This document shows positions 1-64,000 of a stretch of 64,000 nucleotides of DNA, in pieces. Position 1 is the first letter of the stretch; every line of letters begins with the position of its first letter. Source of the stretch: Hyphomicrobium methylovorum (GTDB taxonomy: Bacteria > Pseudomonadota > Alphaproteobacteria > Rhizobiales > Hyphomicrobiaceae); assembly GCF_013626205.1 (NCBI RefSeq), contig NZ_QHJE01000001.1, positions 1,550,001 to 1,614,000 on the forward strand, written 5' to 3'. The notes beneath the pieces were generated by a model, which was given only the letters and a program-made list of their open reading frames with translations, had not been told where the DNA came from and made no database searches. Made by a program: the position numbers and the translations under genes.

Positions 1-239
1 ATGTTGCCCAGCGCGGCTGCAACGCCACCCTGCGCCGCCACGGTGTGCGAGCGCGTCGGGAAAACTTTCGTCACGCACGCCGTTTTCAGACCTGCTTCGG
101 CGCATCCGAGCGTGGCGCGCAAACCAGCGCCGCCTGCGCCGACAACGACGACGTCATATTGATGATCGACGATCGGGTAGGCGTTGCCCGTGACGGCCGG
201 TGCCGACGTTCCGTTACCCTTGCCATTCGTTCCAGACAT
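1..239 (-). CDS. sdhA: Succinate dehydrogenase flavoprotein subunit (N-terminal part)
   Basis: Flavoprotein subunit of complex II, which oxidises succinate to fumarate and passes electrons to the SdhB iron-sulphur subunit at the inner membrane. Only the first 79 residues are present; the gene runs off the left edge. Visible are the FAD-binding dinucleotide fold GAGGAGLRA (about residues 34-42) and the [13 protein letters not shown] segment whose His carries covalently bound FAD in the family. The ATG at 237-239 lies 5 bases after the sdhD stop, so it is the third gene of an sdhC-sdhD-sdhA operon. sdhB is expected just outside the window. Identification is firm. Confidence 0.96.
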
Positions 240-244
240 GCGGC

Positions 245-625
245 TTAGGCTCCGAGACTTAGTTTCAAGATTGAGAAGATGCAGGCGAGCGCGATGGCAC
301 CGGCGAAGAACGTGTTCAGCATCAGCGCCACGATCTTCAGCCCTTCGCTATGGACGTAATCTTCGATGATCGTTTGCATGCCCATGCGCATATGGACTGT
401 GCCCGACACGACGAGCGCGATCAGAGCAAGATCGACGAAGGGGTTCGCTAAGCGCTGTTTCACAACGGCGTAATCAGCGCCAACGGTCGATGCGATCAGC
501 CAGACGAGAAAGATCACGAGAAAAAGGTTGGCGACGGCGGTGAGGCGCATCTGCCAGAAATGGTCAGCACCTTCCTTGGCGGATCCAAGATAGCGCACGG
601 ATTTGAGCGGGGTTCGCATGGACAT
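245..625 (-). CDS. sdhD: Succinate dehydrogenase membrane anchor subunit
   Basis: Small hydrophobic anchor of complex II that holds SdhAB at the membrane and shares haem b and quinone sites with SdhC. The 126-residue product starting [14 protein letters not shown] has three predicted membrane helices (about residues 28-47, 58-78 and 97-122) and the family signature [15 protein letters not shown], with the candidate haem-ligand His and the Asp-Tyr pair. A longer open frame upstream overlaps sdhC and is rejected. The start lies 2 bases after the sdhC stop, as expected for translational coupling; a second ATG two codons in is possible. Confidence 0.93.
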
Positions 626-627
626 TG

Positions 628-1044
628 TCAGGCGCCTCCAAATCCGAAGCCGACGACGCCAATCCAGATCAGCGCGGTGAGTGCGAGAGACAGCGCCAAG
701 GAGCCCCAGGACAGTAGATCGATCGTCTTCAGATCGTAGCCTGCGCCGGTATCCCAGATGAAATGCCGAACGCCGCCGACCAGGTGATGCATCAACGCCC
801 AGGTGTATCCCAAGAGAATGAGCTGCACAGGAATGGTCACCAGCCAGCTCGACACGTAAGCGTAGCACTCCGGACCCGTTGCCGCCGCGATCAGCCAAAT
901 AGCGAGAATCACCGAGCCGAAGTACAGCGCCGCGCCTGTGATGCGATGAAGAATCGACATCATCATATTGATGAGCGGCGAGTAAACCTGAAGATGCGGT
1001 GAGAGCGGACGCTCACGCGCGGTCCTGCCTGGGGTGGCTTGCAT
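628..1044 (-). CDS. sdhC: Succinate dehydrogenase cytochrome b556 subunit
   Basis: First gene of the sdh operon. The 138-residue protein begins MQATPGRTARERPLSPHLQVY, the normal SdhC N-terminus, so the 24-residue upstream extension of the frame is not used. It shows SPHLQVY, the SILHRITG motif at the start of helix 1, three membrane helices, and HHLVGGVRHFIWD, which carries the haem b His ligand. It works with SdhD in ubiquinone reduction. About 100 bases separate it from the flavoprotein gene upstream on the same strand, enough for its own promoter. Confidence 0.94.
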   Translation of the reverse strand: MQATPGRTARERPLSPHLQVYSPLINMMMSILHRITGAALYFGSVILAIWLIAAATGPECYAYVSSWLVTIPVQLILLGYTWALMHHLVGGVRHFIWDTGAGYDLKTIDLLSWGSLALSLALTALIWIGVVGFGFGGA

Positions 1045-1144
1045 CGGATACCTTCTCGATTGGTAGAGAGTGGTTCTAACCCCTCGCAATCGAAGCGGCA
1101 ATTCACCAAATGCCACATTCTGGGGCGGGCGGCCGCTAGCCCGA

Positions 1145-2128
1145 TCAGGTCAACGCCGCAACCATAGCGCGACCCAGGCTGGTGCCGCTTTCGAACGCAT
1201 CTTCCGCGGTCGCGCCTCGGCACCAGTCACCGGCCACGCCTGCGTTCTGATCCTTCGCAAAGAGATGCGATTGGCCGAGTGCCGAGGTGGTCAACCCGTC
1301 TCGCCAGAGATGAGCGATCATATGCGACGGCCGCAGAGGCGCTAGCGAGAGTGCGTCGCACGCGTCGGCCCATAATTCTTCCGCGGCCGCCTGCGGGTCG
1401 AGGTGTCTCGCGCCCTCGTTCCATTGCGCCGATCCGAGGATGACCATCGCGTCGCCGCGCGGGTTGCGACCCGGCTTCGTGTTGTCACGCGTGAGCCAGC
1501 GGATGGATTTGGAGACGTTATGCATGACGTCGATCGGCGGCATCACGTGGTTCTGCGTTGCGATCATCAGTGTCCAGCACGGCTCCATGCGCACACTGGC
1601 AAGCGCATCCGAAAGGACGGGAACGTGCACGAGGAGACGCGCCGTTTCATTTGCCGGAACGGTTACGGCGACGGCTTGAAACGGCCCCGCCGAACTCTCA
1701 TCGTCAAACCAAAGATGCCAATCCTTGCCTCTTCGCTCCAATTGTCTGACGCGGCGCCCGGTGGTGATGCGCATACCTTCCGCCAGAGGACGCAGAAGCG
1801 AGGCCATGCCCGGTGTTCCGACGATCCATGGGGACGATTCCGGCGCGCCATTACTTTGCGTTTCGCCTTGTTCGACGCGCGGAGACCAGCCCGCAGCGCA
1901 GCCGAGACCCGTGAGATCCGTCAACAGCTCGGAGAATTGAGGCGTGCGTGCCGAAACGTACTGAGCGCCGTGATCGAAGGTCAGGCTGTTCACCCGCATC
2001 GTCGCGATGCGGCCGCCGATGCTTGCGGTTCGCTCAAAGATCTCGACGGGCAAGCGAGCGTTTTTCAGGGTTTGAGCGCAGGAAAGACCAGCGAGCCCTG
2101 CACCAATGATTGCTGTCTTGCCTGCCAC
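1145..2128 (-). CDS. Renalase-like FAD-dependent oxidoreductase
   Basis: Predicted soluble flavoprotein of 327 residues. The N-terminus carries the dinucleotide-binding motif IIGAGLAGLSCA (about residues 7-18) followed by an acidic strand end (VEIFERT) and the GGRIATMR second FAD motif, as in the amine oxidase/renalase family. The C-terminal half has the GDWCRGATAEDAFESGTSLGRAM segment typical of the last FAD-contacting helix. The substrate cannot be read from sequence; bacterial renalases oxidise off-pathway isomers of NAD(P)H, which is one possibility. It lies upstream of sdhC on the same strand with a 100-base gap, so co-transcription is uncertain. Confidence 0.75.
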   Translation of the reverse strand: MAGKTAIIGAGLAGLSCAQTLKNARLPVEIFERTASIGGRIATMRVNSLTFDHGAQYVSARTPQFSELLTDLTGLGCAAGWSPRVEQGETQSNGAPESSPWIVGTPGMASLLRPLAEGMRITTGRRVRQLERRGKDWHLWFDDESSAGPFQAVAVTVPANETARLLVHVPVLSDALASVRMEPCWTLMIATQNHVMPPIDVMHNVSKSIRWLTRDNTKPGRNPRGDAMVILGSAQWNEGARHLDPQAAAEELWADACDALSLAPLRPSHMIAHLWRDGLTTSALGQSHLFAKDQNAGVAGDWCRGATAEDAFESGTSLGRAMVAALT

Positions 2129-2267
2129 GAAATCCGATCCGAGTCCTATGGGATATCAAATTACGGAAATCAAAGTTTTGAGGTAATTGAACTAAGGTGC
2201 TGAACGATGCGCAATTAAGGCCGCATACGGATTATTGCGACGCCTGTAGCAGAAACATCGAGTGCCG

Positions 2268-2804
2268 TCAGTCTTTTTTCAAAATTCCGCAGGCGACGCG
2301 CGGTTCTGCACCGCCTTCCGGGTCGGTGCGATAGTCATCCGGATTCGCAAACACGACGATTGCCGCGCCATCGGAGTCGATCAGCGCGTCTTCGGCGTCC
2401 GTTCTCAGATGAATGAACGGCGATAACATTTCCGCCGTTGCCGTGCCGTCGGCCGCAGCGTGCACATTTGGAAGATCACCCGCCATCGGGCCTTCCTCAT
2501 TCATGAATCCGTGCCCGGCGCCGAGAGGATTAAAAATCTCGCCAGCTGAGGAAAAATCTCCTTCGCACTTGCCGACGGAATGCACGTGAAAGCCGTGCGG
2601 TCCGGGCTTCAAGCCCTTCAGTTCGACCTTTAGCAGTACCCCGGCGGACGTTTCCATGAACTTGACTGTGCCCGCGTCGGCGCCGTCGACGAGCTTCAGC
2701 GTGGCGCTCGCGGTGTTACTCTCGGCCGAAGCCCTTAGAGGGGCGAGTGCGAAGCAGGCCGTTGCCGCGATCAGCAGCGCGGCTTGAACGTGGCTCACTG
2801 TCAT
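2268..2804 (-). CDS. Secreted Cu/Zn-SOD-like protein lacking key metal ligands
   Basis: A 178-residue protein starting MTVSHVQAAL with a signal peptide (cleavage near ASA-ES, about residue 27) and a Cu/Zn superoxide dismutase fold. Conserved: the GFHVH pair of Cu ligands, the disulphide Cys (GKCEG and RVACGI), the active-site Arg before ACG, one Zn His in GAGHG and the Zn Asp in AGDL. Changed: the bridging His is Ile (EIFNPL), the second Zn His is Met (GPMAGD) and the last Cu His is Phe (IVVFANP). Normal dismutation is therefore doubtful. The frame is intact, so it may be a structural or copper-handling derivative. It lies 43 bases downstream of the mesaconyl-CoA hydratase gene on the same strand. 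An upstream in-frame extension overlaps that gene and lacks a signal peptide. Confidence 0.85.
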   Translation of the reverse strand: MTVSHVQAALLIAATACFALAPLRASAESNTASATLKLVDGADAGTVKFMETSAGVLLKVELKGLKPGPHGFHVHSVGKCEGDFSSAGEIFNPLGAGHGFMNEEGPMAGDLPNVHAAADGTATAEMLSPFIHLRTDAEDALIDSDGAAIVVFANPDDYRTDPEGGAEPRVACGILKKD

Positions 2805-2847
2805 GGGATCCCTCCGATGTCCGGCCTTGGTCGAGGTTGCGACCGCC

Positions 2848-3906
2848 TCAACGCGGCAGGATGAGCCACGTATCCAGATCGAGCACAACACCTTCAGCAT
2901 ACTCGCCGCCTTCCGTTTTCAACGGGAAGGCAGAACAATCCTGATTCTTGACGCCAACGAGACGGACGCGCAGCGCGCCAATGTCCCGGCGTTCCGGGAT
3001 CTCGGCTTTCTCGAGAACTTCGGACCACGCGTAGATCGTATCGCCAGCAAAGGTTGGGGCGACGTGGCGGCCGCCGTTGATGGCCGCCAGATGGAAGGCA
3101 TTGCCAAGGCCGTTGTACGACAGAGCGCGCACGAGCGAGATGACGACGCCGCCATAAACAATGCGCTTACCGAAGCGGCCCTTGGATTCGGTGTGCTGGT
3201 TGAAATGTACCTTCGCGGTATTCTGATAGAGGCGCGTCGCCGTCTGGTGCTCGGCTTCTTCCAGCGTCATGCCATCGACGTGATCGATTTTTTCGCCCAC
3301 ATCGTAATCACCCCAACGATGAGGAGAACCGGCAAGGGCCAGGTCGTATTTTGCAACGTCGAGCGCGGGCACGCCCAGCGCCAGATCTTTCGGATCAACG
3401 CGCTCTGGCAGCTTCGGCACGATTGCTTCGGGCGCCGGTGATCCCTTCGAGCGCTTCCTGACCATGACCCAGCGGCAATACTGCAGAACGATCTGACCGT
3501 CCTGATCGCGTCCGGTTGAGCGCACGTAAACGGTGCCCGTTTCGCCGTTTGAGTTTTCCTTGAGGCCGATGACTTCCGAAACCGACGTCAGCGTATCGCC
3601 GGGATAGACGGGGCGCAAAAATTTGCAGTCCGCGTATCCGAGGTTGGCGATAGCGTTGAGCGAGATGTCCGGCGTCGTTTTCCCGAAGACGACGTGAAAG
3701 GTCAGCAGGTCGTCAAGCGGCGAACGCGGATAGCCGATCGCCTTGGCGAACGTGTCGGCGGACTGAACGGCGAAGCGCGAGCCATAGAGCGCGGTATAGA
3801 GTGCCGCGTCGCCGACGGTGACTGTGCGCGGCGTCGCGTGGTTGATGATCTGGCCAAAGGAAAAGTCTTCGAAGAAATTGCCTGCGTTGGTTTTCGTGCC
3901 CGACAT
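2848..3906 (-). CDS. mch: Mesaconyl-CoA hydratase (MaoC family)
   Basis: Predicted to hydrate mesaconyl-C1-CoA to beta-methylmalyl-CoA in the ethylmalonyl-CoA pathway used for C1/C2 assimilation. The 352-residue length and double hot-dog architecture fit this family rather than the short R-specific enoyl hydratases. N-terminal domain: FFEDFSFGQIINHATPRTVTVGDAALYTALYGSRFAVQSADTFA region (key segment GDAALYTALYG), then YADCKFLRPVYPGDTL, a typical hot-dog hydratase motif; the second half repeats the fold with HFN and GKRIVYGGVVISLVRALS. The downstream partner in the pathway, a malyl-CoA lyase homologue, is encoded just upstream on the same strand (126 bases), which supports the assignment. Confidence 0.88.
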   Translation of the reverse strand: MSGTKTNAGNFFEDFSFGQIINHATPRTVTVGDAALYTALYGSRFAVQSADTFAKAIGYPRSPLDDLLTFHVVFGKTTPDISLNAIANLGYADCKFLRPVYPGDTLTSVSEVIGLKENSNGETGTVYVRSTGRDQDGQIVLQYCRWVMVRKRSKGSPAPEAIVPKLPERVDPKDLALGVPALDVAKYDLALAGSPHRWGDYDVGEKIDHVDGMTLEEAEHQTATRLYQNTAKVHFNQHTESKGRFGKRIVYGGVVISLVRALSYNGLGNAFHLAAINGGRHVAPTFAGDTIYAWSEVLEKAEIPERRDIGALRVRLVGVKNQDCSAFPLKTEGGEYAEGVVLDLDTWLILPR

Positions 3907-4032
3907 CGCCCTGCCTTCGCTATCGCTATTCGTTTCGGCCCTTTTTCGGGATGTGCGACGGCAATCGCAACCCTTTTCGGGCCAACTGGACGCGCTCTAG
4001 GGCCGCAGAAGCCGGTAACGATGTTTGCCAGG

Positions 4033-4938
4033 TCAGAACCAGGGCTCTTCGACCCTGGAGCGAGCGGCAATGGAGTCGGCAATCGCCGCGACGCGCTTCG
4101 CCATGACCAAATGCAAGCGCTCGACCATTCGACCTTCGACGGTGATCACCCCTTTACGAGCATTTTCCGGCTCCTCGAACGCGCGGATGATCTTCTTCGC
4201 CCAATCGATCTCTTCGTCGGTTGGGGAGAATACCTCGTTGCAGGGAATGACTTGTGACGGGTGGATCAGCGTCTTGCCGTCCATGCCAAGGGTGCGTCCG
4301 TGCTCGCATTCGGCGCGGAACCCCGAGTCGTCGCGGAAATCGTTGTAGACACCGTCAATCACATCCAGGCCATATGCGCGAGCGGCGACCAGTGTCATGG
4401 CCAGCCATGGCACAACGGCGAAGCGCCGGTTGCTGGAGCGCGCGCGGCTTTCCTTCAGCAGATCGTTGGTGCCGAGGACGAAGCAGGCGAGGCGGTTGTC
4501 CTGGTCAGGAGCGCAGGCCGCGATCTCACGCGCATTGATAATGCCCATCGGCGTTTCGATCATGGCCCAGAGGCGCGTGCGCGGATTTCCGTCCGCCGCC
4601 TTCACGACTTTGGCCGTTCCAAGAATATCGCCGGGCTGAGAGACCTTCGGGATGAGGATCGCGTCTGGCGCGACCGCAATCGCGGCATGGAGATCGACCA
4701 TGCCCCACGGCGTCTCGAGCGGATTGACCCGGATTACGACCTCGCGCGTGCCGAATCCGCCCTCGCGGACAATGGCTGCCGCCTGCTTTCGGGCGAGTTC
4801 CTTGTTCGCCGGGGCGACCGAGTCTTCAAGATCGATGATGATCGAATCGGTCGGCAGCGTTTTCGCTTTTTCGAGCGCGTGCTCCTTGTCTCCCGGCACG
4901 TAAAGGACACTTCGGCGGGGTTTCATCGGAAGCGTCAT
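4033..4938 (-). CDS. mcl2: HpcH/HpaI (CitE-like) CoA-ester lyase or malyl-CoA thioesterase
   Basis: TIM-barrel enzyme of the citrate-lyase beta-like family, 301 residues from ATG at 4936-4938 (GGAG eight bases upstream; GTG three codons earlier is a weaker choice). Motifs: RSVLYVPGDKEHALEKA at the N-terminus, IIDLEDSVAP (Mg-binding Asp/Glu region), AMIETPMGI (catalytic Glu), GTNDLLKE, and DGVYNDFRDDSGF with DGKTLIHPSQ near the C-terminus. The RSVLYVPG start and NDLLKE motif resemble the (S)-malyl-CoA thioesterase (Mcl2) branch more than the Mcl1 lyase branch, but I judge this from memory only. It pairs with mesaconyl-CoA hydratase, so a role in cleaving beta-methylmalyl-CoA or malyl-CoA is likely. 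Confidence 0.75.
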   Translation of the reverse strand: MTLPMKPRRSVLYVPGDKEHALEKAKTLPTDSIIIDLEDSVAPANKELARKQAAAIVREGGFGTREVVIRVNPLETPWGMVDLHAAIAVAPDAILIPKVSQPGDILGTAKVVKAADGNPRTRLWAMIETPMGIINAREIAACAPDQDNRLACFVLGTNDLLKESRARSSNRRFAVVPWLAMTLVAARAYGLDVIDGVYNDFRDDSGFRAECEHGRTLGMDGKTLIHPSQVIPCNEVFSPTDEEIDWAKKIIRAFEEPENARKGVITVEGRMVERLHLVMAKRVAAIADSIAARSRVEEPWF

Positions 4939-5103
4939 CGGTCTCACTCCGGCTAATCTTGCTGCGACGCAACATAGCGGAATCGCGCCGACTGCGAAAT
5001 ATCAACTTCGGCCGCGCGGCTTTGTGCGCAGGCGGCGCGTGCTAAGAGTTTAAACACGGGCAGTCCATAAGTTGCCGGCACCATTTGAAGACTGCAGAGG
5101 GCC

Positions 5104-5886
5104 ATGACCCGAATTCTCGTCATCTCATCTTACGTTGCATTCGACCCCATCGGGCTCGCGCCAGCAGTCGCGCCAATGCAGCGTGCTGGGTTCGACGTCG
5201 TGCAACTGCCGACGATCGTTCTGTCCAACCACCCGGCGCGCGAACATGTCGGCGGAACGCGGATTACGCCAACAATTCTCGGCGAAATGACCGATGCGAT
5301 CGAAGCGAACCGCTGGCTCGGCACGTTCGACGCGATCTATTCGGGCTATCTGCCATCGCTTGCGCACGTTCAGTGGGTTCGCGATCTCGTCACGCATCTG
5401 AGAGCGCTCAATCCGGCCATCACATATATCTGCGACCCGATTATCGGCGACGATCCGGAAGGCGTTTACATCGATGACGCTGCAGCGGAGGCTGTCCGCG
5501 ACGCGCTCGTTCCGATGGCCGATATTTTGACGCCCAACAGGTTTGAACTCGGTTGGCTGACGGGGCAAAACATTCTGTCGGTGCAAGATGCAATGCGCGC
5601 GGCCGCGACGCTCGGGCGCCCTACAATGGCCGCGACGTCGATACCGGTTGGTGTCGCCAAACTGGCCAACATCCTGCTGTCCGACGGCCGCGTGATTATG
5701 CGGGAGGTGACGAAACTCCCTGACGTGCCGCATGGAACGGGCGATCTCTTCGCCGGGCTTCTTATTTCGGATTTGCTGCAAGGACGCTCGGCAGAGGCTG
5801 CTCTGACTCATGCCGTCGCCAGTGTGGAAGCTGTTTTAACCGCAAGCCGCGGCCAGGACAGGCTGCTTCTGTCTGCGCTTCCTTAA
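5104..5886 (+). CDS. pdxY: Pyridoxal kinase
   Basis: Ribokinase-fold enzyme of 260 residues that phosphorylates pyridoxal to PLP in the salvage pathway. Family features: N-terminal ILVISSYVAFDPIGLAPAV, substrate segment LSNHPAREHVGG, CDPIIGDDPEGVYI, the TPNRFELGWLTG motif, and the C-terminal HGTGDLFAG with the catalytic Asp of the GTGD signature. GAGGG just before the ATG acts as ribosome binding site. It is transcribed divergently from the CitE-like gene and stands 78 bases before nhaA on the same strand. Another PLP-linked gene, yggS, lies at 56 kb. Confidence 0.88.
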   Translation: MTRILVISSYVAFDPIGLAPAVAPMQRAGFDVVQLPTIVLSNHPAREHVGGTRITPTILGEMTDAIEANRWLGTFDAIYSGYLPSLAHVQWVRDLVTHLRALNPAITYICDPIIGDDPEGVYIDDAAAEAVRDALVPMADILTPNRFELGWLTGQNILSVQDAMRAAATLGRPTMAATSIPVGVAKLANILLSDGRVIMREVTKLPDVPHGTGDLFAGLLISDLLQGRSAEAALTHAVASVEAVLTASRGQDRLLLSALP

Positions 5887-5964
5887 GACCTTCCTGCGCC
5901 GCTTCCTTGCGTTGGACTTCTCACGCTGGTTAAATCGGCCGATCGGCTTCACCGAGATCATCCC

Positions 5965-7128
5965 ATGAAACCAGAGACACACGCGACAGGCATCAGCCGC
6001 GAGGCTTTGGCCGGATTGGTGCTGCTGATTTCCGCCGTGCTTGCGCTGATCGTCGCCAATTCATCGCTGGGGGAAGGCTATACGCGGCTGTTCGATACGC
6101 GCGTGTCGATCGGGATTGCGCCGCTGGTTCTGTCGAAGTCGTTGCTGCATTGGATCAACGACGGCCTGATGGTGATTTTCTTTTTCGTCGTCGGTCTTGA
6201 GATCAAACGCGAACTTCTCGCTGGCGCGCTGGCGAAGCGAAAAACTGCGATGCTTCCGGTTATTGCAGCGGTCGGTGGCATGGCGATGCCCGCGCTCATT
6301 TATACCGCGTTCAATTGGAGCAATCCCATTGCGCTCAAGGGATGGGCAATACCGGCGGCGACCGATATTGCATTTGCCGTTGGCGTAATGGCGGCGCTTG
6401 GATCGCGCGTGCCGATTGCGCTGAAAGTATTCCTGCTGGCACTCGCAATCATCGACGATCTCGGCGCAATTCTCATCATCGCGTTCTTTTACGCGAGCGA
6501 TCTTTCGCTTTCCGCGCTGGCACTCGCGGCGGCCGGCGGTGCGGCGCTGTTTCTGCTGAACGCGTCAAACGTGATGCGCGTGTGGCCTTATCTTCTGGTC
6601 GGCTTTTTCGTTTGGCTGGCCGTATTGAATTCCGGCGTTCACGCAACGATCGCCGGTGTGGTTACTGCGCTTGCCGTACCGCTCAAGGGGCAACGTGGCA
6701 GCACGAGCGGCCCGCTTGAAACGCTCGAACATTGGCTCAGCCCGTGGGTCACCTTTCTCATTCTTCCGATATTCGCTTTTGCAAATGCCGGCGTTTCATT
6801 CGCCGGAATGTCTGCTGCAAATCTTCTATCGCCAATACCGCTCGGTATTGCGCTTGGACTTATCATTGGAAAGCCATTGGGTATCTATGGTTTTTCCCGC
6901 TTGGCAATTGCCAGTGGGGCGTGTGAAAAGCCCGCTGGCGCAACGGACATGCAGCTATTCGGCGCGGCAATTCTCGGCGGTATCGGCTTCACTATGAGCT
7001 TATTCATCGGCATGTTGGCGTTCCCTGATCCGTATACCAGCGCCGATGTACGATTGGGCGTTCTAGCCGGTTCGCTCGTTTCCGCGACCGCCGGCTACCT
7101 CGTTTTATCCCGACGTCCTACTGCATGA
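5965..7128 (+). CDS. nhaA: Na+/H+ antiporter NhaA
   Basis: Inner-membrane electrogenic antiporter exchanging one Na+ for two H+, for sodium and alkaline pH tolerance. The 387-residue length matches the family. About eleven or twelve hydrophobic helices are visible. The functional centre is complete: TDIAF with Asp134 and the IIDDLG pair Asp164-Asp165, equivalent to D133 and D163/D164 of the E. coli protein, and the pH-sensor region GLEIKREL is present. It is followed 49 bases later by carbonic anhydrase on the same strand; the two would both contribute to ion and pH balance, which is inference. Confidence 0.95.
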   Translation: MKPETHATGISREALAGLVLLISAVLALIVANSSLGEGYTRLFDTRVSIGIAPLVLSKSLLHWINDGLMVIFFFVVGLEIKRELLAGALAKRKTAMLPVIAAVGGMAMPALIYTAFNWSNPIALKGWAIPAATDIAFAVGVMAALGSRVPIALKVFLLALAIIDDLGAILIIAFFYASDLSLSALALAAAGGAALFLLNASNVMRVWPYLLVGFFVWLAVLNSGVHATIAGVVTALAVPLKGQRGSTSGPLETLEHWLSPWVTFLILPIFAFANAGVSFAGMSAANLLSPIPLGIALGLIIGKPLGIYGFSRLAIASGACEKPAGATDMQLFGAAILGGIGFTMSLFIGMLAFPDPYTSADVRLGVLAGSLVSATAGYLVLSRRPTA

Positions 7129-7177
7129 ACGATAACGGGCCCGACGCGCGCGGGCTCCCTTAGGAGGCACATATTTA

Positions 7178-7819
7178 ATGGGTAGTTTTCCGGAAAATCT
7201 TACAGACCGTTACCGCCGCTTCAAGAACCGTCATTTCGTGCCTAACGCGGCGCACTATGAAGAACTTGCGACGCTTGGCCAGAACCCCGACACGATGGTC
7301 ATTGCGTGTTCCGACAGCCGCGTCGATCCGGAAACCATTTTCAGCGCGTTGCCCGGCGAACTGTTCGTTCTGCGGAATGTCGCCGCGCTCGTGCCGCCTT
7401 ACGAAACCGGCGGTAAATTTCACGGCGTCAGCTCGGCCATCGAATTTGCGGTTCTCAATTTGCGGATCCGCCACCTGATCGTTCTTGGACATTCGGGATG
7501 CGGCGGCATCAAAGCGGCACTCGATCAGAGCGCGGCAATCCAAACGGAAGCGCATTTCATTTCGCGCTGGATGTCGATGCTCGATGAAGCACGCATTGCC
7601 GTCGTCAACAAATATCCCGATGGACCGAATGCTGCCCGGCAGACGGCGCTGGAACAGGAAGGTGTCAAGCAGACCATCACCAACCTGCGGACGTTTCCAT
7701 TCGTCAGCCAGCAGGAAGAGAGCGGGCGGCTTTCGCTGCACGGCGCCGTTTTCGATATCAAAACGGGTTCGCTCAATGTGCTGAACGATTCGCGCGGCGA
7801 GTTTTTTGCGCTCGCCTAA
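7178..7819 (+). CDS. can: Beta-class carbonic anhydrase
   Basis: Cytoplasmic zinc enzyme interconverting CO2 and bicarbonate; 213 residues, normal for the beta class. Zinc ligands are Cys44 (CSDSRVDPE, with the Asp-Arg dyad at 46 and 48), His105 and Cys108 (LGHSGCGGIKAAL). AGGAGG at 7162-7167 is a strong ribosome binding site eleven bases before the ATG. In an organism using C1 carbon, bicarbonate supply to carboxylases such as PEP carboxylase or the ethylmalonyl-CoA pathway carboxylases is a plausible role (inference). Confidence 0.94.
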   Translation: MGSFPENLTDRYRRFKNRHFVPNAAHYEELATLGQNPDTMVIACSDSRVDPETIFSALPGELFVLRNVAALVPPYETGGKFHGVSSAIEFAVLNLRIRHLIVLGHSGCGGIKAALDQSAAIQTEAHFISRWMSMLDEARIAVVNKYPDGPNAARQTALEQEGVKQTITNLRTFPFVSQQEESGRLSLHGAVFDIKTGSLNVLNDSRGEFFALA

Positions 7820-7839
7820 CACGACGCCGTCGCGGCGCT

Positions 7840-8427
7840 TCAGCCTTGGGGGAGCGCCGCGGATGCTCTGGCTTTTTCGATAGCCGGAAGCAATTTCATC
7901 TTCAGGGATTGTTCTGAAATCGGGCCGACGTGTTTGTAGACGATTTCGCCTCGGCCGTTCACGACAAACGTTTCGGGCGTTCCATAGACGCCCCAGTCGA
8001 TCGCGGTGCGGCCCTGTAAATCGGTGCCGACAGCCGTGTAGGGGTTGCCATACCGACCGATGAAACGGCGCGCCGCGGACGCCCGGTCTTTGTAATTGAC
8101 GCCAAACACGTCGACGTCTGCGGTCTCTTTCAGACGCTCGAGCAGCGGGTGCTCTTCAACGCAGGGACCACACCAGGACGCCCAATAGTTCACGACCGAC
8201 ACCTTGCCCTTGGCGAGGTCGGCGCTGGTGAAACCCTGATCCGGCTTGCCGTTCGTTTCCAAGCCTTCGAGTGGCGGGAATTTGCTTTCGGGGACCTGCT
8301 TGCCCACCATTGTCGACGGCAATAGCGATGGGTCGCCCGACCGTAGCGCGAGTGCAAAGAAGCCCGCGACGAGCGCGAAAATCAGAACCGGCACCAGACG
8401 CACGAGGGAGGATCGGCCTTCACTCAC
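7840..8427 (-). CDS. ccmG: Periplasmic thiol:disulphide oxidoreductase CcmG/DsbE (CycY)
   Basis: Membrane-anchored thioredoxin-like protein that keeps apocytochrome c haem-binding cysteines reduced for haem ligation. The GTG at 8425-8427 is chosen: GGAG lies eight bases before it and it starts 4 bases after the ccmD stop, giving 195 residues; a longer frame would run into ccmD. A single N-terminal membrane helix (LVPVLIFALVAGFFALAL) precedes a periplasmic domain with the active site WCGPC (Cys86 and Cys89) and the family's GVYGTPETFVV cis-Pro loop. It is the last gene of ccmA-B-C-D-G. Confidence 0.93.
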   Translation of the reverse strand: MSEGRSSLVRLVPVLIFALVAGFFALALRSGDPSLLPSTMVGKQVPESKFPPLEGLETNGKPDQGFTSADLAKGKVSVVNYWASWCGPCVEEHPLLERLKETADVDVFGVNYKDRASAARRFIGRYGNPYTAVGTDLQGRTAIDWGVYGTPETFVVNGRGEIVYKHVGPISEQSLKMKLLPAIEKARASAALPQG

Positions 8428-8431
8428 GATG

Positions 8432-8602
8432 TTACTCCGGCGTGCCGACTTGGCGGCGACGAATGCCACGCTGCTGAAGTTCCGCAAGCCCGCGAGCTTG
8501 CTTTCGTCCGTCCATCACCAGCCAGACGATCAGTCCGGCAACCGTGATCGCTACGGCGAGATAGGAGAGGATGATAAAGGCGGCGTGCTGTCCAAGATCC
8601 AT
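8432..8602 (-). CDS. ccmD: Haem exporter protein CcmD
   Basis: Tiny membrane protein of 56 residues read directly from the strand between ccmC and ccmG. It begins MDLGQHAAFIILSYLAVAIT, has one membrane helix (about residues 9-29), then a basic cytoplasmic tail (DGRKQARGLAELQQRGIRRR). CcmD stabilises the CcmABC complex and helps release holo-CcmE. Its ATG falls 3 bases after the ccmC stop and its stop 4 bases before the ccmG GTG, exactly the expected operon position. Size, helix placement and context make the call secure despite the short length. Confidence 0.9.
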   Translation of the reverse strand: MDLGQHAAFIILSYLAVAITVAGLIVWLVMDGRKQARGLAELQQRGIRRRQVGTPE

Positions 8603-8605
8603 GGC

Positions 8606-9361
8606 TTATTCCGAAACCCCTTGCGTCGCCAAACGGTCGCGTCCGGCCACGGCCTGGGCCTGAAGCGATTTGAGCCTGCGGCGCATGATTTCGTTGCGCA
8701 TCGCTTTGAGGTGCATGGCGAAGAACATCAGCGTGAACCCCAGCGCCATGATAAGAAGCGGCAGACGCATGCTCGGATCGACGCTCGAGGTGAAGCCCGT
8801 CGATGGCTGATGCAGCGTATTCCACCAATCGACCGAGAACTTGATGATCGGCAGAAGCGTGACGCCGACGAGCGCGAGAACAGCCGCCAACTTCGCGGCC
8901 GACGACTCGTCTTCGATCGACGAGCGGAGTGCGATCAGGCCGATGTAAAGGAAGAACAAGATGAGGACCGACGTCAAACGCGCGTCCCACACCCAATACG
9001 TTCCCCACATCGGTTTGCCCCAAAGGGAGCCGGTCAGAAGTGCGAGGAACGTGAATGCAGCGCCAAGTGGCGCGGCGGCTTTGGCCGATACGTCTGCGAG
9101 CGGATGGCGGAAAACCAATAGCCCAAAGCTCGACATCGCAATCAGGCTGTAGATCATCATTGCCAGCCAAGCGCATGGCACATGGATGTACATGATGCGT
9201 ACGGTTTCGCCCTGCTGATAGTCAGCGGGAGATGCGAAGAACGCGAGATACAATCCATAGACGAGCAAAGCCGCGGCGGTTGCCGAGATAAACGGCAACA
9301 GGCGAGCGGAAAGCTCCATGAAACGGGTCGGGTTCGCGAGGCGCTGCGTGACGGTCTGCAT
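8606..9361 (-). CDS. ccmC: Haem exporter membrane protein CcmC
   Basis: Six-helix inner-membrane protein that transfers haem to the chaperone CcmE during cytochrome c maturation. The 251-residue product holds the periplasmic tryptophan-rich signature (LTGSLWGKPMWGTYWVWDARLTS region, key WGTYWVWD) and flanking haem-ligand histidines (IHVPCAW before it and WWNTLHQP after it). A basic C-terminal tail is cytoplasmic. It lies 54 bases after ccmB and is coupled to ccmD. Confidence 0.95.
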   Translation of the reverse strand: MQTVTQRLANPTRFMELSARLLPFISATAAALLVYGLYLAFFASPADYQQGETVRIMYIHVPCAWLAMMIYSLIAMSSFGLLVFRHPLADVSAKAAAPLGAAFTFLALLTGSLWGKPMWGTYWVWDARLTSVLILFFLYIGLIALRSSIEDESSAAKLAAVLALVGVTLLPIIKFSVDWWNTLHQPSTGFTSSVDPSMRLPLLIMALGFTLMFFAMHLKAMRNEIMRRRLKSLQAQAVAGRDRLATQGVSE

Positions 9362-9415
9362 TTTCTCGATTTAAGCTGTTCTAATGTAAGACGCAACGAA
9401 CGCGAACATTACGGT

Positions 9416-10081
9416 TCATTGAAGTTGCACGCGCAGCGCTGCCGCAGATGCGACGGGACCGAGAACAACCGCAATCAGAGATACGGCGGCCAAGATCAGC
9501 AGCGACGGGGAAGCGCCAGCCGGGCTGGCGATGGCGGCGATTGCCGTAATGCCAAAAATGAGCGTTGGCACGTAAAGCGGAAGAACCACGAGAGCAAGCA
9601 ACAGCCCGCCGCGGCGCGCTTTGACCGTTAACGCTGCACCGATCGCACCAAGAAAACTGACGGCTGGCGTGCCGATGAGCGTTGTTGCCATCAGCACAGG
9701 ATAAGCGCTCAGGTCGAGATTGAGAAGAATCCCGAGCAACGGCGCACACACTGCGAGCGGCACGCCCGTCGTCAGCCAGTGGGCGAGAGACTTCGCCGCC
9801 GCAACGAGTTCAAGCGGCAGTCGCCCGGTGGCGAGCACGTCGAGTGTGCCATCGTCGTAGTCGGCTTCGAAGATCCTGTTGAGCGAAAGAAGCGCTGCGA
9901 GAAGCAGAGCGATCCACAAGACACCCGGCGCAATTCGCGACAATAGATTGAGGTCTGGCCCGAGCCCGAGCGGCATCAGCGAGACGACAATCACGAAGAA
10001 ACCCAGCGCCGTGCCGATCGCACCACCTTCACGCACGGCAAGACGAAGATCGCGGCGAACGAGAACCCAGAAACTCTTCAC
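9416..10081 (-). CDS. ccmB: Haem exporter permease CcmB
   Basis: Permease subunit of the CcmAB ABC transporter, which drives release of holo-CcmE from CcmC. 221 residues with six hydrophobic helices and the family N-terminus FWVLVRRDLRLAVREGG, plus FEADYDDGTLDVLATGRLP facing the ATPase. The ATG overlaps the ccmA stop by 4 bases, so translation is coupled. Length is normal for the family. Confidence 0.94.
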   Translation of the reverse strand: MKSFWVLVRRDLRLAVREGGAIGTALGFFVIVVSLMPLGLGPDLNLLSRIAPGVLWIALLLAALLSLNRIFEADYDDGTLDVLATGRLPLELVAAAKSLAHWLTTGVPLAVCAPLLGILLNLDLSAYPVLMATTLIGTPAVSFLGAIGAALTVKARRGGLLLALVVLPLYVPTLIFGITAIAAIASPAGASPSLLILAAVSLIAVVLGPVASAAALRVQLQ

Positions 10082-10701
10082 GCCGTCATCTTTCCGGATG
10101 CGATGCGCAGGGTGCGGGCGCGTTCGAGGCCGAGCGGAAGATGTGTTGCGATGACAGCCAATCCGCCAGCCAGTGTGTGCTCGTTGACGGCAGCGGCGAA
10201 GCGTTCGGCAGAGGCCGAGTCGAGCGAAACAGTCGGCTCGTCGAGAAGCCAGAGCGGGCGATGTGCAGCGAGAAGCCGCGCGAGACCAAGGCGGCGTTTC
10301 TGCCCGGCGGAGAGAATGGCCGCAGGAAATTCAACCAGATCTTCGAGGCCGAAATGCTGGAGCGCCTTTGAAACGCGTTCCGGCCGCGGTGCTGGGCCCG
10401 TCAGATACTCTGACCAGAAGGTTGTATTCTCGCCAACTGTCATGCTCGATTTCACCGCGTTCGCATGACCGACGACGTGGGCCTGTTCGCTCAGCGTTAA
10501 CTCCGGATCGCCGCCTTGAAGACGGATCGATCCAGCCAATGGCCGCAGAAAGCCTGCGAGCGTGCGCAGCAGCGTCGTCTTTCCCGCTCCGTTCGGACCA
10601 GCAAGAACGACGGCTTCTCCGGAGCCGACAGCAAACGACATGCCGTCGATCACCCGGCGGCCACCGCGTTCCACAACCAAGTCTTCGGCTTCCAGTCGCA
10701 C
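10078..10701 (-). CDS. ccmA: Haem exporter ATP-binding protein CcmA
   Basis: ABC ATPase of the CcmABCD complex. Motifs: Walker A GPNGAGKTTLL, signature LSAGQKRRLGLARLL (the LSAGQ form typical of CcmA), Walker B LWLLDEPTVSLD, and a switch His in ATHLPLG. The GTG at 10699-10701 is preferred because GAGG lies five bases upstream and it gives 207 residues, the usual length; an ATG at 10779 would add 26 residues without family similarity. First gene of the ccm operon, divergent from acnA across about 230 bases. ccmE, ccmF and ccmH are not in the window. Confidence 0.93.
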   Translation of the reverse strand: MRLEAEDLVVERGGRRVIDGMSFAVGSGEAVVLAGPNGAGKTTLLRTLAGFLRPLAGSIRLQGGDPELTLSEQAHVVGHANAVKSSMTVGENTTFWSEYLTGPAPRPERVSKALQHFGLEDLVEFPAAILSAGQKRRLGLARLLAAHRPLWLLDEPTVSLDSASAERFAAAVNEHTLAGGLAVIATHLPLGLERARTLRIASGKMTA

Positions 10702-10933
10702 CCAGCCCTCAAACCTTTCTGCGGTCAGACGTCGCGGAAGACTGCCCGCGCCAAATCGCCAAATCGTGAAGGGTTCCACTTTTGAATGAGATTATATAAA
10801 AGAGAGCTACTATCCTTCGCTAGCGCAAAAGCGAGGGTCGTGTGACTGCCATTCGGGCCGACACATGATGTCCTCGATTCCGTCGGCGCTCCGGCGGCGC
10901 AGCCCTTCGTTTTATGCTTCGGAGGCCTGACCC

Positions 10934-13648
10934 ATGAGCGCACTCACACCTAATTCCGACGACAGCTTCAGTTGCCGCAAGACTCTCACAGTCGATGGCA
11001 AGGAATACGTTTACTATTCGCTGCCCGATGCTGAGGCCAACGGCCTCAAGGGCATTTCCCAGCTTCCCTATTCGATGAAGGTTCTTCTTGAGAACCTGCT
11101 TCGCCATGAAGACGGACGCACCGTCACCAAGGCGGACATCGTCGCCATTTCCGAGTGGCTGGAGAACAAAGGCAAGGCCGGAAAAGAAATCGGCTTCCGG
11201 CCCGCGCGCGTTCTTATGCAAGACTTCACCGGCGTTCCGGCGGTTGTCGATCTCGCCGCGATGCGCGACGGCATGACGAAGCTCGGCGGCGATCCGGCGA
11301 AAATCAATCCGCTCGTTCCCGTCGATCTGGTTATCGATCACTCCGTCATCGTCGATGAGTTCGGCACACCCCGAGCGCTCTCCGATAACGTCACGCTCGA
11401 ATACGAGCGCAATGGTGAGCGATATAATTTTCTGAAGTGGGGCCAGGGCGCGTTTCAAAACTTCCGCGTCGTGCCGCCCGGCACCGGCATCTGCCATCAG
11501 GTCAATCTCGAATATCTGTCGCAGACCGTCTGGACCAATCAGCTTGCTGACGGTTCCACCGTTGCATTCCCGGATACGCTCGTTGGCACGGATAGCCATA
11601 CAACAATGGTCAATGGCCTCGCTGTGCTTGGCTGGGGTGTCGGCGGTATCGAGGCGGAAGCTGCGATGTTGGGCCAACCGCAGTCGATGCTCATTCCGGA
11701 AGTCATTGGCTTCCGCCTGACGGGCCGCCTGAAAGAGGGCGTGACCGCGACCGACCTCGTCCTGACCGTTACGCAGATGCTGCGCAAGAAGGGCGTCGTG
11801 AACAAGTTCGTAGAATTCTACGGACCAGGTCTCGACAGCATGACGCTGGCGGACCGCGCGACGATCGGAAACATGGCGCCAGAGTACGGCGCGACATGCG
11901 GATTCTTCCCGGTCGACAAAGAGACGATCAACTATCTCACGATGTCGGGCCGCGAGTCGCACCGCATCGCGCTGGTTGAAGCCTATTGCAAGGCGCAGGG
12001 CCTCTTCCGCGACTCGAAATCCGCGGAACCTGTCTTCACCGATACGCTGTCGCTCGATCTCGCGGACGTCGTTCCGTCGATGGCGGGACCGAAGCGGCCG
12101 GAAGGGCGGCTGGCGCTGGCAGATATCGGCACCGGATTTAAGACCGCGCTCGAAACCGAATACCGTAAACCGGGCGAATTGGATAAGCGCGTTCCCGTTG
12201 AAGGGAAGCCGTTCCAACTCGGGCACGGCGACGTCGTCATCGCCGCCATTACGAGCTGCACCAATACGTCGAATCCGAGCGTGCTGATCGCGGCCGGTCT
12301 TTTGGCGCGCAACGCGGTCAAGCTCGGCTTGGCGCGCAAGCCGTGGGTCAAGACTTCTCTGGCACCGGGATCGCAGGTCGTGGCGGCATATCTTGAGAAG
12401 TCGGGTCTGCAAACGTACCTCGACCAGCTTGGGTTCAATCTCGTCGGATTCGGCTGCACAACGTGCATCGGAAATTCAGGCCCGCTAGCGCCCGAGATTT
12501 CGAAGTCGATCAACGACAATGGTCTCGTCGCCGCTGCGGTTCTTTCGGGCAACCGCAACTTCGAAGGCCGCGTAAGCCCCGACGTGCAGGCGAACTATCT
12601 CGCTTCGCCGCCGCTCGTCGTGGCGCATGCGCTCGCTGGAACCGTTGCCAAGGATCTGACCAAGGAGCCACTTGGCAAAGGTTCGGATGGCCGCGACGTC
12701 TATCTCAAGGACATCTGGCCGTCTGCGCAGGAGATTCAGCAGTTCATCGCCGAGAACGTTACGCGCGAGATGTTCAAGTCTCGATATGCAGACGTGTTCA
12801 AGGGCGACGAAAACTGGCAGGCCATCGCGATCGGCGGCGGGCTGACATACGGCTGGGACGGCGAGTCCACCTATGTGCAGAATCCACCGTACTTCCGCAC
12901 GCTCGCGCGCGAAGCCAAAACCGTGACCGACATCGCCGATGCGCGTATTCTTGGCCTCTTCGGCGATAAGATCACGACGGACCACATCTCGCCTGCTGGC
13001 TCGATCAAGGCTTCGAGCCCGGCCGGAAAGTATCTCATCGACCACGGCGTGCAGCCGATTGATTTCAATCAGTACGGCACGCGGCGCGGAAACCATGAGG
13101 TGATGATGCGCGGCACGTTCGCGAACATTCGCATTAAGAACCACATGGTTCGTGACGCGAACGGCAACGTGAAAGAAGGCGGTCTGACGATTCATTATCC
13201 GTCGGGCCAGGAAATGCCGATCTATGACGCCGCGATGCTCTACGCGAAAGAAAATGTGCCGCTCGTCGTGTTTGCCGGTGTCGAATATGGCAACGGCTCA
13301 TCGCGAGACTGGGCAGCCAAAGGCACGAACCTTCTCGGGGTGCGCGCCGTCATTGCGCAGTCGTTCGAACGCATTCATCGCTCGAATCTGGTCGGCATGG
13401 GCGTCGTTCCGTTTACCTTTACCAACGATGCCTCGTGGGAATCGCTTGGCCTCAAGGGAGACGAGCGCGTTTCCATTGCTGGACTGGAGCGCGTGAAGCC
13501 CCGCGCGGTGCTCGACCTCAACGTCGTGCGCGCGGACGGCTCCTCGTTCACCGTTCCCATTCTGTGCCGCATCGATACCCTGGACGAGCTCGAATATTTC
13601 CGGAACGGCGGTATTTTGCAGTACGTGCTGCGAAATCTGGCGGCTTAG
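10934..13648 (+). CDS. acnA: Aconitate hydratase A
   Basis: TCA-cycle enzyme isomerising citrate and isocitrate, AcnA/IRP1 type, 904 residues. The [4Fe-4S] ligands are Cys442 ([11 protein letters not shown]) and Cys508/Cys511 ([12 protein letters not shown]). Other motifs: [19 protein letters not shown] and the C-terminal swivel-domain [21 protein letters not shown] at 10921-10925 lies eight bases before the ATG. Divergent from ccmA, an arrangement common in Hyphomicrobiales. A clear intrinsic terminator follows at 13682. A 530-residue reverse open frame inside it is an artefact of codon usage. Confidence 0.97.
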
Positions 13649-13681
13649 GCATTCGCCCTCTACCGGTTGTGACGTCTCACA

Positions 13682-13715
13682 GGCCATCGCCATTCACCAA
13701 TGGCGGTGGCCTTTA
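13682..13715 (+). terminator. Intrinsic terminator after acnA
   Basis: Thirteen-base arms 13682-13694 and 13699-13711 pair with one mismatch (GGCCATCGCCATT against AATGGCGGTGGCC) around a CACC loop, followed by a T-rich stretch. It lies 34 bases after the acnA stop and faces the plus strand. Confidence 0.8.
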
Positions 13716-13831
13716 TGTTTCCGCTCACCCCTTCGTGAGCCGCCTTTCCCGTCTTTCACTTTTTCATTGCGCGCCGGACGGATAAAGTAACATCAACACT
13801 CGCGTCACCGGATCCGATCAGGCTTCCTGCA

Positions 13832-14611
13832 ATGCGTTCGCGCCACCGATTTCTGGAACTTCTTGCCGCTGCCGCTCTGGCAATGCTTGCGCTGGCTTTG
13901 CCTGCTGCCGCCGACGAGAATGAAGTCCATACGCCGGAGCCTCCGGTGCAGCTTCGCGGCGTGATCGAACTTTTCACGAGCCAAGGGTGCGCCGCCTGTC
14001 CCCCGGCTGACGCGGTGCTTAAAGCGCTCGCAACCGACCCCTCGCTGATCGCCCTCTCCCTTCCGGTCGACTACTGGAACTATCTGGGCTGGAAGGACAC
14101 GTTCGGCTCACCGCGCAACAGCGAGCGGCAGCGCAATTATGCGCGCGCGCGGGGCGACGGCTCGATCTTTACACCGCAAGCGGTGGTCAATGGCGTAATG
14201 CCGGTGAACGGCAGTTCGCGTCCGTCAATCGAGCAAGCTCTGGCGATGACGTCGGACAAGGCGGGACCGCAACACATTCCGGTGCTGTTCCGTCAGCAGA
14301 GTAACACGCTCAATTTTTCGCTCGGCGGAGAAGAGCCCGGACATTCCCGGCGCGAGGCAACGATCTGGCTCGGCGTCGTTCAGTCGACCGGAGACGTCGA
14401 AATCAAGGAAGGGGAGAACGAGGGTAAGAAACTCACCTATACGAACATCGTGCGCGAACTCACGCCCATCGGCATTTGGAAAGGCCAGCCGATGGAGATC
14501 CAACTGCCCCGCGCAGCGCTGATGCAGGCGGAGGTTCAGAAGATCGTTGTGCTGCTGCAGGAAGGGCGCAGCGGCGCGATCATCGGCGGTATGCTAGCCG
14601 GACTCTGGTAG
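13832..14611 (+). CDS. DUF1223 secreted thioredoxin-like protein
   Basis: 259 residues with an N-terminal signal peptide (hydrophobic LLAAAALAMLALALPAAA, cleavage near residue 27). The mature part starts with VIELFTSQGCAACPPADAVL, carrying a CxxC pair (Cys53, Cys56) in a thioredoxin-like context, followed by VDYWNYLGWKDTFGSPRNSERQ, a stretch I associate with the DUF1223 family. Function is not established; a periplasmic redox role is suggested by the CxxC. It stands alone between acnA and a convergent M3 peptidase gene. Confidence 0.82.
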   Translation: MRSRHRFLELLAAAALAMLALALPAAADENEVHTPEPPVQLRGVIELFTSQGCAACPPADAVLKALATDPSLIALSLPVDYWNYLGWKDTFGSPRNSERQRNYARARGDGSIFTPQAVVNGVMPVNGSSRPSIEQALAMTSDKAGPQHIPVLFRQQSNTLNFSLGGEEPGHSRREATIWLGVVQSTGDVEIKEGENEGKKLTYTNIVRELTPIGIWKGQPMEIQLPRAALMQAEVQKIVVLLQEGRSGAIIGGMLAGLW

Positions 14612-14649
14612 CCGTCGCCCGTTTCCCCGGCGCAATCAAGCCGCGCGAT

Positions 14650-16728
14650 TCAAGCCGCGAGGCCACGTTTTTCAAGCAAGCGATCGATCTTTGGCGGACG
14701 GCCGCGGAACGCAACGTACGCCGCGTGCGGGTCTCGACGGTTGCCTGCGGAATAGATGTATTCGTAAAGCTTCTTGGCCGTCGAACGGTGGAACACGTCG
14801 CCCGCCTCTTCGAAGGCTGCGAACGCGTCCGCATCCATAACTTCAGACCAAAGATAGCTGTAATAGCCCGCCGCATAGCCGGACATGATGTGCATGAAAT
14901 GCGGAAGGCGGTGCCGCATAACGATTTCATCGGGCATGCCGATGCCGTTCAGCGTCTCGCGTTCAAAGCGCTCGATGTCGCCGATCTCGGTGCCTTCGGC
15001 CGAATAGAGCGCCATGTCGACAAGCGCGGACGAGGTGTATTCGACCGTTGCAAATCCCTGATTGAAATTACGCGCGGCGAACAGCCGGTCACGCAAGTCT
15101 TTCGGCATCGGTTCGCCCGTCTTGTAGTGAAGCGCGTACTTTTCGAGCACTTCCGGCGTTGATAGCCAATGCTCGTAGAGCTGCGATGGAAGCTCTACGA
15201 AATCGCGGGACACGGCCGTGCCCGAGATCGACGGATACGTGACGTCCGAGAGCAGGCCGTGCAGCGCATGACCGAACTCGTGAAACAGCGTGCGCGCATC
15301 GTCGAAGGACAACAATGCGGGTTCGCCGTCGCCCCCTTTGGTGAAGTTCATCACGTTGACGATGACCGGCTTCTGGCCTTTCGCAAGCTTATGCTGCGCG
15401 CGGAAATCGGACATCCATGCGCCCGAGCGCTTTTCCGGCCGGGCGAAATAATCGCCCATGAAGATGCCGATGTGCTCGCCGTTTCGGTCTTGAACCTCCC
15501 AGGCGCGCACTTCAGGATGGTAACGCGGAAGATCGGGTCGAGGCTTGAACTGCAAGCCGAACAAGCGCGTCGCGCATCCAAACGCAGCGGCAATCATGTT
15601 GTCGAGGGCGAGGTATGGCTTTAAGCGCCCTTCGTCGAAATCATATTTCGCGGCGCGGACCTTTTCCGAATAATAGCGCCAGTCCGACGGCATGATCGGT
15701 GCGTTATCGCCGGAATCGCGGGCCTGCGTCTCAAGCGCGGCGCGCTCATCTTTGGCCCGTGCGACGGCCTTTTCCCAAACTGCCTGCAACAGCTCAGCGG
15801 CTGTTCCGGGCGTTTTCGCCATCGTGTCCTGTAGGGAAAAATCTGCGTAGGTTTTGAAGCCCATCAGACGCGCATATTCGCCCCGAAGCGCCACGGCTTC
15901 CGAGACGATCCGTCTGTTATCGGTATCGCCATCGTGCGCACCGCGGGAAATCCAGGCGGTAAATGCTTTTTCACGCAGATCGCGCCGCGCAGAGAACGTC
16001 AGGAAACCTTCAACGCTTGACCGCGCCAAAGTGATGATTGCTTTTCCCGGTAGCCCCGCATCCGTGGCGGCGCGTTCCGCACTTTCGCGCAAGGCGGGCG
16101 GCAGGCCGGCGCGATCATTCTCGGATTCGAGAACAAGCTGCCAGGTTTGTTCGTCCTTGAGAACGTTCTGCATGAACTGCGTTACGAGCGTCGCGAGGCG
16201 GGCGTTGATTTCTTTGACCCGTGATTTGTCTGCCGGAGACAGCTTGGCGCCTGCTCGCTCGAATTCGAGATGATGACGTTCTAGAACGCGGCGTTCTTCG
16301 TCGTTGAGCTTGAGCGCATCACGCTCAGCGTAGAGATCATCGACGCGTTTGAATAAGCGCTTGTCGAGCCGGATGCGCGTCTCATGCGCTGCGAAGCGGG
16401 GGGCCATATCCCGCGCGACTTCTTGCAATTCAGGTGAAGAGTTCGCCGCTTCCAAATTCCAGAAAGCGGAGGCGATGCGCGACAACTGCGTGCCGCTTTT
16501 TTCGAGCGCGACGATGGTGTTTGCGAATGTCGGCTTGGCCTTGTTGGCCGCAATTTTCTCGATCTCTGCCTTGTGTTCGCGAAAGGCCGCCTCTAGCGCG
16601 GGCTTGAAATGGCGGACTTCGATTTTCTCGAATGGGGGAAGTGCGAATTCACCATTCCACTTCGCCAGCAAGGGGTTAGAGCGGGATTTCCGTGGCGCCG
16701 TGTTTGCGGTCTTACCTTTTTTCGTCAT
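14650..16728 (-). CDS. dcp: M3 family metallopeptidase (peptidyl-dipeptidase Dcp / oligopeptidase A type)
   Basis: Zinc oligopeptidase of 692 residues that degrades short peptides in the cytoplasm or periplasm. The thermolysin-like zinc motif HEFGH is at residues 483-487 inside TLFHEFGHALHGLLSD, with the downstream Glu ligand in FVELPSQLYEHW. The start MTKKGKTANTAPRK at 16728 is chosen because the frame upstream runs through the strongly structured small-RNA-like region. No signal peptide is seen, so it is probably cytoplasmic. Whether it is a dipeptidyl carboxypeptidase or oligopeptidase A cannot be decided by eye. Confidence 0.9.
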   Translation of the reverse strand: MTKKGKTANTAPRKSRSNPLLAKWNGEFALPPFEKIEVRHFKPALEAAFREHKAEIEKIAANKAKPTFANTIVALEKSGTQLSRIASAFWNLEAANSSPELQEVARDMAPRFAAHETRIRLDKRLFKRVDDLYAERDALKLNDEERRVLERHHLEFERAGAKLSPADKSRVKEINARLATLVTQFMQNVLKDEQTWQLVLESENDRAGLPPALRESAERAATDAGLPGKAIITLARSSVEGFLTFSARRDLREKAFTAWISRGAHDGDTDNRRIVSEAVALRGEYARLMGFKTYADFSLQDTMAKTPGTAAELLQAVWEKAVARAKDERAALETQARDSGDNAPIMPSDWRYYSEKVRAAKYDFDEGRLKPYLALDNMIAAAFGCATRLFGLQFKPRPDLPRYHPEVRAWEVQDRNGEHIGIFMGDYFARPEKRSGAWMSDFRAQHKLAKGQKPVIVNVMNFTKGGDGEPALLSFDDARTLFHEFGHALHGLLSDVTYPSISGTAVSRDFVELPSQLYEHWLSTPEVLEKYALHYKTGEPMPKDLRDRLFAARNFNQGFATVEYTSSALVDMALYSAEGTEIGDIERFERETLNGIGMPDEIVMRHRLPHFMHIMSGYAAGYYSYLWSEVMDADAFAAFEEAGDVFHRSTAKKLYEYIYSAGNRRDPHAAYVAFRGRPPKIDRLLEKRGLAA

Positions 16729-16818
16729 GTAACGCTCGATCTCCGAGTGCGTCCGATGTGTTACATTATATAGGCACATGGAGCCGATCGGGTAGGCTAT
16801 TTGGCAAAGCGGATGCGC

Positions 16819-16850
16819 AAAAAAAGAAGGACCGGAAATTCCGGTCCTTC
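16819..16850 (-). terminator. Perfect intrinsic terminator (minus strand)
   Basis: Ten-base perfect arms GAAGGACCGG (16826-16835) and CCGGTCCTTC (16841-16850), five-base loop, and seven A at 16819-16825, which read as a seven-T tail on the minus strand. It ends no recognisable coding gene, which points to a non-coding transcript upstream (16850-17015). Confidence 0.85.
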
Positions 16851-17015
16851 GAGGCTTAATCGTAGTTAGGTTTCGGACCGGCTCGAGTGGGGACTCTCGA
16901 GACGGGAGGGCATCGGGGAGAGTTGCCCAGGGACCCAACCCCGAAACTGGCCCCGGGGGGCTGGGGGGCTGAGTGTCCAGAGCCGACATTGAAGAAGGGT
17001 CCCGGGCAACGGTTA
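16819..17015 (-). ncRNA. Candidate structured small RNA
   Basis: A gap of about 460 bases between the M3 peptidase start and the DUF2794 start contains no convincing coding frame but strong RNA structure on the minus strand. Bases 16997-17010 (GGGTCCCGGGCAAC on plus) can pair with 16922-16936 (GTTGCCCAGGGACCC on plus) with one bulge, closing a loop of about 60 bases rich in C and G runs; a second short palindrome surrounds CTCGAG at 16871-16900; the transcript would end at the perfect terminator 16819-16850. Length about 190-200 bases would suit a 6S-like RNA, but I cannot match it to 6S, SRP, tmRNA or RNase P motifs. The 5' end is a guess. Confidence 0.45.
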
Positions 17016-17095
17016 TCTCTATCGCGATTTAATGCGGCCGTTTGTGGCCGCGGATCGGTCGCCAATTTGACGGGCGCGGGGTATTTCCGTGCCGT

Positions 17096-17111
17096 TGATT
17101 CACGTGAAAGC
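17096..17111. other. parS-like site (distal)
   Basis: TGATTCACGTGAAAGC matches 13 of 16 positions of the parS consensus TGTTTCACGTGAAACA, with the central TTCACGTGAA intact. It lies in the gap before the DUF2794 gene, about 25 kb from the main parS group, and could be an outlying ParB site or chance. Confidence 0.35.
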
Positions 17112-17190
17112 ACACGACGGCTGCGCAAGAGTCTGAGACGCCTCTTGCTTTCGCCCGGCATTGGCGCAATCCTTCGTACATCAGCGATGG

Positions 17191-17589
17191 ATGACGCGAT
17201 TGAGCGAAACATCTGAACCGATACTTTTTCGCCCGCGGCGTGCGGGCGAAGTTCCGGCTTCCGAGCCACACGTTGCGGCTGAGCCTGGGCGGCGCACCGC
17301 CTTCGACCGCTACGAACTCGCAGCCATTCTTGATCTATATGGGCGCAAGGTTGCCTTGGGTCTGTGGCGCGATTACGCAATCGATCATTTGAAGGATCGC
17401 GCTGTGTTCTCGGTCTACCGCAGAGCCAGCGAGTATGCGCTTTACCGCATCGAGAAAGATATGCGGCTGGCGCGGAAGCAAGGCGCCTACAGCGTGATTG
17501 CGGCTGGCGGACTTATCATGAAGCGCGGCCACGATCTCAAGCGCGTCCTTAGCGTTCTGGAAGACAAGCCTGGCCTCGTGCAGCGCTGA
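17191..17589 (+). CDS. DUF2794 family protein
   Basis: Small basic protein of 132 residues from the ATG at 17191 (a TTG ten codons earlier is possible). The body FDRYELAAILDLYGRKVALGLWRDYAIDHLKDRAVFSVYRRASEYALYRIEKD fits the alphaproteobacterial DUF2794 family as I remember it (key segment LDLYGRKVALGLWRDYAID). No signal peptide or membrane helix. Function unknown. It is convergent with the Bax-inhibitor-like gene, sharing the hairpin at 17624. Confidence 0.8.
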   Translation: MTRLSETSEPILFRPRRAGEVPASEPHVAAEPGRRTAFDRYELAAILDLYGRKVALGLWRDYAIDHLKDRAVFSVYRRASEYALYRIEKDMRLARKQGAYSVIAAGGLIMKRGHDLKRVLSVLEDKPGLVQR

Positions 17590-17623
17590 TTTCGCAGCGT
17601 TTCCTTAGCAAAACGCGCAAAAA

Positions 17624-17651
17624 CAAAGGGCCCCGTTTCCGAGGCCCTTTG
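17624..17651 (-). terminator. Intrinsic terminator of the Bax-inhibitor-like gene
   Basis: Nine-base arms CAAAGGGCC (17624-17632) and GGCCCTTTG (17643-17651); on the minus strand the hairpin is followed by TTTTTGCG. It sits 24 bases beyond the stop of the gene at 17675-18439. The plus-strand side is not T-rich, so it mainly serves the minus strand. Confidence 0.75.
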
Positions 17652-17674
17652 CGAAATGATGAGTGATCAGCGGC

Positions 17675-18439
17675 TTAATCGTTGCTGTTCATGATGCCCA
17701 AGATGTTCAGGATGTGGATGAACAGCGTCACGAACGAACCGTAGAGCATGAAGGCGCCGAAGATCGACGAACGCTTCAGCTGTGCTTCACCGCCGTACTG
17801 AGCATTCTCGATGTACATCGACTTGATGGCCTGTGTTTCGAAGGCCGTGATGACAGAGAAGAGCAGAACAACGACGCTGGAGATCAGCAGGCTAACGGTT
17901 TTGCTCGTGCCCGGATCGGTGACGAAGAAGAAGCTCACCAGCATGACGATGATCATGCCGATCGACGCCATGGAGAGGAAGCCGCTCCAGCCCGTCATGT
18001 CCTTCTTGGTCGTGTAGCCGATGAGGCTCGTCGCCGCGAACGTTGCCGCCGCGATGAAGAATGCCTGACCGACGAGGCCAGCGAGGCCCTGCGATACGAA
18101 CAGCGAGATCATCGGCGCCATAAGCGCGCCCCAGAGCGCGCAGTAGAGCCAATAGGCACCGTGTGCGACGGCGGCGCTACCCGAGAAGAACAACCGGGGT
18201 GCAAACCAGCCGAGGCCAAAAATTGCAGCAAACAAGACCCACTTCATGGGTCCGACGGCAATCGCCTGCATCACTGCGGGGTTTGCCATCAACAACATGA
18301 CGACGACGGCCGTTCCGGCAACGCCGAGCGCCATATAATTGTAGGTACCCAGCATGAACGAGCGAAGGCCCTGATCGATTGCGCCGGATGTTCTCGCGCC
18401 GCCGAGAGGCCCTGTCGGTCGCGTAAAAACTTCAGCCAT
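17675..18439 (-). CDS. Bax inhibitor-1/YccA family membrane protein
   Basis: 254-residue inner-membrane protein with seven hydrophobic segments. After a short N-terminus with SGAIDQGLRSFMLGTYNYMALGV, the segments follow the BI-1 (TMBIM) pattern, including LGWFAPRLFF and the acidic FETQAIKSMY near the end, and a C-terminal helix with HILNILGI. Bacterial members include YccA, which modulates FtsH, and BsYetJ, a pH-sensitive calcium leak; which applies here is unknown. Monocistronic, with its own terminator. Confidence 0.88.
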   Translation of the reverse strand: MAEVFTRPTGPLGGARTSGAIDQGLRSFMLGTYNYMALGVAGTAVVVMLLMANPAVMQAIAVGPMKWVLFAAIFGLGWFAPRLFFSGSAAVAHGAYWLYCALWGALMAPMISLFVSQGLAGLVGQAFFIAAATFAATSLIGYTTKKDMTGWSGFLSMASIGMIIVMLVSFFFVTDPGTSKTVSLLISSVVVLLFSVITAFETQAIKSMYIENAQYGGEAQLKRSSIFGAFMLYGSFVTLFIHILNILGIMNSND

Positions 18440-18542
18440 TGTGGTCTTTTCCTCACGTTAACCGGCACAACCCGCCGGATTTGTCCAACATATGACCCCG
18501 GGGGATCACCGTTTCAAGGTGGCAGGCGTTAGAAAACCTTAC

Positions 18543-21122
18543 CTAATCTGCTCTTAAGTATGGCACTGGCCGGGCCCGAAGCACGGCCCAGGTTCCCAGC
18601 GCACCAAAAACAGAGATCATCAGTGCAGCAACAGTCAGGGTGGTCAAAACCGCGGCTGGTGTAAAGACGAAATCGAGCTCCAGGATGCGTGTGACCGCGA
18701 TCCAGGCCACGAGACCTCCCACAACCGTCGATACCAGGGCCGCAATGAGGGCCAGCAGCGCATATTCATAGCCATGCACTTTGAGGATTTGGCGACGGCG
18801 CGCGCCGATGGTTTTCAAAATTACCGCTTCGAGCGTTCGCCGCCGCTGCGCGGCCGCGAGTGCCCCGGCAAGCACCAATGCTCCGGCCGCCAGCGTGACG
18901 CTGCCTGCCGCCTCAACGGCGATCATGACCTTTTCGAAAATTTTGCTGAATTGCTCGATGGCGTCGCGCACGCGCACAGCGCTGACGGACGGGAACGTCT
19001 TTCCAAGGTCGCGGACCATGGCCGACTCGTCCTGGCGCGAGGTGCCTTCCGGCAGACGCAACGTCGCCAGGAGATTATGCGGCGCGGCGCGAAGCGTATT
19101 CGGCGTGAACACCATCACAAAGTTCAGTGACAAACTTTCCCAGTTCACCTCTCTGAGATTTGCGACTTTTGCGTCGACGTTCCGGCCAAGCACGTTGACG
19201 GTTACCGAGTCGCCGATCTTTAAGCCCAGCTTGTGCGCGATTTCGGTTTCAAACGAAACGAGCGGCGGACCGTCGTAGTCTTTGCTCCACCACGTGCCTT
19301 CCGTAACTTTCGATCCGTCCGGCACAGTGTCGGAGTAGCTGAGGCCGCGGTCTCCATTCATCACCCAGCCGATGTCGGCCGGAACTTTCAGATTTTCGAC
19401 CGGAACACCACGCACGGCGACCATGCGTCCGCGCAGCATCGGCGCGTCGTACAGCTTCGCCTTTGGAACGAACGTATCGATCCGCGTTTTCAAAGCGCCG
19501 AAGTCATTAGGACTTATGTCGAGCAGGAAATAATCGGGCGCTTCTTCAGGTAGCCGCTCTTGAAGGTCGGCGACGAGCGCCGCGTTGGAAAGCGCCACGG
19601 CTACAAGGATCGACAAACCCGTGCCGAGCGACAGGACGACAGACCGCGTTAGCCCGTCGGGCGCCGCGATATTGCGCAACGCGAGCGCCAGCTCGGGTGA
19701 ACGCGGTCGCGGCAGACGCGCCGCCAAGCGAGCAACAAATCCGCCAAGCCAGCCGAAGACCGCCAGCATCAAAGCAAGACCGGCGGCGACGTAGAGCGCG
19801 ATCTTCGGAGGATCAGACGTCAGAACCGCAACACCGACCAGCAGTGCAACCGTGACCGCCGTTGCCGCCATGATCGCGGCGCGCGGACGTCCTCCGGCCG
19901 TGCTCATGGAATTGCGAAACAAGACCGCCGCGCGCACGTTCTCAACCCGGCCAAGGGGCCAAAGCGCGAAGACCAGCGCGACGAGGACGCCATAGAGCGT
20001 TGCGATTCCCAAGCTTCGCGGCGAGACGACAAGGTCCGCGCGAACAGGCAAGAGATCCCCGTAGAAATAATCGACGAGCGGAGGCACCGCCATGCCGCAA
20101 AGCAAGCCAATGCCTATGCCGATCGCGCTCATCAAAAGGATCTGGACGAGAAAAATCGAGATGATCTGGCTGCCCGTCGCGCCGACGCTGCGCAATGTGG
20201 CGATCACCTTCACGCGTTTGTCCACGTATGTCGCGACGGCATTGGCAATGCCGACACCGCCGACGAGCAGCGACGCGAGGCCGATCAGAATAAGGAATTG
20301 GCGCAGACGTTCGAGCGTGCGCGTCACCTGCGGCGACGGGTTGTAGCGGTCAATGCTGGAAAAGCCCGCTTCGGGCAATTTTTCGCTGACGGATTTGCGA
20401 AGCTGAGCAAGCGCCTCAGCATCCGACGGCGCGTCAGCCGGAAGTTTCAAAGCGTACCGCCAGCGAATAAGCGTTCCGGGTTTCACCAACCCCGTCTGCT
20501 CGAGCGTTGCGAGCGACATGAACATGCGTGGACCGTACGTCATGCGATCGGCCACGGCGTCTGGTTCTGACGCCAGAATCCCGGCGACCTTCACCTCAGC
20601 GTCGCCGATGCGGACATTGTCACCGATTTTGATGTTCAGCCTTTCGGCGAGCATCGGATCGAGCACGGCGCCGTTGCCGGCGATCGCGGCGGCGAATGGT
20701 TTGTCGCCTTCCAGCGTGACGGATCCGGTGAGCGGATATGCGTCGTCGACGGCTTTCAGCTCTGTCAGCGCTTGATCGGATCCATCGAGACGCCGCGCCA
20801 TCGAGCGCATTGTTGCCGTTTCGCTCACGCGACCTAGGGCGTGTAATGTCTCCAGCTCCTGCGCCGTTGCCCGCGTATGCGAGCGCGCAAAGGTGACGTC
20901 GCCTCCGAGGATCGTTTCGCCCTGGCTGGCGAGACCGGCGCGCAACGCGTCGGCAAGCGCGCCGACCGCGGCGATGACCATGACGCCCAGCGCAAGACAG
21001 GCGATGAAAATGCGAAACCCTTTGAAGCCCGCACGCAATTCGCGAAGGCCAAGTCGCAGAATATCAACGGTCCCTGCGCGGCGGACGGCGCGCGTCGACT
21101 CCGTCGTCGAAGCCATCGTCAT
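18543..21122 (-). CDS. ABC transporter permease, FtsX/YbbP family
   Basis: Large permease of 859 residues with FtsX-type membrane domains: an N-terminal helix followed by a MacB-like periplasmic domain, a first FtsX domain (about residues 265-400), a second periplasmic domain, and a final FtsX domain at the C-terminus ending in RARPVPYLRAD. Overlaps the ATPase gene upstream by 4 bases. With the neighbouring TesA homologue divergent from it, the layout copies E. coli tesA/ybbA-ybbP. Proposed to extrude lipophilic or envelope-associated compounds; the substrate is unknown. Confidence 0.88.
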   Translation of the reverse strand: MTMASTTESTRAVRRAGTVDILRLGLRELRAGFKGFRIFIACLALGVMVIAAVGALADALRAGLASQGETILGGDVTFARSHTRATAQELETLHALGRVSETATMRSMARRLDGSDQALTELKAVDDAYPLTGSVTLEGDKPFAAAIAGNGAVLDPMLAERLNIKIGDNVRIGDAEVKVAGILASEPDAVADRMTYGPRMFMSLATLEQTGLVKPGTLIRWRYALKLPADAPSDAEALAQLRKSVSEKLPEAGFSSIDRYNPSPQVTRTLERLRQFLILIGLASLLVGGVGIANAVATYVDKRVKVIATLRSVGATGSQIISIFLVQILLMSAIGIGIGLLCGMAVPPLVDYFYGDLLPVRADLVVSPRSLGIATLYGVLVALVFALWPLGRVENVRAAVLFRNSMSTAGGRPRAAIMAATAVTVALLVGVAVLTSDPPKIALYVAAGLALMLAVFGWLGGFVARLAARLPRPRSPELALALRNIAAPDGLTRSVVLSLGTGLSILVAVALSNAALVADLQERLPEEAPDYFLLDISPNDFGALKTRIDTFVPKAKLYDAPMLRGRMVAVRGVPVENLKVPADIGWVMNGDRGLSYSDTVPDGSKVTEGTWWSKDYDGPPLVSFETEIAHKLGLKIGDSVTVNVLGRNVDAKVANLREVNWESLSLNFVMVFTPNTLRAAPHNLLATLRLPEGTSRQDESAMVRDLGKTFPSVSAVRVRDAIEQFSKIFEKVMIAVEAAGSVTLAAGALVLAGALAAAQRRRTLEAVILKTIGARRRQILKVHGYEYALLALIAALVSTVVGGLVAWIAVTRILELDFVFTPAAVLTTLTVAALMISVFGALGTWAVLRARPVPYLRAD

Positions 21123-21829
21123 GACGATACCGCGCGGGTGGCCACATTGGTCAGTTCGTCGGAAACGATGTTGCCGTCGGCCATGCGGATGACGCGATCA
21201 GCCATAGCTGCGAGGCGTTCGTCGTGCGTAACGATAATCATCGTCGCGTTGCGCCGGGCGTGCGCGCCGAAAAGAAGCTCTACGATCTGGCGGCCTGTGC
21301 GGCCGTCCAAGTTGCCGGTCGGCTCATCGGCCAGCACGATGCGCGGCTGGCGCACGAGCGCGCGGGCAATCGCCACCCGTTGCTGTTCACCGCCAGACAA
21401 CTCCGCCGGGAAATGATCGACGCGTTCAGCCAGCCCCACCTCTTTCAAGAGCTGATGCGCGTTGTCGAACGCGTTCGCTTCGCCTGCGAGCTCCATGGGG
21501 AGCGCGACGTTTTCGAGCGCCGTCATCGTCGGTACCAGATGGAATGACTGGAATATGACGCCCATGTCAGCGCCACGGAGCAGGGCGAGTTCGTCTTCCG
21601 ACATCGCAGCCAGGGACTTCCCTGCGGCGACGACCTTGCCGCCCGTTGCCTGTTCGAGCCCCGCCATCACCATCAAGAGCGACGTCTTGCCCGATCCCGA
21701 CGGGCCGAGGATCGCGGCCGACTGACCTCGCGGCACCGTCAACGAAACGCCGCGTAAAATGTGCACGGGCCCGGCTTTGCTTGTCAGCGTCAATTGGACA
21801 TTATCGAGTTCGATGATGGGGTCGCTCAA
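21119..21829 (-). CDS. ABC transporter ATP-binding protein, YbbA/LolD-like
   Basis: 236-residue ATPase partner of the FtsX-type permease. Walker A GPSGSGKTSLL (about residues 42-52), Q-loop VIFQSFHLVPTMTALENV, signature LSGGEQQRVAIARALV, Walker B IVLADEPTGNLD, and switch His in VTHDERLA. The LIFQ/ADEPTGNLD style is that of the LolD/MacB group. The frame opens with TTG at 21829; no in-frame ATG or GTG fits better, so the start is somewhat uncertain. Divergent from the tesA-like gene across about 100 bases. Confidence 0.9.
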   Translation of the reverse strand: MSDPIIELDNVQLTLTSKAGPVHILRGVSLTVPRGQSAAILGPSGSGKTSLLMVMAGLEQATGGKVVAAGKSLAAMSEDELALLRGADMGVIFQSFHLVPTMTALENVALPMELAGEANAFDNAHQLLKEVGLAERVDHFPAELSGGEQQRVAIARALVRQPRIVLADEPTGNLDGRTGRQIVELLFGAHARRNATMIIVTHDERLAAMADRVIRMADGNIVSDELTNVATRAVSS

Positions 21830-21936
21830 GCTGCGTGCCTTTGTTTGAATGAAAGAATCTCGACGCCCGGACTTGTTTCGCCGAATTCGAGGCTATACGT
21901 CAGCATCATGATGTGCGCGATGGGTGGGGCCGAAAA

Positions 21937-22614
21937 ATGAACGTGCTCGAACCGATCCGGATGCTGGCTTTGGCAATCGTACTCTCGTTGCTTTCCTCCC
22001 CCTTGTCGGCAGTGGACGCCGCGGACGTACCAACGACGCCTGTTACGATCCTGGCGTTCGGCGACAGCCTGACGGCGGGTTACGGCGTAAAGGCCACGGA
22101 GGCCTTCCCGGCGCAGCTTCAGATGGCACTCGAAGCGAAAGGCTACAAGGTCACCGTGCTCAATGGCGGCGTTTCCGGGGATACGACGTCGGGCGGCGCC
22201 CAGCGGCTTGACTGGGCGCTGGAGCCGCCGCCGGATGGCGTGATCCTGGAACTTGGCGCGAACGACGCGTTGCGCGGCATCGATCCAAAAGAGCCGCGCG
22301 CCAATCTCGACGCCATGCTGGAAAAGCTGAAAGCCAAAAACATTGCCGTGCTGATCGCGGGCATGCGTGCGCCGAACAATTGGGGCGCCGACTATTCGAA
22401 AGCTTTCGATGCAATCTATCCGGATCTCGCGGCGAAATACGGCTATCCGCTGTATCCGTTTTTTCTTGATGGCGTTGCTCTCGACCGGAGCTTTTCGCAA
22501 TCTGACGGACTGCATCCGACAGCAGCGGGCATCGCGGAGATCGTGAAACGCATTCTGCCCGAGGTCGAAACCTTGGTGCAGACGATTGCCCAGCGCAAGA
22601 CGTCGGTAAAGTAA
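21937..22614 (+). CDS. tesA: Arylesterase / lysophospholipase TesA-like (SGNH hydrolase)
   Basis: Secreted GDSL hydrolase of 225 residues. A signal peptide (LALAIVLSLLSSPLSAVDA, cleavage near residue 26-28) precedes the SGNH blocks: FGDSLTAGYG (catalytic Ser), GGVSGDTTSGG (Gly), GANDALRG (Asn) and DGLHPTAAG (Asp/His). Acts on acyl-esters or thioesters in the periplasm; natural substrate unknown. The ATG at 21937 is preferred over a start eight codons upstream because it gives a clean signal peptide. Divergent from a YbbA/YbbP-type exporter, a conserved pairing. Confidence 0.92.
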   Translation: MNVLEPIRMLALAIVLSLLSSPLSAVDAADVPTTPVTILAFGDSLTAGYGVKATEAFPAQLQMALEAKGYKVTVLNGGVSGDTTSGGAQRLDWALEPPPDGVILELGANDALRGIDPKEPRANLDAMLEKLKAKNIAVLIAGMRAPNNWGADYSKAFDAIYPDLAAKYGYPLYPFFLDGVALDRSFSQSDGLHPTAAGIAEIVKRILPEVETLVQTIAQRKTSVK

Positions 22615-22663
22615 CGGCGCGCCGCTGTCCGTTTCGAGTTTCGACAACGAGCGAGGTGTTCAA

Positions 22664-23236
22664 ATGCCCCGATTGTTCAGCGCTATCGAAATTCCCGACG
22701 ACATCGGGGACGACCTTCACCGCATGCGTGTGCCGCTGCCCGGCGCGCGCTGGATCACGCCCGAGAGCTACCACATCACGTTGCGGTTTGCGGGCGACAT
22801 CGGCAACGCGGAAGCGCGCGAATTGATGGCCAATCTTGCGCGTATCGAGACTGACGGGTTCGAGCTTCGCCTTTCGGGCCTCGGCGTTTTCGGCGGCGAC
22901 AATCCGCACAGTCTTTGGGCCGGGCTTGAGCCGGAGCCGAAGCTCGATGAGCTGGCGCGGGCCCATGAGAAGGCGGCCCGAAATGCAGGCCTACCGCCGG
23001 ATACGCGCGCCTTTCGTCCGCATGTCACGCTCGCGCGCCTCAGGCATTCGGACCCTGAAGCGATCGCGCGATTCCTCACGCGAAACGGCGGCTATAAGTC
23101 AGAACCGTTCTTTGTAACGCGCATCGTTCTTATGTCGTCGCGGCCGGGTGTCGGCGGCGGGCCGTACGGCATCGAAGACACGTATCCGGTGCGCGGAATG
23201 GAGTTTCTTTCAGGAGACGGCGAAGCCGCGTGGTGA
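22664..23236 (+). CDS. thpR: RNA 2',3'-cyclic phosphodiesterase (2'-5' RNA ligase family)
   Basis: 190-residue protein of the 2H phosphoesterase family, with the two catalytic motifs HITLRF (His37) and HVTLARL, about 85 residues apart, and the N-terminal PRLFSAIEIP. Opens 2',3'-cyclic phosphates of RNA; the ligase activity seen in vitro is reversible and of unclear role. Length and motif spacing are normal. Located 49 bases after the tesA-like gene. Confidence 0.9.
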   Translation: MPRLFSAIEIPDDIGDDLHRMRVPLPGARWITPESYHITLRFAGDIGNAEARELMANLARIETDGFELRLSGLGVFGGDNPHSLWAGLEPEPKLDELARAHEKAARNAGLPPDTRAFRPHVTLARLRHSDPEAIARFLTRNGGYKSEPFFVTRIVLMSSRPGVGGGPYGIEDTYPVRGMEFLSGDGEAAW

Positions 23237-23267
23237 TGGCGGCCTCGAGGCGGCGTTGCCTCCCCAC

Positions 23268-23900
23268 TCACCAAGCGTCGTCGCTCACTTCCAGTTTGTG
23301 AAAGAGTGCGCGACGGCCGGCTCTGCCGGACATGCTCGTGTCGCTTTCAAAGTATTCGCGCGCGGCGGCGGCCGAGATCTCGGCGCTGGCTTTCGCGCCC
23401 TGCGCTGCAGCCAGGCTGGCCGCAAGAGCGTCCCGGTTGCGCTGAGCTTCTATCTCTTTGACAGCGTAGTCGCGATGGCGCTCCTTGGCTTCCGCTGACC
23501 AGGGCGCTGCGCGGCAGGCACATCCGGGTTTTGCGCCAGCCTGAAAAGCGAAGGCGTTCGCTTCGTTCGCATACTTGCGGCCGTCGAGATCGATCATCGT
23601 CGCCGGAGCGCCGCGGCCCCTTGGAAAATAGAAGAGACGCGCTTCCGATTGACAGGCCGAACGGCAGGCATTTGCGTCAGCAGCAAAATTTTCGCGCACG
23701 GCATTCTGCCGGATCGGGAAATAAAATCCATCGCACGAGCGCACGCACATCGTCTGATAAAGCTCGGAAGCGACGGATGGTGTCTTCGCCGTGGGATCAA
23801 TCGGTGGCTCCGCCGAGGCCGCGCCTGCGAATGCATTTACAATCGCGATGAACGCAGCTTGGCGCGACATACGCCGTCGAGCGTGGGGAGCGACTGACAT
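23268..23900 (-). CDS. DUF2865 domain secreted protein
   Basis: 210 residues from the ATG at 23900 with a signal-peptide-like N-terminus (RQAAFIAIVNAFAGAASA). The body holds a Cys-rich block: TMCVRSCDGFYFPI, then ADANACRSACQSEARLFYFPRG, then PGCACRAAP, six or seven cysteines in all, the arrangement I associate with DUF2865 of Rhizobiales. The C-terminal third is Ala/Glu-rich and probably helical. Function unknown; the Cys pattern suggests disulphides in the periplasm. The ATG at 23870 is an alternative start. Confidence 0.75.
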   Translation of the reverse strand: MSVAPHARRRMSRQAAFIAIVNAFAGAASAEPPIDPTAKTPSVASELYQTMCVRSCDGFYFPIRQNAVRENFAADANACRSACQSEARLFYFPRGRGAPATMIDLDGRKYANEANAFAFQAGAKPGCACRAAPWSAEAKERHRDYAVKEIEAQRNRDALAASLAAAQGAKASAEISAAAAREYFESDTSMSGRAGRRALFHKLEVSDDAW

Positions 23901-24004
23901 TTCCGGCGGCCTGTGAAACGCAAATTCGGCAACGCCTGAAATAATCGCGGTAGTGGAAAGATTGCTTGAATTCGAAATCAACAATTCAAGCGTTCTGCGG
24001 GTGG

Positions 24005-24985
24005 TCAGGTTCCTATCGTCAACACAACCTTACCGGCCGCCTCGCGCCGGTCCAAAATCGCAAGCGCATCCTTGATCGAATCGAGTGCATAAAGCCCATG
24101 GGTCACCGGCTTCAAACGTCCGTCTGCGACCCACTCCAGAAGCTGGCGCATGTTTGCCCGATGTCCCGCTGGGTCGCGCCGGACCGAGTCACCCCAGAAG
24201 ACGCCCGATGCCTCGGCGCCCTTGAGCATAAGAAGATTGAGCGGGATTTTTGGAATTTCGCCCGAAGCGAAGCCGACGACGAGAAACCGCCCTTGCCAGC
24301 GAAGCGCGCGCAGCAACGGCTCGGACACCGGCCCACCAACACAATCGTAAATGATGTCCGCACCATCGCCGCCCGTCAGCGCGCGAACACCGGCCTTCAA
24401 ATCGGTAGATGGAAATTCGAGGGTCTCGTCCGCGCCCGCAGCGGTTGCGATGGCGCATTTTTCCGGCGAGGACGCAACGGCAATGACGCGCGCGCCCATG
24501 AGCTTGGCGATCTCGACGGCGGCTTGGCCCGCGCCGCCTGCTGCGCCGGTGACGACGACTGTTTCGCCCGGCTGCAACCTGCCGCGGTCACGCAAGCCAT
24601 GGATCGCCGTTCCGAACGTCACCGGCAATCCGGCGGCCGTCGTCAGCGGGACGGCGTCAGGCACCGTGATGAGGGCTTCGAGATCGACGGCGATCTTCTC
24701 GGCGGCACCGCCCCAGTTCACATAGGCCATGACGCGTTGTCCCAGCGCGAGCCCTGCGCCTTCGCCGGAAATGTGTTCGATTTCTCCGGCGATCTCGGCG
24801 CCCGGTGAGAACGGCAGCTCCGGCTTGAACTGGTATTTGCCGCGCGTAATCAGCGTGTCCGCGAAGTTGAGGCCCACCGCTTTCACGCGCACGATCGCCT
24901 GTCCCGGCTTCGCGTGCGGCTCTGGCACATCTTCGATGACGAGGCCGGGCGGTCCGTCAAGAGTCTTGCATAGAGCGGCCTTCAT
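24005..24985 (-). CDS. qor: NADPH:quinone oxidoreductase (zeta-crystallin-like MDR)
   Basis: 326-residue medium-chain dehydrogenase/reductase without structural zinc cysteines. N-terminal GroES-like domain includes VGLNFADTLITRGKYQFKPELPFSPGAEIAGE (key NFADTLIT and PGAEIAG), and the Rossmann part VVTGAAGGAGQAAVEIAKLMGARVIAVASSPEK binds NADPH. Such enzymes reduce quinones or enones by hydride transfer; the substrate is unknown. The start at 24985 has AGGGG upstream; a longer frame adds 22 residues with no family similarity. Divergent from an RNA methyltransferase gene. Confidence 0.88.
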   Translation of the reverse strand: MKAALCKTLDGPPGLVIEDVPEPHAKPGQAIVRVKAVGLNFADTLITRGKYQFKPELPFSPGAEIAGEIEHISGEGAGLALGQRVMAYVNWGGAAEKIAVDLEALITVPDAVPLTTAAGLPVTFGTAIHGLRDRGRLQPGETVVVTGAAGGAGQAAVEIAKLMGARVIAVASSPEKCAIATAAGADETLEFPSTDLKAGVRALTGGDGADIIYDCVGGPVSEPLLRALRWQGRFLVVGFASGEIPKIPLNLLMLKGAEASGVFWGDSVRRDPAGHRANMRQLLEWVADGRLKPVTHGLYALDSIKDALAILDRREAAGKVVLTIGT

Positions 24986-25035
24986 ATGAGACGTCCCCTT
25001 CCATTCTCCTCTCTGACAGTCATGAGCGCGACGCG

Positions 25036-25542
25036 ATGTCAAGAAATGCAACGGTTTGGCCTCCGCTTCCCAAGGGCTATTTCGCCATTGGCGCCGAGCG
25101 GATGTCGAAATCGCTTAATCTCGGAAACCTGATGCGGTCGGCGCACGCGTTTGGCGCGAGCTTCACGTTTACCGTCGGTGCGACATACCGGGCTGCCGAA
25201 GCGCACGCCGATACGTCCAAGAGCCAGCTGCACCTGCCGCACTACAATTGGCAGACTCTCGACGAGCTTGCCCTTCCAGGTGGCTGCAAGCTCGTCGGCA
25301 TCGAACTGCTGGACGAGGCAATCGACTTGCCGAGCTTCCGTCATCCTCTCCGCGCGGCTTATGTGCTCGGGCCGGAGCTTGGCTCTTTGTCGCCGCCGCT
25401 CGTCGAAAGGTGTGACTACGTCGTCAAAATCCCTTCGCGGTTCTGCATCAATGTTGCGATGGCGGGGGCAATCGTGATGTATGACCGCATGAAATCTCTC
25501 GCACGTTTTGCAGATCGTCCGGTGCGGGAAGGAGGGCCCTGA
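25036..25542 (+). CDS. SpoU/TrmH-family RNA methyltransferase
   Basis: 168-residue SPOUT methyltransferase using SAM to methylate 2'-O of tRNA or rRNA. Family motifs are seen: the early NLGNLMRSAHAFGA (motif 1, with Asn and Arg), YVLGPELGSLSPPL (motif 2) and IPSRFCINVAMAGAIVMYDR (motif 3; usual form is NVSxAxAIvlyE). Short, without the N-terminal substrate-binding domain, so the target nucleotide cannot be assigned. The following gene starts directly after its stop. Confidence 0.85.
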   Translation: MSRNATVWPPLPKGYFAIGAERMSKSLNLGNLMRSAHAFGASFTFTVGATYRAAEAHADTSKSQLHLPHYNWQTLDELALPGGCKLVGIELLDEAIDLPSFRHPLRAAYVLGPELGSLSPPLVERCDYVVKIPSRFCINVAMAGAIVMYDRMKSLARFADRPVREGGP

Positions 25543-26055
25543 ATGCAGGTCACGCGACGTTTCGTTGCGACCTTGATTGTTGCACTATCCGCCGTTACCG
25601 CGGCGCATGGAGACGAAGCTGTGTCACAGGTCGAGACATTCGGCGACTGGACGCTGCTTGCCGATTCTGAATCGCCGCATCTCTTCTGCTTCGTCACCAG
25701 CGAAGCGCGCGCCAGCTCTCCCAAGGACAGTCATCGCGAGACACCCCGCGCCTATATCTCGGCTTGGCCGAAGGATGGCATTCGCGCCGAAGTCAGCTTC
25801 CGCGTGGGCTATCGTTTCGAGAAGGGCGCGGAAGGGAACGTCGCTGTTGGAAGCGCGAATTTCGAGATATTCGGCACGGACCACCGCGCATTTGTCTCCG
25901 AGCCAACGCAAGAGCTGAAGTTGATCGAGGCTATGCGCAAGGGCAACACGATGACCGTTGCCTCTTCTTCCGACGATGGCTCACACATAACCGATACGTA
26001 TTCGCTTTACGGGCTCGGCCTCGCACTGCAGAGACTGCAAACGCTTTGCTTCTGA
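25543..26055 (+). CDS. Invasion-associated locus B (IalB)-like secreted protein
   Basis: 170 residues with a signal peptide (FVATLIVALSAVTAAHG). After it, VETFGDWTLLADSESPHLFCFV fits the IalB family opening (F-x-DW, then a Cys), and the protein ends in LYGLGLALQRLQTLCF, giving a second Cys near the C-terminus. Despite the family name no virulence role is implied; in free-living alphaproteobacteria it is a periplasmic protein of unknown function. It begins at the base after the methyltransferase stop, with GGAGGG in the end of that gene, so the two are coupled. Confidence 0.72.
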   Translation: MQVTRRFVATLIVALSAVTAAHGDEAVSQVETFGDWTLLADSESPHLFCFVTSEARASSPKDSHRETPRAYISAWPKDGIRAEVSFRVGYRFEKGAEGNVAVGSANFEIFGTDHRAFVSEPTQELKLIEAMRKGNTMTVASSSDDGSHITDTYSLYGLGLALQRLQTLCF

Positions 26056-26062
26056 AGTCCGG

Positions 26063-26689
26063 CTAGCTTCGTCCATTGGATCGCACGTGGACGTAGATCG
26101 CACCCTCGCCGCCGTGCTGGATTGCGGCAACCGTGTACCCGACCACGATGGCGCGCAGTTCCGGTTCGTCGAGCCAGCGCGGTACATTTCGTTTCAGGAT
26201 GCCGCGCTCGCGTTCCATGCCGCCGTGCTCGGCTGGGCCCGTGGTTTTGCCTTTGCCGGTAATCACCAACACGTAGCGCAATTGGCGCGTCTGGCAGCGA
26301 AATAAAAATGCGCGGAGCGCAGCGTGCGCTTCGTCCTGGCGCATCCCGTGTAAATCTATGCGCGCTTCGATCTCGATACGGCCGATGCGGATCTTGCGTG
26401 CGTTCTTTCGATCGATCGCGGCGATCGGAGGCGGCTCGCTCGAGCGTTTGACCGGTGCGGTTCGCGGTTGCGCGCGTTCGACGGCAGGTGTTGGGCTGGC
26501 TGGTTTTTTTGAAGATGTTTTTGTCTTCGAGGGTGGAAGGGCGAGCGCCTCTGCCTGATCGAGAAGCACGCGCCCCTTGGCACGCTTCAGCGGCTCGATG
26601 CTGGCCGCCGTGTAGCTCCAAACCGCATCATCGTCATCGTGGCTCACCGCTGGCGATTTGCGGCTGCGCGTACCGGTTGGCTTTTTCAC
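26063..26689 (-). CDS. Smr-domain protein
   Basis: 208 residues. The N-terminal half is a low-complexity, Ser/Pro/Lys-rich linker; the C-terminal half (about residues 105-205) is an Smr domain with DLHGMRQDEAHAALRAFL, LVITGKGK and HGGEGAIYVHVR. Smr domains bind or nick nucleic acids. GTG start overlapping the mltA stop by 4 bases. In many alphaproteobacteria the order tim44-mltA-smr is conserved, as here, so function may be linked by expression only. Confidence 0.88.
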   Translation of the reverse strand: MKKPTGTRSRKSPAVSHDDDDAVWSYTAASIEPLKRAKGRVLLDQAEALALPPSKTKTSSKKPASPTPAVERAQPRTAPVKRSSEPPPIAAIDRKNARKIRIGRIEIEARIDLHGMRQDEAHAALRAFLFRCQTRQLRYVLVITGKGKTTGPAEHGGMERERGILKRNVPRWLDEPELRAIVVGYTVAAIQHGGEGAIYVHVRSNGRS

Positions 26690-27963
26690 GGACGACGATC
26701 CGCTTTGCGTCCACTCAGCGGCTGATCCCGCGGAATGAGGACGATGAAAGTGCCCGGTTCCTTTGTGATTCCTGCAAGACGCCCAGCTTTGTCTCCCGAA
26801 CCGAAATAAATATCGCCGCGCTGGGGACCTTTGATTGCGGAGCCGACGTCGTGCGCGATCATCAGGCGGTGAAAGCCACCGGACTTGGTCGCGTGCGTGA
26901 GTTTCGGTGCTTCGACGAAGATCGGCGTTCCGAGAACATGAAACGCGGTGTCGACGGCCAAGCTGCGGCCCGTCTGAAGCGGAATGTTGTTCGCGCCGAT
27001 CGGCCCCTTCGCGTCGCTGCCGGTAAGCTCACGAAAGAACACATACGACTTGTTGTGCCACATCAGCTCTCGGCCGCGGATGGCATCAGCGCGCAACCAT
27101 TGCTTCAGCGCCTGCAGCGACATCGTTTCGGCGGTGAGTTCGCCCCGGTCGATCAGCACGCGGCCGATGGATGTATACGGGTATCCATTCTTGCCATCGT
27201 AGGCGACGCGGATCTCCGTGCCGTCCGGCAGTTGCACGCGGCCGGAGCCCTGGACCTGCAGGAAGAAGACGTCCACAGGGTCCTTGAAGTAGACGAGCTC
27301 AAGCCCCTTGCCCTCGAGGCCACCCTGCTCGATCTCGGCGCGCGTCAGATACGGCTTCTTCGTTCCGCTCCCCAAGTCACGCATATGCGTGAAGGCCGCG
27401 GTTGTTGCACCACGCTCGCTTTCGGCGACGATGTTCACGAGGTCTGACGGGCGACGATAAATCGGTGTCGCAAATTCCGCGTCCTGCTTTCGTGCCCCTT
27501 TGATGAGGGGCTCGTAATAGCCGGTGAGGAGGCCCGTTCCTGTCGGAGAAACGACCCTGTTCGGCGCGAAATGGGTTTCGAAAAAGTGCCGGGCGTCGTG
27601 GCGGGTGCGGACTTTCTTTGCCGCGCCCGCTGAGAGGGCACGGCGGCAGACATTCAACAGCGCCGAGACCGGTGGCGCGGCCTGAGAGGCTGGGGCGCGC
27701 GGCGGCGCAGAGAGCACTGCGTCGCACGATGAGAGAAACGCCTTCCAGGCGAGGAGATGATCGTCCTCTCGCCAACCAGGAATGGCGCTATAGGGGATTG
27801 GCGCGTAGCTGACCGCATTCGATGGCATGGCGGCTTTGGGCTTTTTGGGTGAGGCCTCGGCGGCGTTGGAGCTGCCATGGTCTAGCGGAAAAGTGCCCGT
27901 CAGCAACCCCGCCGTAACGGCGGCGAAGCCTACAAACAGCCGCCGTCGTCGCGTCCCGATCAC
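26686..27963 (-). CDS. mltA: Membrane-bound lytic murein transglycosylase A
   Basis: Peptidoglycan lytic transglycosylase of 425 residues that cleaves MurNAc-GlcNAc bonds with 1,6-anhydro product. N-terminal signal/anchor RRRLFVGFAAVTAGLLTGTF, then the MltA domain (FFETHFAPNRV, TGLLTGYYEPLIKGA), and a C-terminal 3D domain with MIAHDVGSAIKGPQRGDIYFGSG, containing the catalytic Asp. No lipobox Cys is evident, so it may be anchored by its N-terminal helix. Starts with GTG. Confidence 0.92.
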   Translation of the reverse strand: MIGTRRRRLFVGFAAVTAGLLTGTFPLDHGSSNAAEASPKKPKAAMPSNAVSYAPIPYSAIPGWREDDHLLAWKAFLSSCDAVLSAPPRAPASQAAPPVSALLNVCRRALSAGAAKKVRTRHDARHFFETHFAPNRVVSPTGTGLLTGYYEPLIKGARKQDAEFATPIYRRPSDLVNIVAESERGATTAAFTHMRDLGSGTKKPYLTRAEIEQGGLEGKGLELVYFKDPVDVFFLQVQGSGRVQLPDGTEIRVAYDGKNGYPYTSIGRVLIDRGELTAETMSLQALKQWLRADAIRGRELMWHNKSYVFFRELTGSDAKGPIGANNIPLQTGRSLAVDTAFHVLGTPIFVEAPKLTHATKSGGFHRLMIAHDVGSAIKGPQRGDIYFGSGDKAGRLAGITKEPGTFIVLIPRDQPLSGRKADRRP

Positions 27964-28044
27964 GAGCCCTCGTCGCCTGACCCGTTGTCCAAGCCTTCCT
28001 GCCGCCCTGGCAGCGGTTAAGACCGCCAGTGCACGGATTCTGGC

Positions 28045-28800
28045 CTAATTCGGCGCTTGTGTCGCGTCCAATCGCCAATTGAGATCGGAGCGGGCACGCG
28101 CGGTCGAGACATCACGGCAGAACGTCCAGATGTCGGTCACGTCCGTGATGGTCTGCGGATCGCCGGAGATGACGTTGCCGGTCTTGTCGCGGACCGCCGA
28201 AATCAGCTCGCTGGCGAAGCGCACCGTCAAATAGGCGACGCCGCCCTTGAGTTCGGCTTCGATGATCTCAGCCTTCTTGATGCCGACGAACTGCTGATCC
28301 ACCGTTTCTTCGCGCGATTCACGGTCGGCGATGGCCGCAGTGAAGCCGTCGAGCACGTCCTTGCTCAACAGGTCCCTCAACATGCGGCGATTGCCTTCCG
28401 CAAAGGCGGAGACGATCATTTCGTAGGCTTGGCCAGCGCCCGTCAGGAAGGCATCGGGATCGAGCGCCGGATCGAGCTTTGCGATCTCGAGGAGGCCCGC
28501 CGTTACCGCAGGATCGGTCGCCGGATAGGCCTTGATGCGTGTTTCGGCGTTCGCGGTCAGCGTCTCAGCCGTCGCGGCAGGTGCTGGAACATCCCGGTCG
28601 CGACGCGGCATCGTGATGACATCGGCCGAGCCCGATTCCGGTCCCGCGCGCTGCCTTGCTTCCCGTTCCCGGGTCTTCAGGCGCTCAACACGTTGTTCAT
28701 CCTCATCCGTACGGTGGCCGAGCACGCTGCGCAGCTTAATGATGGCGGCGACGGCCACAACGAGGGCAATCAGGGTGATAATATCAAATTGGCCAGACAT
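28045..28800 (-). CDS. Tim44/TimA-like domain inner-membrane protein
   Basis: 251 residues: an N-terminal membrane anchor (MSGQFDIITLIALVVAVAAIIKLRSVLG), a charged linker, and a C-terminal Tim44-like domain (LLEIAKLDPALDPDAFLTGAGQAYEMIVSAFAEGNRRMLRDLLS region, key segment AYEMIVSAFAEGN). Bacterial TimA resembles mitochondrial Tim44, which links the Tim23 channel to mtHsp70; its role in bacteria is not settled. Start at 28800 gives the usual MSGQFD N-terminus. First gene of tim44-mltA-smr, divergent from fxsA-secB. Confidence 0.88.
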   Translation of the reverse strand: MSGQFDIITLIALVVAVAAIIKLRSVLGHRTDEDEQRVERLKTREREARQRAGPESGSADVITMPRRDRDVPAPAATAETLTANAETRIKAYPATDPAVTAGLLEIAKLDPALDPDAFLTGAGQAYEMIVSAFAEGNRRMLRDLLSKDVLDGFTAAIADRESREETVDQQFVGIKKAEIIEAELKGGVAYLTVRFASELISAVRDKTGNVISGDPQTITDVTDIWTFCRDVSTARARSDLNWRLDATQAPN

Positions 28801-29085
28801 TTCTTTAGGCTTATGCCTCCGGGTGGGCAGGGGCTGAGTGAGTATACCGCGTCGAATTGCCCGCCATGCTAGCACCGTATGTAGGGATGCGACGACGGTA
28901 TTTGTACGTTGAACGTCTAACAGCTTTCGTTCGGCTGGTCTTCCGACAGCTTCGTCTAAAGAAGAACGTCTTTGGGCACTTTACGATACGAATACGGTTG
29001 AAACGCTTAATGGAGGCGGGTCCGTGGCGGTGACGGGCGGATTAAGTCCGCGTTAAGGTGCCGCAAGCCCCATCTGCGAGAGCAC

Positions 29086-29619
29086 ATGTCCCGAGCCCTC
29101 AAAACTGCGATCGTCCTCTTTCTCTGCGCGCTGCCCTTGATCGAGCTCGCGCTGCTGGTCCGTATCGGCCAGGCAATCGGGCTCGGCTGGCTCGCGGTCA
29201 TTATTCTTGGCACCGCGTTTCTTGGCGCCGGGATTATCCGGCATGTCGGGCTATCGGTCTTTGAACGCGGGCTTTCGAGGCTTGGCTCCGAGCGCGAGAG
29301 TTTTCCGCCGCTGTTCGATGGGTTCCTGAAGGTCCTCGCCGGATTGTTTCTGATCTTTCCTGGCGTGATCGCGGACGCAATCGGACTTGTGCTGCTGATC
29401 CCGCAGGTGCGCTCGTTCGTTATTCATACCGGGGTGTTGAAACTCGTTCGGCTGTTTCACTATCAAGCCGAGGCGGGGCGCGGGTCATTCCGGTCTGCCT
29501 CACGCGGAGAACCGGCGGCCGACGCTGACGGCATCGTGATCGAAGGTGAATATGAGCGCGTGAGCGAGCGGCCGGTTGGCGCGGGACGCTCGGTTCAGCC
29601 CCGGCGGCGCAACGGCTGA
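29086..29619 (+). CDS. fxsA: FxsA family membrane protein
   Basis: 177-residue cytoplasmic membrane protein. Hydrophobic segments around residues 8-26 and 29-48, a third around 82-105, with the family signature IIRHVGLSVFERGLSRL and FLKVLAGLFLIFPGVIADAIGLVLLIP. The C-terminal tail is hydrophilic. E. coli FxsA is known for relieving phage T7 exclusion by F plasmid; the housekeeping function is unknown. Followed by secB 107 bases later. Confidence 0.88.
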   Translation: MSRALKTAIVLFLCALPLIELALLVRIGQAIGLGWLAVIILGTAFLGAGIIRHVGLSVFERGLSRLGSERESFPPLFDGFLKVLAGLFLIFPGVIADAIGLVLLIPQVRSFVIHTGVLKLVRLFHYQAEAGRGSFRSASRGEPAADADGIVIEGEYERVSERPVGAGRSVQPRRRNG

Positions 29620-29726
29620 TCAATTGCGAAATGTCCGGCGTAGCGCGGGAAGGGTTCCGTTGCGCGGCTGGGCATGACGTGGTAGCGACCCCGCTAACAT
29701 TGGCTAAATATAATCAAGAGGGTGGA

Positions 29727-30224
29727 ATGGCTGAGAATGGAAACGGCGCCGCAGGTGCAACGTCTGAGACGGCACCGCCGCCGATTCAAGCCAAGATCGT
29801 CAGCCAGTATGTGAAGGATCTTTCGTTCGAAAATCCGAACGTGCGCAAACTGATCTCGGGCAAGGGCGACCAGCCGAACATTCAGGTTGAAGTGAACGTC
29901 GGCGCCCAGCGCGTCGAGAATGATCTGTTCGAAAGTTCGATCGAGTTCAAGGCGACAGCAACGAACAACCTCGGCACCATCTACGTCATCGAGACCGTGT
30001 ATGCGGGCCTGATGAAAATCGAAAGCATCCCGGAAGAGTCGCTTGAGCCGTTCCTGCTCATCTCCGGGCCGACAATGGTTTTCCCATTTCTGCGCCGCCT
30101 CGTTGCTGACGTGACGCGCGAAGGCGGGTTCCCGCCGCTGCTTCTCGATCCGATCGATTTTGCGTCGCTTTACATGCGCCGGCAGCAACAGCAGCAGGCC
30201 GAAGCGTCAAAAGCCAACGCTTAA
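29727..30224 (+). CDS. secB: Protein-export chaperone SecB
   Basis: Tetrameric chaperone that holds Sec preproteins unfolded and delivers them to SecA. 165 residues from MAENGNGAAG (GAGGG upstream); a 32-residue upstream extension is rejected. Conserved: IVSQYVKDLSFENPN, INVEVN-like VEVNVGAQ, LFESSIEFKA, TNNLGTIYVIETVYAGLM and FPFLRRLVADVTREGGFPPLLLDPIDFASLY (key GGFPPLLLDPIDFA). C-terminal Gln-rich tail. Terminated at 30245. Confidence 0.96.
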   Translation: MAENGNGAAGATSETAPPPIQAKIVSQYVKDLSFENPNVRKLISGKGDQPNIQVEVNVGAQRVENDLFESSIEFKATATNNLGTIYVIETVYAGLMKIESIPEESLEPFLLISGPTMVFPFLRRLVADVTREGGFPPLLLDPIDFASLYMRRQQQQQAEASKANA

Positions 30225-30244
30225 GCTGACGACCATTCAGAGAA

Positions 30245-30277
30245 GTTCGGGCCTGATTTAAGCAGCCCGAACCTTTT
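30245..30277 (+). terminator. Intrinsic terminator after secB
   Basis: Arms GTTCGGGC (30245-30252) and GCCCGAAC (30265-30272) with a CTTTT tail on the plus strand, 20 bases past the secB stop. The loop and right arm overlap the end of convergent dnaQ, whose stop codon occupies 30258-30260. Confidence 0.7.
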
Positions 30278-30980
30278 CCCAGATCCGAAGCCAAAGCGAC
30301 TTTTCTCCCATCGCCTCGATAAACGCGTGATGTGCCGCGACATCGGCCTCCGTCACGCGCGAGGGCAATGGTGTGGGGCGCGCTTTGGCGGCGACACGCT
30401 TTCCCGGACGCCGGTCAGCGGATGCCAATGCGGTGTTGGCGGTTTGCAGGCCGAACGTCGCCTGACGCTCTCCAAGCAACTCCACATAGACTTCGGCCAG
30501 CAACAAACTATCGACCAACGCGCCATGCTTCGTGCGCTTGGAATTGTCGATGCCATAGCGTTTGCAGAGCGCATCGAGTGAGTTCGGTCCTGCCGGATGG
30601 CGGCGGCGCGCAAGCGCGAGCGTATCGACGACGCGATCAAAGCTCAGTGGATTTTGCCGTTCGCGCTGCAGTTCGAAATTCAAGAACATCACGTCAAACT
30701 GAGCGTTGTGAATGACGAGTTGGTCGTCGCCGATGAACGCCAGAAAGTCTTTCATGACATCGCGGAACAGCGGCTTTCCGATCAGGAACTCCGTCGATAT
30801 GCCATGAATTCTCTGCGCTTCTTCCGGCACATTGCGTTCGGGATTGATAAAGCAGTGGTACTCGCGACCCGTCGGGATGCGGTTGAACAATTCAACCGCG
30901 CCGATTTCAATGAGCCGATCTCCGGTCTTTGGATCGAGGCCTGTCGTTTCCGTATCGAGAACGATTTCGCGTATCGTCAC
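30258..30980 (-). CDS. dnaQ: DNA polymerase III epsilon subunit (proofreading exonuclease)
   Basis: 3'-5' exonuclease of the replicative polymerase, 240 residues. Exo I LDTETTGLD (Asp, Glu), Exo II IHNAQFDVMFLNFEL, and Exo III HGALVDSLLLAEVYVEL (HxxxxD type). Frame opens with GTG at 30980. Part of the origin-proximal run dnaQ-coaE-aroE-maf-ppsR seen in many alphaproteobacteria; here it is the most distal gene, 15 bases after coaE. Confidence 0.95.
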   Translation of the reverse strand: MTIREIVLDTETTGLDPKTGDRLIEIGAVELFNRIPTGREYHCFINPERNVPEEAQRIHGISTEFLIGKPLFRDVMKDFLAFIGDDQLVIHNAQFDVMFLNFELQRERQNPLSFDRVVDTLALARRRHPAGPNSLDALCKRYGIDNSKRTKHGALVDSLLLAEVYVELLGERQATFGLQTANTALASADRRPGKRVAAKARPTPLPSRVTEADVAAHHAFIEAMGEKSLWLRIWEKVRAA

Positions 30981-30995
30981 AGTCTTCGAGTCCCA

Positions 30996-31613
30996 TCAGT
31001 TACGCCAATAACGGTCGAATGCTTCGCCGTTACGCGCGCGAATCTTAGCGATGATGAGATCGATCTGCCTGTGGCAGTTTTCGACGGTTTCTCCAGTGTC
31101 CACAATATAATCAGCGCGGGCGCGCTTTTGGTCTTCCGGCAACTGACGTGCGACGACGGTTGCGAATTTTTCCGCCGTCATGCCAGGCCTTTCGAGAACG
31201 CGCTGGCGTTGTATCTCGCGCGTTGTGGTGACGACGATTTTCACATCGACCGCGGAGTCACCACCTGCTTCGAACAGCAACGGCACTTCAAGAACGGCCA
31301 TTTCGGCGCCGCGCGCATGTTCCGCCTGCAGAAACTGACGTTCCGATGCGCGCACCCGCGGATGGACGATGGCTTCGAGATCCTTGAAACGCTCCGGTGA
31401 TTTCAATAGCGCTGCCGAGAGCGCCACGCGATCGACCTTGCCGTCGTGCGTCGTGCCGGGGAAGGCGTTTTTGATCTCTTCCGAGAGCGGACCAGCATAG
31501 AGGCGATGCACTTCTCCGTCGGCATCGAACACGGCGATACCCCGTTCGCGGAAGCGCTGGGCGGCGGTCGATTTGCCCATGCCGATCGAGCCGGTTAGTC
31601 CTATCACCAACAT
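30996..31613 (-). CDS. coaE: Dephospho-CoA kinase
   Basis: Last enzyme of CoA synthesis, phosphorylating the 3'-OH of dephospho-CoA. 205 residues starting MLVIGLTGSIGMGKSTAA, with the P-loop GSIGMGKST, FDADGEVHRLY, and LEVPLLFEAGGD. The ATG overlaps the aroE stop by one base (TGATG), so translation is coupled; the longer frame inside aroE is rejected. CoA genes occur again at 47.2 kb (coaA). Confidence 0.95.
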   Translation of the reverse strand: MLVIGLTGSIGMGKSTAAQRFRERGIAVFDADGEVHRLYAGPLSEEIKNAFPGTTHDGKVDRVALSAALLKSPERFKDLEAIVHPRVRASERQFLQAEHARGAEMAVLEVPLLFEAGGDSAVDVKIVVTTTREIQRQRVLERPGMTAEKFATVVARQLPEDQKRARADYIVDTGETVENCHRQIDLIIAKIRARNGEAFDRYWRN

Positions 31614-32443
31614 CACGACCCGCCGATTTCTTGCACAATATGCGCGCGCAGAGCGGGTGTGACGTCCGGGCGAACGCCGAACCATTTCTCAAATCCCGGC
31701 ACTGCCTGATGCAGCAGCATACCCAGACCATCAACGGTTGCGAGACGTTGCTCGCGCGCCGATTTCAGAAACGGCGTTTCGAGCGGCACATAAACGAGAT
31801 CAGCGGCAACTGCCGTTTTCGGAGCATTGGCAAAATCGATGTCCGGATTACCGTCGCCATTCAACCCGAGCGTGGTTGTGTTGATAATCAACGCGGCGTT
31901 CGAGACGTGATCGTTGCGCTCGTCCCAGCGCAACGGCGTTACGCCCTTGCTGAAATGCGTGGCGAGTTCTGTGGCTCGTTCCAGCGAGCGATTGAACACA
32001 CGTATGTCTTCGCGTCCTGCCTGAAGCAGTCCGTACACGACGGCACGCGCTGAACCGCCGGCGCCGAGCACGAGGACGGGGCCGCTATTTTCTCGCCATT
32101 GCGGAGCGGTCGCGTCGAGGTTGGCCATAAACCCGTAGGTGTCGGTATTGGCGCACGCCAGGCGCCCGTTTTCGAACCAGACCGTATTGGCGGCGCCGAC
32201 TGCAGTGGCTGACGGATCGTGGATAACTGCCGCTGCGAACGTCTTTTCCTTATGCGGTACCGTGACGTTGCAGCCAGCAAAACCCTGCACTTCGAGCGAG
32301 GCCAGAAATGCGTTCAGGTCCTTCGGAAGGACGGCCTCTTTCGTATAAGACCCCTCGATGCCGTAAAGGTGAAGCCAGAAATTATGGATGAGGGGCGAAC
32401 GCGAATGCGCGATGGGCCAGCCGATGACACACGCACGTTTCAT
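31613..32443 (-). CDS. aroE: Shikimate dehydrogenase
   Basis: NADPH-dependent reduction of 3-dehydroshikimate in aromatic amino-acid synthesis; 276 residues. Motifs: GWPIAHSRSPLIHNFWL (shikimate binding), GCNVTVPHKEKTF (catalytic Lys), ANTVWFENG, the Rossmann GAGGSARAVVYGL, NRSLERA, and GLGMLLHQAVPGFEKWFG at the C-terminus. Overlaps maf by 4 bases and coaE by 1. Confidence 0.95.
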   Translation of the reverse strand: MKRACVIGWPIAHSRSPLIHNFWLHLYGIEGSYTKEAVLPKDLNAFLASLEVQGFAGCNVTVPHKEKTFAAAVIHDPSATAVGAANTVWFENGRLACANTDTYGFMANLDATAPQWRENSGPVLVLGAGGSARAVVYGLLQAGREDIRVFNRSLERATELATHFSKGVTPLRWDERNDHVSNAALIINTTTLGLNGDGNPDIDFANAPKTAVAADLVYVPLETPFLKSAREQRLATVDGLGMLLHQAVPGFEKWFGVRPDVTPALRAHIVQEIGGS

Positions 32444-33051
32444 GCGAGCACCATGTTCTCATCGCGAAGGCATGCGAGCAACGGTAGCAATGGCAAACCG
32501 AGGATGGTGAAATAATCGCCTTCGATGCGTTCGAATAGCTGCACGCCGAGACCTTCCAGTTCGTAACAACCGACGCACGAGAGAATACGCTCGCCAGAAT
32601 TTTCCAGATAGCTTTCGAGGAATGCCGTCGAAAAATTTCGCATCGTGAGTTTTGCCGTGTCACTCGATTGCCAAACGACTGCGCCGTTGCGCGCGAGCGC
32701 TACCGCAGAGACGAGCATGTGTGATTTTCCACGCAACTCCAAAAGCGTTTGCCGTGCGCCGGATATCGAATGCTCTTTCGACAGTATGCGGTTTTCGAAA
32801 GCCAGCACCTGATCCGCGCCAATAACCAATGCTTCGGGATATGCTCGCGATACGGCCTGAGCTTTTTCCGATGCGAGCAAACCGGCGATCGCGGCCGGCG
32901 AAACATCTTTGCCCGAGGCTTCTGCGGCGGTGCGGATAGCCGGTTCATCAACATCCGCCGGCACGACACGAAACGTCAGTCCGGCGGCTTCCAGCATGGA
33001 TCGGCGAGCGGCGCTTCCGGATGCAAGAATGAGGCGGTTCGCCTCAGACAT
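32440..33051 (-). CDS. maf: Maf-like nucleoside triphosphate pyrophosphatase
   Basis: Cytoplasmic pyrophosphatase that hydrolyses modified or non-canonical nucleotides; 203 residues starting MSEANRLILASGSAARRSML. Contains the Maf SxSxxR element (ASGSAARR), the VIGADQVLAFEN catalytic Asp region and ISGARQTLLELRGKSH. Overlaps ppsR by 8 bases and aroE by 4. A 14-codon upstream extension lies inside ppsR and is not favoured. Confidence 0.93.
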   Translation of the reverse strand: MSEANRLILASGSAARRSMLEAAGLTFRVVPADVDEPAIRTAAEASGKDVSPAAIAGLLASEKAQAVSRAYPEALVIGADQVLAFENRILSKEHSISGARQTLLELRGKSHMLVSAVALARNGAVVWQSSDTAKLTMRNFSTAFLESYLENSGERILSCVGCYELEGLGVQLFERIEGDYFTILGLPLLPLLACLRDENMVLA

Positions 33052-33904
33052 GAGATCGCTCCGGCTCGGGTTTGGTGCCAGCTTTGCGATCATGCAGGAG
33101 CTTTAGAATCATCGTTGCCGATTCTTCGATCGAACGGCGCGTCACATCTATAATCGGCCAGCCGTACTGCGCCGCTAGCCGACGCGTGTATGCGATTTCC
33201 GCGGTTATCGCGTCGCGATCAACGTATGTTTCGAGATCGCGATCCGCCATCAGCATCGCGCGGTTGCGGCGCACGTCCGCGATTCGATCGACGTTTGCAA
33301 TAAGACAGACAACAAAAGCGGTGTGCGGCTCCAAGAGTTCGTGCGGCAGTTCGACCTGCGGAACGAGCGGCAGGTTCGTCGTTTTGTATCCGCGCTGGGC
33401 GAGATAGAGACTCGTCGGTGTCTTCGAGGTGCGCGATATGCCGAGCAGGATAATGTCGGCGTCGCTCAAGTTGTCGGGCAAACGTCCATCATCATGCGCC
33501 ATCGTGAAGTTCATCGCGTCGATGCGACGGAAATAGTCGGCATCGAGAACATGCTGGCCAGCAACTGTCGGCGTTTGCGGCGCTCCGAGATAACTTTCGA
33601 ACACCTGCATGATCGGCCGGAGTACAGCGAGGCAGGGAATTTTCAGCGCCTGACAATGCTTCTCGAGTTCATCAGCAAGCGCCTTATTGACGACCGTATA
33701 GAGAACGATGCCGGGTTCCTGTGCGATGTCCGTCAGAACACGTTTCAACTGGCGGTTTGTTCGCACCAACGGATGCACGTGTTCGATTGCGCGGGTGTTT
33801 TGATACTGCACCGTGGCGGCTTTTGCGATCGCGACGAGCGTTTCGCCGGTCGAGTCTGAAACAAGGTGCATGTGGAACATGCTGGGCAACGCCATGGCCG
33901 GCAC
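33044..33904 (-). CDS. ppsR: PEP synthase / pyruvate phosphate dikinase regulatory protein (DUF299)
   Basis: Bifunctional kinase/pyrophosphorylase that inactivates and reactivates PEP synthase or PPDK by reversible phosphorylation. 286 residues with FHMHLVSDSTGETL at the N-terminus and the P-loop-like LGISRTSKTPTSLYLA. Whether the partner here is PPDK or PEP synthase is unknown as neither is in the window. In Caulobacter this gene borders the replication origin opposite hemE; the same flank is seen here. The ATG three codons in is an alternative start. Confidence 0.92.
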   Translation of the reverse strand: MPAMALPSMFHMHLVSDSTGETLVAIAKAATVQYQNTRAIEHVHPLVRTNRQLKRVLTDIAQEPGIVLYTVVNKALADELEKHCQALKIPCLAVLRPIMQVFESYLGAPQTPTVAGQHVLDADYFRRIDAMNFTMAHDDGRLPDNLSDADIILLGISRTSKTPTSLYLAQRGYKTTNLPLVPQVELPHELLEPHTAFVVCLIANVDRIADVRRNRAMLMADRDLETYVDRDAITAEIAYTRRLAAQYGWPIIDVTRRSIEESATMILKLLHDRKAGTKPEPERSHV

Positions 33905-34340
33905 CTCACAAATATCAGGACGTGAGCCTGTTCAAAACTCGCTCGTTATACAGGGCGCGGGGCGTGCGGGGCCGGGTTGAGAGAACAACTATCGTTTCAT
34001 CCTCGTCGATACCCACATCTCGGCAAAGGCGAAAGACATTCTCCGTGCAATCCGGCATCCCAAGGGACAAGCGATCTGTCCGATGCTCCTACCGGTGTTG
34101 TCAACATCCTCTGCACGCGGGTTGGTGATGCAGGAAAGAAGCAAGTTTTTGATTTTCTGGCGATATTGGCGTCTATTGCCGAACCGGCCGAAAACACACT
34201 ATCGGTCGTGCCTGAGGATTTGCCGTGTGGATGACTTGTGGGCTAGTCGGGGAGTGAGGGGTAACCCCCGAAACCCACGGCGCTAAGAGTCATAAGAGTA
34301 ACCTTTAAGAAATCTGATTTTCTAAAGTGAAGGGAGTGAA
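33905..34340. other. Candidate chromosomal replication origin region
   Basis: A 436-base gap between divergent ppsR and hemE, the position of the Caulobacter origin. Genes to the left run mainly on minus and to the right mainly on plus, so transcription points away from it on both sides. DnaA-box-like sequences: TGTGGATGA at 34226-34234 (8 of 9 on the minus strand) and ATACCCACA at 34009-34017 (7 of 9). The last 50 bases (about 34285-34335) are AT-rich, and one CcrM-type GAGTC site lies near 34287. No coding frame is convincing. Assignment rests on synteny and gene orientation more than on boxes. Confidence 0.55.
34303..34327. promoter_or_regulatory. Interrupted palindrome upstream of hemE (possible Irr/ICE-like site)
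   Basis: CTTTAAGAAAT (34303-34313) and ATTTTCTAAAG (34317-34327) form an 11-base dyad with two mismatches, centred 26 bases before the hemE start. It resembles the TTTAGAA/TTCTAAA layout of iron-control elements bound by Irr in Rhizobiales, which control haem genes. It could also be part of the AT-rich unwinding region. Confidence 0.4.
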
Positions 34341-35396
34341 GTGGTGCGTGACATGGACGGGGAGCACCCCGAGCGAAAGTTTCTCGCGCCCTTCACTGGC
34401 AAGCCGATGGCACCGCCTCCGGTCTGGCTGATGCGCCAGGCGGGACGGTATCTGCCGGAGTACCGGCAGGTTCGTGCCGAGGCCGGGGGATTTCTCGATC
34501 TGTGCTACACGCCGCGGCTCGCCACCGAGGTAACGCTGCAACCGATCCGCCGGTTCGGGTTCGATGCTGCGATTTTGTTTTCGGATATTTTGGTCGTCCC
34601 GGATGCGCTGGGGCAGGCGGTTCGGTTTGCGGAAGGCGAAGGCCCTCGGCTTGACCCCATTCGCGGTGTTGAAGATTTGAACCGACTCGACGTATCGAGA
34701 ACGGGGCCGAAGTTTTCGCTCGTGTGGGAGACGGTCGAACGGTTACGCCAAGAGCTGCCGCAGGAAACGGCATTGATTGGTTTTTGTGGGGCGCCGTGGA
34801 CGGTGGCGACCTATGTGGTTGGGGGACGGGGATCGACGGATCAGGCCGCGGCGCGGACATGGGCTTATCGCGATCCGGCTGGTTTCCAGCAGCTCATCGA
34901 TACGCTGGTGGATGCGTCGATCGCGTATCTTTCGGGCCAGGTTGAAGCGGGTGCGGATGTTTTGCAGATCTTCGACAGTTGGGCCGGGAGCTTGGCTGAA
35001 GATCAATTCACACGGTGGGTGATCGAGCCGACGGCGAAGATCGTCATGCGGGTGAAGGCGCGCTATCCGCATGTTCCGATCATTGGATTTCCGCGCGGAT
35101 CGACTGCGGAATTGCAGCGGTTCGTTGAGCTGACCGGCGTCGATGGGGTTAGTTGCGATACGAGTTGTCCGTTGAGTGCGATGCAGAAGGTTGCGGAACG
35201 TGGAACGGTTGCACAGGGGAATCTCGATCCGTTGCTTCTTGTCGAAGGTGGCAGTGCCCTTGACCGGCGCGTTGATGAGATCCGATCGGCCATGAACGGG
35301 TTGCCGTTCGTCTTCAATCTCGGCCACGGCATCGTGCCTGAAACGCCGCCGGAAAATGTCGGGCGGCTCGTCTCGCGGTTGAGAGAAGCTGTATGA
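34341..35396 (+). CDS. hemE: Uroporphyrinogen decarboxylase
   Basis: Converts uroporphyrinogen III to coproporphyrinogen III in haem synthesis; 351 residues. Signature PVWLMRQAGRYLPEYR (Arg substrate ligands) and AAILFSDILVVPDALG (catalytic Asp), plus LIGFCGAPWTVATYVVGG and NLGHGIVPETPPENV. Start is GTG at 34341 with AGGGAG just before it; a second GTG one codon on and an ATG at 34353 are possible. The stop overlaps the hemJ ATG, so both haem genes are coupled. In Caulobacter this gene's promoter lies inside the origin. Confidence 0.96.
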   Translation: MVRDMDGEHPERKFLAPFTGKPMAPPPVWLMRQAGRYLPEYRQVRAEAGGFLDLCYTPRLATEVTLQPIRRFGFDAAILFSDILVVPDALGQAVRFAEGEGPRLDPIRGVEDLNRLDVSRTGPKFSLVWETVERLRQELPQETALIGFCGAPWTVATYVVGGRGSTDQAAARTWAYRDPAGFQQLIDTLVDASIAYLSGQVEAGADVLQIFDSWAGSLAEDQFTRWVIEPTAKIVMRVKARYPHVPIIGFPRGSTAELQRFVELTGVDGVSCDTSCPLSAMQKVAERGTVAQGNLDPLLLVEGGSALDRRVDEIRSAMNGLPFVFNLGHGIVPETPPENVGRLVSRLREAV

Positions 35397-35932
35397 GTTC
35401 GACTGAACCGAAGGTCCAGGATCACGTTGCGAAGCGCGCCATCGCTGCGCTGCTTGTGACGGCGGTTGTTGCCGCGATCCTGATTTTCGGTATTGGCGAT
35501 CCGGCCTATCCGTGGATCAAAGCGCTGCATGTCATCGCGATTATTTCGTGGATGGCCGGCATGCTCTATCTGCCGCGGCTGTTCGTTTATCACTCTGAAG
35601 CGCCTGTCGGCTCACCGCAGTCGGAAATTTTCAAAGTGATGGAAGGGCGGCTTTTGCGCCTGATCATCAATCCGGCGATGATCTTCGCCTGGGTGCTGGG
35701 TCTCTGGCTTGCCTGGCGCGGCGGGTATTGGTCGGCGCCGTGGTTCCACGGAAAGCTGGTGCTGGTCATTCTGATGTCTGGTTTGCACGGGCACCTTTCG
35801 GCGGCGACGCGCGCCTTTCGCGATGACCGAAACGTGAAGACGGCGCGTCATTGGCGGATCGTCAACGAAATCCCGGCCCTGCTGATGATCGGGATTGTGA
35901 TCCTGGCGATCGTGAAGCCCTGGAGCGGTTGA
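35393..35932 (+). CDS. hemJ: Protoporphyrinogen IX oxidase HemJ (CopD-like)
   Basis: Membrane enzyme oxidising protoporphyrinogen IX to protoporphyrin IX, the HemJ type used by most alphaproteobacteria. 179 residues with four helices. The family motif WIKALHVIAIISWMAGMLYLPRLFVYH carries the haem-ligand His (key LHVIAIISWMAGMLYLPRLF), and KLVLVILMSGLHGHLS is the later helix. The ATG overlaps the hemE stop by 4 bases. Confidence 0.93.
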   Translation: MSSTEPKVQDHVAKRAIAALLVTAVVAAILIFGIGDPAYPWIKALHVIAIISWMAGMLYLPRLFVYHSEAPVGSPQSEIFKVMEGRLLRLIINPAMIFAWVLGLWLAWRGGYWSAPWFHGKLVLVILMSGLHGHLSAATRAFRDDRNVKTARHWRIVNEIPALLMIGIVILAIVKPWSG

Positions 35933-36214
35933 ATGTTCAGACCCAGCGCAAAAACGGACGCTGGCTCTCCATGCTCAAACTGATGCGCAGGCTCCCATAT
36001 TGATCTCTTTTCAGGCGCTGGCGGATCTGATATAGAGCGCTCGTCCTCATAAGGATTTTGGCCGACGGCCCCGTTTCGACGCGGTTATGCAACCCGTCAA
36101 CGTCCCGCAACATTATGACAAGGCGCCCGCCTTGCCGCCGTTCGGCCAGCTCATTCCACTTCCTCACCACTATCTACGCCGCATTGAGCGGTGCTCTTCG
36201 GAGTTCTTTCCCAG

Positions 36215-37480
36215 ATGAAACAAATGAAGCTCGAGGACTTGAAGGGGAAAACCCCCGCCGAGCTCGTCACCTTTGCCGAAGAGGCGGGTGTTGAGAATGC
36301 CTCGACCCTGCGCAAGCAGGAGCTCATGTTCGCGACGCTGAAACAGCTCGCCACGCAAGAAACGGAAATCACGGCGGTTGGCGTCGTGGAAGTTTTGCAG
36401 GACGGTTTCGGTTTCCTACGGTCGCCTGAGGCCAACTACCTGCCCGGGCCAGATGATATTTATGTTTCGCCCTCACAGATCCGGCGCTTTGCGCTGCGCA
36501 CCGGCGATACCGTCGAAGGGCAGATCCGCTCGCCGAAGGAAGGCGAACGCTACTTCGCATTGCTCAAGGTTTCGAACGTCAATTTCGAAGATCCGGAGAA
36601 GGCGAAGCACAAGAGCCACTTCGACAACCTGACGCCGCTTTATCCAACGAAGTGGCTGAAGCTCGAAATCGAAGATCCGACGATCAAGGATTTCTCGTCG
36701 CGTGTCATCGATATCGTGTCGCCACTCGGCAAGGGCCAGCGCGCACTGATCGTGGCGCCGCCGCGCACCGGTAAGACCGTGCTGCTGCAGAACATTGCGC
36801 ATTCGATCACGGCCAATCACCCAGAATGCTATCTGATCGTTCTGCTGATCGACGAACGTCCGGAAGAAGTCACAGACATGCAGCGCTCAGTGAAGGGCGA
36901 AGTCATTTCGTCGACGTTCGATGAGCCGCCGTCTCGACACGTTCAGGTCTCGGAGATGGTGATCGAGAAAGCTAAGCGTCTCGTTGAGCATAAGCGGGAC
37001 GTCGTTATTCTCCTCGACTCGATTACGCGTCTTGGTCGTGCCTACAACACGGTTGTTCCGTCTTCCGGCAAGGTGCTGACGGGCGGCGTCGACTCGAATG
37101 CGTTGCAGAGGCCGAAGCGCTTCTTCGGCGCGGCGCGCAATATCGAAGAAGGCGGCTCGCTGACCATCATCGCGACGGCGCTGATCGATACCGGCTCGCG
37201 CATGGACGAAGTGATCTTCGAAGAGTTCAAGGGTACAGGCAACTCGGAAATCATCCTGGATCGGAAGGTCTCCGACAAGCGCGTGTTCCCGGCGATCGAC
37301 GTCGCTCGCTCTGGAACGCGCAAGGAAGACCTGCTGGTGCCGCGCGATCAGCTCAAGAAGGTCTACGTGCTCCGCCGCATCCTGAACCCGATGGGCACGA
37401 TGGACGCGATCGAGTTCCTGATCGACAAGCTGCGCTCGACCAAGACAAACGGCGAGTTCTTCCAGTCGATGAACACCTAA
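36215..37480 (+). CDS. rho: Transcription termination factor Rho
   Basis: Hexameric RNA-dependent ATPase terminating transcription. 421 residues from [17 protein letters not shown]; an upstream GTG at 36191 is possible. N-terminal helical domain, cold-shock-like RNA binding domain with [23 protein letters not shown] (key GFGFLR), Walker [13 protein letters not shown], Walker [14 protein letters not shown], the Q-loop [21 protein letters not shown]. It stands downstream of hemE-hemJ with a gap of about 280 bases that would hold its promoter and leader; no strong motif seen there. Confidence 0.97.
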
Positions 37481-37510
37481 GCTCAGCGCTTCAGGTTGTA
37501 TGCGAATATG

Positions 37511-37541
37511 AAAAGGCCGCCTCGTATTGGGCGGCTTTTTT
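37511..37541 (+). terminator. Intrinsic terminator after rho
   Basis: Arms GCCGCC (37516-37521) and GGCGGC (37530-37535) extended by A/T pairs at the base, followed by six T. It starts 31 bases beyond the rho stop. Confidence 0.8.
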
Positions 37542-37613
37542 GTTGCTTGGGATGCGCTACTTGGTTCAGCAACCCATGTTCGGTGGAACGCAAGGGTCAG
37601 CCTAGTTCACAAG

Positions 37614-37622
37614 TTATCCACA
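37614..37622 (+). promoter_or_regulatory. DnaA box (exact)
   Basis: TTATCCACA, identical to the consensus DnaA nine-mer, directly followed by GATAACC. Confidence 0.7.
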
Positions 37623-37692
37623 GATAACCAGTGGGATGGCAGGCGCGAAAGCTCATGAAACGCTTCAAGAAAGCGGTCTGAGTTGTAAGAGC

Positions 37693-37701
37693 TGTGGATA
37701 A
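37693..37701 (-). promoter_or_regulatory. DnaA box (exact, inverted)
   Basis: TGTGGATAA on plus is TTATCCACA on minus, exact consensus, 70 bases from the first box and in opposite orientation. Confidence 0.7.
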
Positions 37702-37833
37702 ATTCGGGTAGGGGCTGGCGATACCGGGTTATCCGGCTACCAGGCATTGTCGGATCCTACCACGATCGGTGCTGCGAGCAGTCCGGGAACCTGCCAGCGG
37801 ACCGATATCTACCGGCAGGTCGAAAGCGGAAAG

Positions 37834-38802
37834 TTACTCCGCCGCCTGAATCATGGCGCGGGCTTCCTGCGCGGGCGTCTGCTTTTCAGCGAGCTTCTTG
37901 TAGCGTTCGGGCTCGCCCTTCCCGGGTTCGTAGATGAACGGCAGCATCATCTGTTCGACGAAGCTCTTCGGGAAATGCGGAAGCTCATCGATGCCCATAT
38001 CCTTTGAGGTGATGGGGCGCGGCGGTTTCTCGTGGAACGTGCCGAGCAGCTTATCCCAGACCGTCAGCAAGAGGCCAAAGTTGCAGTCACCCTCGGTGCC
38101 CCAGTTCACGTGATGGAGGTGATGGATCCGGCCGATCGACAGGTGCGGGGTCAGCGGTCCGAGCCGGGCATCGACGTTGGAATGCTGCACGATCAGCGTG
38201 ATCGAAATCAGGAAGCCGAGAACGACCGCCACGTGCACGGGCATACCCATGATGACGAGCGGCATGTTGCCGATCACCATGTCGAGGATCTGATGCAGCG
38301 GATGGCGGATGACGCCATTCAATCCATAGAGGCGGCCGACGCCATGATGCACGGAGTGCAGTCGCCACAGCGTTGGATAGCGGTGGCTGAGATAGTGCAT
38401 CATCATGAAGGCGAAGTCGGCGACTAGGAACGCCATCAGCACTTGCGCCCACATCGGCCATTCGGTCGGCCACAAGCCCTGGAACGGGAACAGCCAGCAG
38501 ATGACAGGAATGAGAAGCACACCATTCATCGCTGACATCTCGTAAGCGATGACGTGGAAGATGTTCGTCTGCGTGTCGCCGTGTTCGGCGTTGTCGTTCC
38601 ATTCGGTATAGAACGGCGCAATGCGCTCTGCGGCGAACGCGGTGACATACGCGACGCCAAGCAACGGCAGTATCAGCAGATAGGCCCATGTATGGCCCTC
38701 CGCGATGACGAGCTCCGAAACAATCCAATAGGCAACACCCGTCAACCCGATCATCATGAAGGGGGCGTAGCCGTATCGAACAATTGCGCGCAGTGCATTC
38801 AT
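37834..38802 (-). CDS. Sterol desaturase/fatty acid hydroxylase superfamily protein
   Basis: Integral membrane di-iron oxygenase-like protein of 322 residues. Five to six hydrophobic helices and the histidine boxes HYLSHR, HSVHHG, and HHLHH that bind the two irons are present. Substrates in this superfamily include sterols, fatty acids, carotenoids and ceramides; here it is unknown. Hopanoid- or lipid-modifying roles are plausible for alphaproteobacteria but not shown by sequence. It faces rho convergently, with the DnaA boxes between. Confidence 0.85.
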   Translation of the reverse strand: MNALRAIVRYGYAPFMMIGLTGVAYWIVSELVIAEGHTWAYLLILPLLGVAYVTAFAAERIAPFYTEWNDNAEHGDTQTNIFHVIAYEMSAMNGVLLIPVICWLFPFQGLWPTEWPMWAQVLMAFLVADFAFMMMHYLSHRYPTLWRLHSVHHGVGRLYGLNGVIRHPLHQILDMVIGNMPLVIMGMPVHVAVVLGFLISITLIVQHSNVDARLGPLTPHLSIGRIHHLHHVNWGTEGDCNFGLLLTVWDKLLGTFHEKPPRPITSKDMGIDELPHFPKSFVEQMMLPFIYEPGKGEPERYKKLAEKQTPAQEARAMIQAAE

Positions 38803-38891
38803 GTCAGCAAAACTCCAGGGCCTCCATCTTGGCCCGTACGCCGGCTTTCGCCAAGCGTTAGAACTCCGAGACGTTTCAACGCGGTAAAGGC

Positions 38892-40934
38892 CTATGCTTC
38901 CATCGGCGTTCCAGTGCGGACTTGCCGCAGCCTTTCGGCCAAGGCGGCATTCGTCTGGATGGGCAATCCGCAGACCGGACCAACGCAGACGTAAGCCGTT
39001 GATTTGCCGTCAATTGGGGTTTTTCCGCTGAGCGGCGAGCCGGTCTCCGCGAGGTCTCCGCGGCTGACGAACTCAAGCGCGCCTGGCAGCGAGATTGTCT
39101 TGAGCACATTTGCGAGAGCATCGTCTTTCGCAAGGCAGATGCCCACTTGAACCATGCCATCCAAATCCAATTCGGCGGCCAACAACCCACAATGGCCGAT
39201 CGGCGCGCGGGCGACAGACGGAGCGAATGCCTTCTGAATTTCACGGGCGCGCTTCTCATAAGCGGCGTCACCCGTGATGGTGGCCAGTGCCAGAAGATTT
39301 GAAAGTTGTATGGGGTTAGCATTCGGCGTCGCATCGTCATTCGCCGATTTCATGCGAACGATGAGATCGGTGGTGTCATCGGCTGAGGTGAAATAGCCCC
39401 CGGCGGATTCGTCCCAATAGTGCGCGTCGAGCGTCCGGGTCCACGCTTTGGCATGCGCGAGATACGTTTCGGAGCCGGTGGCTTCAAACAGGCGGAGGGC
39501 CGCCCACGTCATGTTCGCGAAATCAGATGCAGTGGCTGGCGCTTTGGCGAGATTGGCGCGATAGGCGTGAAAGAGCCGGGACGCGTCCTTCGTGGCGGCG
39601 AGCTTCGTGACGATCGCTTCGAATGCGCGCTCAGCGACCTTCAACCAGTTCGGTTCGTCGAAGACGATCGCGGCGCGGGCCAAGGCGGCGATCATCAATC
39701 CGTTCCAGTCGGCGAGGATCTTGTCGTCCCAACCGGGACGGATGCGCTGCCCGCGACGCTCAAGAAGTTTGGCGCGCAATGTTGCGAGGTGCGCTTCTTC
39801 TTCATGTGAAAGACGCGCCATCTGATCCAGGCGATTGAGGATGGTCGCGCCCTCGAAGTTTCCTTCCGGCGTCACGCCATAGGTGCGCGCGAAGAATGCA
39901 GCATCCTCTGAGCCGAGGACGTCTGCGATTTCGGATGCGCTCCAGACGTAGAACTTGCCTTCTTCGCCTTCGCTGTCCGCGTCGAGAGATGACGCAAATC
40001 CTCCGGACTCGCCGATCATTTCGCGTTCGAGCCAGGCGACCGTTTCTGCAACGCGCGCAGCGAATAACGGCTCCTGTGTTTCGCGCCAGACCTCCGTCAA
40101 CAGATCGATCAAAAGAGCGTTGTCGTAGAGCATTTTCTCGAAGTGCGGCACGAGCCAATTCTCATCGACCGAATAGCGCGCGAAGCCACCGCCGAGATGA
40201 TCGTAGATGCCGCCCTGGCAGATGTTGCGTAACGTGATGATGACAGCGTGACGTGCACTCTCATCATCGAAGCGGATACCTGCGCGCCAGAGCAACCAGA
40301 AGATACTTCGCTGCGGAAACTTGGGAGCGCCGGAGAGACCGCCGCGCGTGATGTCTGTGGCGCGGACGAGTGCGGCGGCGACGTCCTTCATGGAAGGTTT
40401 CGCTGAAGTGTTTTCACCATCGCTTTCGTGTCCGTCTGCGCGCAGCGACGCGATCAGAGCTTCCGCATTCTTGCGCACGTTCTCAGGCTGACTTTGGAAG
40501 GCCTCAGCGATGCGCAACAGGACAGCGACGAATGCCGGTCGCCCATATGCGGACTCACGCGGGAAGTATGTTCCGCCCCAGAAGGGTCGTGCATCGCTGT
40601 CGAGAAACATCGTCAGCGGCCAACCGCCTTGCTCTCCGAGACGATGCAATGCGCCCATGTAGATCGCATCGATATCGGGGCGTTCCTCGCGGTCCACTTT
40701 GATGTTCACGAACAGCTCGTTCATGACGTTCGCGGTGCCGACGTCTTCGAAGCTTTCATGCGCCATGACATGGCACCAGTGGCAGGCCGCATAGCCGACC
40801 GAAAGAAGGATCGGTTTGCCGGTTCGCTTTGCCTCGGCCAGTGCGTCCGGTTCCCATGCCCACCAGTGAACCGGGTTGTCCTTGTGCTGCAGAAGGTAAG
40901 GGCTCGTTTCGTATTGCAGACGATTTTCACTCAT
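38892..40934 (-). CDS. DUF255 thioredoxin-domain protein (YyaL/SSP411 family)
   Basis: 680-residue cytoplasmic protein. N-terminal thioredoxin-like DUF255 domain, opening [21 protein letters not shown], with [18 protein letters not shown] in the active-site position (CxxC), then [23 protein letters not shown]. The rest is an (alpha/alpha) barrel resembling N-acyl-glucosamine epimerases, with [21 protein letters not shown]. Length is typical for the family. Function is not established. Divergent from mnmE by 62 bases. Confidence 0.9.
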
Positions 40935-40996
40935 CGAGACAGGGCACCTTTGCTGGATCGGTTGCGCACGAGAGGATGTGCAGGTAGGCGAAGTCT

Positions 40997-42310
40997 ATGG
41001 GAGATGCCTCAACCATCTATGCGCTGTCGAGTGGCGCTGGGCGCGCCGGAGTCGCGGTGATCCGTGTTTCGGGTCCGGCTGCGCATGCTTCGTTGGTGCA
41101 GATGGTAAAGTCGCCGCCGCTTCCGCGCTACGGGGCGTTCCGCACGATCCGCCATCCTAGAACGCACGAGATCATAGATGGTGCCGTGGTTCTATGGTTC
41201 GAAGCGCGCTCGAGCGAGACCGGCGAAGACGTTGTCGAATTCCAGGTGCACGGCAGCCGCGCGGTTATCACCGCGATGTTTGCGGCGCTGAAAGAGATCG
41301 ATGGATGCCGCCTGGCGGAGCCTGGCGAATTCGCGCGCCGGGCGTTTGAAAACGGCAAGCTGGACCTGGCTCAGGTTGAGGGATTGGCCGACCTCATCGA
41401 TGCGGAAACGGAATCGCAGCGGCGGCAGGCCGTGGCACAGACAGCGGGAGCGCTGTCGAAACTCTACGAGAGCTGGCGCTCGCGATTGATCGAGATTGCC
41501 GGGCTCGTCGAAGCGGCCATCGATTTTTCAGATGAAGGTGATGTGGCGGCGTCCGCCGTCAGTGATGCGCGGCAACGGGCTTCGGTGCTGTCCGATGAGA
41601 TCGCTCGGCACTTGGACGACGGGCATCGTGGTGAGATCCTTCGTGAAGGGTTTCGCGTGGCACTGCTTGGCGCACCGAATGCGGGCAAGTCGAGCCTGCT
41701 CAATGCGCTCGCGCGCCGGGACGCGGCGATCGTTTCCGCCGAGGCGGGTACGACGCGTGACGTGATCGAAGTCCGATTGGATCTTGGCGGGCTGCCGGTC
41801 ATCGTGTCGGACACGGCGGGTATTCGCGAGGCGGCGAGCGATATCGAGCGAGAAGGGATCCGGCGAAGCCTTGCCGTGGCGCGCGAGGCTGATTTGGTGG
41901 TGTGGCTGAGCGAAACCTGCGACTCAAACATTCCGCAGGGGATTTCACGTGAAACAAGCCTTGCAATTTGTTCCAAAGCTGACCTCGCGAGAGAATCAAA
42001 TGGCTCGGACCTCCGTGTTTCGGCTCTGACCGGTGAAGGGCTCGACAGACTGATCGGGGAGATTTCTCGGCGCGCCCATACGGCCGTCGGGGCAAGCAGC
42101 GAACCCGCGTTGACGCGAGTCCGGCATCGGCAAAATCTGGAAGCGGCCCTCGAAAGCATTCGTGCGTTTCTTGGTGGCAACGTCGAGGCGGTCGAGCTGC
42201 GGGCTGAGGACGTTCGACGTGCATCTCACGCGCTTGGGCGGATCACCGGACGTGTCGACGTTGAAGACGTGCTGGACCAAATTTTCAGCCGTTTTTGCAT
42301 TGGTAAATGA
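40997..42310 (+). CDS. mnmE: tRNA uridine-5-carboxymethylaminomethyl(34) GTPase MnmE
   Basis: GTPase that works with MnmG to modify wobble U34 of tRNA. 437 residues: N-terminal formyl-THF-binding domain (STIYALSSGAGRAGVAVIRVSG), helical domain with an inserted G domain (G1 GAPNAGKSSLLNAL, GTTRD switch, DTAG), and the C-terminal FCIGK whose Cys-x-Gly-Lys closes the family. The coding sequence contains a parS-like site at 41941. G domain residues are intact, although the spacer between G3 and G5 is short. Confidence 0.95.
   Translation: MGDASTIYALSSGAGRAGVAVIRVSGPAAHASLVQMVKSPPLPRYGAFRTIRHPRTHEIIDGAVVLWFEARSSETGEDVVEFQVHGSRAVITAMFAALKEIDGCRLAEPGEFARRAFENGKLDLAQVEGLADLIDAETESQRRQAVAQTAGALSKLYESWRSRLIEIAGLVEAAIDFSDEGDVAASAVSDARQRASVLSDEIARHLDDGHRGEILREGFRVALLGAPNAGKSSLLNALARRDAAIVSAEAGTTRDVIEVRLDLGGLPVIVSDTAGIREAASDIEREGIRRSLAVAREADLVVWLSETCDSNIPQGISRETSLAICSKADLARESNGSDLRVSALTGEGLDRLIGEISRRAHTAVGASSEPALTRVRHRQNLEAALESIRAFLGGNVEAVELRAEDVRRASHALGRITGRVDVEDVLDQIFSRFCIGK
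41941..41956. other. parS-like site 1 (inside mnmE)
   Basis: GATTTCACGTGAAACA, 14 of 16 matches to the parS consensus TGTTTCACGTGAAACA, with the palindromic core intact. It codes for Ile-Ser-Arg-Glu-Thr in MnmE. Confidence 0.75.
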
Positions 42311-42312
42311 AT

Positions 42313-42328
42313 TGTTTCACGTGAATCC
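42313..42328. other. parS-like site 2 (mnmE-mnmG gap)
   Basis: TGTTTCACGTGAATCC, 14 of 16 to the parS consensus. The next site begins at 42328, so two ParB sites stand 15 bases apart, centre to centre. Confidence 0.75.
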
Positions 42329-42343
42329 GTTTCACGTGAATCT
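42328..42343. other. parS-like site 3 (mnmE-mnmG gap)
   Basis: CGTTTCACGTGAATCT, 13 of 16 to the parS consensus, with the TTCACGTGAA core, in direct repeat with the previous site (GTTTCACGTGAATC twice). Confidence 0.7.
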
Positions 42344-42454
42344 TTTTGAATCATTCAAAACAGATTTGTTGAGACATTCCGGCCCGCATCTGCCGTGATA
42401 TGGCGCGCGTGAAGCCGCTTTCGCGGCGGTGGCCGATGCGCTAATCCACGGCCC

Positions 42455-44341
42455 ATGAACAAGCAGACCTATGACGTCATTGTCGTCGGGGGTGGGCACG
42501 CCGGGACTGAGGCTGCGGCCGCGGCGGCGCGCATGGGGGCGCGCACGGCCCTTGTAACCCATTCCCGGGCGACCATCGGCGAGATGTCTTGCAATCCGGC
42601 CATCGGGGGGCTCGGGAAGGGCCATCTCGTGCGCGAGATCGATGCGCTCGACGGGCTGATGGGGCGGGTCGCCGATGCGGCGGGCATTCAGTTTCGACTG
42701 CTGAACCGATCCAAGGGCCCGGCGGTGCATGGGCCGCGGACCCAGGCGGATCGCAAGCTTTACCGGCAGGCGATGCAGGCTGAAATCGCGGCGACGCCTA
42801 GACTTGATGTGATTGAGGGCGGTGTCGAAGACCTTATCGTGGTGCCGGGAGCATCTGGCGACCGGGTTGCCGGGGTCGTAACGGCGACCGGGGTCACGCT
42901 TTCGGCCGGAGCCGTGGTCCTGACGACCGGCACGTTTCTGAACGGCCTCATCCATATGGGCGAGGAGACCATTCCGGCGGGGCGGGTTGGGGAAGCGCCG
43001 GCGCTCAAGCTGTCCGACCGGCTCTATGCGCTGGGGTTGCGGCTCGGGCGTCTGAAGACCGGGACACCGGCTCGGCTTGCACGCGACTCAATTGAGTGGT
43101 CCGCGCTCGAGATGCAGTTGGCGGACGACGAGCCCGTGCCATTTTCGTTTTTGACCGGGCGAATCGCCAATCCTCAGATCGCCTGCGGGATCACACATAC
43201 GACAGCGGCGACGCACGAGATCATTCGCGCGAATCTGCAGAAATCGCCTGTTTATTCGGGCCAAATCAGAAGCGTCGGGCCACGCTATTGCCCGTCGATC
43301 GAAGACAAGGTTGTTCGGTTTGCTGACCGGTCCTCGCACCAGGTCTTTCTCGAACCCGAGGGGCTGGACGACGACACGGTCTACCCCAACGGCGTTTCGA
43401 CGGCATTGCCGGTGGCTGTGCAGGACGCCTTTCTGCGTACGATGCGGGGCTTGGAACACGTTGTCATCAAGCGGCCCGGATACGCGATCGAATACGATTA
43501 CGTCGATCCGCGCGAACTCAGTCCGGTGCTGGAAGTCCGGCGGCTTCCGGGGCTGTTCCTCGCGGGGCAGATCAACGGTACGACGGGGTACGAGGAAGCT
43601 GGTGCGCAGGGCATTCTCGCCGGGATCAATGCTGCTCTGCTGGCGTCCGGTGGTGGCCGCTCCTTCAGCGTTTCGCGGACTGAGGGGTATCTCGGCGTGA
43701 TGGTCGATGACCTCGTGACCCGGGGTGTGTCCGAGCCCTATCGTATGTTTACGTCGCGCGCCGAGTTCCGATTGAAATTGCGAGCAGACAATGCAGATCA
43801 ACGGCTTACGGCCGCAGGCATAGGAATCGGTTGCGTTGGCGCGACTCGCAAGGCGGCGTTCGATCTCAAGGCGAAAGCGCTGGCTGATGGCTTCGATCTG
43901 CTGAACCGGCTGTCGTTGACGCCGACGGAAGCTGGACGGCATGGGCTGGCTGTTAATCGCGACGGTCGGCGGCGGACGGCGTTCGAGTTGCTGTCTTTGC
44001 CGGAGATTTCTCTGGAGCGACTCGAATCGGTCTGGCCGGAGATCAAGGGACTGGATTCGCGAATCGGGTCGCAGCTTGAAGTCGATGCCCGGTATGCCGT
44101 GTATCTCAGCCGGCAGGACGAGGACGTGGCTCAGTTGCAGCGAGACGAAGCTATCGCTATCCCGGAAGACTTTGATTTTGCGTCGATTTCCGGATTGTCG
44201 GCTGAGGCCAAAGCGAAGCTGATCCGGCATCGGCCGGCGACCATCGCTCAGGCCGGCCGCCTTGAGGGGATGACGCCTGCGGCGCTTCTCGTGCTGTTGG
44301 CCCGCCTCAAGGCCGACCGGCGCACGAGACAGTCGGCGTGA
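42455..44341 (+). CDS. mnmG: tRNA uridine-5-carboxymethylaminomethyl(34) synthesis enzyme MnmG
   Basis: FAD enzyme (GidA) partnering MnmE. 628 residues: N-terminal FAD-binding [68 protein letters not shown], and [25 protein letters not shown], with the C-terminal helical domain for MnmE binding. ATG is 144 bases after mnmE; that gap holds two parS sites. Its stop overlaps the rsmG GTG by 4 bases. Confidence 0.97.
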
Positions 44342-45000
44342 CGGGGGTTATCGGCCCGATCGATGGGCCCGAATCATTCGCCGCCAACTTTCCAATTTCA
44401 CGTGAAACCCGTGATCGGCTGGTCGTTTACGCCGAGCTACTGGGCCGCTGGCAGAAAGCCATCAACCTCGTGGCGCCCAAAACGCTCGGGGATTTGTGGC
44501 AGCGGCACATGGCGGATAGTGCCCAGCTTTGGCGCTTTCGGCCGCCCGAATCACACTTGTGGCTGGATCTTGGCTCGGGGGCCGGGTTTCCGGGCCTTGT
44601 TTTGGCTATTCTCGGGGCGGAAACTGGCGAAACGCGTCATACGCTGGTCGAAAGCGACAATCGAAAGGCGGCATTTTTGCGGGAAGCGGCCCGTGTGACG
44701 GGCATCGCTGTGGACATCCTGTGTATGCGCAGCGAAAATTCCGAGACTCGCGCTAAGGTGGGCGCGGTGGACTGCGTCACGGCACGCGCGCTCGCGCCGC
44801 TTCCTCGGCTTGTCGAGCTCGCTGCCCCCTATTATGGGCCGTCGACGCTCGGGTTGTTTCTAAAAGGCCGCGAGGTTGCGGCGGAAATCGACGAAGCGGC
44901 TCAAACCTGGCACTTCGCCTATGAGCTGCAACCGAGCCTGACGGACGAAAGTGGTCGCGTACTGTTGCTCAAAGCGTTGAAGTCCAAGACGGAGGAGTGA
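44338..45000 (+). CDS. rsmG: 16S rRNA (guanine(527)-N(7))-methyltransferase RsmG
   Basis: SAM-dependent methyltransferase (GidB), 220 residues, starting GTG in the mnmG stop. Contains [33 protein letters not shown] (SAM site), [17 protein letters not shown] and [23 protein letters not shown]. The N-terminal coding region includes a parS-like site at 44394. Followed by parA after 4 bases. Confidence 0.95.
44394..44409. other. parS-like site 4 (inside rsmG)
   Basis: AATTTCACGTGAAACC, 13 of 16 to the parS consensus with the 12-base palindrome TTTCACGTGAAA intact. Again it codes Ile-Ser-Arg-Glu-Thr. Confidence 0.72.
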
Positions 45001-45004
45001 GCCC

Positions 45005-45850
45005 GTGGCCGGCTATGTTTCTGGCGCAGGCGGCGCGAACGGCGGCCCACGGGTCGTCGCGATCGCCAATCAGAAGGGCGGGGTCGGCAAGACCACAACC
45101 GCTATCAATCTTGGAACGGCGCTCGCGGCGGTTGGCGAGCGCGTGCTTGTGCTTGATCTCGATTCGCAGGGCAACGCCTCGACCGGGCTCGGCATCGATA
45201 CGGAATCTCGCTTTAAAACGTCCTTCGATGTTCTGGCTGGCAAGGCCAGTATTCTCGACACCGTTCTGAAAACCGCGGTGCCGGGTGTGTTCGTCGTTCC
45301 GGCAAACAGCGATCTCGTCGGTATCGACAGTGCGCTTGCTGGCGATCAATCGCGGCCCTTCAAACTGCGTGATGCGGTGACGGCACTTGTCGGTCAACAG
45401 CGCGCGCGGCCGAACGATACGCAATTCAGCTACGTGCTGATCGATTGTCCGCCGTCACTCAATGTCTTGACGCTCAACGCGATGACGGCGGCGCATGCGG
45501 TGATTGTTCCGGTGCAATGTGAGTTCTTCGCGCTTGAAGGAATTTCGCAGCTAAAGGATTCTATTGAGCAGATCCGCGCGACGCTCAATCCGCGCCTCGA
45601 AATTCAAGGCGTGGTGCTGACGATGCATGATGCGCGAACGTCGTTATCGCGTGAAGTCGCGGATAACGTGCGGGCGTTCTTCGGGCCGAAGGTCTACGAC
45701 ACGGTGATCCCGCGCAACACGCGGGTGGCGGAGGCGCCATCACACGGCAAGCCCATCCTTCTTTACGACTACGATTGCGCCGGAAGCCAAGCGTACATTC
45801 GGTTGGCGACGGAGATCATTGAACGGGAACGACGCTACAAAGCGGCCTAA
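45005..45850 (+). CDS. parA: Chromosome partitioning protein ParA
   Basis: Walker-type ATPase moving the ParB-parS complex during chromosome segregation. 281 residues with the deviant Walker A NQKGGVGKTTTAINLGTALA, LVLDLDSQGNASTGLG, and DYVLIDCPPS-type Walker B (YVLIDCPPSLNVLTLNA). GTG start with GGAGGAG upstream in the end of rsmG. It is followed by parB after 59 bases. Confidence 0.96.
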   Translation: MAGYVSGAGGANGGPRVVAIANQKGGVGKTTTAINLGTALAAVGERVLVLDLDSQGNASTGLGIDTESRFKTSFDVLAGKASILDTVLKTAVPGVFVVPANSDLVGIDSALAGDQSRPFKLRDAVTALVGQQRARPNDTQFSYVLIDCPPSLNVLTLNAMTAAHAVIVPVQCEFFALEGISQLKDSIEQIRATLNPRLEIQGVVLTMHDARTSLSREVADNVRAFFGPKVYDTVIPRNTRVAEAPSHGKPILLYDYDCAGSQAYIRLATEIIERERRYKAA

Positions 45851-45909
45851 AACAGCAGTGTTTTGGCGCTTTTCGCGGGGATAGATTTCTAGCAGGGGAA
45901 GAATAGCAG

Positions 45910-46785
45910 ATGAACTCCGTTGTACCGAAGAGTCGGCTTGGCCGCGGTCTCGCTTCTTTGATCGGCGAGCCGGCGCCTCTCGGACATCATCTGCCCCCCG
46001 AAGGCGAGCAGCGCATGGTTGCGATCGCAGAGATCCGTTCGAGCCCGCTCAATCCGCGTAAGGATTTTCGCGACGAAGAACTGGCTGAGCTTGCCGAATC
46101 GATCCGCACGAAAGGTTTGGTGCAGCCCATCGTCGTTCGGCCGAACGGCATGGCGGGTGGATTCGAAATCGTTGCAGGCGAGCGGCGTTGGCGCGCGGCG
46201 CAGAAGGCGGGCATCCATACCGTTCCCGTCATTGTGCGTGAACTGACCGATCGCGAATTGCTCGAGCTGGCGATCATCGAAAACGTTCAGCGCCAGGACC
46301 TCAACTCGATTGAAGAAGCGACGGGCTATCGTGAGCTTGTCGAGCGTTTCGACTACAGCCAGGAGAAGCTGTCTGAAATCATCGGCAAGAGCCGCAGCCA
46401 CGTCGCGAACACGCTTCGTCTGCTGAAGCTGCCCACTGAGGTGCAGGAGCTGGTTCAAGATGGGCGGCTGACGGCTGGCCACGCGCGGGCGTTAATCGGG
46501 CGGGAAGACGCCGCGACGCTGGCCCGCAAGATTATCGATGACGGTCTGAATGTGCGTGATGTCGAGAGCTTGGTGCAGGGGCTCGGTGAGCCGGGCGCAA
46601 CAGGCGGTGCGCGCCGCCGGAAGGATAAGGACGCCGATACCCGGGCGTTCGAGAAAGAACTGACCGATCTGCTTGGCCTTAAGGTTGAGATCAAGCTGGC
46701 TTCGGGCGAAAGCGGAACGATGGTCATCAAGTTTGGCAGCTTCGACCAGCTCGATTATATTCGTCAGCGGCTTGGAGGCGGCTGA
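45910..46785 (+). CDS. parB: Chromosome partitioning protein ParB
   Basis: CTP-dependent clamp that loads at parS. 291 residues starting MNSVVPKSRLGRGLASLIGE, with the N-terminal SLNPRKDF-like LNPRKDFRDEELAELAESI, CTP-binding GERRWRAAQKAG, ENVQRQDLNSIEEATGYREL, helix-turn-helix LSEIIGKSRSHVANTLRLLKLP, a charged linker and a C-terminal dimerisation domain (LGLKVEIK... QLDYIRQRL). Its likely sites are the four parS-like motifs at 41.9-44.4 kb. Confidence 0.96.
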   Translation: MNSVVPKSRLGRGLASLIGEPAPLGHHLPPEGEQRMVAIAEIRSSPLNPRKDFRDEELAELAESIRTKGLVQPIVVRPNGMAGGFEIVAGERRWRAAQKAGIHTVPVIVRELTDRELLELAIIENVQRQDLNSIEEATGYRELVERFDYSQEKLSEIIGKSRSHVANTLRLLKLPTEVQELVQDGRLTAGHARALIGREDAATLARKIIDDGLNVRDVESLVQGLGEPGATGGARRRKDKDADTRAFEKELTDLLGLKVEIKLASGESGTMVIKFGSFDQLDYIRQRLGGG

Positions 46786-46897
46786 GTTTTTAAGACTTTG
46801 GCGGTTCACTCTGGCTGCCGTTCATATTCCGGTGCGTGTGCCGATTTCCGCAATCGCACGCGCACCGAGATTTTTTGTTCCACGAGACGTTGAGTAG

Positions 46898-47230
46898 ATG
46901 AGTGATACCGACACGTTGCAGCGTCTGGCTGCACTGATCCGATCGCGGCGGTCCGAAAGCGCCGACAGCTCCTATACGGCGCAATTGTTGACCGCGGGCA
47001 CGGTCAAATGTGCGCGGAAGCTCGGCGAGGAAGCGATCGAGACGGTCATCGCGGCCATCGACGGGTCGCCCGAGGAACTGACAGCGGAAGCTGCAGATAC
47101 ACTTTATCATCTTCTCGTTGTGCTTGAGTCGCGGGGCGTCGATTTCGACGACGTCCTACGGGTGCTGGCCGGGCGCATGGGAATGTCCGGCCTTGCCGAA
47201 AAGGCATCGCGACCGCGGAGCCCTTCGTGA
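46898..47230 (+). CDS. hisE: Phosphoribosyl-ATP pyrophosphatase
   Basis: Second step of histidine synthesis, removing pyrophosphate from phosphoribosyl-ATP. 110 residues with [14 protein letters not shown] and [16 protein letters not shown], the acidic metal-binding helices of the HisE fold. It is detached from the rest of the his operon, which is not in the window, and is coupled to coaA, as hisE-coaA is in many Rhizobiales after hisF. 112 bases separate it from parB. Confidence 0.93.
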
Positions 47231-48228
47231 GCAGACGTCACCGAGCCCTTAAGAGCGCAAAAGAGAGCGACCTCGAAGAGGGTGGAGAAAATCTCGTGTT
47301 CTCACCCTACCGTGTATTTTCGCGCGAGGAGTGGGCGCGGCTGCGTGCCGATACGCCGATGACGCTTGCACCGCATGAGCTGGAGCAGCTTTCCGGTATA
47401 ATCGAGGAAGTGTCTGTCGACGAAGTCGAACAGATTTATCTGCCGCTCTCGCGTCTTCTTAATCTCTATGTGGCGGCGGCGCAGAAGCTCTATTCCGTGA
47501 GCACGGAGTTTCTCGGCCGGAAGGATACGAAGGTTCCGTTCATCATTGGTGTGACGGGGTCAGTCGCAGTCGGGAAGAGTACGACAGCGCGTATTTTGCG
47601 GGCGCTTTTGGCGCGTTGGCCTGACCATCCACGCGTCGATCTGATTACGACGGACGGCTTTTTGTATCCGAACGCAGAGCTTCAACGTCTCGGTCTGATG
47701 GATCGGAAGGGATTTCCCGAAAGCTTCGATACCGAGCTTCTTTTGCGGTTTTTGGGCGACGTCAAATCCGGCATGGCGCAGGTCGAGGCGCCGGTCTATT
47801 CGCATTTCCAATACGACATTCTATCCGGTCAGAAATTGCTGATTGAGCAGCCGGATATTTTGATCATCGAAGGGCTGAATATTCTTCAGCCTGCAGAGAT
47901 GCCCAAGGGCGGCGGAACGATTCCGTTTGTTTCCGATTTCATCGATTTCTCGATTTATATGGATGCCCAGATTTCCATTATCGAGAAGTGGTATCTGATG
48001 CGATTCATGCGCCTTCGGACGACGGCGTTTCGCGATCCCGGGTCCTATTTTCACAAGTATGCGGAAATGACTCCGGATGAGGCGCGGCGCTCTGCCTTGC
48101 GGCTTTGGCAGGACATCAATCTCAAGAACCTCGAAGAAAACATCCTACCGACGCGGAGCCGGGCGCATCTCATTCTGCAAAAGGGTGAGAGCCACAGCGT
48201 TGAAAAGGCGTCGCTGAGAAAGCTCTGA
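47227..48228 (+). CDS. coaA: Type I pantothenate kinase
   Basis: First step of CoA synthesis, ATP-dependent phosphorylation of pantothenate. 333 residues, P-loop [17 protein letters not shown], then [32 protein letters not shown] and [14 protein letters not shown] start overlaps the hisE stop by 4 bases. The N-terminal [22 protein letters not shown] is family typical. Confidence 0.96.
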
Positions 48229-48248
48229 GCGCATGCGTGTATACGCGC

Positions 48249-48277
48249 AAAAAAAAAGGCCGCTTGGGGCAGCGGCC
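48249..48277 (-). terminator. Intrinsic terminator of the small orphan gene (minus strand)
   Basis: Arms GGCCGCT (48258-48264) and AGCGGCC (48271-48277), with nine A at 48249-48257 reading as T9 on minus. It lies 55 bases beyond the stop of the gene at 48333. The plus side lacks a T tail, so coaA has no clear terminator of its own. Confidence 0.8.
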
Positions 48278-48332
48278 GGTCGAGACATCACAGGGTGGGT
48301 CTCTTTATTCAAGTTGAGGAGAGTTGTGTGCG

Positions 48333-48719
48333 TTAGCGCGTCTCAATGGAGGCCGCGGGCGTGCGTTTCTGCTCCGAAGATCCGGCATTTGATGACGGGA
48401 CGAAACCTTTGAGAAATGAGGTTTCGCCGGTCAAAGCGAAGATCTTGTATTTGTCACGGAGCCGGCGAATAGCCGAGGGATCGGAATATCCCATTTGGCG
48501 AATTGCAGTGGTTGGACGCAGCTCAGGATGGATCCGTAGCAGTTCTCCAATACGCGCGAGGCGTTCGGTGTCATCAATGCCGGTGCCTTTGGGCCGGCCA
48601 CGACGTACTGCATTCTGGATCATCAGGCGAACCTCAAACCAATCCGATTCGTTGTTTGGAGATTGCGCGATTAATTCCGTTAATTCCAGGGAGATTAAAT
48701 AGTATTCGGAATTGGACAC
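48333..48719 (-). CDS. Small orphan DNA-binding-like protein with AT-hook-like motif
   Basis: Not recognised as a named family. About 128 residues from GTG at 48717-48719, chosen because AGGGGG stands six bases before it and because upstream ATGs (48752, 48737) lie inside a strong palindrome; from 48752 it would be 139. Mid-protein VRRGRPKGTG is AT-hook-like, followed by DTERLARIGELLRIHPELRPTTAIRQMGYSDPSAIRRLRDKYK, which has a helix-turn-helix look (key segment TAIRQMGYSDPSAIRRLRDK). The C-terminal tail is Ser/Glu-rich and probably disordered. No signal peptide. A transcription factor is plausible, with autoregulation through the palindrome. Confidence 0.6.
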   Translation of the reverse strand: MSNSEYYLISLELTELIAQSPNNESDWFEVRLMIQNAVRRGRPKGTGIDDTERLARIGELLRIHPELRPTTAIRQMGYSDPSAIRRLRDKYKIFALTGETSFLKGFVPSSNAGSSEQKRTPAASIETR

Positions 48720-48722
48720 GAA

Positions 48723-48778
48723 ATACCCCCTAAACATTCTCCTTTTGAACATCGTTCATGGAGAATAGAAGGGGGTAT
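48723..48778. promoter_or_regulatory. 56-base imperfect palindrome at the orphan gene's leader
   Basis: Nested arms: ATACCCCCT (48723-48731) with AGGGGGTAT (48770-48778), ATTCTCC (48736-48742) with GGAGAAT (48760-48766), and TGAAC (48746-48750) with GTTCA (48754-48758). As RNA on the minus strand it folds into a long stem that would hold both SD-like stretches (AGGAG and AGGGGG). As DNA it would suit a dimeric regulator. Confidence 0.7.
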
Positions 48779-48812
48779 ATCCGGGATTCGTCTATTTTCG
48801 CCGCGGGCGAAC

Positions 48813-49811
48813 TCAGGGAATGAGTCGGCGCTGACGGGCCAATTCAGCTAGCGGCACCTCGGGGCGAGCGCCCAAATGTCCGATAATTTCGGCTGCGGCC
48901 AAACTGGCCAATTGGCCAGACGTTTCGAGTGATAATCCGCGCGCATATCCGAATAGAAATCCTGCTGCATATAAATCACCGGCGCCGGTCGTATCGACGA
49001 CCTGTTCGATCGGATCGGCAGATATTTCGACGCTCTTATTATCGGCTAAAATAATCGAGCCCTTGGCACTCCGTGTCAGCACAGCGAGCGGGATGTCGGA
49101 GCTGGCTTGTTTCGCTGCAAGATCGAACGATTCCGTTTGATAGAGCGATTTGATCTCGGATTCATTGGCGAAAAGAATATCGATGCCAGAGCGAATAAGC
49201 TCGAGGAATTCGCCGCGATGGCGATCAACGCAGAAGCCGTCCGACAGCGTCAGAGAAACTTTTCGTCCAGCTTTCTTTGCAGTGTCGAGTGCAAGACGAA
49301 ATGCTTTCTGAGCTTGCGGGCGATCGAAGAGATATCCTTCGAGATAAAGAATTGCGGACTCGCGAATTAAATCGAGATTGAGATGCGTTTCGTCGAGGTC
49401 CGTCGAGATTCCGAGGAACGTATTCATCGTGCGCTCGCCATCCGGCGTGACGAGAATGAGTGAGCGCGAGGTGGGTGCGCCATTTGCAATTGGCTGGGAT
49501 TCGTACGTCACACCGAGAGAGCGAATATCGTGCGAGAAGATCCGGCCGAATTCATCGTCGGCGATCGTTCCGATATATGCAGCGCGTCCGCCGAACGACG
49601 CGACGCCTGCGATGGTGTTCGCGCCTGATCCGCCCGAGATTTCGACGGCGGGTCCCATCGTCTGGTAGATCTTCTGGACGTCGCCGGCTTCGACCAGGCG
49701 CATGCTGCCTTTCGCAGCGCCGATCTCGGTCAAATACGATTCATCGCAGCGTCCAATGATGTCGACAATTGCATTGCCGATACCGATGACGTCGTGGCGT
49801 GCGTCAGCCAT
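48813..49811 (-). CDS. Adenosine kinase (PfkB/ribokinase family)
   Basis: 332-residue sugar kinase of the group annotated as adenosine kinase in alphaproteobacteria. N-terminal DVIGIGNAIVDIIGRCDE, ISGGSGANTIAGVASFGG (substrate and glycine motif) and the C-terminal PfkB signature DTTGAGDLYAAGFLFGYARG with catalytic Asp. No activity data from sequence; adenosine is the likely substrate, but other nucleosides or sugars are possible. Upstream of the orphan gene on the same strand, 60-94 bases away. Confidence 0.85.
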   Translation of the reverse strand: MADARHDVIGIGNAIVDIIGRCDESYLTEIGAAKGSMRLVEAGDVQKIYQTMGPAVEISGGSGANTIAGVASFGGRAAYIGTIADDEFGRIFSHDIRSLGVTYESQPIANGAPTSRSLILVTPDGERTMNTFLGISTDLDETHLNLDLIRESAILYLEGYLFDRPQAQKAFRLALDTAKKAGRKVSLTLSDGFCVDRHRGEFLELIRSGIDILFANESEIKSLYQTESFDLAAKQASSDIPLAVLTRSAKGSIILADNKSVEISADPIEQVVDTTGAGDLYAAGFLFGYARGLSLETSGQLASLAAAEIIGHLGARPEVPLAELARQRRLIP

Positions 49812-49874
49812 TTTTGGGTTCCCCGTTTGGTTTTGCGGGCACTATAGGAAGCGAGGCCTAGGCCGCAAGGCGTG

Positions 49875-50921
49875 TCAGCGGCGCTGGGCCGCGGCAGATG
49901 CGGCGGCGGCCATCGATCCGAGGGCAAGCAGCAGGCGCTCGGTGTGAACGTCGCGCTGCGTTGGCGAAAGGCGTGCTGTCTTCGCCGTTTCGGCGATGCG
50001 CTTCAGGGCCTGATTGAGCTGCGGGGCGGCCCAGCCGCGAACCTGTCGAGCGAAGGCGTCGCGTTGTTTGAAAAACAGCGGTGGCCTGAGTGATTTCAAG
50101 GCGTCGTCGAGGCGCTGGCCAGCGTCCACATCCCCGCGCACTTTATGCAGCTTCAGGAAATACCGCTGCGTGATGGCGATGACGGCTTCCGCGCTTTCGC
50201 CGGACGCGAGCGCCCGGCCAAAATCGGAAATAGCCGCTTTGGTGCGGCCTTCGGCAACGGCTTCGGCAATGCGCTCCAACGCGAGGTCGGCGGCATCGCC
50301 GACGATCGTTTCAACATCTTCGAGGGTGATTTGTTCGCGGCCTGTGCAGAAGAGCGCGAGCTTCTCGATTTCGGCGCGTGACAACGCGCGGTCAGCGCCG
50401 AGGCGGCTCTGCAGTAGCATCCGCGCATCCATGCCGATCGTCAGAGAAAACGGGGCGAGGGTTTCCTGGATGAGGTTTTCGATGTCGGCTTCGGTGTCAG
50501 GATAACAAGCAACCGCTGCGCACGCCGGATTCTTTTCGAACAGCGCGCGCAATGCATCGTCGGGTTTCAAGTTGCCCGCTTCGACGATCAAGAAGCCTTC
50601 GAGCGGCGCACCGGATAGCAAAGGTTTGAGCATCGCGGCGGCTATGCGGCGTCCAGCGATGGCGCGAACGATGCGCCGCGACGAAAACATCGGCCGCATT
50701 TGCAACTCGGTCTCGAGGCGGTCGGGGGTTTGGTCGACGTCCGTATCATCAAGCCGCAAGATTTCGCCGGGCGGGTTTTCGCGTTGGGCAAGCGTGCGCG
50801 CGAGCACGGCGGAGCGTTCGCTGACGAGACCGGGATCGGTGCCGAAGAACAGCACTGCTACGAGGCTTGCGGGTGGCGCTTGCAGAAAGGCGTGCGCTTG
50901 ATGGGCTTTGATGGCGACCAT
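49875..50921 (-). CDS. holA: DNA polymerase III delta subunit
   Basis: Clamp-loader delta subunit opening the beta ring, 348 residues. VKI-like start MVAIKAHQAHAFLQAPPASLVAVLFFGTDPGLVSERS, then LVDDTDV-type DDTDVDQTPDRLETELQMRPMFSSRRIVRA (key segment PMFSSRRIVRA), AEIEKLALFCTG, and the C-terminal domain with MWRQ-like KLHKVRGDVDAG. The order leuS-lptE-holA is conserved in many Gram-negative bacteria and supports the call. Confidence 0.92.
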   Translation of the reverse strand: MVAIKAHQAHAFLQAPPASLVAVLFFGTDPGLVSERSAVLARTLAQRENPPGEILRLDDTDVDQTPDRLETELQMRPMFSSRRIVRAIAGRRIAAAMLKPLLSGAPLEGFLIVEAGNLKPDDALRALFEKNPACAAVACYPDTEADIENLIQETLAPFSLTIGMDARMLLQSRLGADRALSRAEIEKLALFCTGREQITLEDVETIVGDAADLALERIAEAVAEGRTKAAISDFGRALASGESAEAVIAITQRYFLKLHKVRGDVDAGQRLDDALKSLRPPLFFKQRDAFARQVRGWAAPQLNQALKRIAETAKTARLSPTQRDVHTERLLLALGSMAAAASAAAQRR

Positions 50922-50963
50922 GCGTCAAGTCCGCTTACGAGAAACGATGCGGCTGGCGATTAC

Positions 50964-51533
50964 TCAGGCGGTCGTCGACAGGATTGCAAGGAGACGGGTT
51001 CTCAGCTCTTCGCCAACCGTCTGTGCAGCGCGGTTCTCCGCGTCCTGACGGGCTTCGACGTTGGCGAAAACCGACGACACACGGTCGAAGGACGCGCGGC
51101 CAAAGCTCTTGCCCGAGGCGACGACAGTTTTGTCTTCGATGCGGATCAGGTTGTACGCCGCTTCGATGTTGTAGATCTGGCCGCCAGCGTTGCCGTCTTT
51201 GCGAACCATCGTCGAGATGACGGTTTCACGGATTGCGATGTCGAGGCGGTATTTCGGCGGGGCTGGCGTTCCGCCGCCCGTCGTCTGGAAGATGAGTTCG
51301 TTGCGGATGCGCTGACCAACGCGGCCCGGGATCGGCGCGATATCCACCGTCGCCAGCTTCTCCTGAGCGCCGACGCCGCCAAGGCTGGCGGTGCCGTAAA
51401 GCGGACGGAACCCGGCGTCGCCGCATCCACCCAGGACGCAAAGCGCCGCGAGCCCCAAAGCCGAGAGAACCAGTCTCCGGCTCTGCGCCCTGCAGTTGCT
51501 TGTCCGTCCGTAAAGCCCCTCAGCCAACGACAT
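50964..51533 (-). CDS. lptE: LPS-assembly lipoprotein LptE
   Basis: Outer-membrane lipoprotein that plugs LptD for lipopolysaccharide insertion. 189 residues with a lipoprotein signal: basic start, [17 protein letters not shown] with the lipobox L-G-G-C (about residue 37). GFRPLYG follows, a family hallmark. Mature part rich in beta strands. The start overlaps the end of leuS by 14 bases, so it is translated after leuS. Confidence 0.9.
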
Positions 51534-54144
51534 TCACGATCCTTTGCGGAACGACGATGACTTTTTTCGGAGTGCGCCCATCAAGTGCACGCACGACCGA
51601 ATCAAGCTGCAATGCCGCCGCTTCTACTTCTTCGGATTTCGCTGTTCGCGAAACCACAAGTTCGTCCCGTCGCTTACCATTCACCTGTACGGCAATGGTC
51701 ACTTGATCGTCAACGAGTAGGTCCGGTTCAACGGCCGGCCAGGGTTCGTTCGCGAGCAGCGTGTTGTATCCCAGCCGCGCCCAGCATTCTTCCGCCAAAT
51801 GCGGCATCATCGGGCCGATGAGGATGGAAAGGTAGCCGCCCGCTTCCCGGGCCGCCCACTGCACGTCGGGACCGCTCTTCGTTAGGCCGGTCTGGAGAAC
51901 ATTGCAGAACTCATGGATGTGAGCGACCGCGACGTTGAACCTGAGGGCTTCGATGGCGCGTCCGACCTGATCAATGGCGCGGTGGCCCGCTTTGCGGATC
52001 GCCAACGCGTCGGGTCCGAACGTTGTCGGCTTGGCGGCCGTCTTGTCCGGTGCTGTTTCAGCAATGTCTTCGATGATGCGCCAGAGACGCTGAATGAAAC
52101 GGCCAGCGCCGGTCACGCCTGCTTCGGTCCAGATCACGTCGCGTTCCGGGGGGCTGTCGGACAGCATGAACCAGCGCGCGCAGTCGGCACCGAAGTGGGC
52201 GATGATGTCGTCCGGGTCGACGAGGTTCTTTTTCGATTTCGACATCTTCTCGATGCTGCCGATCGAAGCGGGACGGCCTGTTGACGTTTCGATCGCGCGC
52301 CGGTTTGCGCCTTCGCCTTCGAGCGTGACGTCGCCCGGCAGGAGCCAGAAGCCGTCTTCCGATTTGTACGTTTCGTGCGTCACCATTCCCTGCGTGAAGA
52401 GCGCGTTGAACGGCTCGCGCGTGTTCGTTGCAAACGCGAGATGGCCCGTGTCGGAGATCGCACGGGAGAAGAAGCGCGAATAGAGCAGATGCAGAATCGC
52501 GTGCTCGATGCCGCCGATGTATTGATCGACCGGCAGCCAGTATTTCGCCGCGTCCTGATCGACCGGCGTTGTCGCTTCGGGTGCGGTGAAGCGAACGTAA
52601 TACCAAGACGAGTCGACGAACGTATCCATCGTGTCGGTTTCGCGCGTCGCTTCCGCTCCGCACTTCGGGCAGGGCACATGCTTCCACGTCGGATGACGTT
52701 CGAGCGGGTTGCCGGGTTTGTCGAACGTTGCGTCCTCGGGAAGGACGACCGGCAAATCTTTCGCCGGAACCGGAACCACGCCGCACGTTTTGCAATGAAC
52801 GATCGGGATGGGGCAGCCCCAATAGCGCTGGCGCGAAATGCCCCAATCGCGCAGGCGGAAGTTGACCTTGCGGCTGCCCTGCGGACGGCCGGCAAGCTTT
52901 TGTTTTTCAAGACGCGATGCGGCTTCTTCGAACGCGGCCTTGGTGGTCAGCCCATCGAGGAAGCGCGAGTTGATCATCGTTCCTTCGTCCTCGTAGGCTT
53001 TGCCTTTGAGGTCGAATGTTTCCGCCTTTTCGCCGGGCGGTAGAACGACGGGGACGGTTGGCAGTTCGTAGCGAGTCGCGAAATCCATGTCGCGCTGATC
53101 GCCCGAGGGACAGCCAAAGATGGCGCCGGTGCCGTAATCCATCAGGATGAAGTTCGCGACGTAAACCGGAAGCTGCCAGCTCTTGTCGAATGGATGGACG
53201 GCGCGGATGCCGGTGTCGAAGCCGCGCTTTTCGGCGGCCTCGATGTCAGCGACTGACGTTCCCATGCGCCGGCATTCGTCGCAGAAGGCTGCCAGTTCGG
53301 GATTGTTTTCGGCGGCCTGCTTCGCGAGCGGATGATCGGCGGCGACTGCGAGGAATGACGCTCCGAAAAGTGTGTCGGGGCGTGTCGTGTAGACTTCGAG
53401 CTCGGTGAAGCCTTTCGGAGCGGCGTCCTTGTCGAGCGCCCAACGGACGGCGAGGCCTTCCGAGCGACCGATCCAGTTCGCCTGCATCAGGCGCACTTTT
53501 TCCGGCCAGTTGACGAGCGTGTCGAGGCCGGTGAGCAGTTCGTCGGCGTAGTCGGTGATTTTGAAGAACCACTGCGTCAGCTCGCGGCTTTCAACGAGCG
53601 CGCCGGACCGCCAGCCGCGGCCGTCGATCACCTGTTCGTTGGCGAGCACGGTGTGGTCGACCGGGTCCCAATTGACCTTCGAAGATTTCCGGTAGGCGAG
53701 CCCCTTGGCCAGCAAATCGAGAAACAGCTTCTGCTGATGCCGGTAGTATGTGGGCGAGCAGGTTGCGATCTCGCGCGACCAATCGAGCGACAGGCCCATC
53801 GACTTGAGCTGGCCGCGCATTGTGTCGATGTTGGCGTAGGTCCACTTGCCCGGATGGACCTTGCGTTCCATGGCGGCATTTTCCGCCGGCATGCCGAATG
53901 CGTCCCATCCCATCGGATGGAGAACGTTGAAGCCCTTAGCGCGCTTGTAGCGGGCAAAAACGTCGCCCATCGCATAGTTGCGCACATGCCCCATGTGGAT
54001 GCGTCCCGACGGATACGGGAACATCTCAAGGACGTAACACTTTGGCTTTGCAGGATCTTCTGTTGCGCGGAAGATCTGATTTTTTTCCCACACCTGTTGC
54101 CAATGGCGTTCACGGTCGGGGGCGTTGTAGCGTTCTATGGCCAT
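51520..54144 (-). CDS. leuS: Leucyl-tRNA synthetase
   Basis: 874 residues from [25 protein letters not shown]; an upstream frame extension of 23 residues is rejected. HIGH motif as [15 protein letters not shown], editing domain with [11 protein letters not shown], and KMSKSKKN catalytic loop. Zinc-binding CKTCG and CPKCG cysteines are visible in the ZN1-like region. C-terminal anticodon domain ends in [14 protein letters not shown]. First gene of leuS-lptE-holA. Confidence 0.97.
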
Positions 54145-54226
54145 GGGGCCCGTTCTTTCTGGGAAATTTGAATTGGTTAGCGCGTAAGAAGCCTGAAAGG
54201 TCGAGAGGGTCAAGTCGCCCGCGTTT

Positions 54227-54403
54227 TTGACACATGTCGTAAAAATCTGATTATTGCGACATGTTTTGAGAACATGTCGTGAGTGGCGACACGTTTCGGT
54301 TTATATGTCGTAGAAATTCATATTTTGCGACATATTCCTGCTATATGTCGCCGTTGCCGACATATCCGCGTGAGGTGTCGCCAAACCACGGATTTTGCGA
54401 CAG
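54227..54403. promoter_or_regulatory. Regular array of ten TGTCG/CGACA half-sites upstream of fic
   Basis: TGTCG starts at 54235, 54275, 54306, 54346 and 54376; CGACA starts at 54257, 54287, 54328, 54358 and 54398. Half-site distances alternate 22, 18, 12, 19, 22, 18, 12, 18, 22, so the pattern repeats with a period of 70-71 bases. The inner dyads extend well: ATATGTCG/CGACATAT around 54303-54335 and 54343-54365 and ACATGTCG/CGACATGT at 54232-54264. A consensus -35-like TTGACA at 54227-54232 overlaps the first half-site. The last half-site ends at the base before the fic ATG. This looks like a multi-site operator controlling fic, from two rounds of duplication of a 71-base unit. Confidence 0.75.
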
Positions 54404-55567
54404 ATGAAAGTCTTCGATCCTACAATTCCGCACAATAGCCTGCCCAAGCTGCCGCCTCCGGGTGATCTGGAGACGAAGGCCGTCTTGAAGAAGTGCGCTT
54501 CCGTCCATGCCGCGCTTGCCGCTCTGAAGGAGCGAGGCCGCCGCATTCCCGACCAGACCGTGCTCATCAATGCCATCCCCATCATGGAAGCCAAAGACAG
54601 CTCGGCGATTGAAAACATCGTCACGACGAGCGACGCGTTGTTTCGCGACCAGAGTCTTAGCGATGACAGCGACGCGGACCCTGCGACGAAGGAGGCATCG
54701 CGTTATCGATCAGCACTTCAACTCGGTTTTCATGCGCTCGCACATCGGCCGATCACGACTCGCACCGCCGTCGATATTTGCTCCGATCTCAAGGGCGTCG
54801 ATCTCAACGTGCGGAGTGTTCCAGGGACCAAGCTGAGAAATGCGAATACCGGCGACGTTATTTATACGCCGCCTGAAGGTGAAACGCTGCTGCGCGAGCT
54901 GCTGACAAATTGGGAGCGCTTCCTGAACGATGCGACTGAACTCGATCCTGTCGTTCGGATGGCCGTCGGACACTATCAGTTCGAAGCTATTCATCCGTTC
55001 ATTGACGGAAACGGCCGCACAGGCCGGGTCATCAACATTCTGTTTCTGATCGAACAGGGATTGCTCGAGCTCCCGACGCTCTATCTCAGCCGGTATATTT
55101 TGGCGAACCGCGCGGATTACTACCGCCTTCTTCTCGAGGTGACGACGAAGCAAGCGTGGGAGCCGTGGGTGCTCTTTATGCTCGACGGTATCGAGAATAC
55201 GGCGCGATGGACGGCTGCCAAGATCGGCGCGATTCACGATCTCATGGATGTGACGGTTTCATACGTTCGGGATGCAGCGCCGAAAACCTACACGCGCGAA
55301 CTTGTCGACGTGATTTTCATGCAGCCATACAGCCGCATTCAAAACGTTGTCGAGCGCGGGCTTGCGCATCGGGAAAAGGCGTCGAGAGACCTGAAGCAGC
55401 TCGTGTCGATCGGCGTGCTGCGTGAAATCAAAGTCGGGCGCGAAAAGCTCTTCCTCAATGTCAGATATGCGGCTCTTCTCGGCAATGATGCCAATACGTG
55501 GGAGCCGTTTCCGGAGATCAAGCAAACGCAGGTCGATCGCGCGCGCAACAAAAAGGGCCGCGCCTAA
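54404..55567 (+). CDS. Fic-family protein (class II, with C-terminal wHTH)
   Basis: Predicted AMP-transferase, 387 residues from ATG at 54404 (TTG three codons earlier is possible). N-terminal Fic_N-like helical region with the class II inhibitory motif SSAIEN (residues 66-71, S/T-xxx-E-N form), the full Fic active-site loop HPFIDGNGRTGR (197-208) with catalytic His197, and a C-terminal region (about residues 290-370) that looks like a winged helix DNA-binding domain (QNVVERGLAHREKASRDLKQLVSIGVLREIKVGREKLFLN). Regulators of this build can bind their own promoter; the array upstream fits. No antitoxin gene adjacent, so inhibition is expected to be intramolecular. Targets unknown. Confidence 0.88.
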   Translation: MKVFDPTIPHNSLPKLPPPGDLETKAVLKKCASVHAALAALKERGRRIPDQTVLINAIPIMEAKDSSAIENIVTTSDALFRDQSLSDDSDADPATKEASRYRSALQLGFHALAHRPITTRTAVDICSDLKGVDLNVRSVPGTKLRNANTGDVIYTPPEGETLLRELLTNWERFLNDATELDPVVRMAVGHYQFEAIHPFIDGNGRTGRVINILFLIEQGLLELPTLYLSRYILANRADYYRLLLEVTTKQAWEPWVLFMLDGIENTARWTAAKIGAIHDLMDVTVSYVRDAAPKTYTRELVDVIFMQPYSRIQNVVERGLAHREKASRDLKQLVSIGVLREIKVGREKLFLNVRYAALLGNDANTWEPFPEIKQTQVDRARNKKGRA

Positions 55568-55578
55568 GCGCGACCCTT
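55551..55578 (-). terminator. Intrinsic terminator of the GlcG-like gene, overlapping the fic stop
   Basis: Arms AAGGG-x-CGCGC (55553-55563) and GCGCG-x-CCCTT (55568-55578), loop around CCTAA; on the minus strand it is followed by TTTTTG. The fic stop TAA (55565-55567) is in the loop. It ends transcription of the minus gene at 55611. Confidence 0.7.
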
Positions 55579-55610
55579 CGTGAGATCTGATCGTAACGAC
55601 GAGCGTCCGA

Positions 55611-56015
55611 TCAACACGTATGCGCGCTCGCGCCTGCCTCGGCGACTTGCTGATCCTGCACGCCGCTTCCGCCCGATACGCCGATCGCGCCGATGACGAC
55701 ACCGTGCTGATCCTTGAGCGGAATGCCGCCAGCAAAGATCATTACGCGGTCATGGTTCGATACATGAATGCCATAGAACTGGTCGCCGGGCTGGCTGTTC
55801 TCAGCAAGCTCCTTGGTCGAAATGTTGAACGCGCGCGCGGTGAAAGCCTTGTTGATTGCGATGTTGATCGAACCGATCCAGGCCTTATCCATGCGAATGT
55901 GGGAAATGAGGTTCGCGCCCTCGTCGACAACGGCGATATTCATCGGCTGACCGATTTCGGCGGCCTTCTTTTCTGCGGCGTCAATGATGCGGCGGGCGTC
56001 AGCGAGTGTCAGCAT
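55611..56015 (-). CDS. GlcG/HbpS-family haem-degrading or haem-binding protein
   Basis: 134 residues of the GlcG/HbpS (DUF336) family: MLTLADARRIIDAAEKKAAEIGQPMNIAVVDEGANLISHIRMDKA (key IAVVDEGANLISHIRMD), ATARAFNIS-like TARAFNIST, FAGGIPLKDQHGVVIGAIGVSGGSG. No signal peptide is apparent, unlike secreted HbpS. A haem or corrinoid-related role is suggested by the family only. Convergent with fic and divergent from yggS. Confidence 0.85.
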   Translation of the reverse strand: MLTLADARRIIDAAEKKAAEIGQPMNIAVVDEGANLISHIRMDKAWIGSINIAINKAFTARAFNISTKELAENSQPGDQFYGIHVSNHDRVMIFAGGIPLKDQHGVVIGAIGVSGGSGVQDQQVAEAGASAHTC

Positions 56016-56143
56016 GAATGTGTCCTCTGTATTCGAGATGCAGCATGTAGGTGCCCTATAGGCCTTATAAATTGCGACACTTGTTCGCTCGGGCCTGATA
56101 CGAAGGGCGTATAAAGACGTCAGGAGTAGATTTAGGAGATACC

Positions 56144-56824
56144 GTGACCGGCGACGAATACCAGGAAACAGCGCCCGAGAGGTTAAAGCGCATTAAAGTC
56201 GAGATTGCGGACGCGGCTAAAGGCGCTGGGCGGAGCGCTTCGGATGTCACGTTGATTGCTGTTTCCAAGACGTTCGATGCGGATGCTGTCGAACCCGTTC
56301 TCGCAGCGGGACATCGCCAGTTCGGCGAAAACCGAGTTCAGGAAGCCGAACGTAAATGGCCCGGTCTTCGTTCCAAATTTCCCGACGTCACACTTCATCT
56401 CATCGGGCCGCTGCAATCGAACAAGGTGAAAGATGCGGTGGCGCTGTTCGATGCCATCCATACGATCGATCGTGAAAAGATTGCGCGTGCGGTTGCCGCT
56501 GAAGTTGCAAGCCAGCAGCGCCGGCTCGACCTATTCGTTCAAGTGAATACGGGCGAGGAGGCACAAAAGGCCGGTGTGTTTCCGCGCGAAGCGAAGGCGT
56601 TCGTCGATTTTTGCCGCAACGATCTGCAGCTCACGATTCGCGGATTGATGTGTATTCCGCCGGTCGAGGAAGAGCCTTCCGTCCATTTTGCCTTTTTGGC
56701 GAAGCTGGCGCGTGAAGCCGGACTTGACGCGTTGAGCATGGGCATGAGCGGCGATTTTGAAGCTGCCATCGCGCTCGGTGCGACGCATGTTCGCGTCGGC
56801 TCAGCGATTTTCGGTCACCGTTGA
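56144..56824 (+). CDS. yggS: PLP homeostasis protein YggS (PLPBP)
   Basis: Single-domain fold-type III alanine racemase-like barrel that binds PLP and buffers its level. 226 residues from GTG with AGGAGA six bases before. LIAVSKTFDADAV holds the PLP-binding Lys, FGENRVQEAERKWPGL, HLIGPLQSNKVKDAVALFDAIHTIDREKIA and GLMCIPPVEEEP, SMGMSGDFEAAIALGATHVRVGSAIFG all match the family. Complements the pdxY gene at 5.1 kb in vitamin B6 biology. Confidence 0.94.
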   Translation: MTGDEYQETAPERLKRIKVEIADAAKGAGRSASDVTLIAVSKTFDADAVEPVLAAGHRQFGENRVQEAERKWPGLRSKFPDVTLHLIGPLQSNKVKDAVALFDAIHTIDREKIARAVAAEVASQQRRLDLFVQVNTGEEAQKAGVFPREAKAFVDFCRNDLQLTIRGLMCIPPVEEEPSVHFAFLAKLAREAGLDALSMGMSGDFEAAIALGATHVRVGSAIFGHR

Positions 56825-56935
56825 GGCGTTTCCCACCACAAAATTTCTCTTCGCCACTTGGAGCCTGATTGGCGGTGTTAGCCTTCCACGCTGATTCGCC
56901 ATGAAGCGTCGTAAGCGCACGACAGGGGTTCCGAT

Positions 56936-57880
56936 ATGACCGCGTCTTCGCAGAAGAAAGATCCGTTGGTGGCAGAAGCGAACGCCGCAGCTGCCGAAGC
57001 AGCGCGCGATGCACGTGCCGAAGTGCTGGAGAAAGCGAAGACAGAGAAGGCGGAGACGACAGCGGCGAAGACTGCTGTTTCGAAGCTCGAGAAGTCAGCG
57101 GGGGACGCTTCAAAGGCCGCGCGCACCAAGTGGCATGATTTCGATATTCAAGTCTGGCTCACGAATTTCAATTCGATCGAATTCGGTTTCTGGAAGCGCG
57201 ATCGCAATCGCGGTAAGTCGCGGCAGTTCACCAGCGATATGGATATCTTCGCGGAGGTGGTGGAGAACGGGCAGCGCACCGGCGTGCTCGGATATCGCAA
57301 AGAGCTTTGGAAAGATGCGGAGGGCATGAAGAAGCGCCTCGTGCTCAAGCTCTTTTCCGAAACGCTCAATTGGCGCGCGAGTATGGACTTGATGCTGGGC
57401 CGCTCTATCCAGCAGACGCTTGGTGCGCGCGGCTTGCCTGTCACGGCCTATTCCGTGAATACCAGTCCGGATGATTACATCGTCTATCTCGAACGCTCCG
57501 CGAACAAGTGGCCGTTCATGCCGGAAAACTTTTCGTTCTTTCTGATGGAGCGCGGTCAGCCGAAGTTCTATCGCTTGCGGCGTGACTTCATAAATATCGG
57601 CGGTGACTACACGCTGATCGACGCCCGGGGCGAACACGTTGGCCATCTTGATGGCGCGATCCTAACGATTGGCGGGAAGTGGCGCTGCAAGGTGCGCGGC
57701 GATCATGCCGATCCGCGGCTCATCATGGTGCTGAAGTTGTTCGTCGGGATGATCGCGTTCAATCGCCAGGCGCGGAAGCATGTGAAGCAGATGGCGCGAG
57801 ATATCCGCGACGGTGTCGTGACGCCCGATATCGAGCGGCAGGAAGCGGATCTCTATCTCAATCCGCGCCGCGTGCGCTGA
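56936..57880 (+). CDS. Hypothetical protein with possible tubby-C/LURP-like domain
   Basis: 314 residues, not assigned. N-terminal 60 residues are Ala/Glu/Lys-rich and probably a coiled or disordered tail. The middle contains charged strands without known motifs. The region GGDYTLIDARGEHVGHLDGAILTIGGKWRCKV (about residues 222-253; key LIDARGEHVGHLDGAI) resembles the strand pattern of LURP-one/tubby C-terminal proteins, which bind lipids, but this is weak. A hydrophobic helix LIMVLKLFVGMIAF near residue 262-275, the kind of end helix that occupies the tubby-like barrel, is seen. ATG lies 111 bases after yggS. Confidence 0.55.
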   Translation: MTASSQKKDPLVAEANAAAAEAARDARAEVLEKAKTEKAETTAAKTAVSKLEKSAGDASKAARTKWHDFDIQVWLTNFNSIEFGFWKRDRNRGKSRQFTSDMDIFAEVVENGQRTGVLGYRKELWKDAEGMKKRLVLKLFSETLNWRASMDLMLGRSIQQTLGARGLPVTAYSVNTSPDDYIVYLERSANKWPFMPENFSFFLMERGQPKFYRLRRDFINIGGDYTLIDARGEHVGHLDGAILTIGGKWRCKVRGDHADPRLIMVLKLFVGMIAFNRQARKHVKQMARDIRDGVVTPDIERQEADLYLNPRRVR

Positions 57881-57903
57881 ACGCTTTCGCTCATTCGAAC
57901 GCT

Positions 57904-59259
57904 CTATTCGACGGCGACTGGATTCTTCACCGAACTCGACTTGCGATCGGCGGACACAACGCGCCAAATCTTATTGCCGACGTCATCAGCGACAAGCAGA
58001 GCTCCATCCTTGCCGAACGCAACGCCAACCGGGCGTCCGCGGGCGTCACTCTTGCTATCGACGAAATCGGTGAGAATGTCTTCGGGCGGACCGCTGGGCT
58101 TGCCGTTCGCGAACGGAACGAAAATCACTTTGTATCCGCTCAATTCGCTGCGGTTCCAGGATCCGTGCTGGCCGATGAATGCGCCGTGCGCCAGCCGAGC
58201 CGGAAGTGCGGAATGCTCCGGTGAAAATGCGAGCCCCAGTGACGCGGTATGCGCGCCGATCGCGTAGTCGGGTGGAATCGCCTTCGCGACGAGATCGGGT
58301 TTTTGAGGCTTGACCCTCTCGTCAACGTGCTGACCGAAGTAGCTATAAGGCCAACCGTAGAATGCGCCGTCTTTTACTGACGTCAGATAATCGGGCACGA
58401 GGTTGTCACCGATTTCATCGCGCTCGTTGACAACGGTCCAGAGGCTTTTGGTTTCCGGTTCCCAAGCAAGACCGTTTGGATTGCGCAAGCCGGACGCAAA
58501 TTGGCGCGAAGCGCCTGTTGCGGGATCTATTTCAAGAATGCCCGCGCGATTGACTTCGGCATCCATTCCGTTCTCGGCGACGTTGCTGTTCGATCCGACG
58601 GTGACGTAAAGTTTCGTTCCGTCGGCATTGGCGATGACGTTCTTGGTCCAGTGATGATTGATCGGGCCGCCGGGAAGGTCTGCGACTTTCACAGCCGGCG
58701 CCGTGATCTGCGTGTCGCCGGGGCGATAATTGAATTTGACGAGTGCATCCGCGTTCGCGACGTAAAGCGTATTGCCGACGAGCGTCATGCCAAAGGGCGA
58801 ATTCAGATTTTCAAGGAATGTCGTGCGCATCTCTGCGCTCCCGTCGGGCTTCAAACCCCGGAGGAGTGTTATGCGATTTGCGCTCGGAACTTTGGCGCCG
58901 GCATGCTTCTGAAAAAGACTAGCGACCCAGGCTTTCAGCCCGGTGCCGTCTTTCGGACGCTCTGGCGCATTTGTTTCGGCGACGAGAACGTCCCCGTTTG
59001 GCAGAACATAGAGCCAGCGCGGGTGCAATAGTCCCGATGCGTAGGACGTCACCGTGAGATCGGCGGAAGCGGCGGGCTTCACCCCATCTGGCCAGCCGGT
59101 CGCGCGCGCGACTTTCATCGTCGGGAGGAATGTCGATTGGGGCGCTGGCAATTCGGGATTCGGTCCGAAGCCTGGCGCGTAACGCGTTTCTGCTACGGCG
59201 GGGCTCGTAATCAAAAATGCCAATCCCGCGGCCCATGACATTGCTGCAATACGCGACAC
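57904..59259 (-). CDS. PQQ-dependent sugar dehydrogenase-like (sorbosone dehydrogenase) periplasmic protein
   Basis: 451 residues from GTG at 59257-59259, with GGGAGG five bases upstream. A signal peptide (AAMSWAAGLAFLITSPAVAE) precedes a six-bladed propeller domain of the GDH/sorbosone family: SGLLHPRWLYVLPNGDVLVAETN, NSPFGMTLVGNTLYVANADALVKF, YVTVGSNSNVAENGM, RNPNGLAWEP and GRPVGVAFGKDGALLVADDVGNKIWRV. Likely uses PQQ as cofactor to oxidise sugars or aldoses in the periplasm; substrate unknown. Gap of 82 bases from the AKR gene upstream on the same strand. Confidence 0.85.
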   Translation of the reverse strand: MSRIAAMSWAAGLAFLITSPAVAETRYAPGFGPNPELPAPQSTFLPTMKVARATGWPDGVKPAASADLTVTSYASGLLHPRWLYVLPNGDVLVAETNAPERPKDGTGLKAWVASLFQKHAGAKVPSANRITLLRGLKPDGSAEMRTTFLENLNSPFGMTLVGNTLYVANADALVKFNYRPGDTQITAPAVKVADLPGGPINHHWTKNVIANADGTKLYVTVGSNSNVAENGMDAEVNRAGILEIDPATGASRQFASGLRNPNGLAWEPETKSLWTVVNERDEIGDNLVPDYLTSVKDGAFYGWPYSYFGQHVDERVKPQKPDLVAKAIPPDYAIGAHTASLGLAFSPEHSALPARLAHGAFIGQHGSWNRSELSGYKVIFVPFANGKPSGPPEDILTDFVDSKSDARGRPVGVAFGKDGALLVADDVGNKIWRVVSADRKSSSVKNPVAVE

Positions 59260-59341
59260 GGTGGCCTCCCGGTATTTGCGTTGCTTAATCCAACACAACA
59301 AATTGGCCGTGGGCGGAGTTCCCCACTTTGCTTGTCGTGCG

Positions 59342-60367
59342 CTAGACGGGCGGGGGGTTGCGCTCGGAAAAGCCGTCCTGGTGCCAGTATGGATAGGGCT
59401 TCGTGGTTGCGCTTGCTTCGTCGAGTTTTTTAATTTGCTCAGAGTTCAAGTTCCAACCGATCGCGCCGAGGTTTTCCTTCAATTGCGCTTCGCTGCGCGC
59501 GCCGATGATGACGCTTGCAACAGTTGGGCGCTGGAACAGCCAATTGAGCGCAATCTGCGGGATTGTTTTGCCGGTCTCGCTCGCGATTTCATCAAGCGCG
59601 TCAACGATGCGATAGACGTGCTCGTCGCTGACGGGCGGTCCTTTGTCGGCCGTTTTATGAAGACGGCTGACTTTGGGCAGGGGACTGCCGCGCCGAATTT
59701 TGCCTGTTAAGCGACCCCATCCAAGCGGGCTCCAGACAATCGCGCCGAGCCCTTGATCGAGCCCGAGAGGCATCAGCTCCCATTCATAGTCGCGGCCGAG
59801 CAACGAATAGTATGTCTGATTGGCGACGTAGCGCGGGTAGCCGTATCGGTCGGCCACGGCGAGCGACTTCATAATGTGCCAGCCGGAAAAGTTCGATACG
59901 CCGACGTATCGGATCTTACCGGCGCGCACCAACTGGTCGAGCGTCGACAACATTTCTTCCGCTGGTGTGCGCGCGTCAAAGCCGTGAAGCTGAAAGATGT
60001 CGATGTGATCGGTTGCGAGGCGTTTCAATGCGTCTTCGCAAGACTTGATGAGGTGGAAACGCGAGGAGCCGACGGCGTTTGGACCATTACCGAAGCGGAA
60101 TGTGGCCTTCGTTGAAATGAGAACCTTATCGCGGCGTCCCTTCAGCGCTTCGCCAAGAACGGATTCCGAAGCGCCATCCGAATAGATGTCAGCGGTGTCG
60201 AACAGTGTGACACCGGCATCGAGGCACAGATCGACAAGGCGACGGGCTTCCGCCGGTCCCGTCGCGCCCCATTCTTTGAAGAACTCCGATGTTCCGCCGA
60301 ATGTGGCGGCTCCGAAACTCAGGAGCGGAACGGCTAGTCCGGACGCTCCCAGTTGGCGATATTCCAT
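59342..60367 (-). CDS. Aldo/keto reductase
   Basis: 341-residue NADPH-dependent oxidoreductase with the (alpha/beta)8 fold. Catalytic tetrad positions can be seen: Asp and Tyr in LFDTADIYSDGASE, Lys in LISTKATF, and His in DIFQLHGFD. The C-terminal NADPH-binding segment IGARSEAQLKENLGAIGW is typical of the YajO/AKR7-like group. Start at 60367 has GAGGGA upstream. It would be co-expressed with the sugar dehydrogenase downstream. Confidence 0.9.
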   Translation of the reverse strand: MEYRQLGASGLAVPLLSFGAATFGGTSEFFKEWGATGPAEARRLVDLCLDAGVTLFDTADIYSDGASESVLGEALKGRRDKVLISTKATFRFGNGPNAVGSSRFHLIKSCEDALKRLATDHIDIFQLHGFDARTPAEEMLSTLDQLVRAGKIRYVGVSNFSGWHIMKSLAVADRYGYPRYVANQTYYSLLGRDYEWELMPLGLDQGLGAIVWSPLGWGRLTGKIRRGSPLPKVSRLHKTADKGPPVSDEHVYRIVDALDEIASETGKTIPQIALNWLFQRPTVASVIIGARSEAQLKENLGAIGWNLNSEQIKKLDEASATTKPYPYWHQDGFSERNPPPV

Positions 60368-60718
60368 TCGGGTTCCCTCTAATTGCGATATGAATTCCGG
60401 ATGAATGCCAATGCGCATTCGATGTGTAGGATCGCCGCATCTATATCGATATTAAGCACGTGGTATTCGGCAAAAGCCGATCACAGAACGAATAAAATCG
60501 CTCTCAATCTTCACAATTTTTTCGCTTATTGGTAGCGAACGGACTTTCCGGATACGGATTGCTCGCAACTAACCCCTGAAAATTCCAGAACGAATCTCCC
60601 AGCTCGCAACGGTTGCGGCCGCGAATGACGATATGTCGCGCGGCGAATCCTCTCTTGTTTTCGCCGCATTAGACGGCTGGATGCGCGCCGTTTGTGAAGA
60701 CAGTTAAGGAGAGTTACT
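60368..60718. other. Intergenic region, no gene seen
   Basis: 351 bases between the divergent AKR gene and the secreted Tyr/Arg-rich gene. No open frame with coding character. AT-rich around 60425-60535 (with a TTTTTT run near 60511). AAGGAGA at about 60706-60712 is the ribosome binding site of the next gene. Promoters for both flanking genes are expected here but I could not pick them out. Confidence 0.6.
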
Positions 60719-61282
60719 ATGCGACTGAGCTTGTTCGCGGCTGCAGCGCTTTTGGCAGGACTTGCCGGCGCGCCGTCCGTCGAAGCGCATCCGTCCCATG
60801 GGTATAAACATTCCCGGGCCCATGGCACTCCAGCGAATTGGAATGGAAAGCGGCGCTATTCGAACCGCGCCTATTCGCAACGTGGCAATCGTTATTCGCA
60901 GCGTGGACATCGTTATTCAAACCGCTACGCATCACGCTCGAGTTCCCATCGCAGATATGGAAACCAGTACCGTGGACAGCGGCACTACGCCCAGCACACG
61001 GGTCGCCGGTACGCCAGTGGTGGACGTCCGCGCGCTTGGTGCGGATGGTGGATGCGCACCCAGCTTGGCGGCGGTCCTGAATTCAATCTGGCCGCGAACT
61101 GGCGGCGTTACGGTCGCGCAAGCGGCCCGCGCGTTGGAGCCGTTGTCGTATGGCCGCATCACGTCGGCATCATCACGGGACGTGCTGCCAACGGTAAATG
61201 GATCGTTAAGTCGGGCAACGACGGCAACGCCGTTCGTGAGCGCGCACGCTCTGTTGCCGGAGCCGTCTTCCGCGTCGGCTAA
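60719..61282 (+). CDS. Secreted Tyr/Arg/Ser-repeat protein with NlpC/P60-like C-terminal domain
   Basis: 187 residues: signal peptide MRLSLFAAAALLAGLAGAPSVEA, then about 75 residues rich in Arg, Tyr, Ser, His and Asn with tandem RYSNR / RYSQRG units, then a C-terminal 80-residue domain. In it CGWWM offers a catalytic-type Cys, HHVGIITG a His, and SGNDGN an Asn, the pattern of the small CHAP/NlpC-P60-like hydrolases (TIGR02594 type as I remember). Possible role: peptidoglycan or surface binding with a basic, sticky linker. No close family match is certain. Confidence 0.65.
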   Translation: MRLSLFAAAALLAGLAGAPSVEAHPSHGYKHSRAHGTPANWNGKRRYSNRAYSQRGNRYSQRGHRYSNRYASRSSSHRRYGNQYRGQRHYAQHTGRRYASGGRPRAWCGWWMRTQLGGGPEFNLAANWRRYGRASGPRVGAVVVWPHHVGIITGRAANGKWIVKSGNDGNAVRERARSVAGAVFRVG

Positions 61283-61670
61283 GTGCGGGTGGTTACGGGG
61301 GCAGGCCATGTGGCCTGCCCGGCCTCCCTGATCTTTTTTCATCCAGCTTTGCTACGCGTTCGGCCGTTGCGTGCCCCTTATGGGTGCTGGCACAACGCAT
61401 GTTCGGCCAAAGTTGCGGGCTCTCGGCCGACTTTCTGGTCCTGAAACACCAGATATTCCGTTTTTCTCAACGTCATCCGGCTTTCTGCTTGGGCCGGTAA
61501 CCTTATCGCAACCCACTCCCGTCAAGGTTACCGTAGTTGCCTATCCGGCTGCTGCGATTCCGTAGCTCCTGCGCGCATGATCGGCGCGCGCTTCAACGGT
61601 CCGTCGTAGTGGTTGGACAGCGCTCGAACGCACGATTTTCGTGCCGCGTCCAAAGAGTACGTTCGCTGCG
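61283..61670. other. Intergenic region with strong hairpin
   Basis: 388 bases before ftsK. A perfect 10-base inverted repeat, GGGCAGGCCA (61299-61308) and TGGCCTGCCC (61311-61320), lies 16 bases after the previous stop; T6 follows only after a further dozen bases, so it is a possible but atypical terminator. The rest holds no coding frame with family support; a promoter for ftsK should be here. Confidence 0.55.
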
Positions 61671-64000
61671 ATGTCGCTTGATGCACGAGGGATCGATCCC
61701 CAGCGGCTGCTTCCGCAGTCCTTGGAAGATCGGCTTTTAGGTTGGCTGGGCCGCTGCGGCGGCGCGGCGCTCCTCGTCGCGACGGTCGCCATCTGGGCGA
61801 GCCTCGTCTCCTGGTCTGTGTTCGATCCAAGCTTGACGCACACGACGACAGCCTCAGCGCGCAATTTCGCTGGGCCGGTCGGAGCAATTATCTCCGACCT
61901 TCTCTTTCAGATGCTGGGCTTTGCTGCGGTGCTGGCGCTTGTTGCCCCGCTGGTGTGGAGCGTTGAGATGCTGCGCTCGGAGCGCGTGTCCGGCGGCCGT
62001 ACGAAGCTCGGGTTTTATCCGCTTTCTGTGCTTGCTATTTCGGGAGCGATATCGGCGCTGCCTCTGTTTGAGGGTTGGCCGCTGCGTCATGGCTACGGCG
62101 GGCTGCTGGGCGACGGCGTGTTGCATCTCTTTACGAAAGTCTTCTCCTTCATCAATGCGGACCGCGCGGGATTGGCGGCGGGCGTTATTCTCGGCGCGGC
62201 GGCGGTGCAGATGGCTGGAAAGGCCATCGGCTTTGAGGGCGAGTCTCTCATCAAGGGTCTTTTGAGTGCTCTTCGTTCTCTGGTTACGCGCTCGCAGGCG
62301 GCGGCCAAGGAAAGCGTTGTTGCGGCTCGCGTGCATCGTTCGTCATTCGACTCACTTGAGCTGGCGGAGCCGTCCATCGAACATGAGGCGGCAACCGATC
62401 GCCAGGAGCCTGCGTTCGAGCGTCGAAGCAGTTCGCGTCCTACGTTGTCGATCGACGATCCCGTCGAGACTTTTGCGCCTCAGCCAAAGGCGAGACCTAG
62501 CCTGTCCGCCGGGCTGCAGACGGTCGAGCGTCGTCGCTCCGACGACGATGGCCTGGAAGACTTCGTTGACGACGAGATCGAAGTGGATCTTGGCTCAGAC
62601 GCAAGTAGCATCGCAATTGCACGCCGCTTTGCGCCGGAATCGGCAAAGAATGCGCGGCCACATGCGCCGTTAGAAGAGTCGCTGCCGATTGCAGCCCCGG
62701 TTCGGACACCACGCCCCGCGCCGCGCGCTGCGGAGCCGCCTTCGCCTCCTCCTCCTCCGCCGCCACCTGAGGCAGCTCTCGCAAAAGCGAGCGGATTACT
62801 TGGTGGATTTGTGCGCGGTCGCGCGGAGTCGGAATGGAAGCGGCCGTCGCTGAATGTGTTCAAGCGGCCAGGCCCATCGAAACCGAAGCCCGAACTTTCG
62901 CAGACGGTTATGCGCGGCAATGCGCGGCTGCTTGAAGACGTGCTGGCGGATTTCGGCGTCAAGGGCGAAGTGAGAGATATTCGGCCGGGTCCGGTCGTGA
63001 CGCTGTTCGAGTTCGAGCCGTCGCGCGGAACGAAGTCATCGCGTGTCATTGGTCTTGCAGAAGACATTGCGCGCTCGATGAGCATCGGAAGCGTGCGTGC
63101 GGCTGTTGTCTCGGGCCGGAATGCGATCGGATTGGAATTGCCGAACGCGCGGCGCGAAACGGTTCTGTTACGCGAAATTCTTGAGTCCGATACGTTCAAA
63201 TCGGATGGCGCTGGGTTGCCGCTTGGTCTTGGCAAGTCGATCGGTGGCGATCCCGTCGTTGTCGATCTCGCACGCATGCCGCATCTGCTGGTGGCTGGTA
63301 CGACCGGCTCCGGTAAATCGGTCGGCATCAACTCGATGGTGCTTTCGCTGCTCTATCGGCACGCGCCGGAAGACTGCCGCATGCTGATGATCGATCCGAA
63401 AATGCTGGAGCTTTCCGTCTACAATGGAATTCCGCATCTGTTGACGCCCGTCATCACCGACCCGCACAAGGCGGTGGCCGCACTCAACTGGGTCGTGCGC
63501 GAGATGGAAGAGCGCTACAAGCGCATGGCGGCAATCTCGGTTCGTAACATCGACGTCTTCAACAACCGCGTTCGCAACGCGAAGAAGCGCGGCGAAATTC
63601 TGTCTCGCACGGTTCAGACCGGATTCGATAAGTCGGGACAGGCGCGTTTCGAAACGCAGCAGATGGAACTCGAGCCGTTCCCGCGCATCGTTGTCATCGT
63701 CGATGAGTTCGCCGACCTGATGCTGGTTGCAGGGCGCGAAGTCGAAGGTTCCGTGCAGCGGTTGGCGCAGATGGCGCGGGCGGCGGGCATTCATCTCATC
63801 ATGGCGACGCAGCGTCCGTCGGTCGATATCATCACCGGTACGATCAAGGCGAATTTCCCGACGCGCATCTCTTTCAAGGTCACGTCGAAGATCGATAGCC
63901 GGACGATCCTCAACGAGCAGGGCGCAGAGCAGCTGCTCGGTCAGGGCGATATGCTCTATTCGAACGGGGCGGGGCAGTCTGTGCGTGTACACGGTGCCTT
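61671..64000 (+). CDS. ftsK: DNA translocase FtsK (C-terminus outside window)
   Basis: Septal DNA translocase that clears chromosome termini and activates XerCD at dif. The frame is open from ATG at 61671 to the window end (776 codons seen). N-terminal part with four or five membrane helices (about residues 24-170), then a Pro/Ser/acid-rich linker, including a polyproline stretch around residue 350, then the alpha/beta translocase domain: Walker [13 protein letters not shown] (543-554), [20 protein letters not shown], Walker [17 protein letters not shown], and [33 protein letters not shown] (key [18 protein letters not shown]). The gamma domain lies beyond the edge. Confidence 0.96.

Follow-up and report, generated by a model that had tools for sequence, protein, structure and literature searches.

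The leuS-fic interval and the Fic protein

What fills the short interval between leuS and fic in Hyphomicrobium methylovorum, and which protein would read it? In the 64,000-nucleotide stretch analyzed here (hereafter the window), ten TGTCG/CGACA half-sites lie between these two divergent genes, leuS on the reverse strand (51520-54144, named from sequence, with the ATG at 54144 chosen as its start) and fic on the forward strand (54404-55567). A sequence-only reading of the window had proposed that they form an operator array bound by the winged helix-turn-helix (wHTH) of the Fic protein itself. The half-site cores start at 54235, 54257, 54275, 54287, 54306, 54328, 54346, 54358, 54376 and 54398, in steps of 22, 18, 12, 19, 22, 18, 12, 18 and 22, exactly as that reading had given them. 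The core is TGTCG and the extended form is mostly ACATGTCGN or ATATGTCGN. The half-sites pair into palindromes in the order wide, narrow, wide, narrow, wide, covering 27 bp over the cores when wide and 17 bp when narrow, with inner spacers that alternate between 17 and 7 bp. Based on the spacing count and the lattice fit, the first wide palindrome (cores 54235-54261) consists of half-site 1 (ACATGTCGT, 54232-54240) and half-site 2 (54256-54264), the first narrow one (cores 54275-54291) of half-sites 3 (54272-54280) and 4 (54286-54294), the second wide one (cores 54306-54332) of half-sites 5 (54303-54311) and 6 (54327-54335), the second narrow one (cores 54346-54362) of half-sites 7 (54343-54351) and 8 (54357-54365), and the third wide one (cores 54376-54402) of half-sites 9 (54373-54381) and 10 (54397-54405), the first member of each pair being on the forward strand and the second on the reverse strand. 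The 9-mer of half-site 10 overlaps the ATG of fic and its core ends one base before this codon (54404), so the last half-site does touch the start codon as had been noted. The next densest TGTCG/CGACA cluster of equal length holds four words, out of 206 words in the 64-kb window, and a lattice fit blind to the half-site letters scored 96.7 on the array vs at most 31.2 on 20 dinucleotide shuffles.

A promoter-like element, TTGACA-N16-GATTAT (54227-54254, forward strand), was recognized by consensus match. Ten of its 12 promoter letters agree, and two such matches occur in the stretch vs a shuffle mean of 0.5. The TTGACA (54227-54232), with GATTAT 16 bases downstream, overlaps the first wide palindrome, which agrees with the earlier description of a -35-like hexamer overlapping the first half-site. 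Two other claims fared less well. Half-sites of the same type had been placed on similar sides of the helix, and the steps of 30/31 and 40/41 bases behind this claim are present, but at 10.5 bp per turn they amount to 2.9 and 3.8-3.9 turns, and the 70/71-base repeat to about 6.7, so that the half-sites drift round the helix and the facing is only approximate. A 71-base unit had also been said to align with itself outside the half-sites, pointing to tandem duplication; this was not borne out, as 29 of 36 letters match inside the half-sites and 13 of 34 outside (8 of 15 outside in a 30-base self-comparison at offset 70). Since wide palindromes have an A/T-rich heart throughout the family, recent duplication is not needed to explain the self-match. 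As to a regulon in the host genome, this candidate was rejected because the exact four-site unit was found in this genome inside the array only; six exact wide palindromes are present, two in the array and four elsewhere (one for the reversed-pattern control), and a divergent half-site pair at 2.50 Mb lies inside a 394-aa ORF.

The gene behind the array encodes a 387-aa protein with Fic_N, Fic and C-terminal wHTH domains (Pfam PF13784, PF02661 and PF21248) and the Fic motif HPFIDGNGRTGR. The product passes NCBIfam model NF046030 narrowly (553.9 bits for a cut-off of 550) and scores 373 bits with the PADLOC SoFic model, while its AlphaFold model (mean pLDDT 86) matches Shewanella oneidensis SoFic (3zcn) with a Z of 46.3 over 365 residues. 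SoFic is a class II Fic protein according to PMC3667792. By these matches, the window gene is a Sofic (SoFic) gene of a known phage-defence family, and its product is predicted to be a class II Fic AMPylase whose C-terminal domain is a winged helix. The wHTH part (SoFic-like_C, residues 280-355, coded by 55241-55468 on the forward strand) is a winged helix in the AF2 model, with helices 298-304, 312-317 and 323-335 and a two-stranded wing, which together with the PF21248 domain supports the wHTH-like C-terminus reported earlier. Given its place in the wHTH, helix 323-335 (55370-55408, forward strand) would be the recognition helix. The fic stop and the 3' end of a glcG-like gene (55611-56015, reverse strand, name assigned here) lie just 43 bases apart, and a 47-aa antitoxin gene would therefore find no room 3' of fic unless it overlapped.

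The glcG-like gene is the downstream border of a cassette, as fic is either present or absent, often between leuS and the glcG-like gene, and was found in 39 of 103 family genomes (E 1e-100). None of the six congeners without a Sofic match carried an array at the leuS/glcG-like locus. Relatives of fic also occur in 261 plasmid records, and arrays accompanied fic on all seven plasmids examined (L241-L247). On three of these seven (L242, L243 and L246), a gene annotated as a recombinase family protein lies directly 3' of fic.

Family-wide conservation of the lattice

Relatives were collected from genome contigs (13 loci) and from whole genomes, giving 107 distinct proteins after orientation. Each upstream region of at least 150 nt was compared with 20 shuffles of itself by a lattice fit over 300 bp that allows only steps of 11-13, 21-23 and 17-20, on which the step tally below is conditional. 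Fifty relatives had 52% identity or more, a length of 330 aa or more and sufficient upstream DNA. In 49 of them the array exceeded every shuffle by at least 8, a count that leaves out shortened proteins and those with less than 150 nt upstream, such as L091 and L093 (no array with the chosen start) and L092 (which has one). The single exception, L014, scored 30.3 vs 27.8 for its shuffles and has at best a weak array. A conserved half-site lattice thus precedes sofic genes across many proteobacterial lineages. The spacing upstream of orthologues, proposed earlier as a check, is kept while the letters vary with the recognition helix, so that the earlier reading withstood its own refuting test on this point.

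The geometry was tallied in 79 arrays, that is, 48 of the 49 plus 31 later ones; L123, which was fitted off register, was omitted here as well as from the covariation, word count and tree comparisons. Convergent (F to R) steps were 22 (193) or 12 (151) in 344 of 353 instances and divergent (R to F) steps were 18 (140) or 19 (144) in 284 of 293. Wide and narrow palindromes alternated in 260 of 274 neighbours, an order that the fit does not impose. A lattice-free count of TGTCG/CGACA at 47 TCG-type loci gave the same main peaks as the fit, with convergent steps at 22 (67) and 12 (42) of 129 and divergent steps at 18 (60) and 19 (19) of 111, besides minor peaks at 3 and 5 (12 each) that come from overlapping words. 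Array size ranged from 6 to 17 half-sites, the commonest sizes being 6, 10 and 14 (21, 17 and 12 arrays of 79, respectively), which suggests gain and loss in such units. In 29 of the 79 arrays the end falls at -4 or -6 relative to the fic start; all 72 arrays listed end at most 95 bp from it within the 300 bp scanned upstream. The A+T content of the palindrome heart is 72% in wide and 48% in narrow palindromes, and the conserved letters reach outward past the palindrome stems.

Half-site letters track one residue of the winged helix

In most lineages the half-sites open with AYATG, followed by TCG, TTC, GG, GGGT, GCAC or GCGC. To relate these letters to the protein, half-site profiles from 48 loci were compared with the alignment columns, correcting for overall identity. 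Column 324, a glutamate in the window protein (codon 55373-55375, forward strand), ranked first of 308 columns with a partial r of 0.66, which none of 500 permutations reached (best 0.561). The top five columns (324, 312, 327, 347 and 322) are all within the wHTH. A rule was then fixed before its test: Q or E goes with TGTCG, V, A or T with TGTTC, H with TGG, K with TGGGTA and N with TGCAC. For the test, 45 further loci were taken, among them the nearest 9 of 80 viral relatives and 7 of the 261 plasmid records; removal of two duplicates, one truncated locus and nine below 47.5% identity left 33. The rule was right in all 31 new loci that it covers (18 TCG and 13 other classes), some of them close to training loci, the predicted class being the best and above 40 shuffles each time; the weakest calls were L155 (18 vs 11) and L140, put in the TTC class by 57 vs 51 only. 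The other two loci fall outside the rule, L137 (D) having a different array by a free fit without shuffles and L138 (I) having no array. The half-sites of L137 are unusual and TATGCGTG-like, and D could be a further letter of the code. The consensus of an array departs from the literal core of the rule in four of 78 arrays (L247, L236, L028 and L140).

The letters of the half-sites therefore go with a single residue, which lies where the putative recognition helix begins. On a quick tree of the Fic part without the wHTH, the half-site class changes at least 15 times, and the near-sister proteins L112 (V, TTC array) and L139 (H, GG array) differ in both traits. An independent-pair test was underpowered, having few pairs: one on well-supported branches, which agreed with the expectation in almost all of 200 draws, and six on all branches. 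leuS adjoins fic in nine of ten relatives examined; these nine have six different residues at 324 (E, V, H, Q, T and N) and their arrays follow, the array of L028 (T) only loosely. Distant relatives of 36-48% identity (clade II, 43 loci) had 26 upstream regions above all their shuffles and 17 not, with a mostly wide-only lattice of a period near 41. After the fact, position 324 was also found to match there, as among arrays above their shuffles Q goes with GTTAA in nine of ten (exception L105), and L, I or M go with GTATA or its complement in 12 of 13 (exception L111). With eight residues seen in the closer clade, the code offers a naturally occurring set of proteins matched to their operators, in which the co-evolution of repressors and operator arrays can be followed.

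Some arrays are of mixed composition. At least six of ten H-type loci (L020, L056, L139, L143, L147 and L148) keep TGTCG half-sites at the distal end of the array, as though a former or additional specificity had been retained, and another, L023, has its TGTCG half-sites near the gene instead. In L015, L247 and L366 (Cedecea, Pantoea and Escherichia coli, respectively), palindromes combine a TCGA with a TTTA half-site, the two alternating fairly regularly.

The array as the probable operator of the Sofic gene

Because the letters covary with residue 324, the pre-stated rule was right in 31 of 31 loci and the same position matters in clade II, the Fic protein is predicted to read its own operator. 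We consider it highly probable that the window array serves as operator of the Sofic gene, with the C-terminal winged helix of Sofic as its reader, as the sequence-only reading had proposed. Binding of Sofic to the array is close to certain judging from these sequence comparisons, and Sofic is likely to silence the gene that encodes it. Repression, like cooperativity, is inferred by analogy with CccR, from the leaky toxicity of EcSofic and from the position of the array over the promoter-like element and the start codon.

Autorepressing Fic-HTH proteins are already known. In Yersinia pseudotuberculosis, the Fic toxin CccR acts as a dimer whose HTH recognizes inverted repeats at the promoter of the CccR gene, which is thereby repressed 3.3-fold; CccR shares 29% identity with SO_4266 at 45% coverage (PMC9755527). 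Like CccR, Sofic is by sequence a class II Fic protein with a C-terminal HTH and inverted repeats at its own promoter, and recognition of that promoter by the HTH is indicated by the covariation and the pre-stated rule. The operators differ: CccR has one 46-nt palindrome with 10-bp arms and a 26-bp spacer (PMC9755527), whereas Sofic genes have a lattice of 6-17 half-sites, and the window has ten with 17- and 7-bp spacers. EcSofic is a dimer that was hard to clone, its leaky expression being toxic (PMC12249575). EcSofic-AS1 of E. coli H397 (PDB 9vjc) is of the same family as the window Sofic. The E. coli L366 product is identical to the 9vjc chain but for the catalytic histidine. In the 300 bp before the L366 gene there are at least 17 half-sites, the last of them at -6 (score 123.5 vs at most 28.2). 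In PMC12249575, the words upstream, transcription and winged are absent, and the passages on promoters and operators concern T7/lac constructs.

Multi-site operators are common. In autoregulated type II toxin-antitoxin operators, cooperative occupancy of several sites makes expression tight and self-limiting, and the DNA-binding domain is brought by the antitoxin. In Sofic, on the other hand, toxin and reader would be one chain. Among open-licence journal papers in PMC, we found no described system with the exact layout of the window array, in agreement with the earlier reading, and as far as these papers show, the family-wide lattice, the one-residue code and the Fic-free copies described below are new. 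Four newer SoFic PDB entries (9tb0, 9tc4, 9tch and 9tcl), matched by sequence search and absent from the VIA-align list, may already bear on this novelty.

In the mechanism that we propose, Sofic dimers would sit across the convergent pairs, whose wide (22) and narrow (12) steps are one helical turn apart. The rigidity of these steps would reflect one dimer per pair with flexible wHTHs, and the looser 18/19 step would reflect contacts between neighbouring dimers. The resulting chain of dimers may cover promoter, leader and start codon and hold fic transcription at a very low level as long as Sofic is not consumed, modified or released, for example on phage infection. A toxin that is lethal when leaky would need a steep, self-limiting switch, and many weak cooperative sites could supply one. 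How Sofic is silenced and triggered is called open in the discussion of PMC12249575; the array gives this widespread single-gene defence toxin a concrete conserved DNA target, with its geometry and a one-residue code.

The array could instead serve mainly to hold Sofic as a harmless DNA-bound toxin, DNA acting as antitoxin or sink and promoter control being a side effect. Such a role would suit arrays of up to 14-17 half-sites, beyond the apparent need of one promoter, and arrays without an adjoining fic do exist. It would also suit two findings on related proteins. In Coxiella burnetii CbFic2, DNA binding alters dimerisation, and activity switches on this DNA-induced dimerisation (PMC10628234; the DNA in that work was random, and the available text names no operator). 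The CTD of EcSofic changes position with ATP, and toxicity depends on the contact between the CTD and the AMPylase domain (PMC12249575). CbFic2 is, like Sofic, a Fic protein with a wHTH, but a distant one (8cil, Z 23.0, 318 aligned residues, rmsd 9.6, 17% identity). Against a sink, the arrays keep to the gene, at or close to its start, and one chromosomal array has few sites relative to the proteome of the cell. We regard this role as unlikely. Binding by another host regulator is a far weaker contender. Viral contigs carry the four-site unit without a clear Sofic-type wHTH in the stretches examined, as such a regulator would allow, but the residue that the letters track belongs to the Fic protein itself, whose wHTH holds all of the top five columns, and the arrays travel with fic on plasmids and in several proteobacterial lineages.

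RNA hairpins acting as an attenuator or in translational control of the fic leader are hardly credible: each palindrome could form a 5-bp stem and there is one terminator-like match (shuffle mean 0.4), but no Rfam match was obtained in 53000-57000, the stem letters covary with the DNA-reading helix, conservation extends outward past the stems, and the divergent steps between stems are nearly fixed at 18 or 19. Recombination, insertion or replication sites of a mobile fic cassette, which its present/absent state between leuS and glcG, its frequency on plasmids and the recombinase-family gene directly 3' in three of them might suggest, are just as hard to credit, since the lattice, scanned on the 5' side of fic, in many cases reaches the start codon and has letters that are matched to the wHTH.

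Copies of the array without a fic gene

The 57-bp four-site unit TGTCG-N17-CGACA-N13-TGTCG-N7-CGACA matched 89 viral contig stretches. A Fic gene was present in three of the 85 examined (L257-L341; two Sofic and one other Fic) and absent from 82, these stretches being parts of contigs that may hold a Fic gene elsewhere. The same geometry with other half-sites gave two viral matches and the same half-sites with altered spacing gave none, while the TTC-type four-site pattern gave one, the clade II pattern five, and the 18-to-19 spacing variant, which is also seen in Sofic arrays, seven. The 82 Fic-free stretches reduce to 47 non-redundant sites. At the positions that were not part of the search, viral units resemble those of Sofic genes (r 0.83, permuted maximum 0.40). 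No clear Sofic-type wHTH was found in the viral stretches except in L280 and L284 (L295 and L331 reached an E of 0.088), and no neighbour family was shared near more than eight of the 47 non-redundant sites. The units sit both between genes and inside ORFs. The annotated phage collection held no relatives for the two viral stretches tried, and Rfam gave no match other than tRNA on eight stretches. The exact four-site unit was found in none of 228 other genomes, a sample of only some hundreds.

Orphan arrays were also seen in E. coli, where 100 of 5426 genomes have a six-site array. In the two strains read (L364:4000-4110 and L365), it is flanked by convergent genes next to fliJ and has no fic in its vicinity (scores of 50.7 vs 33.6 and 48.0 vs 29.0), and in two other strains the DNA beside fliJ is different and carries no array. 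Of 380 matching E. coli genomes, 278 had fic at 80% coverage and the other 102 matched partially; from these totals, a genome seems almost always to have either the orphan array or fic.

Fic-free copies could be decoys, triggers or sensors, or sites of an unrelated regulator, and those on viral contigs raise the question of operator decoys. At its boldest, this idea would make the array one half of an immune switch, with Sofic held inactive or de-AMPylating on the lattice and released at infection, and with the phage units and the E. coli orphan array as decoys or triggers. We think this improbable. If true, counter-defence could be exerted by operator DNA alone, phages and hosts without sofic being able to manipulate the toxin.

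Two viral stretches deserve mention. In L332 (290-370), a different Fic gene has its own upstream repeats (ATAGTC ... GACTATA), and since these adjoin its start, the four-site unit of this stretch is probably not the operator of that Fic; Fic genes may commonly have repeats that resemble operators. In L286, a gene with Schlafen AlbA_2 and HATPase_c_4 domains (3866-5431) carries at its 5' end a unit of the Sofic type, preceded by TTGACA.
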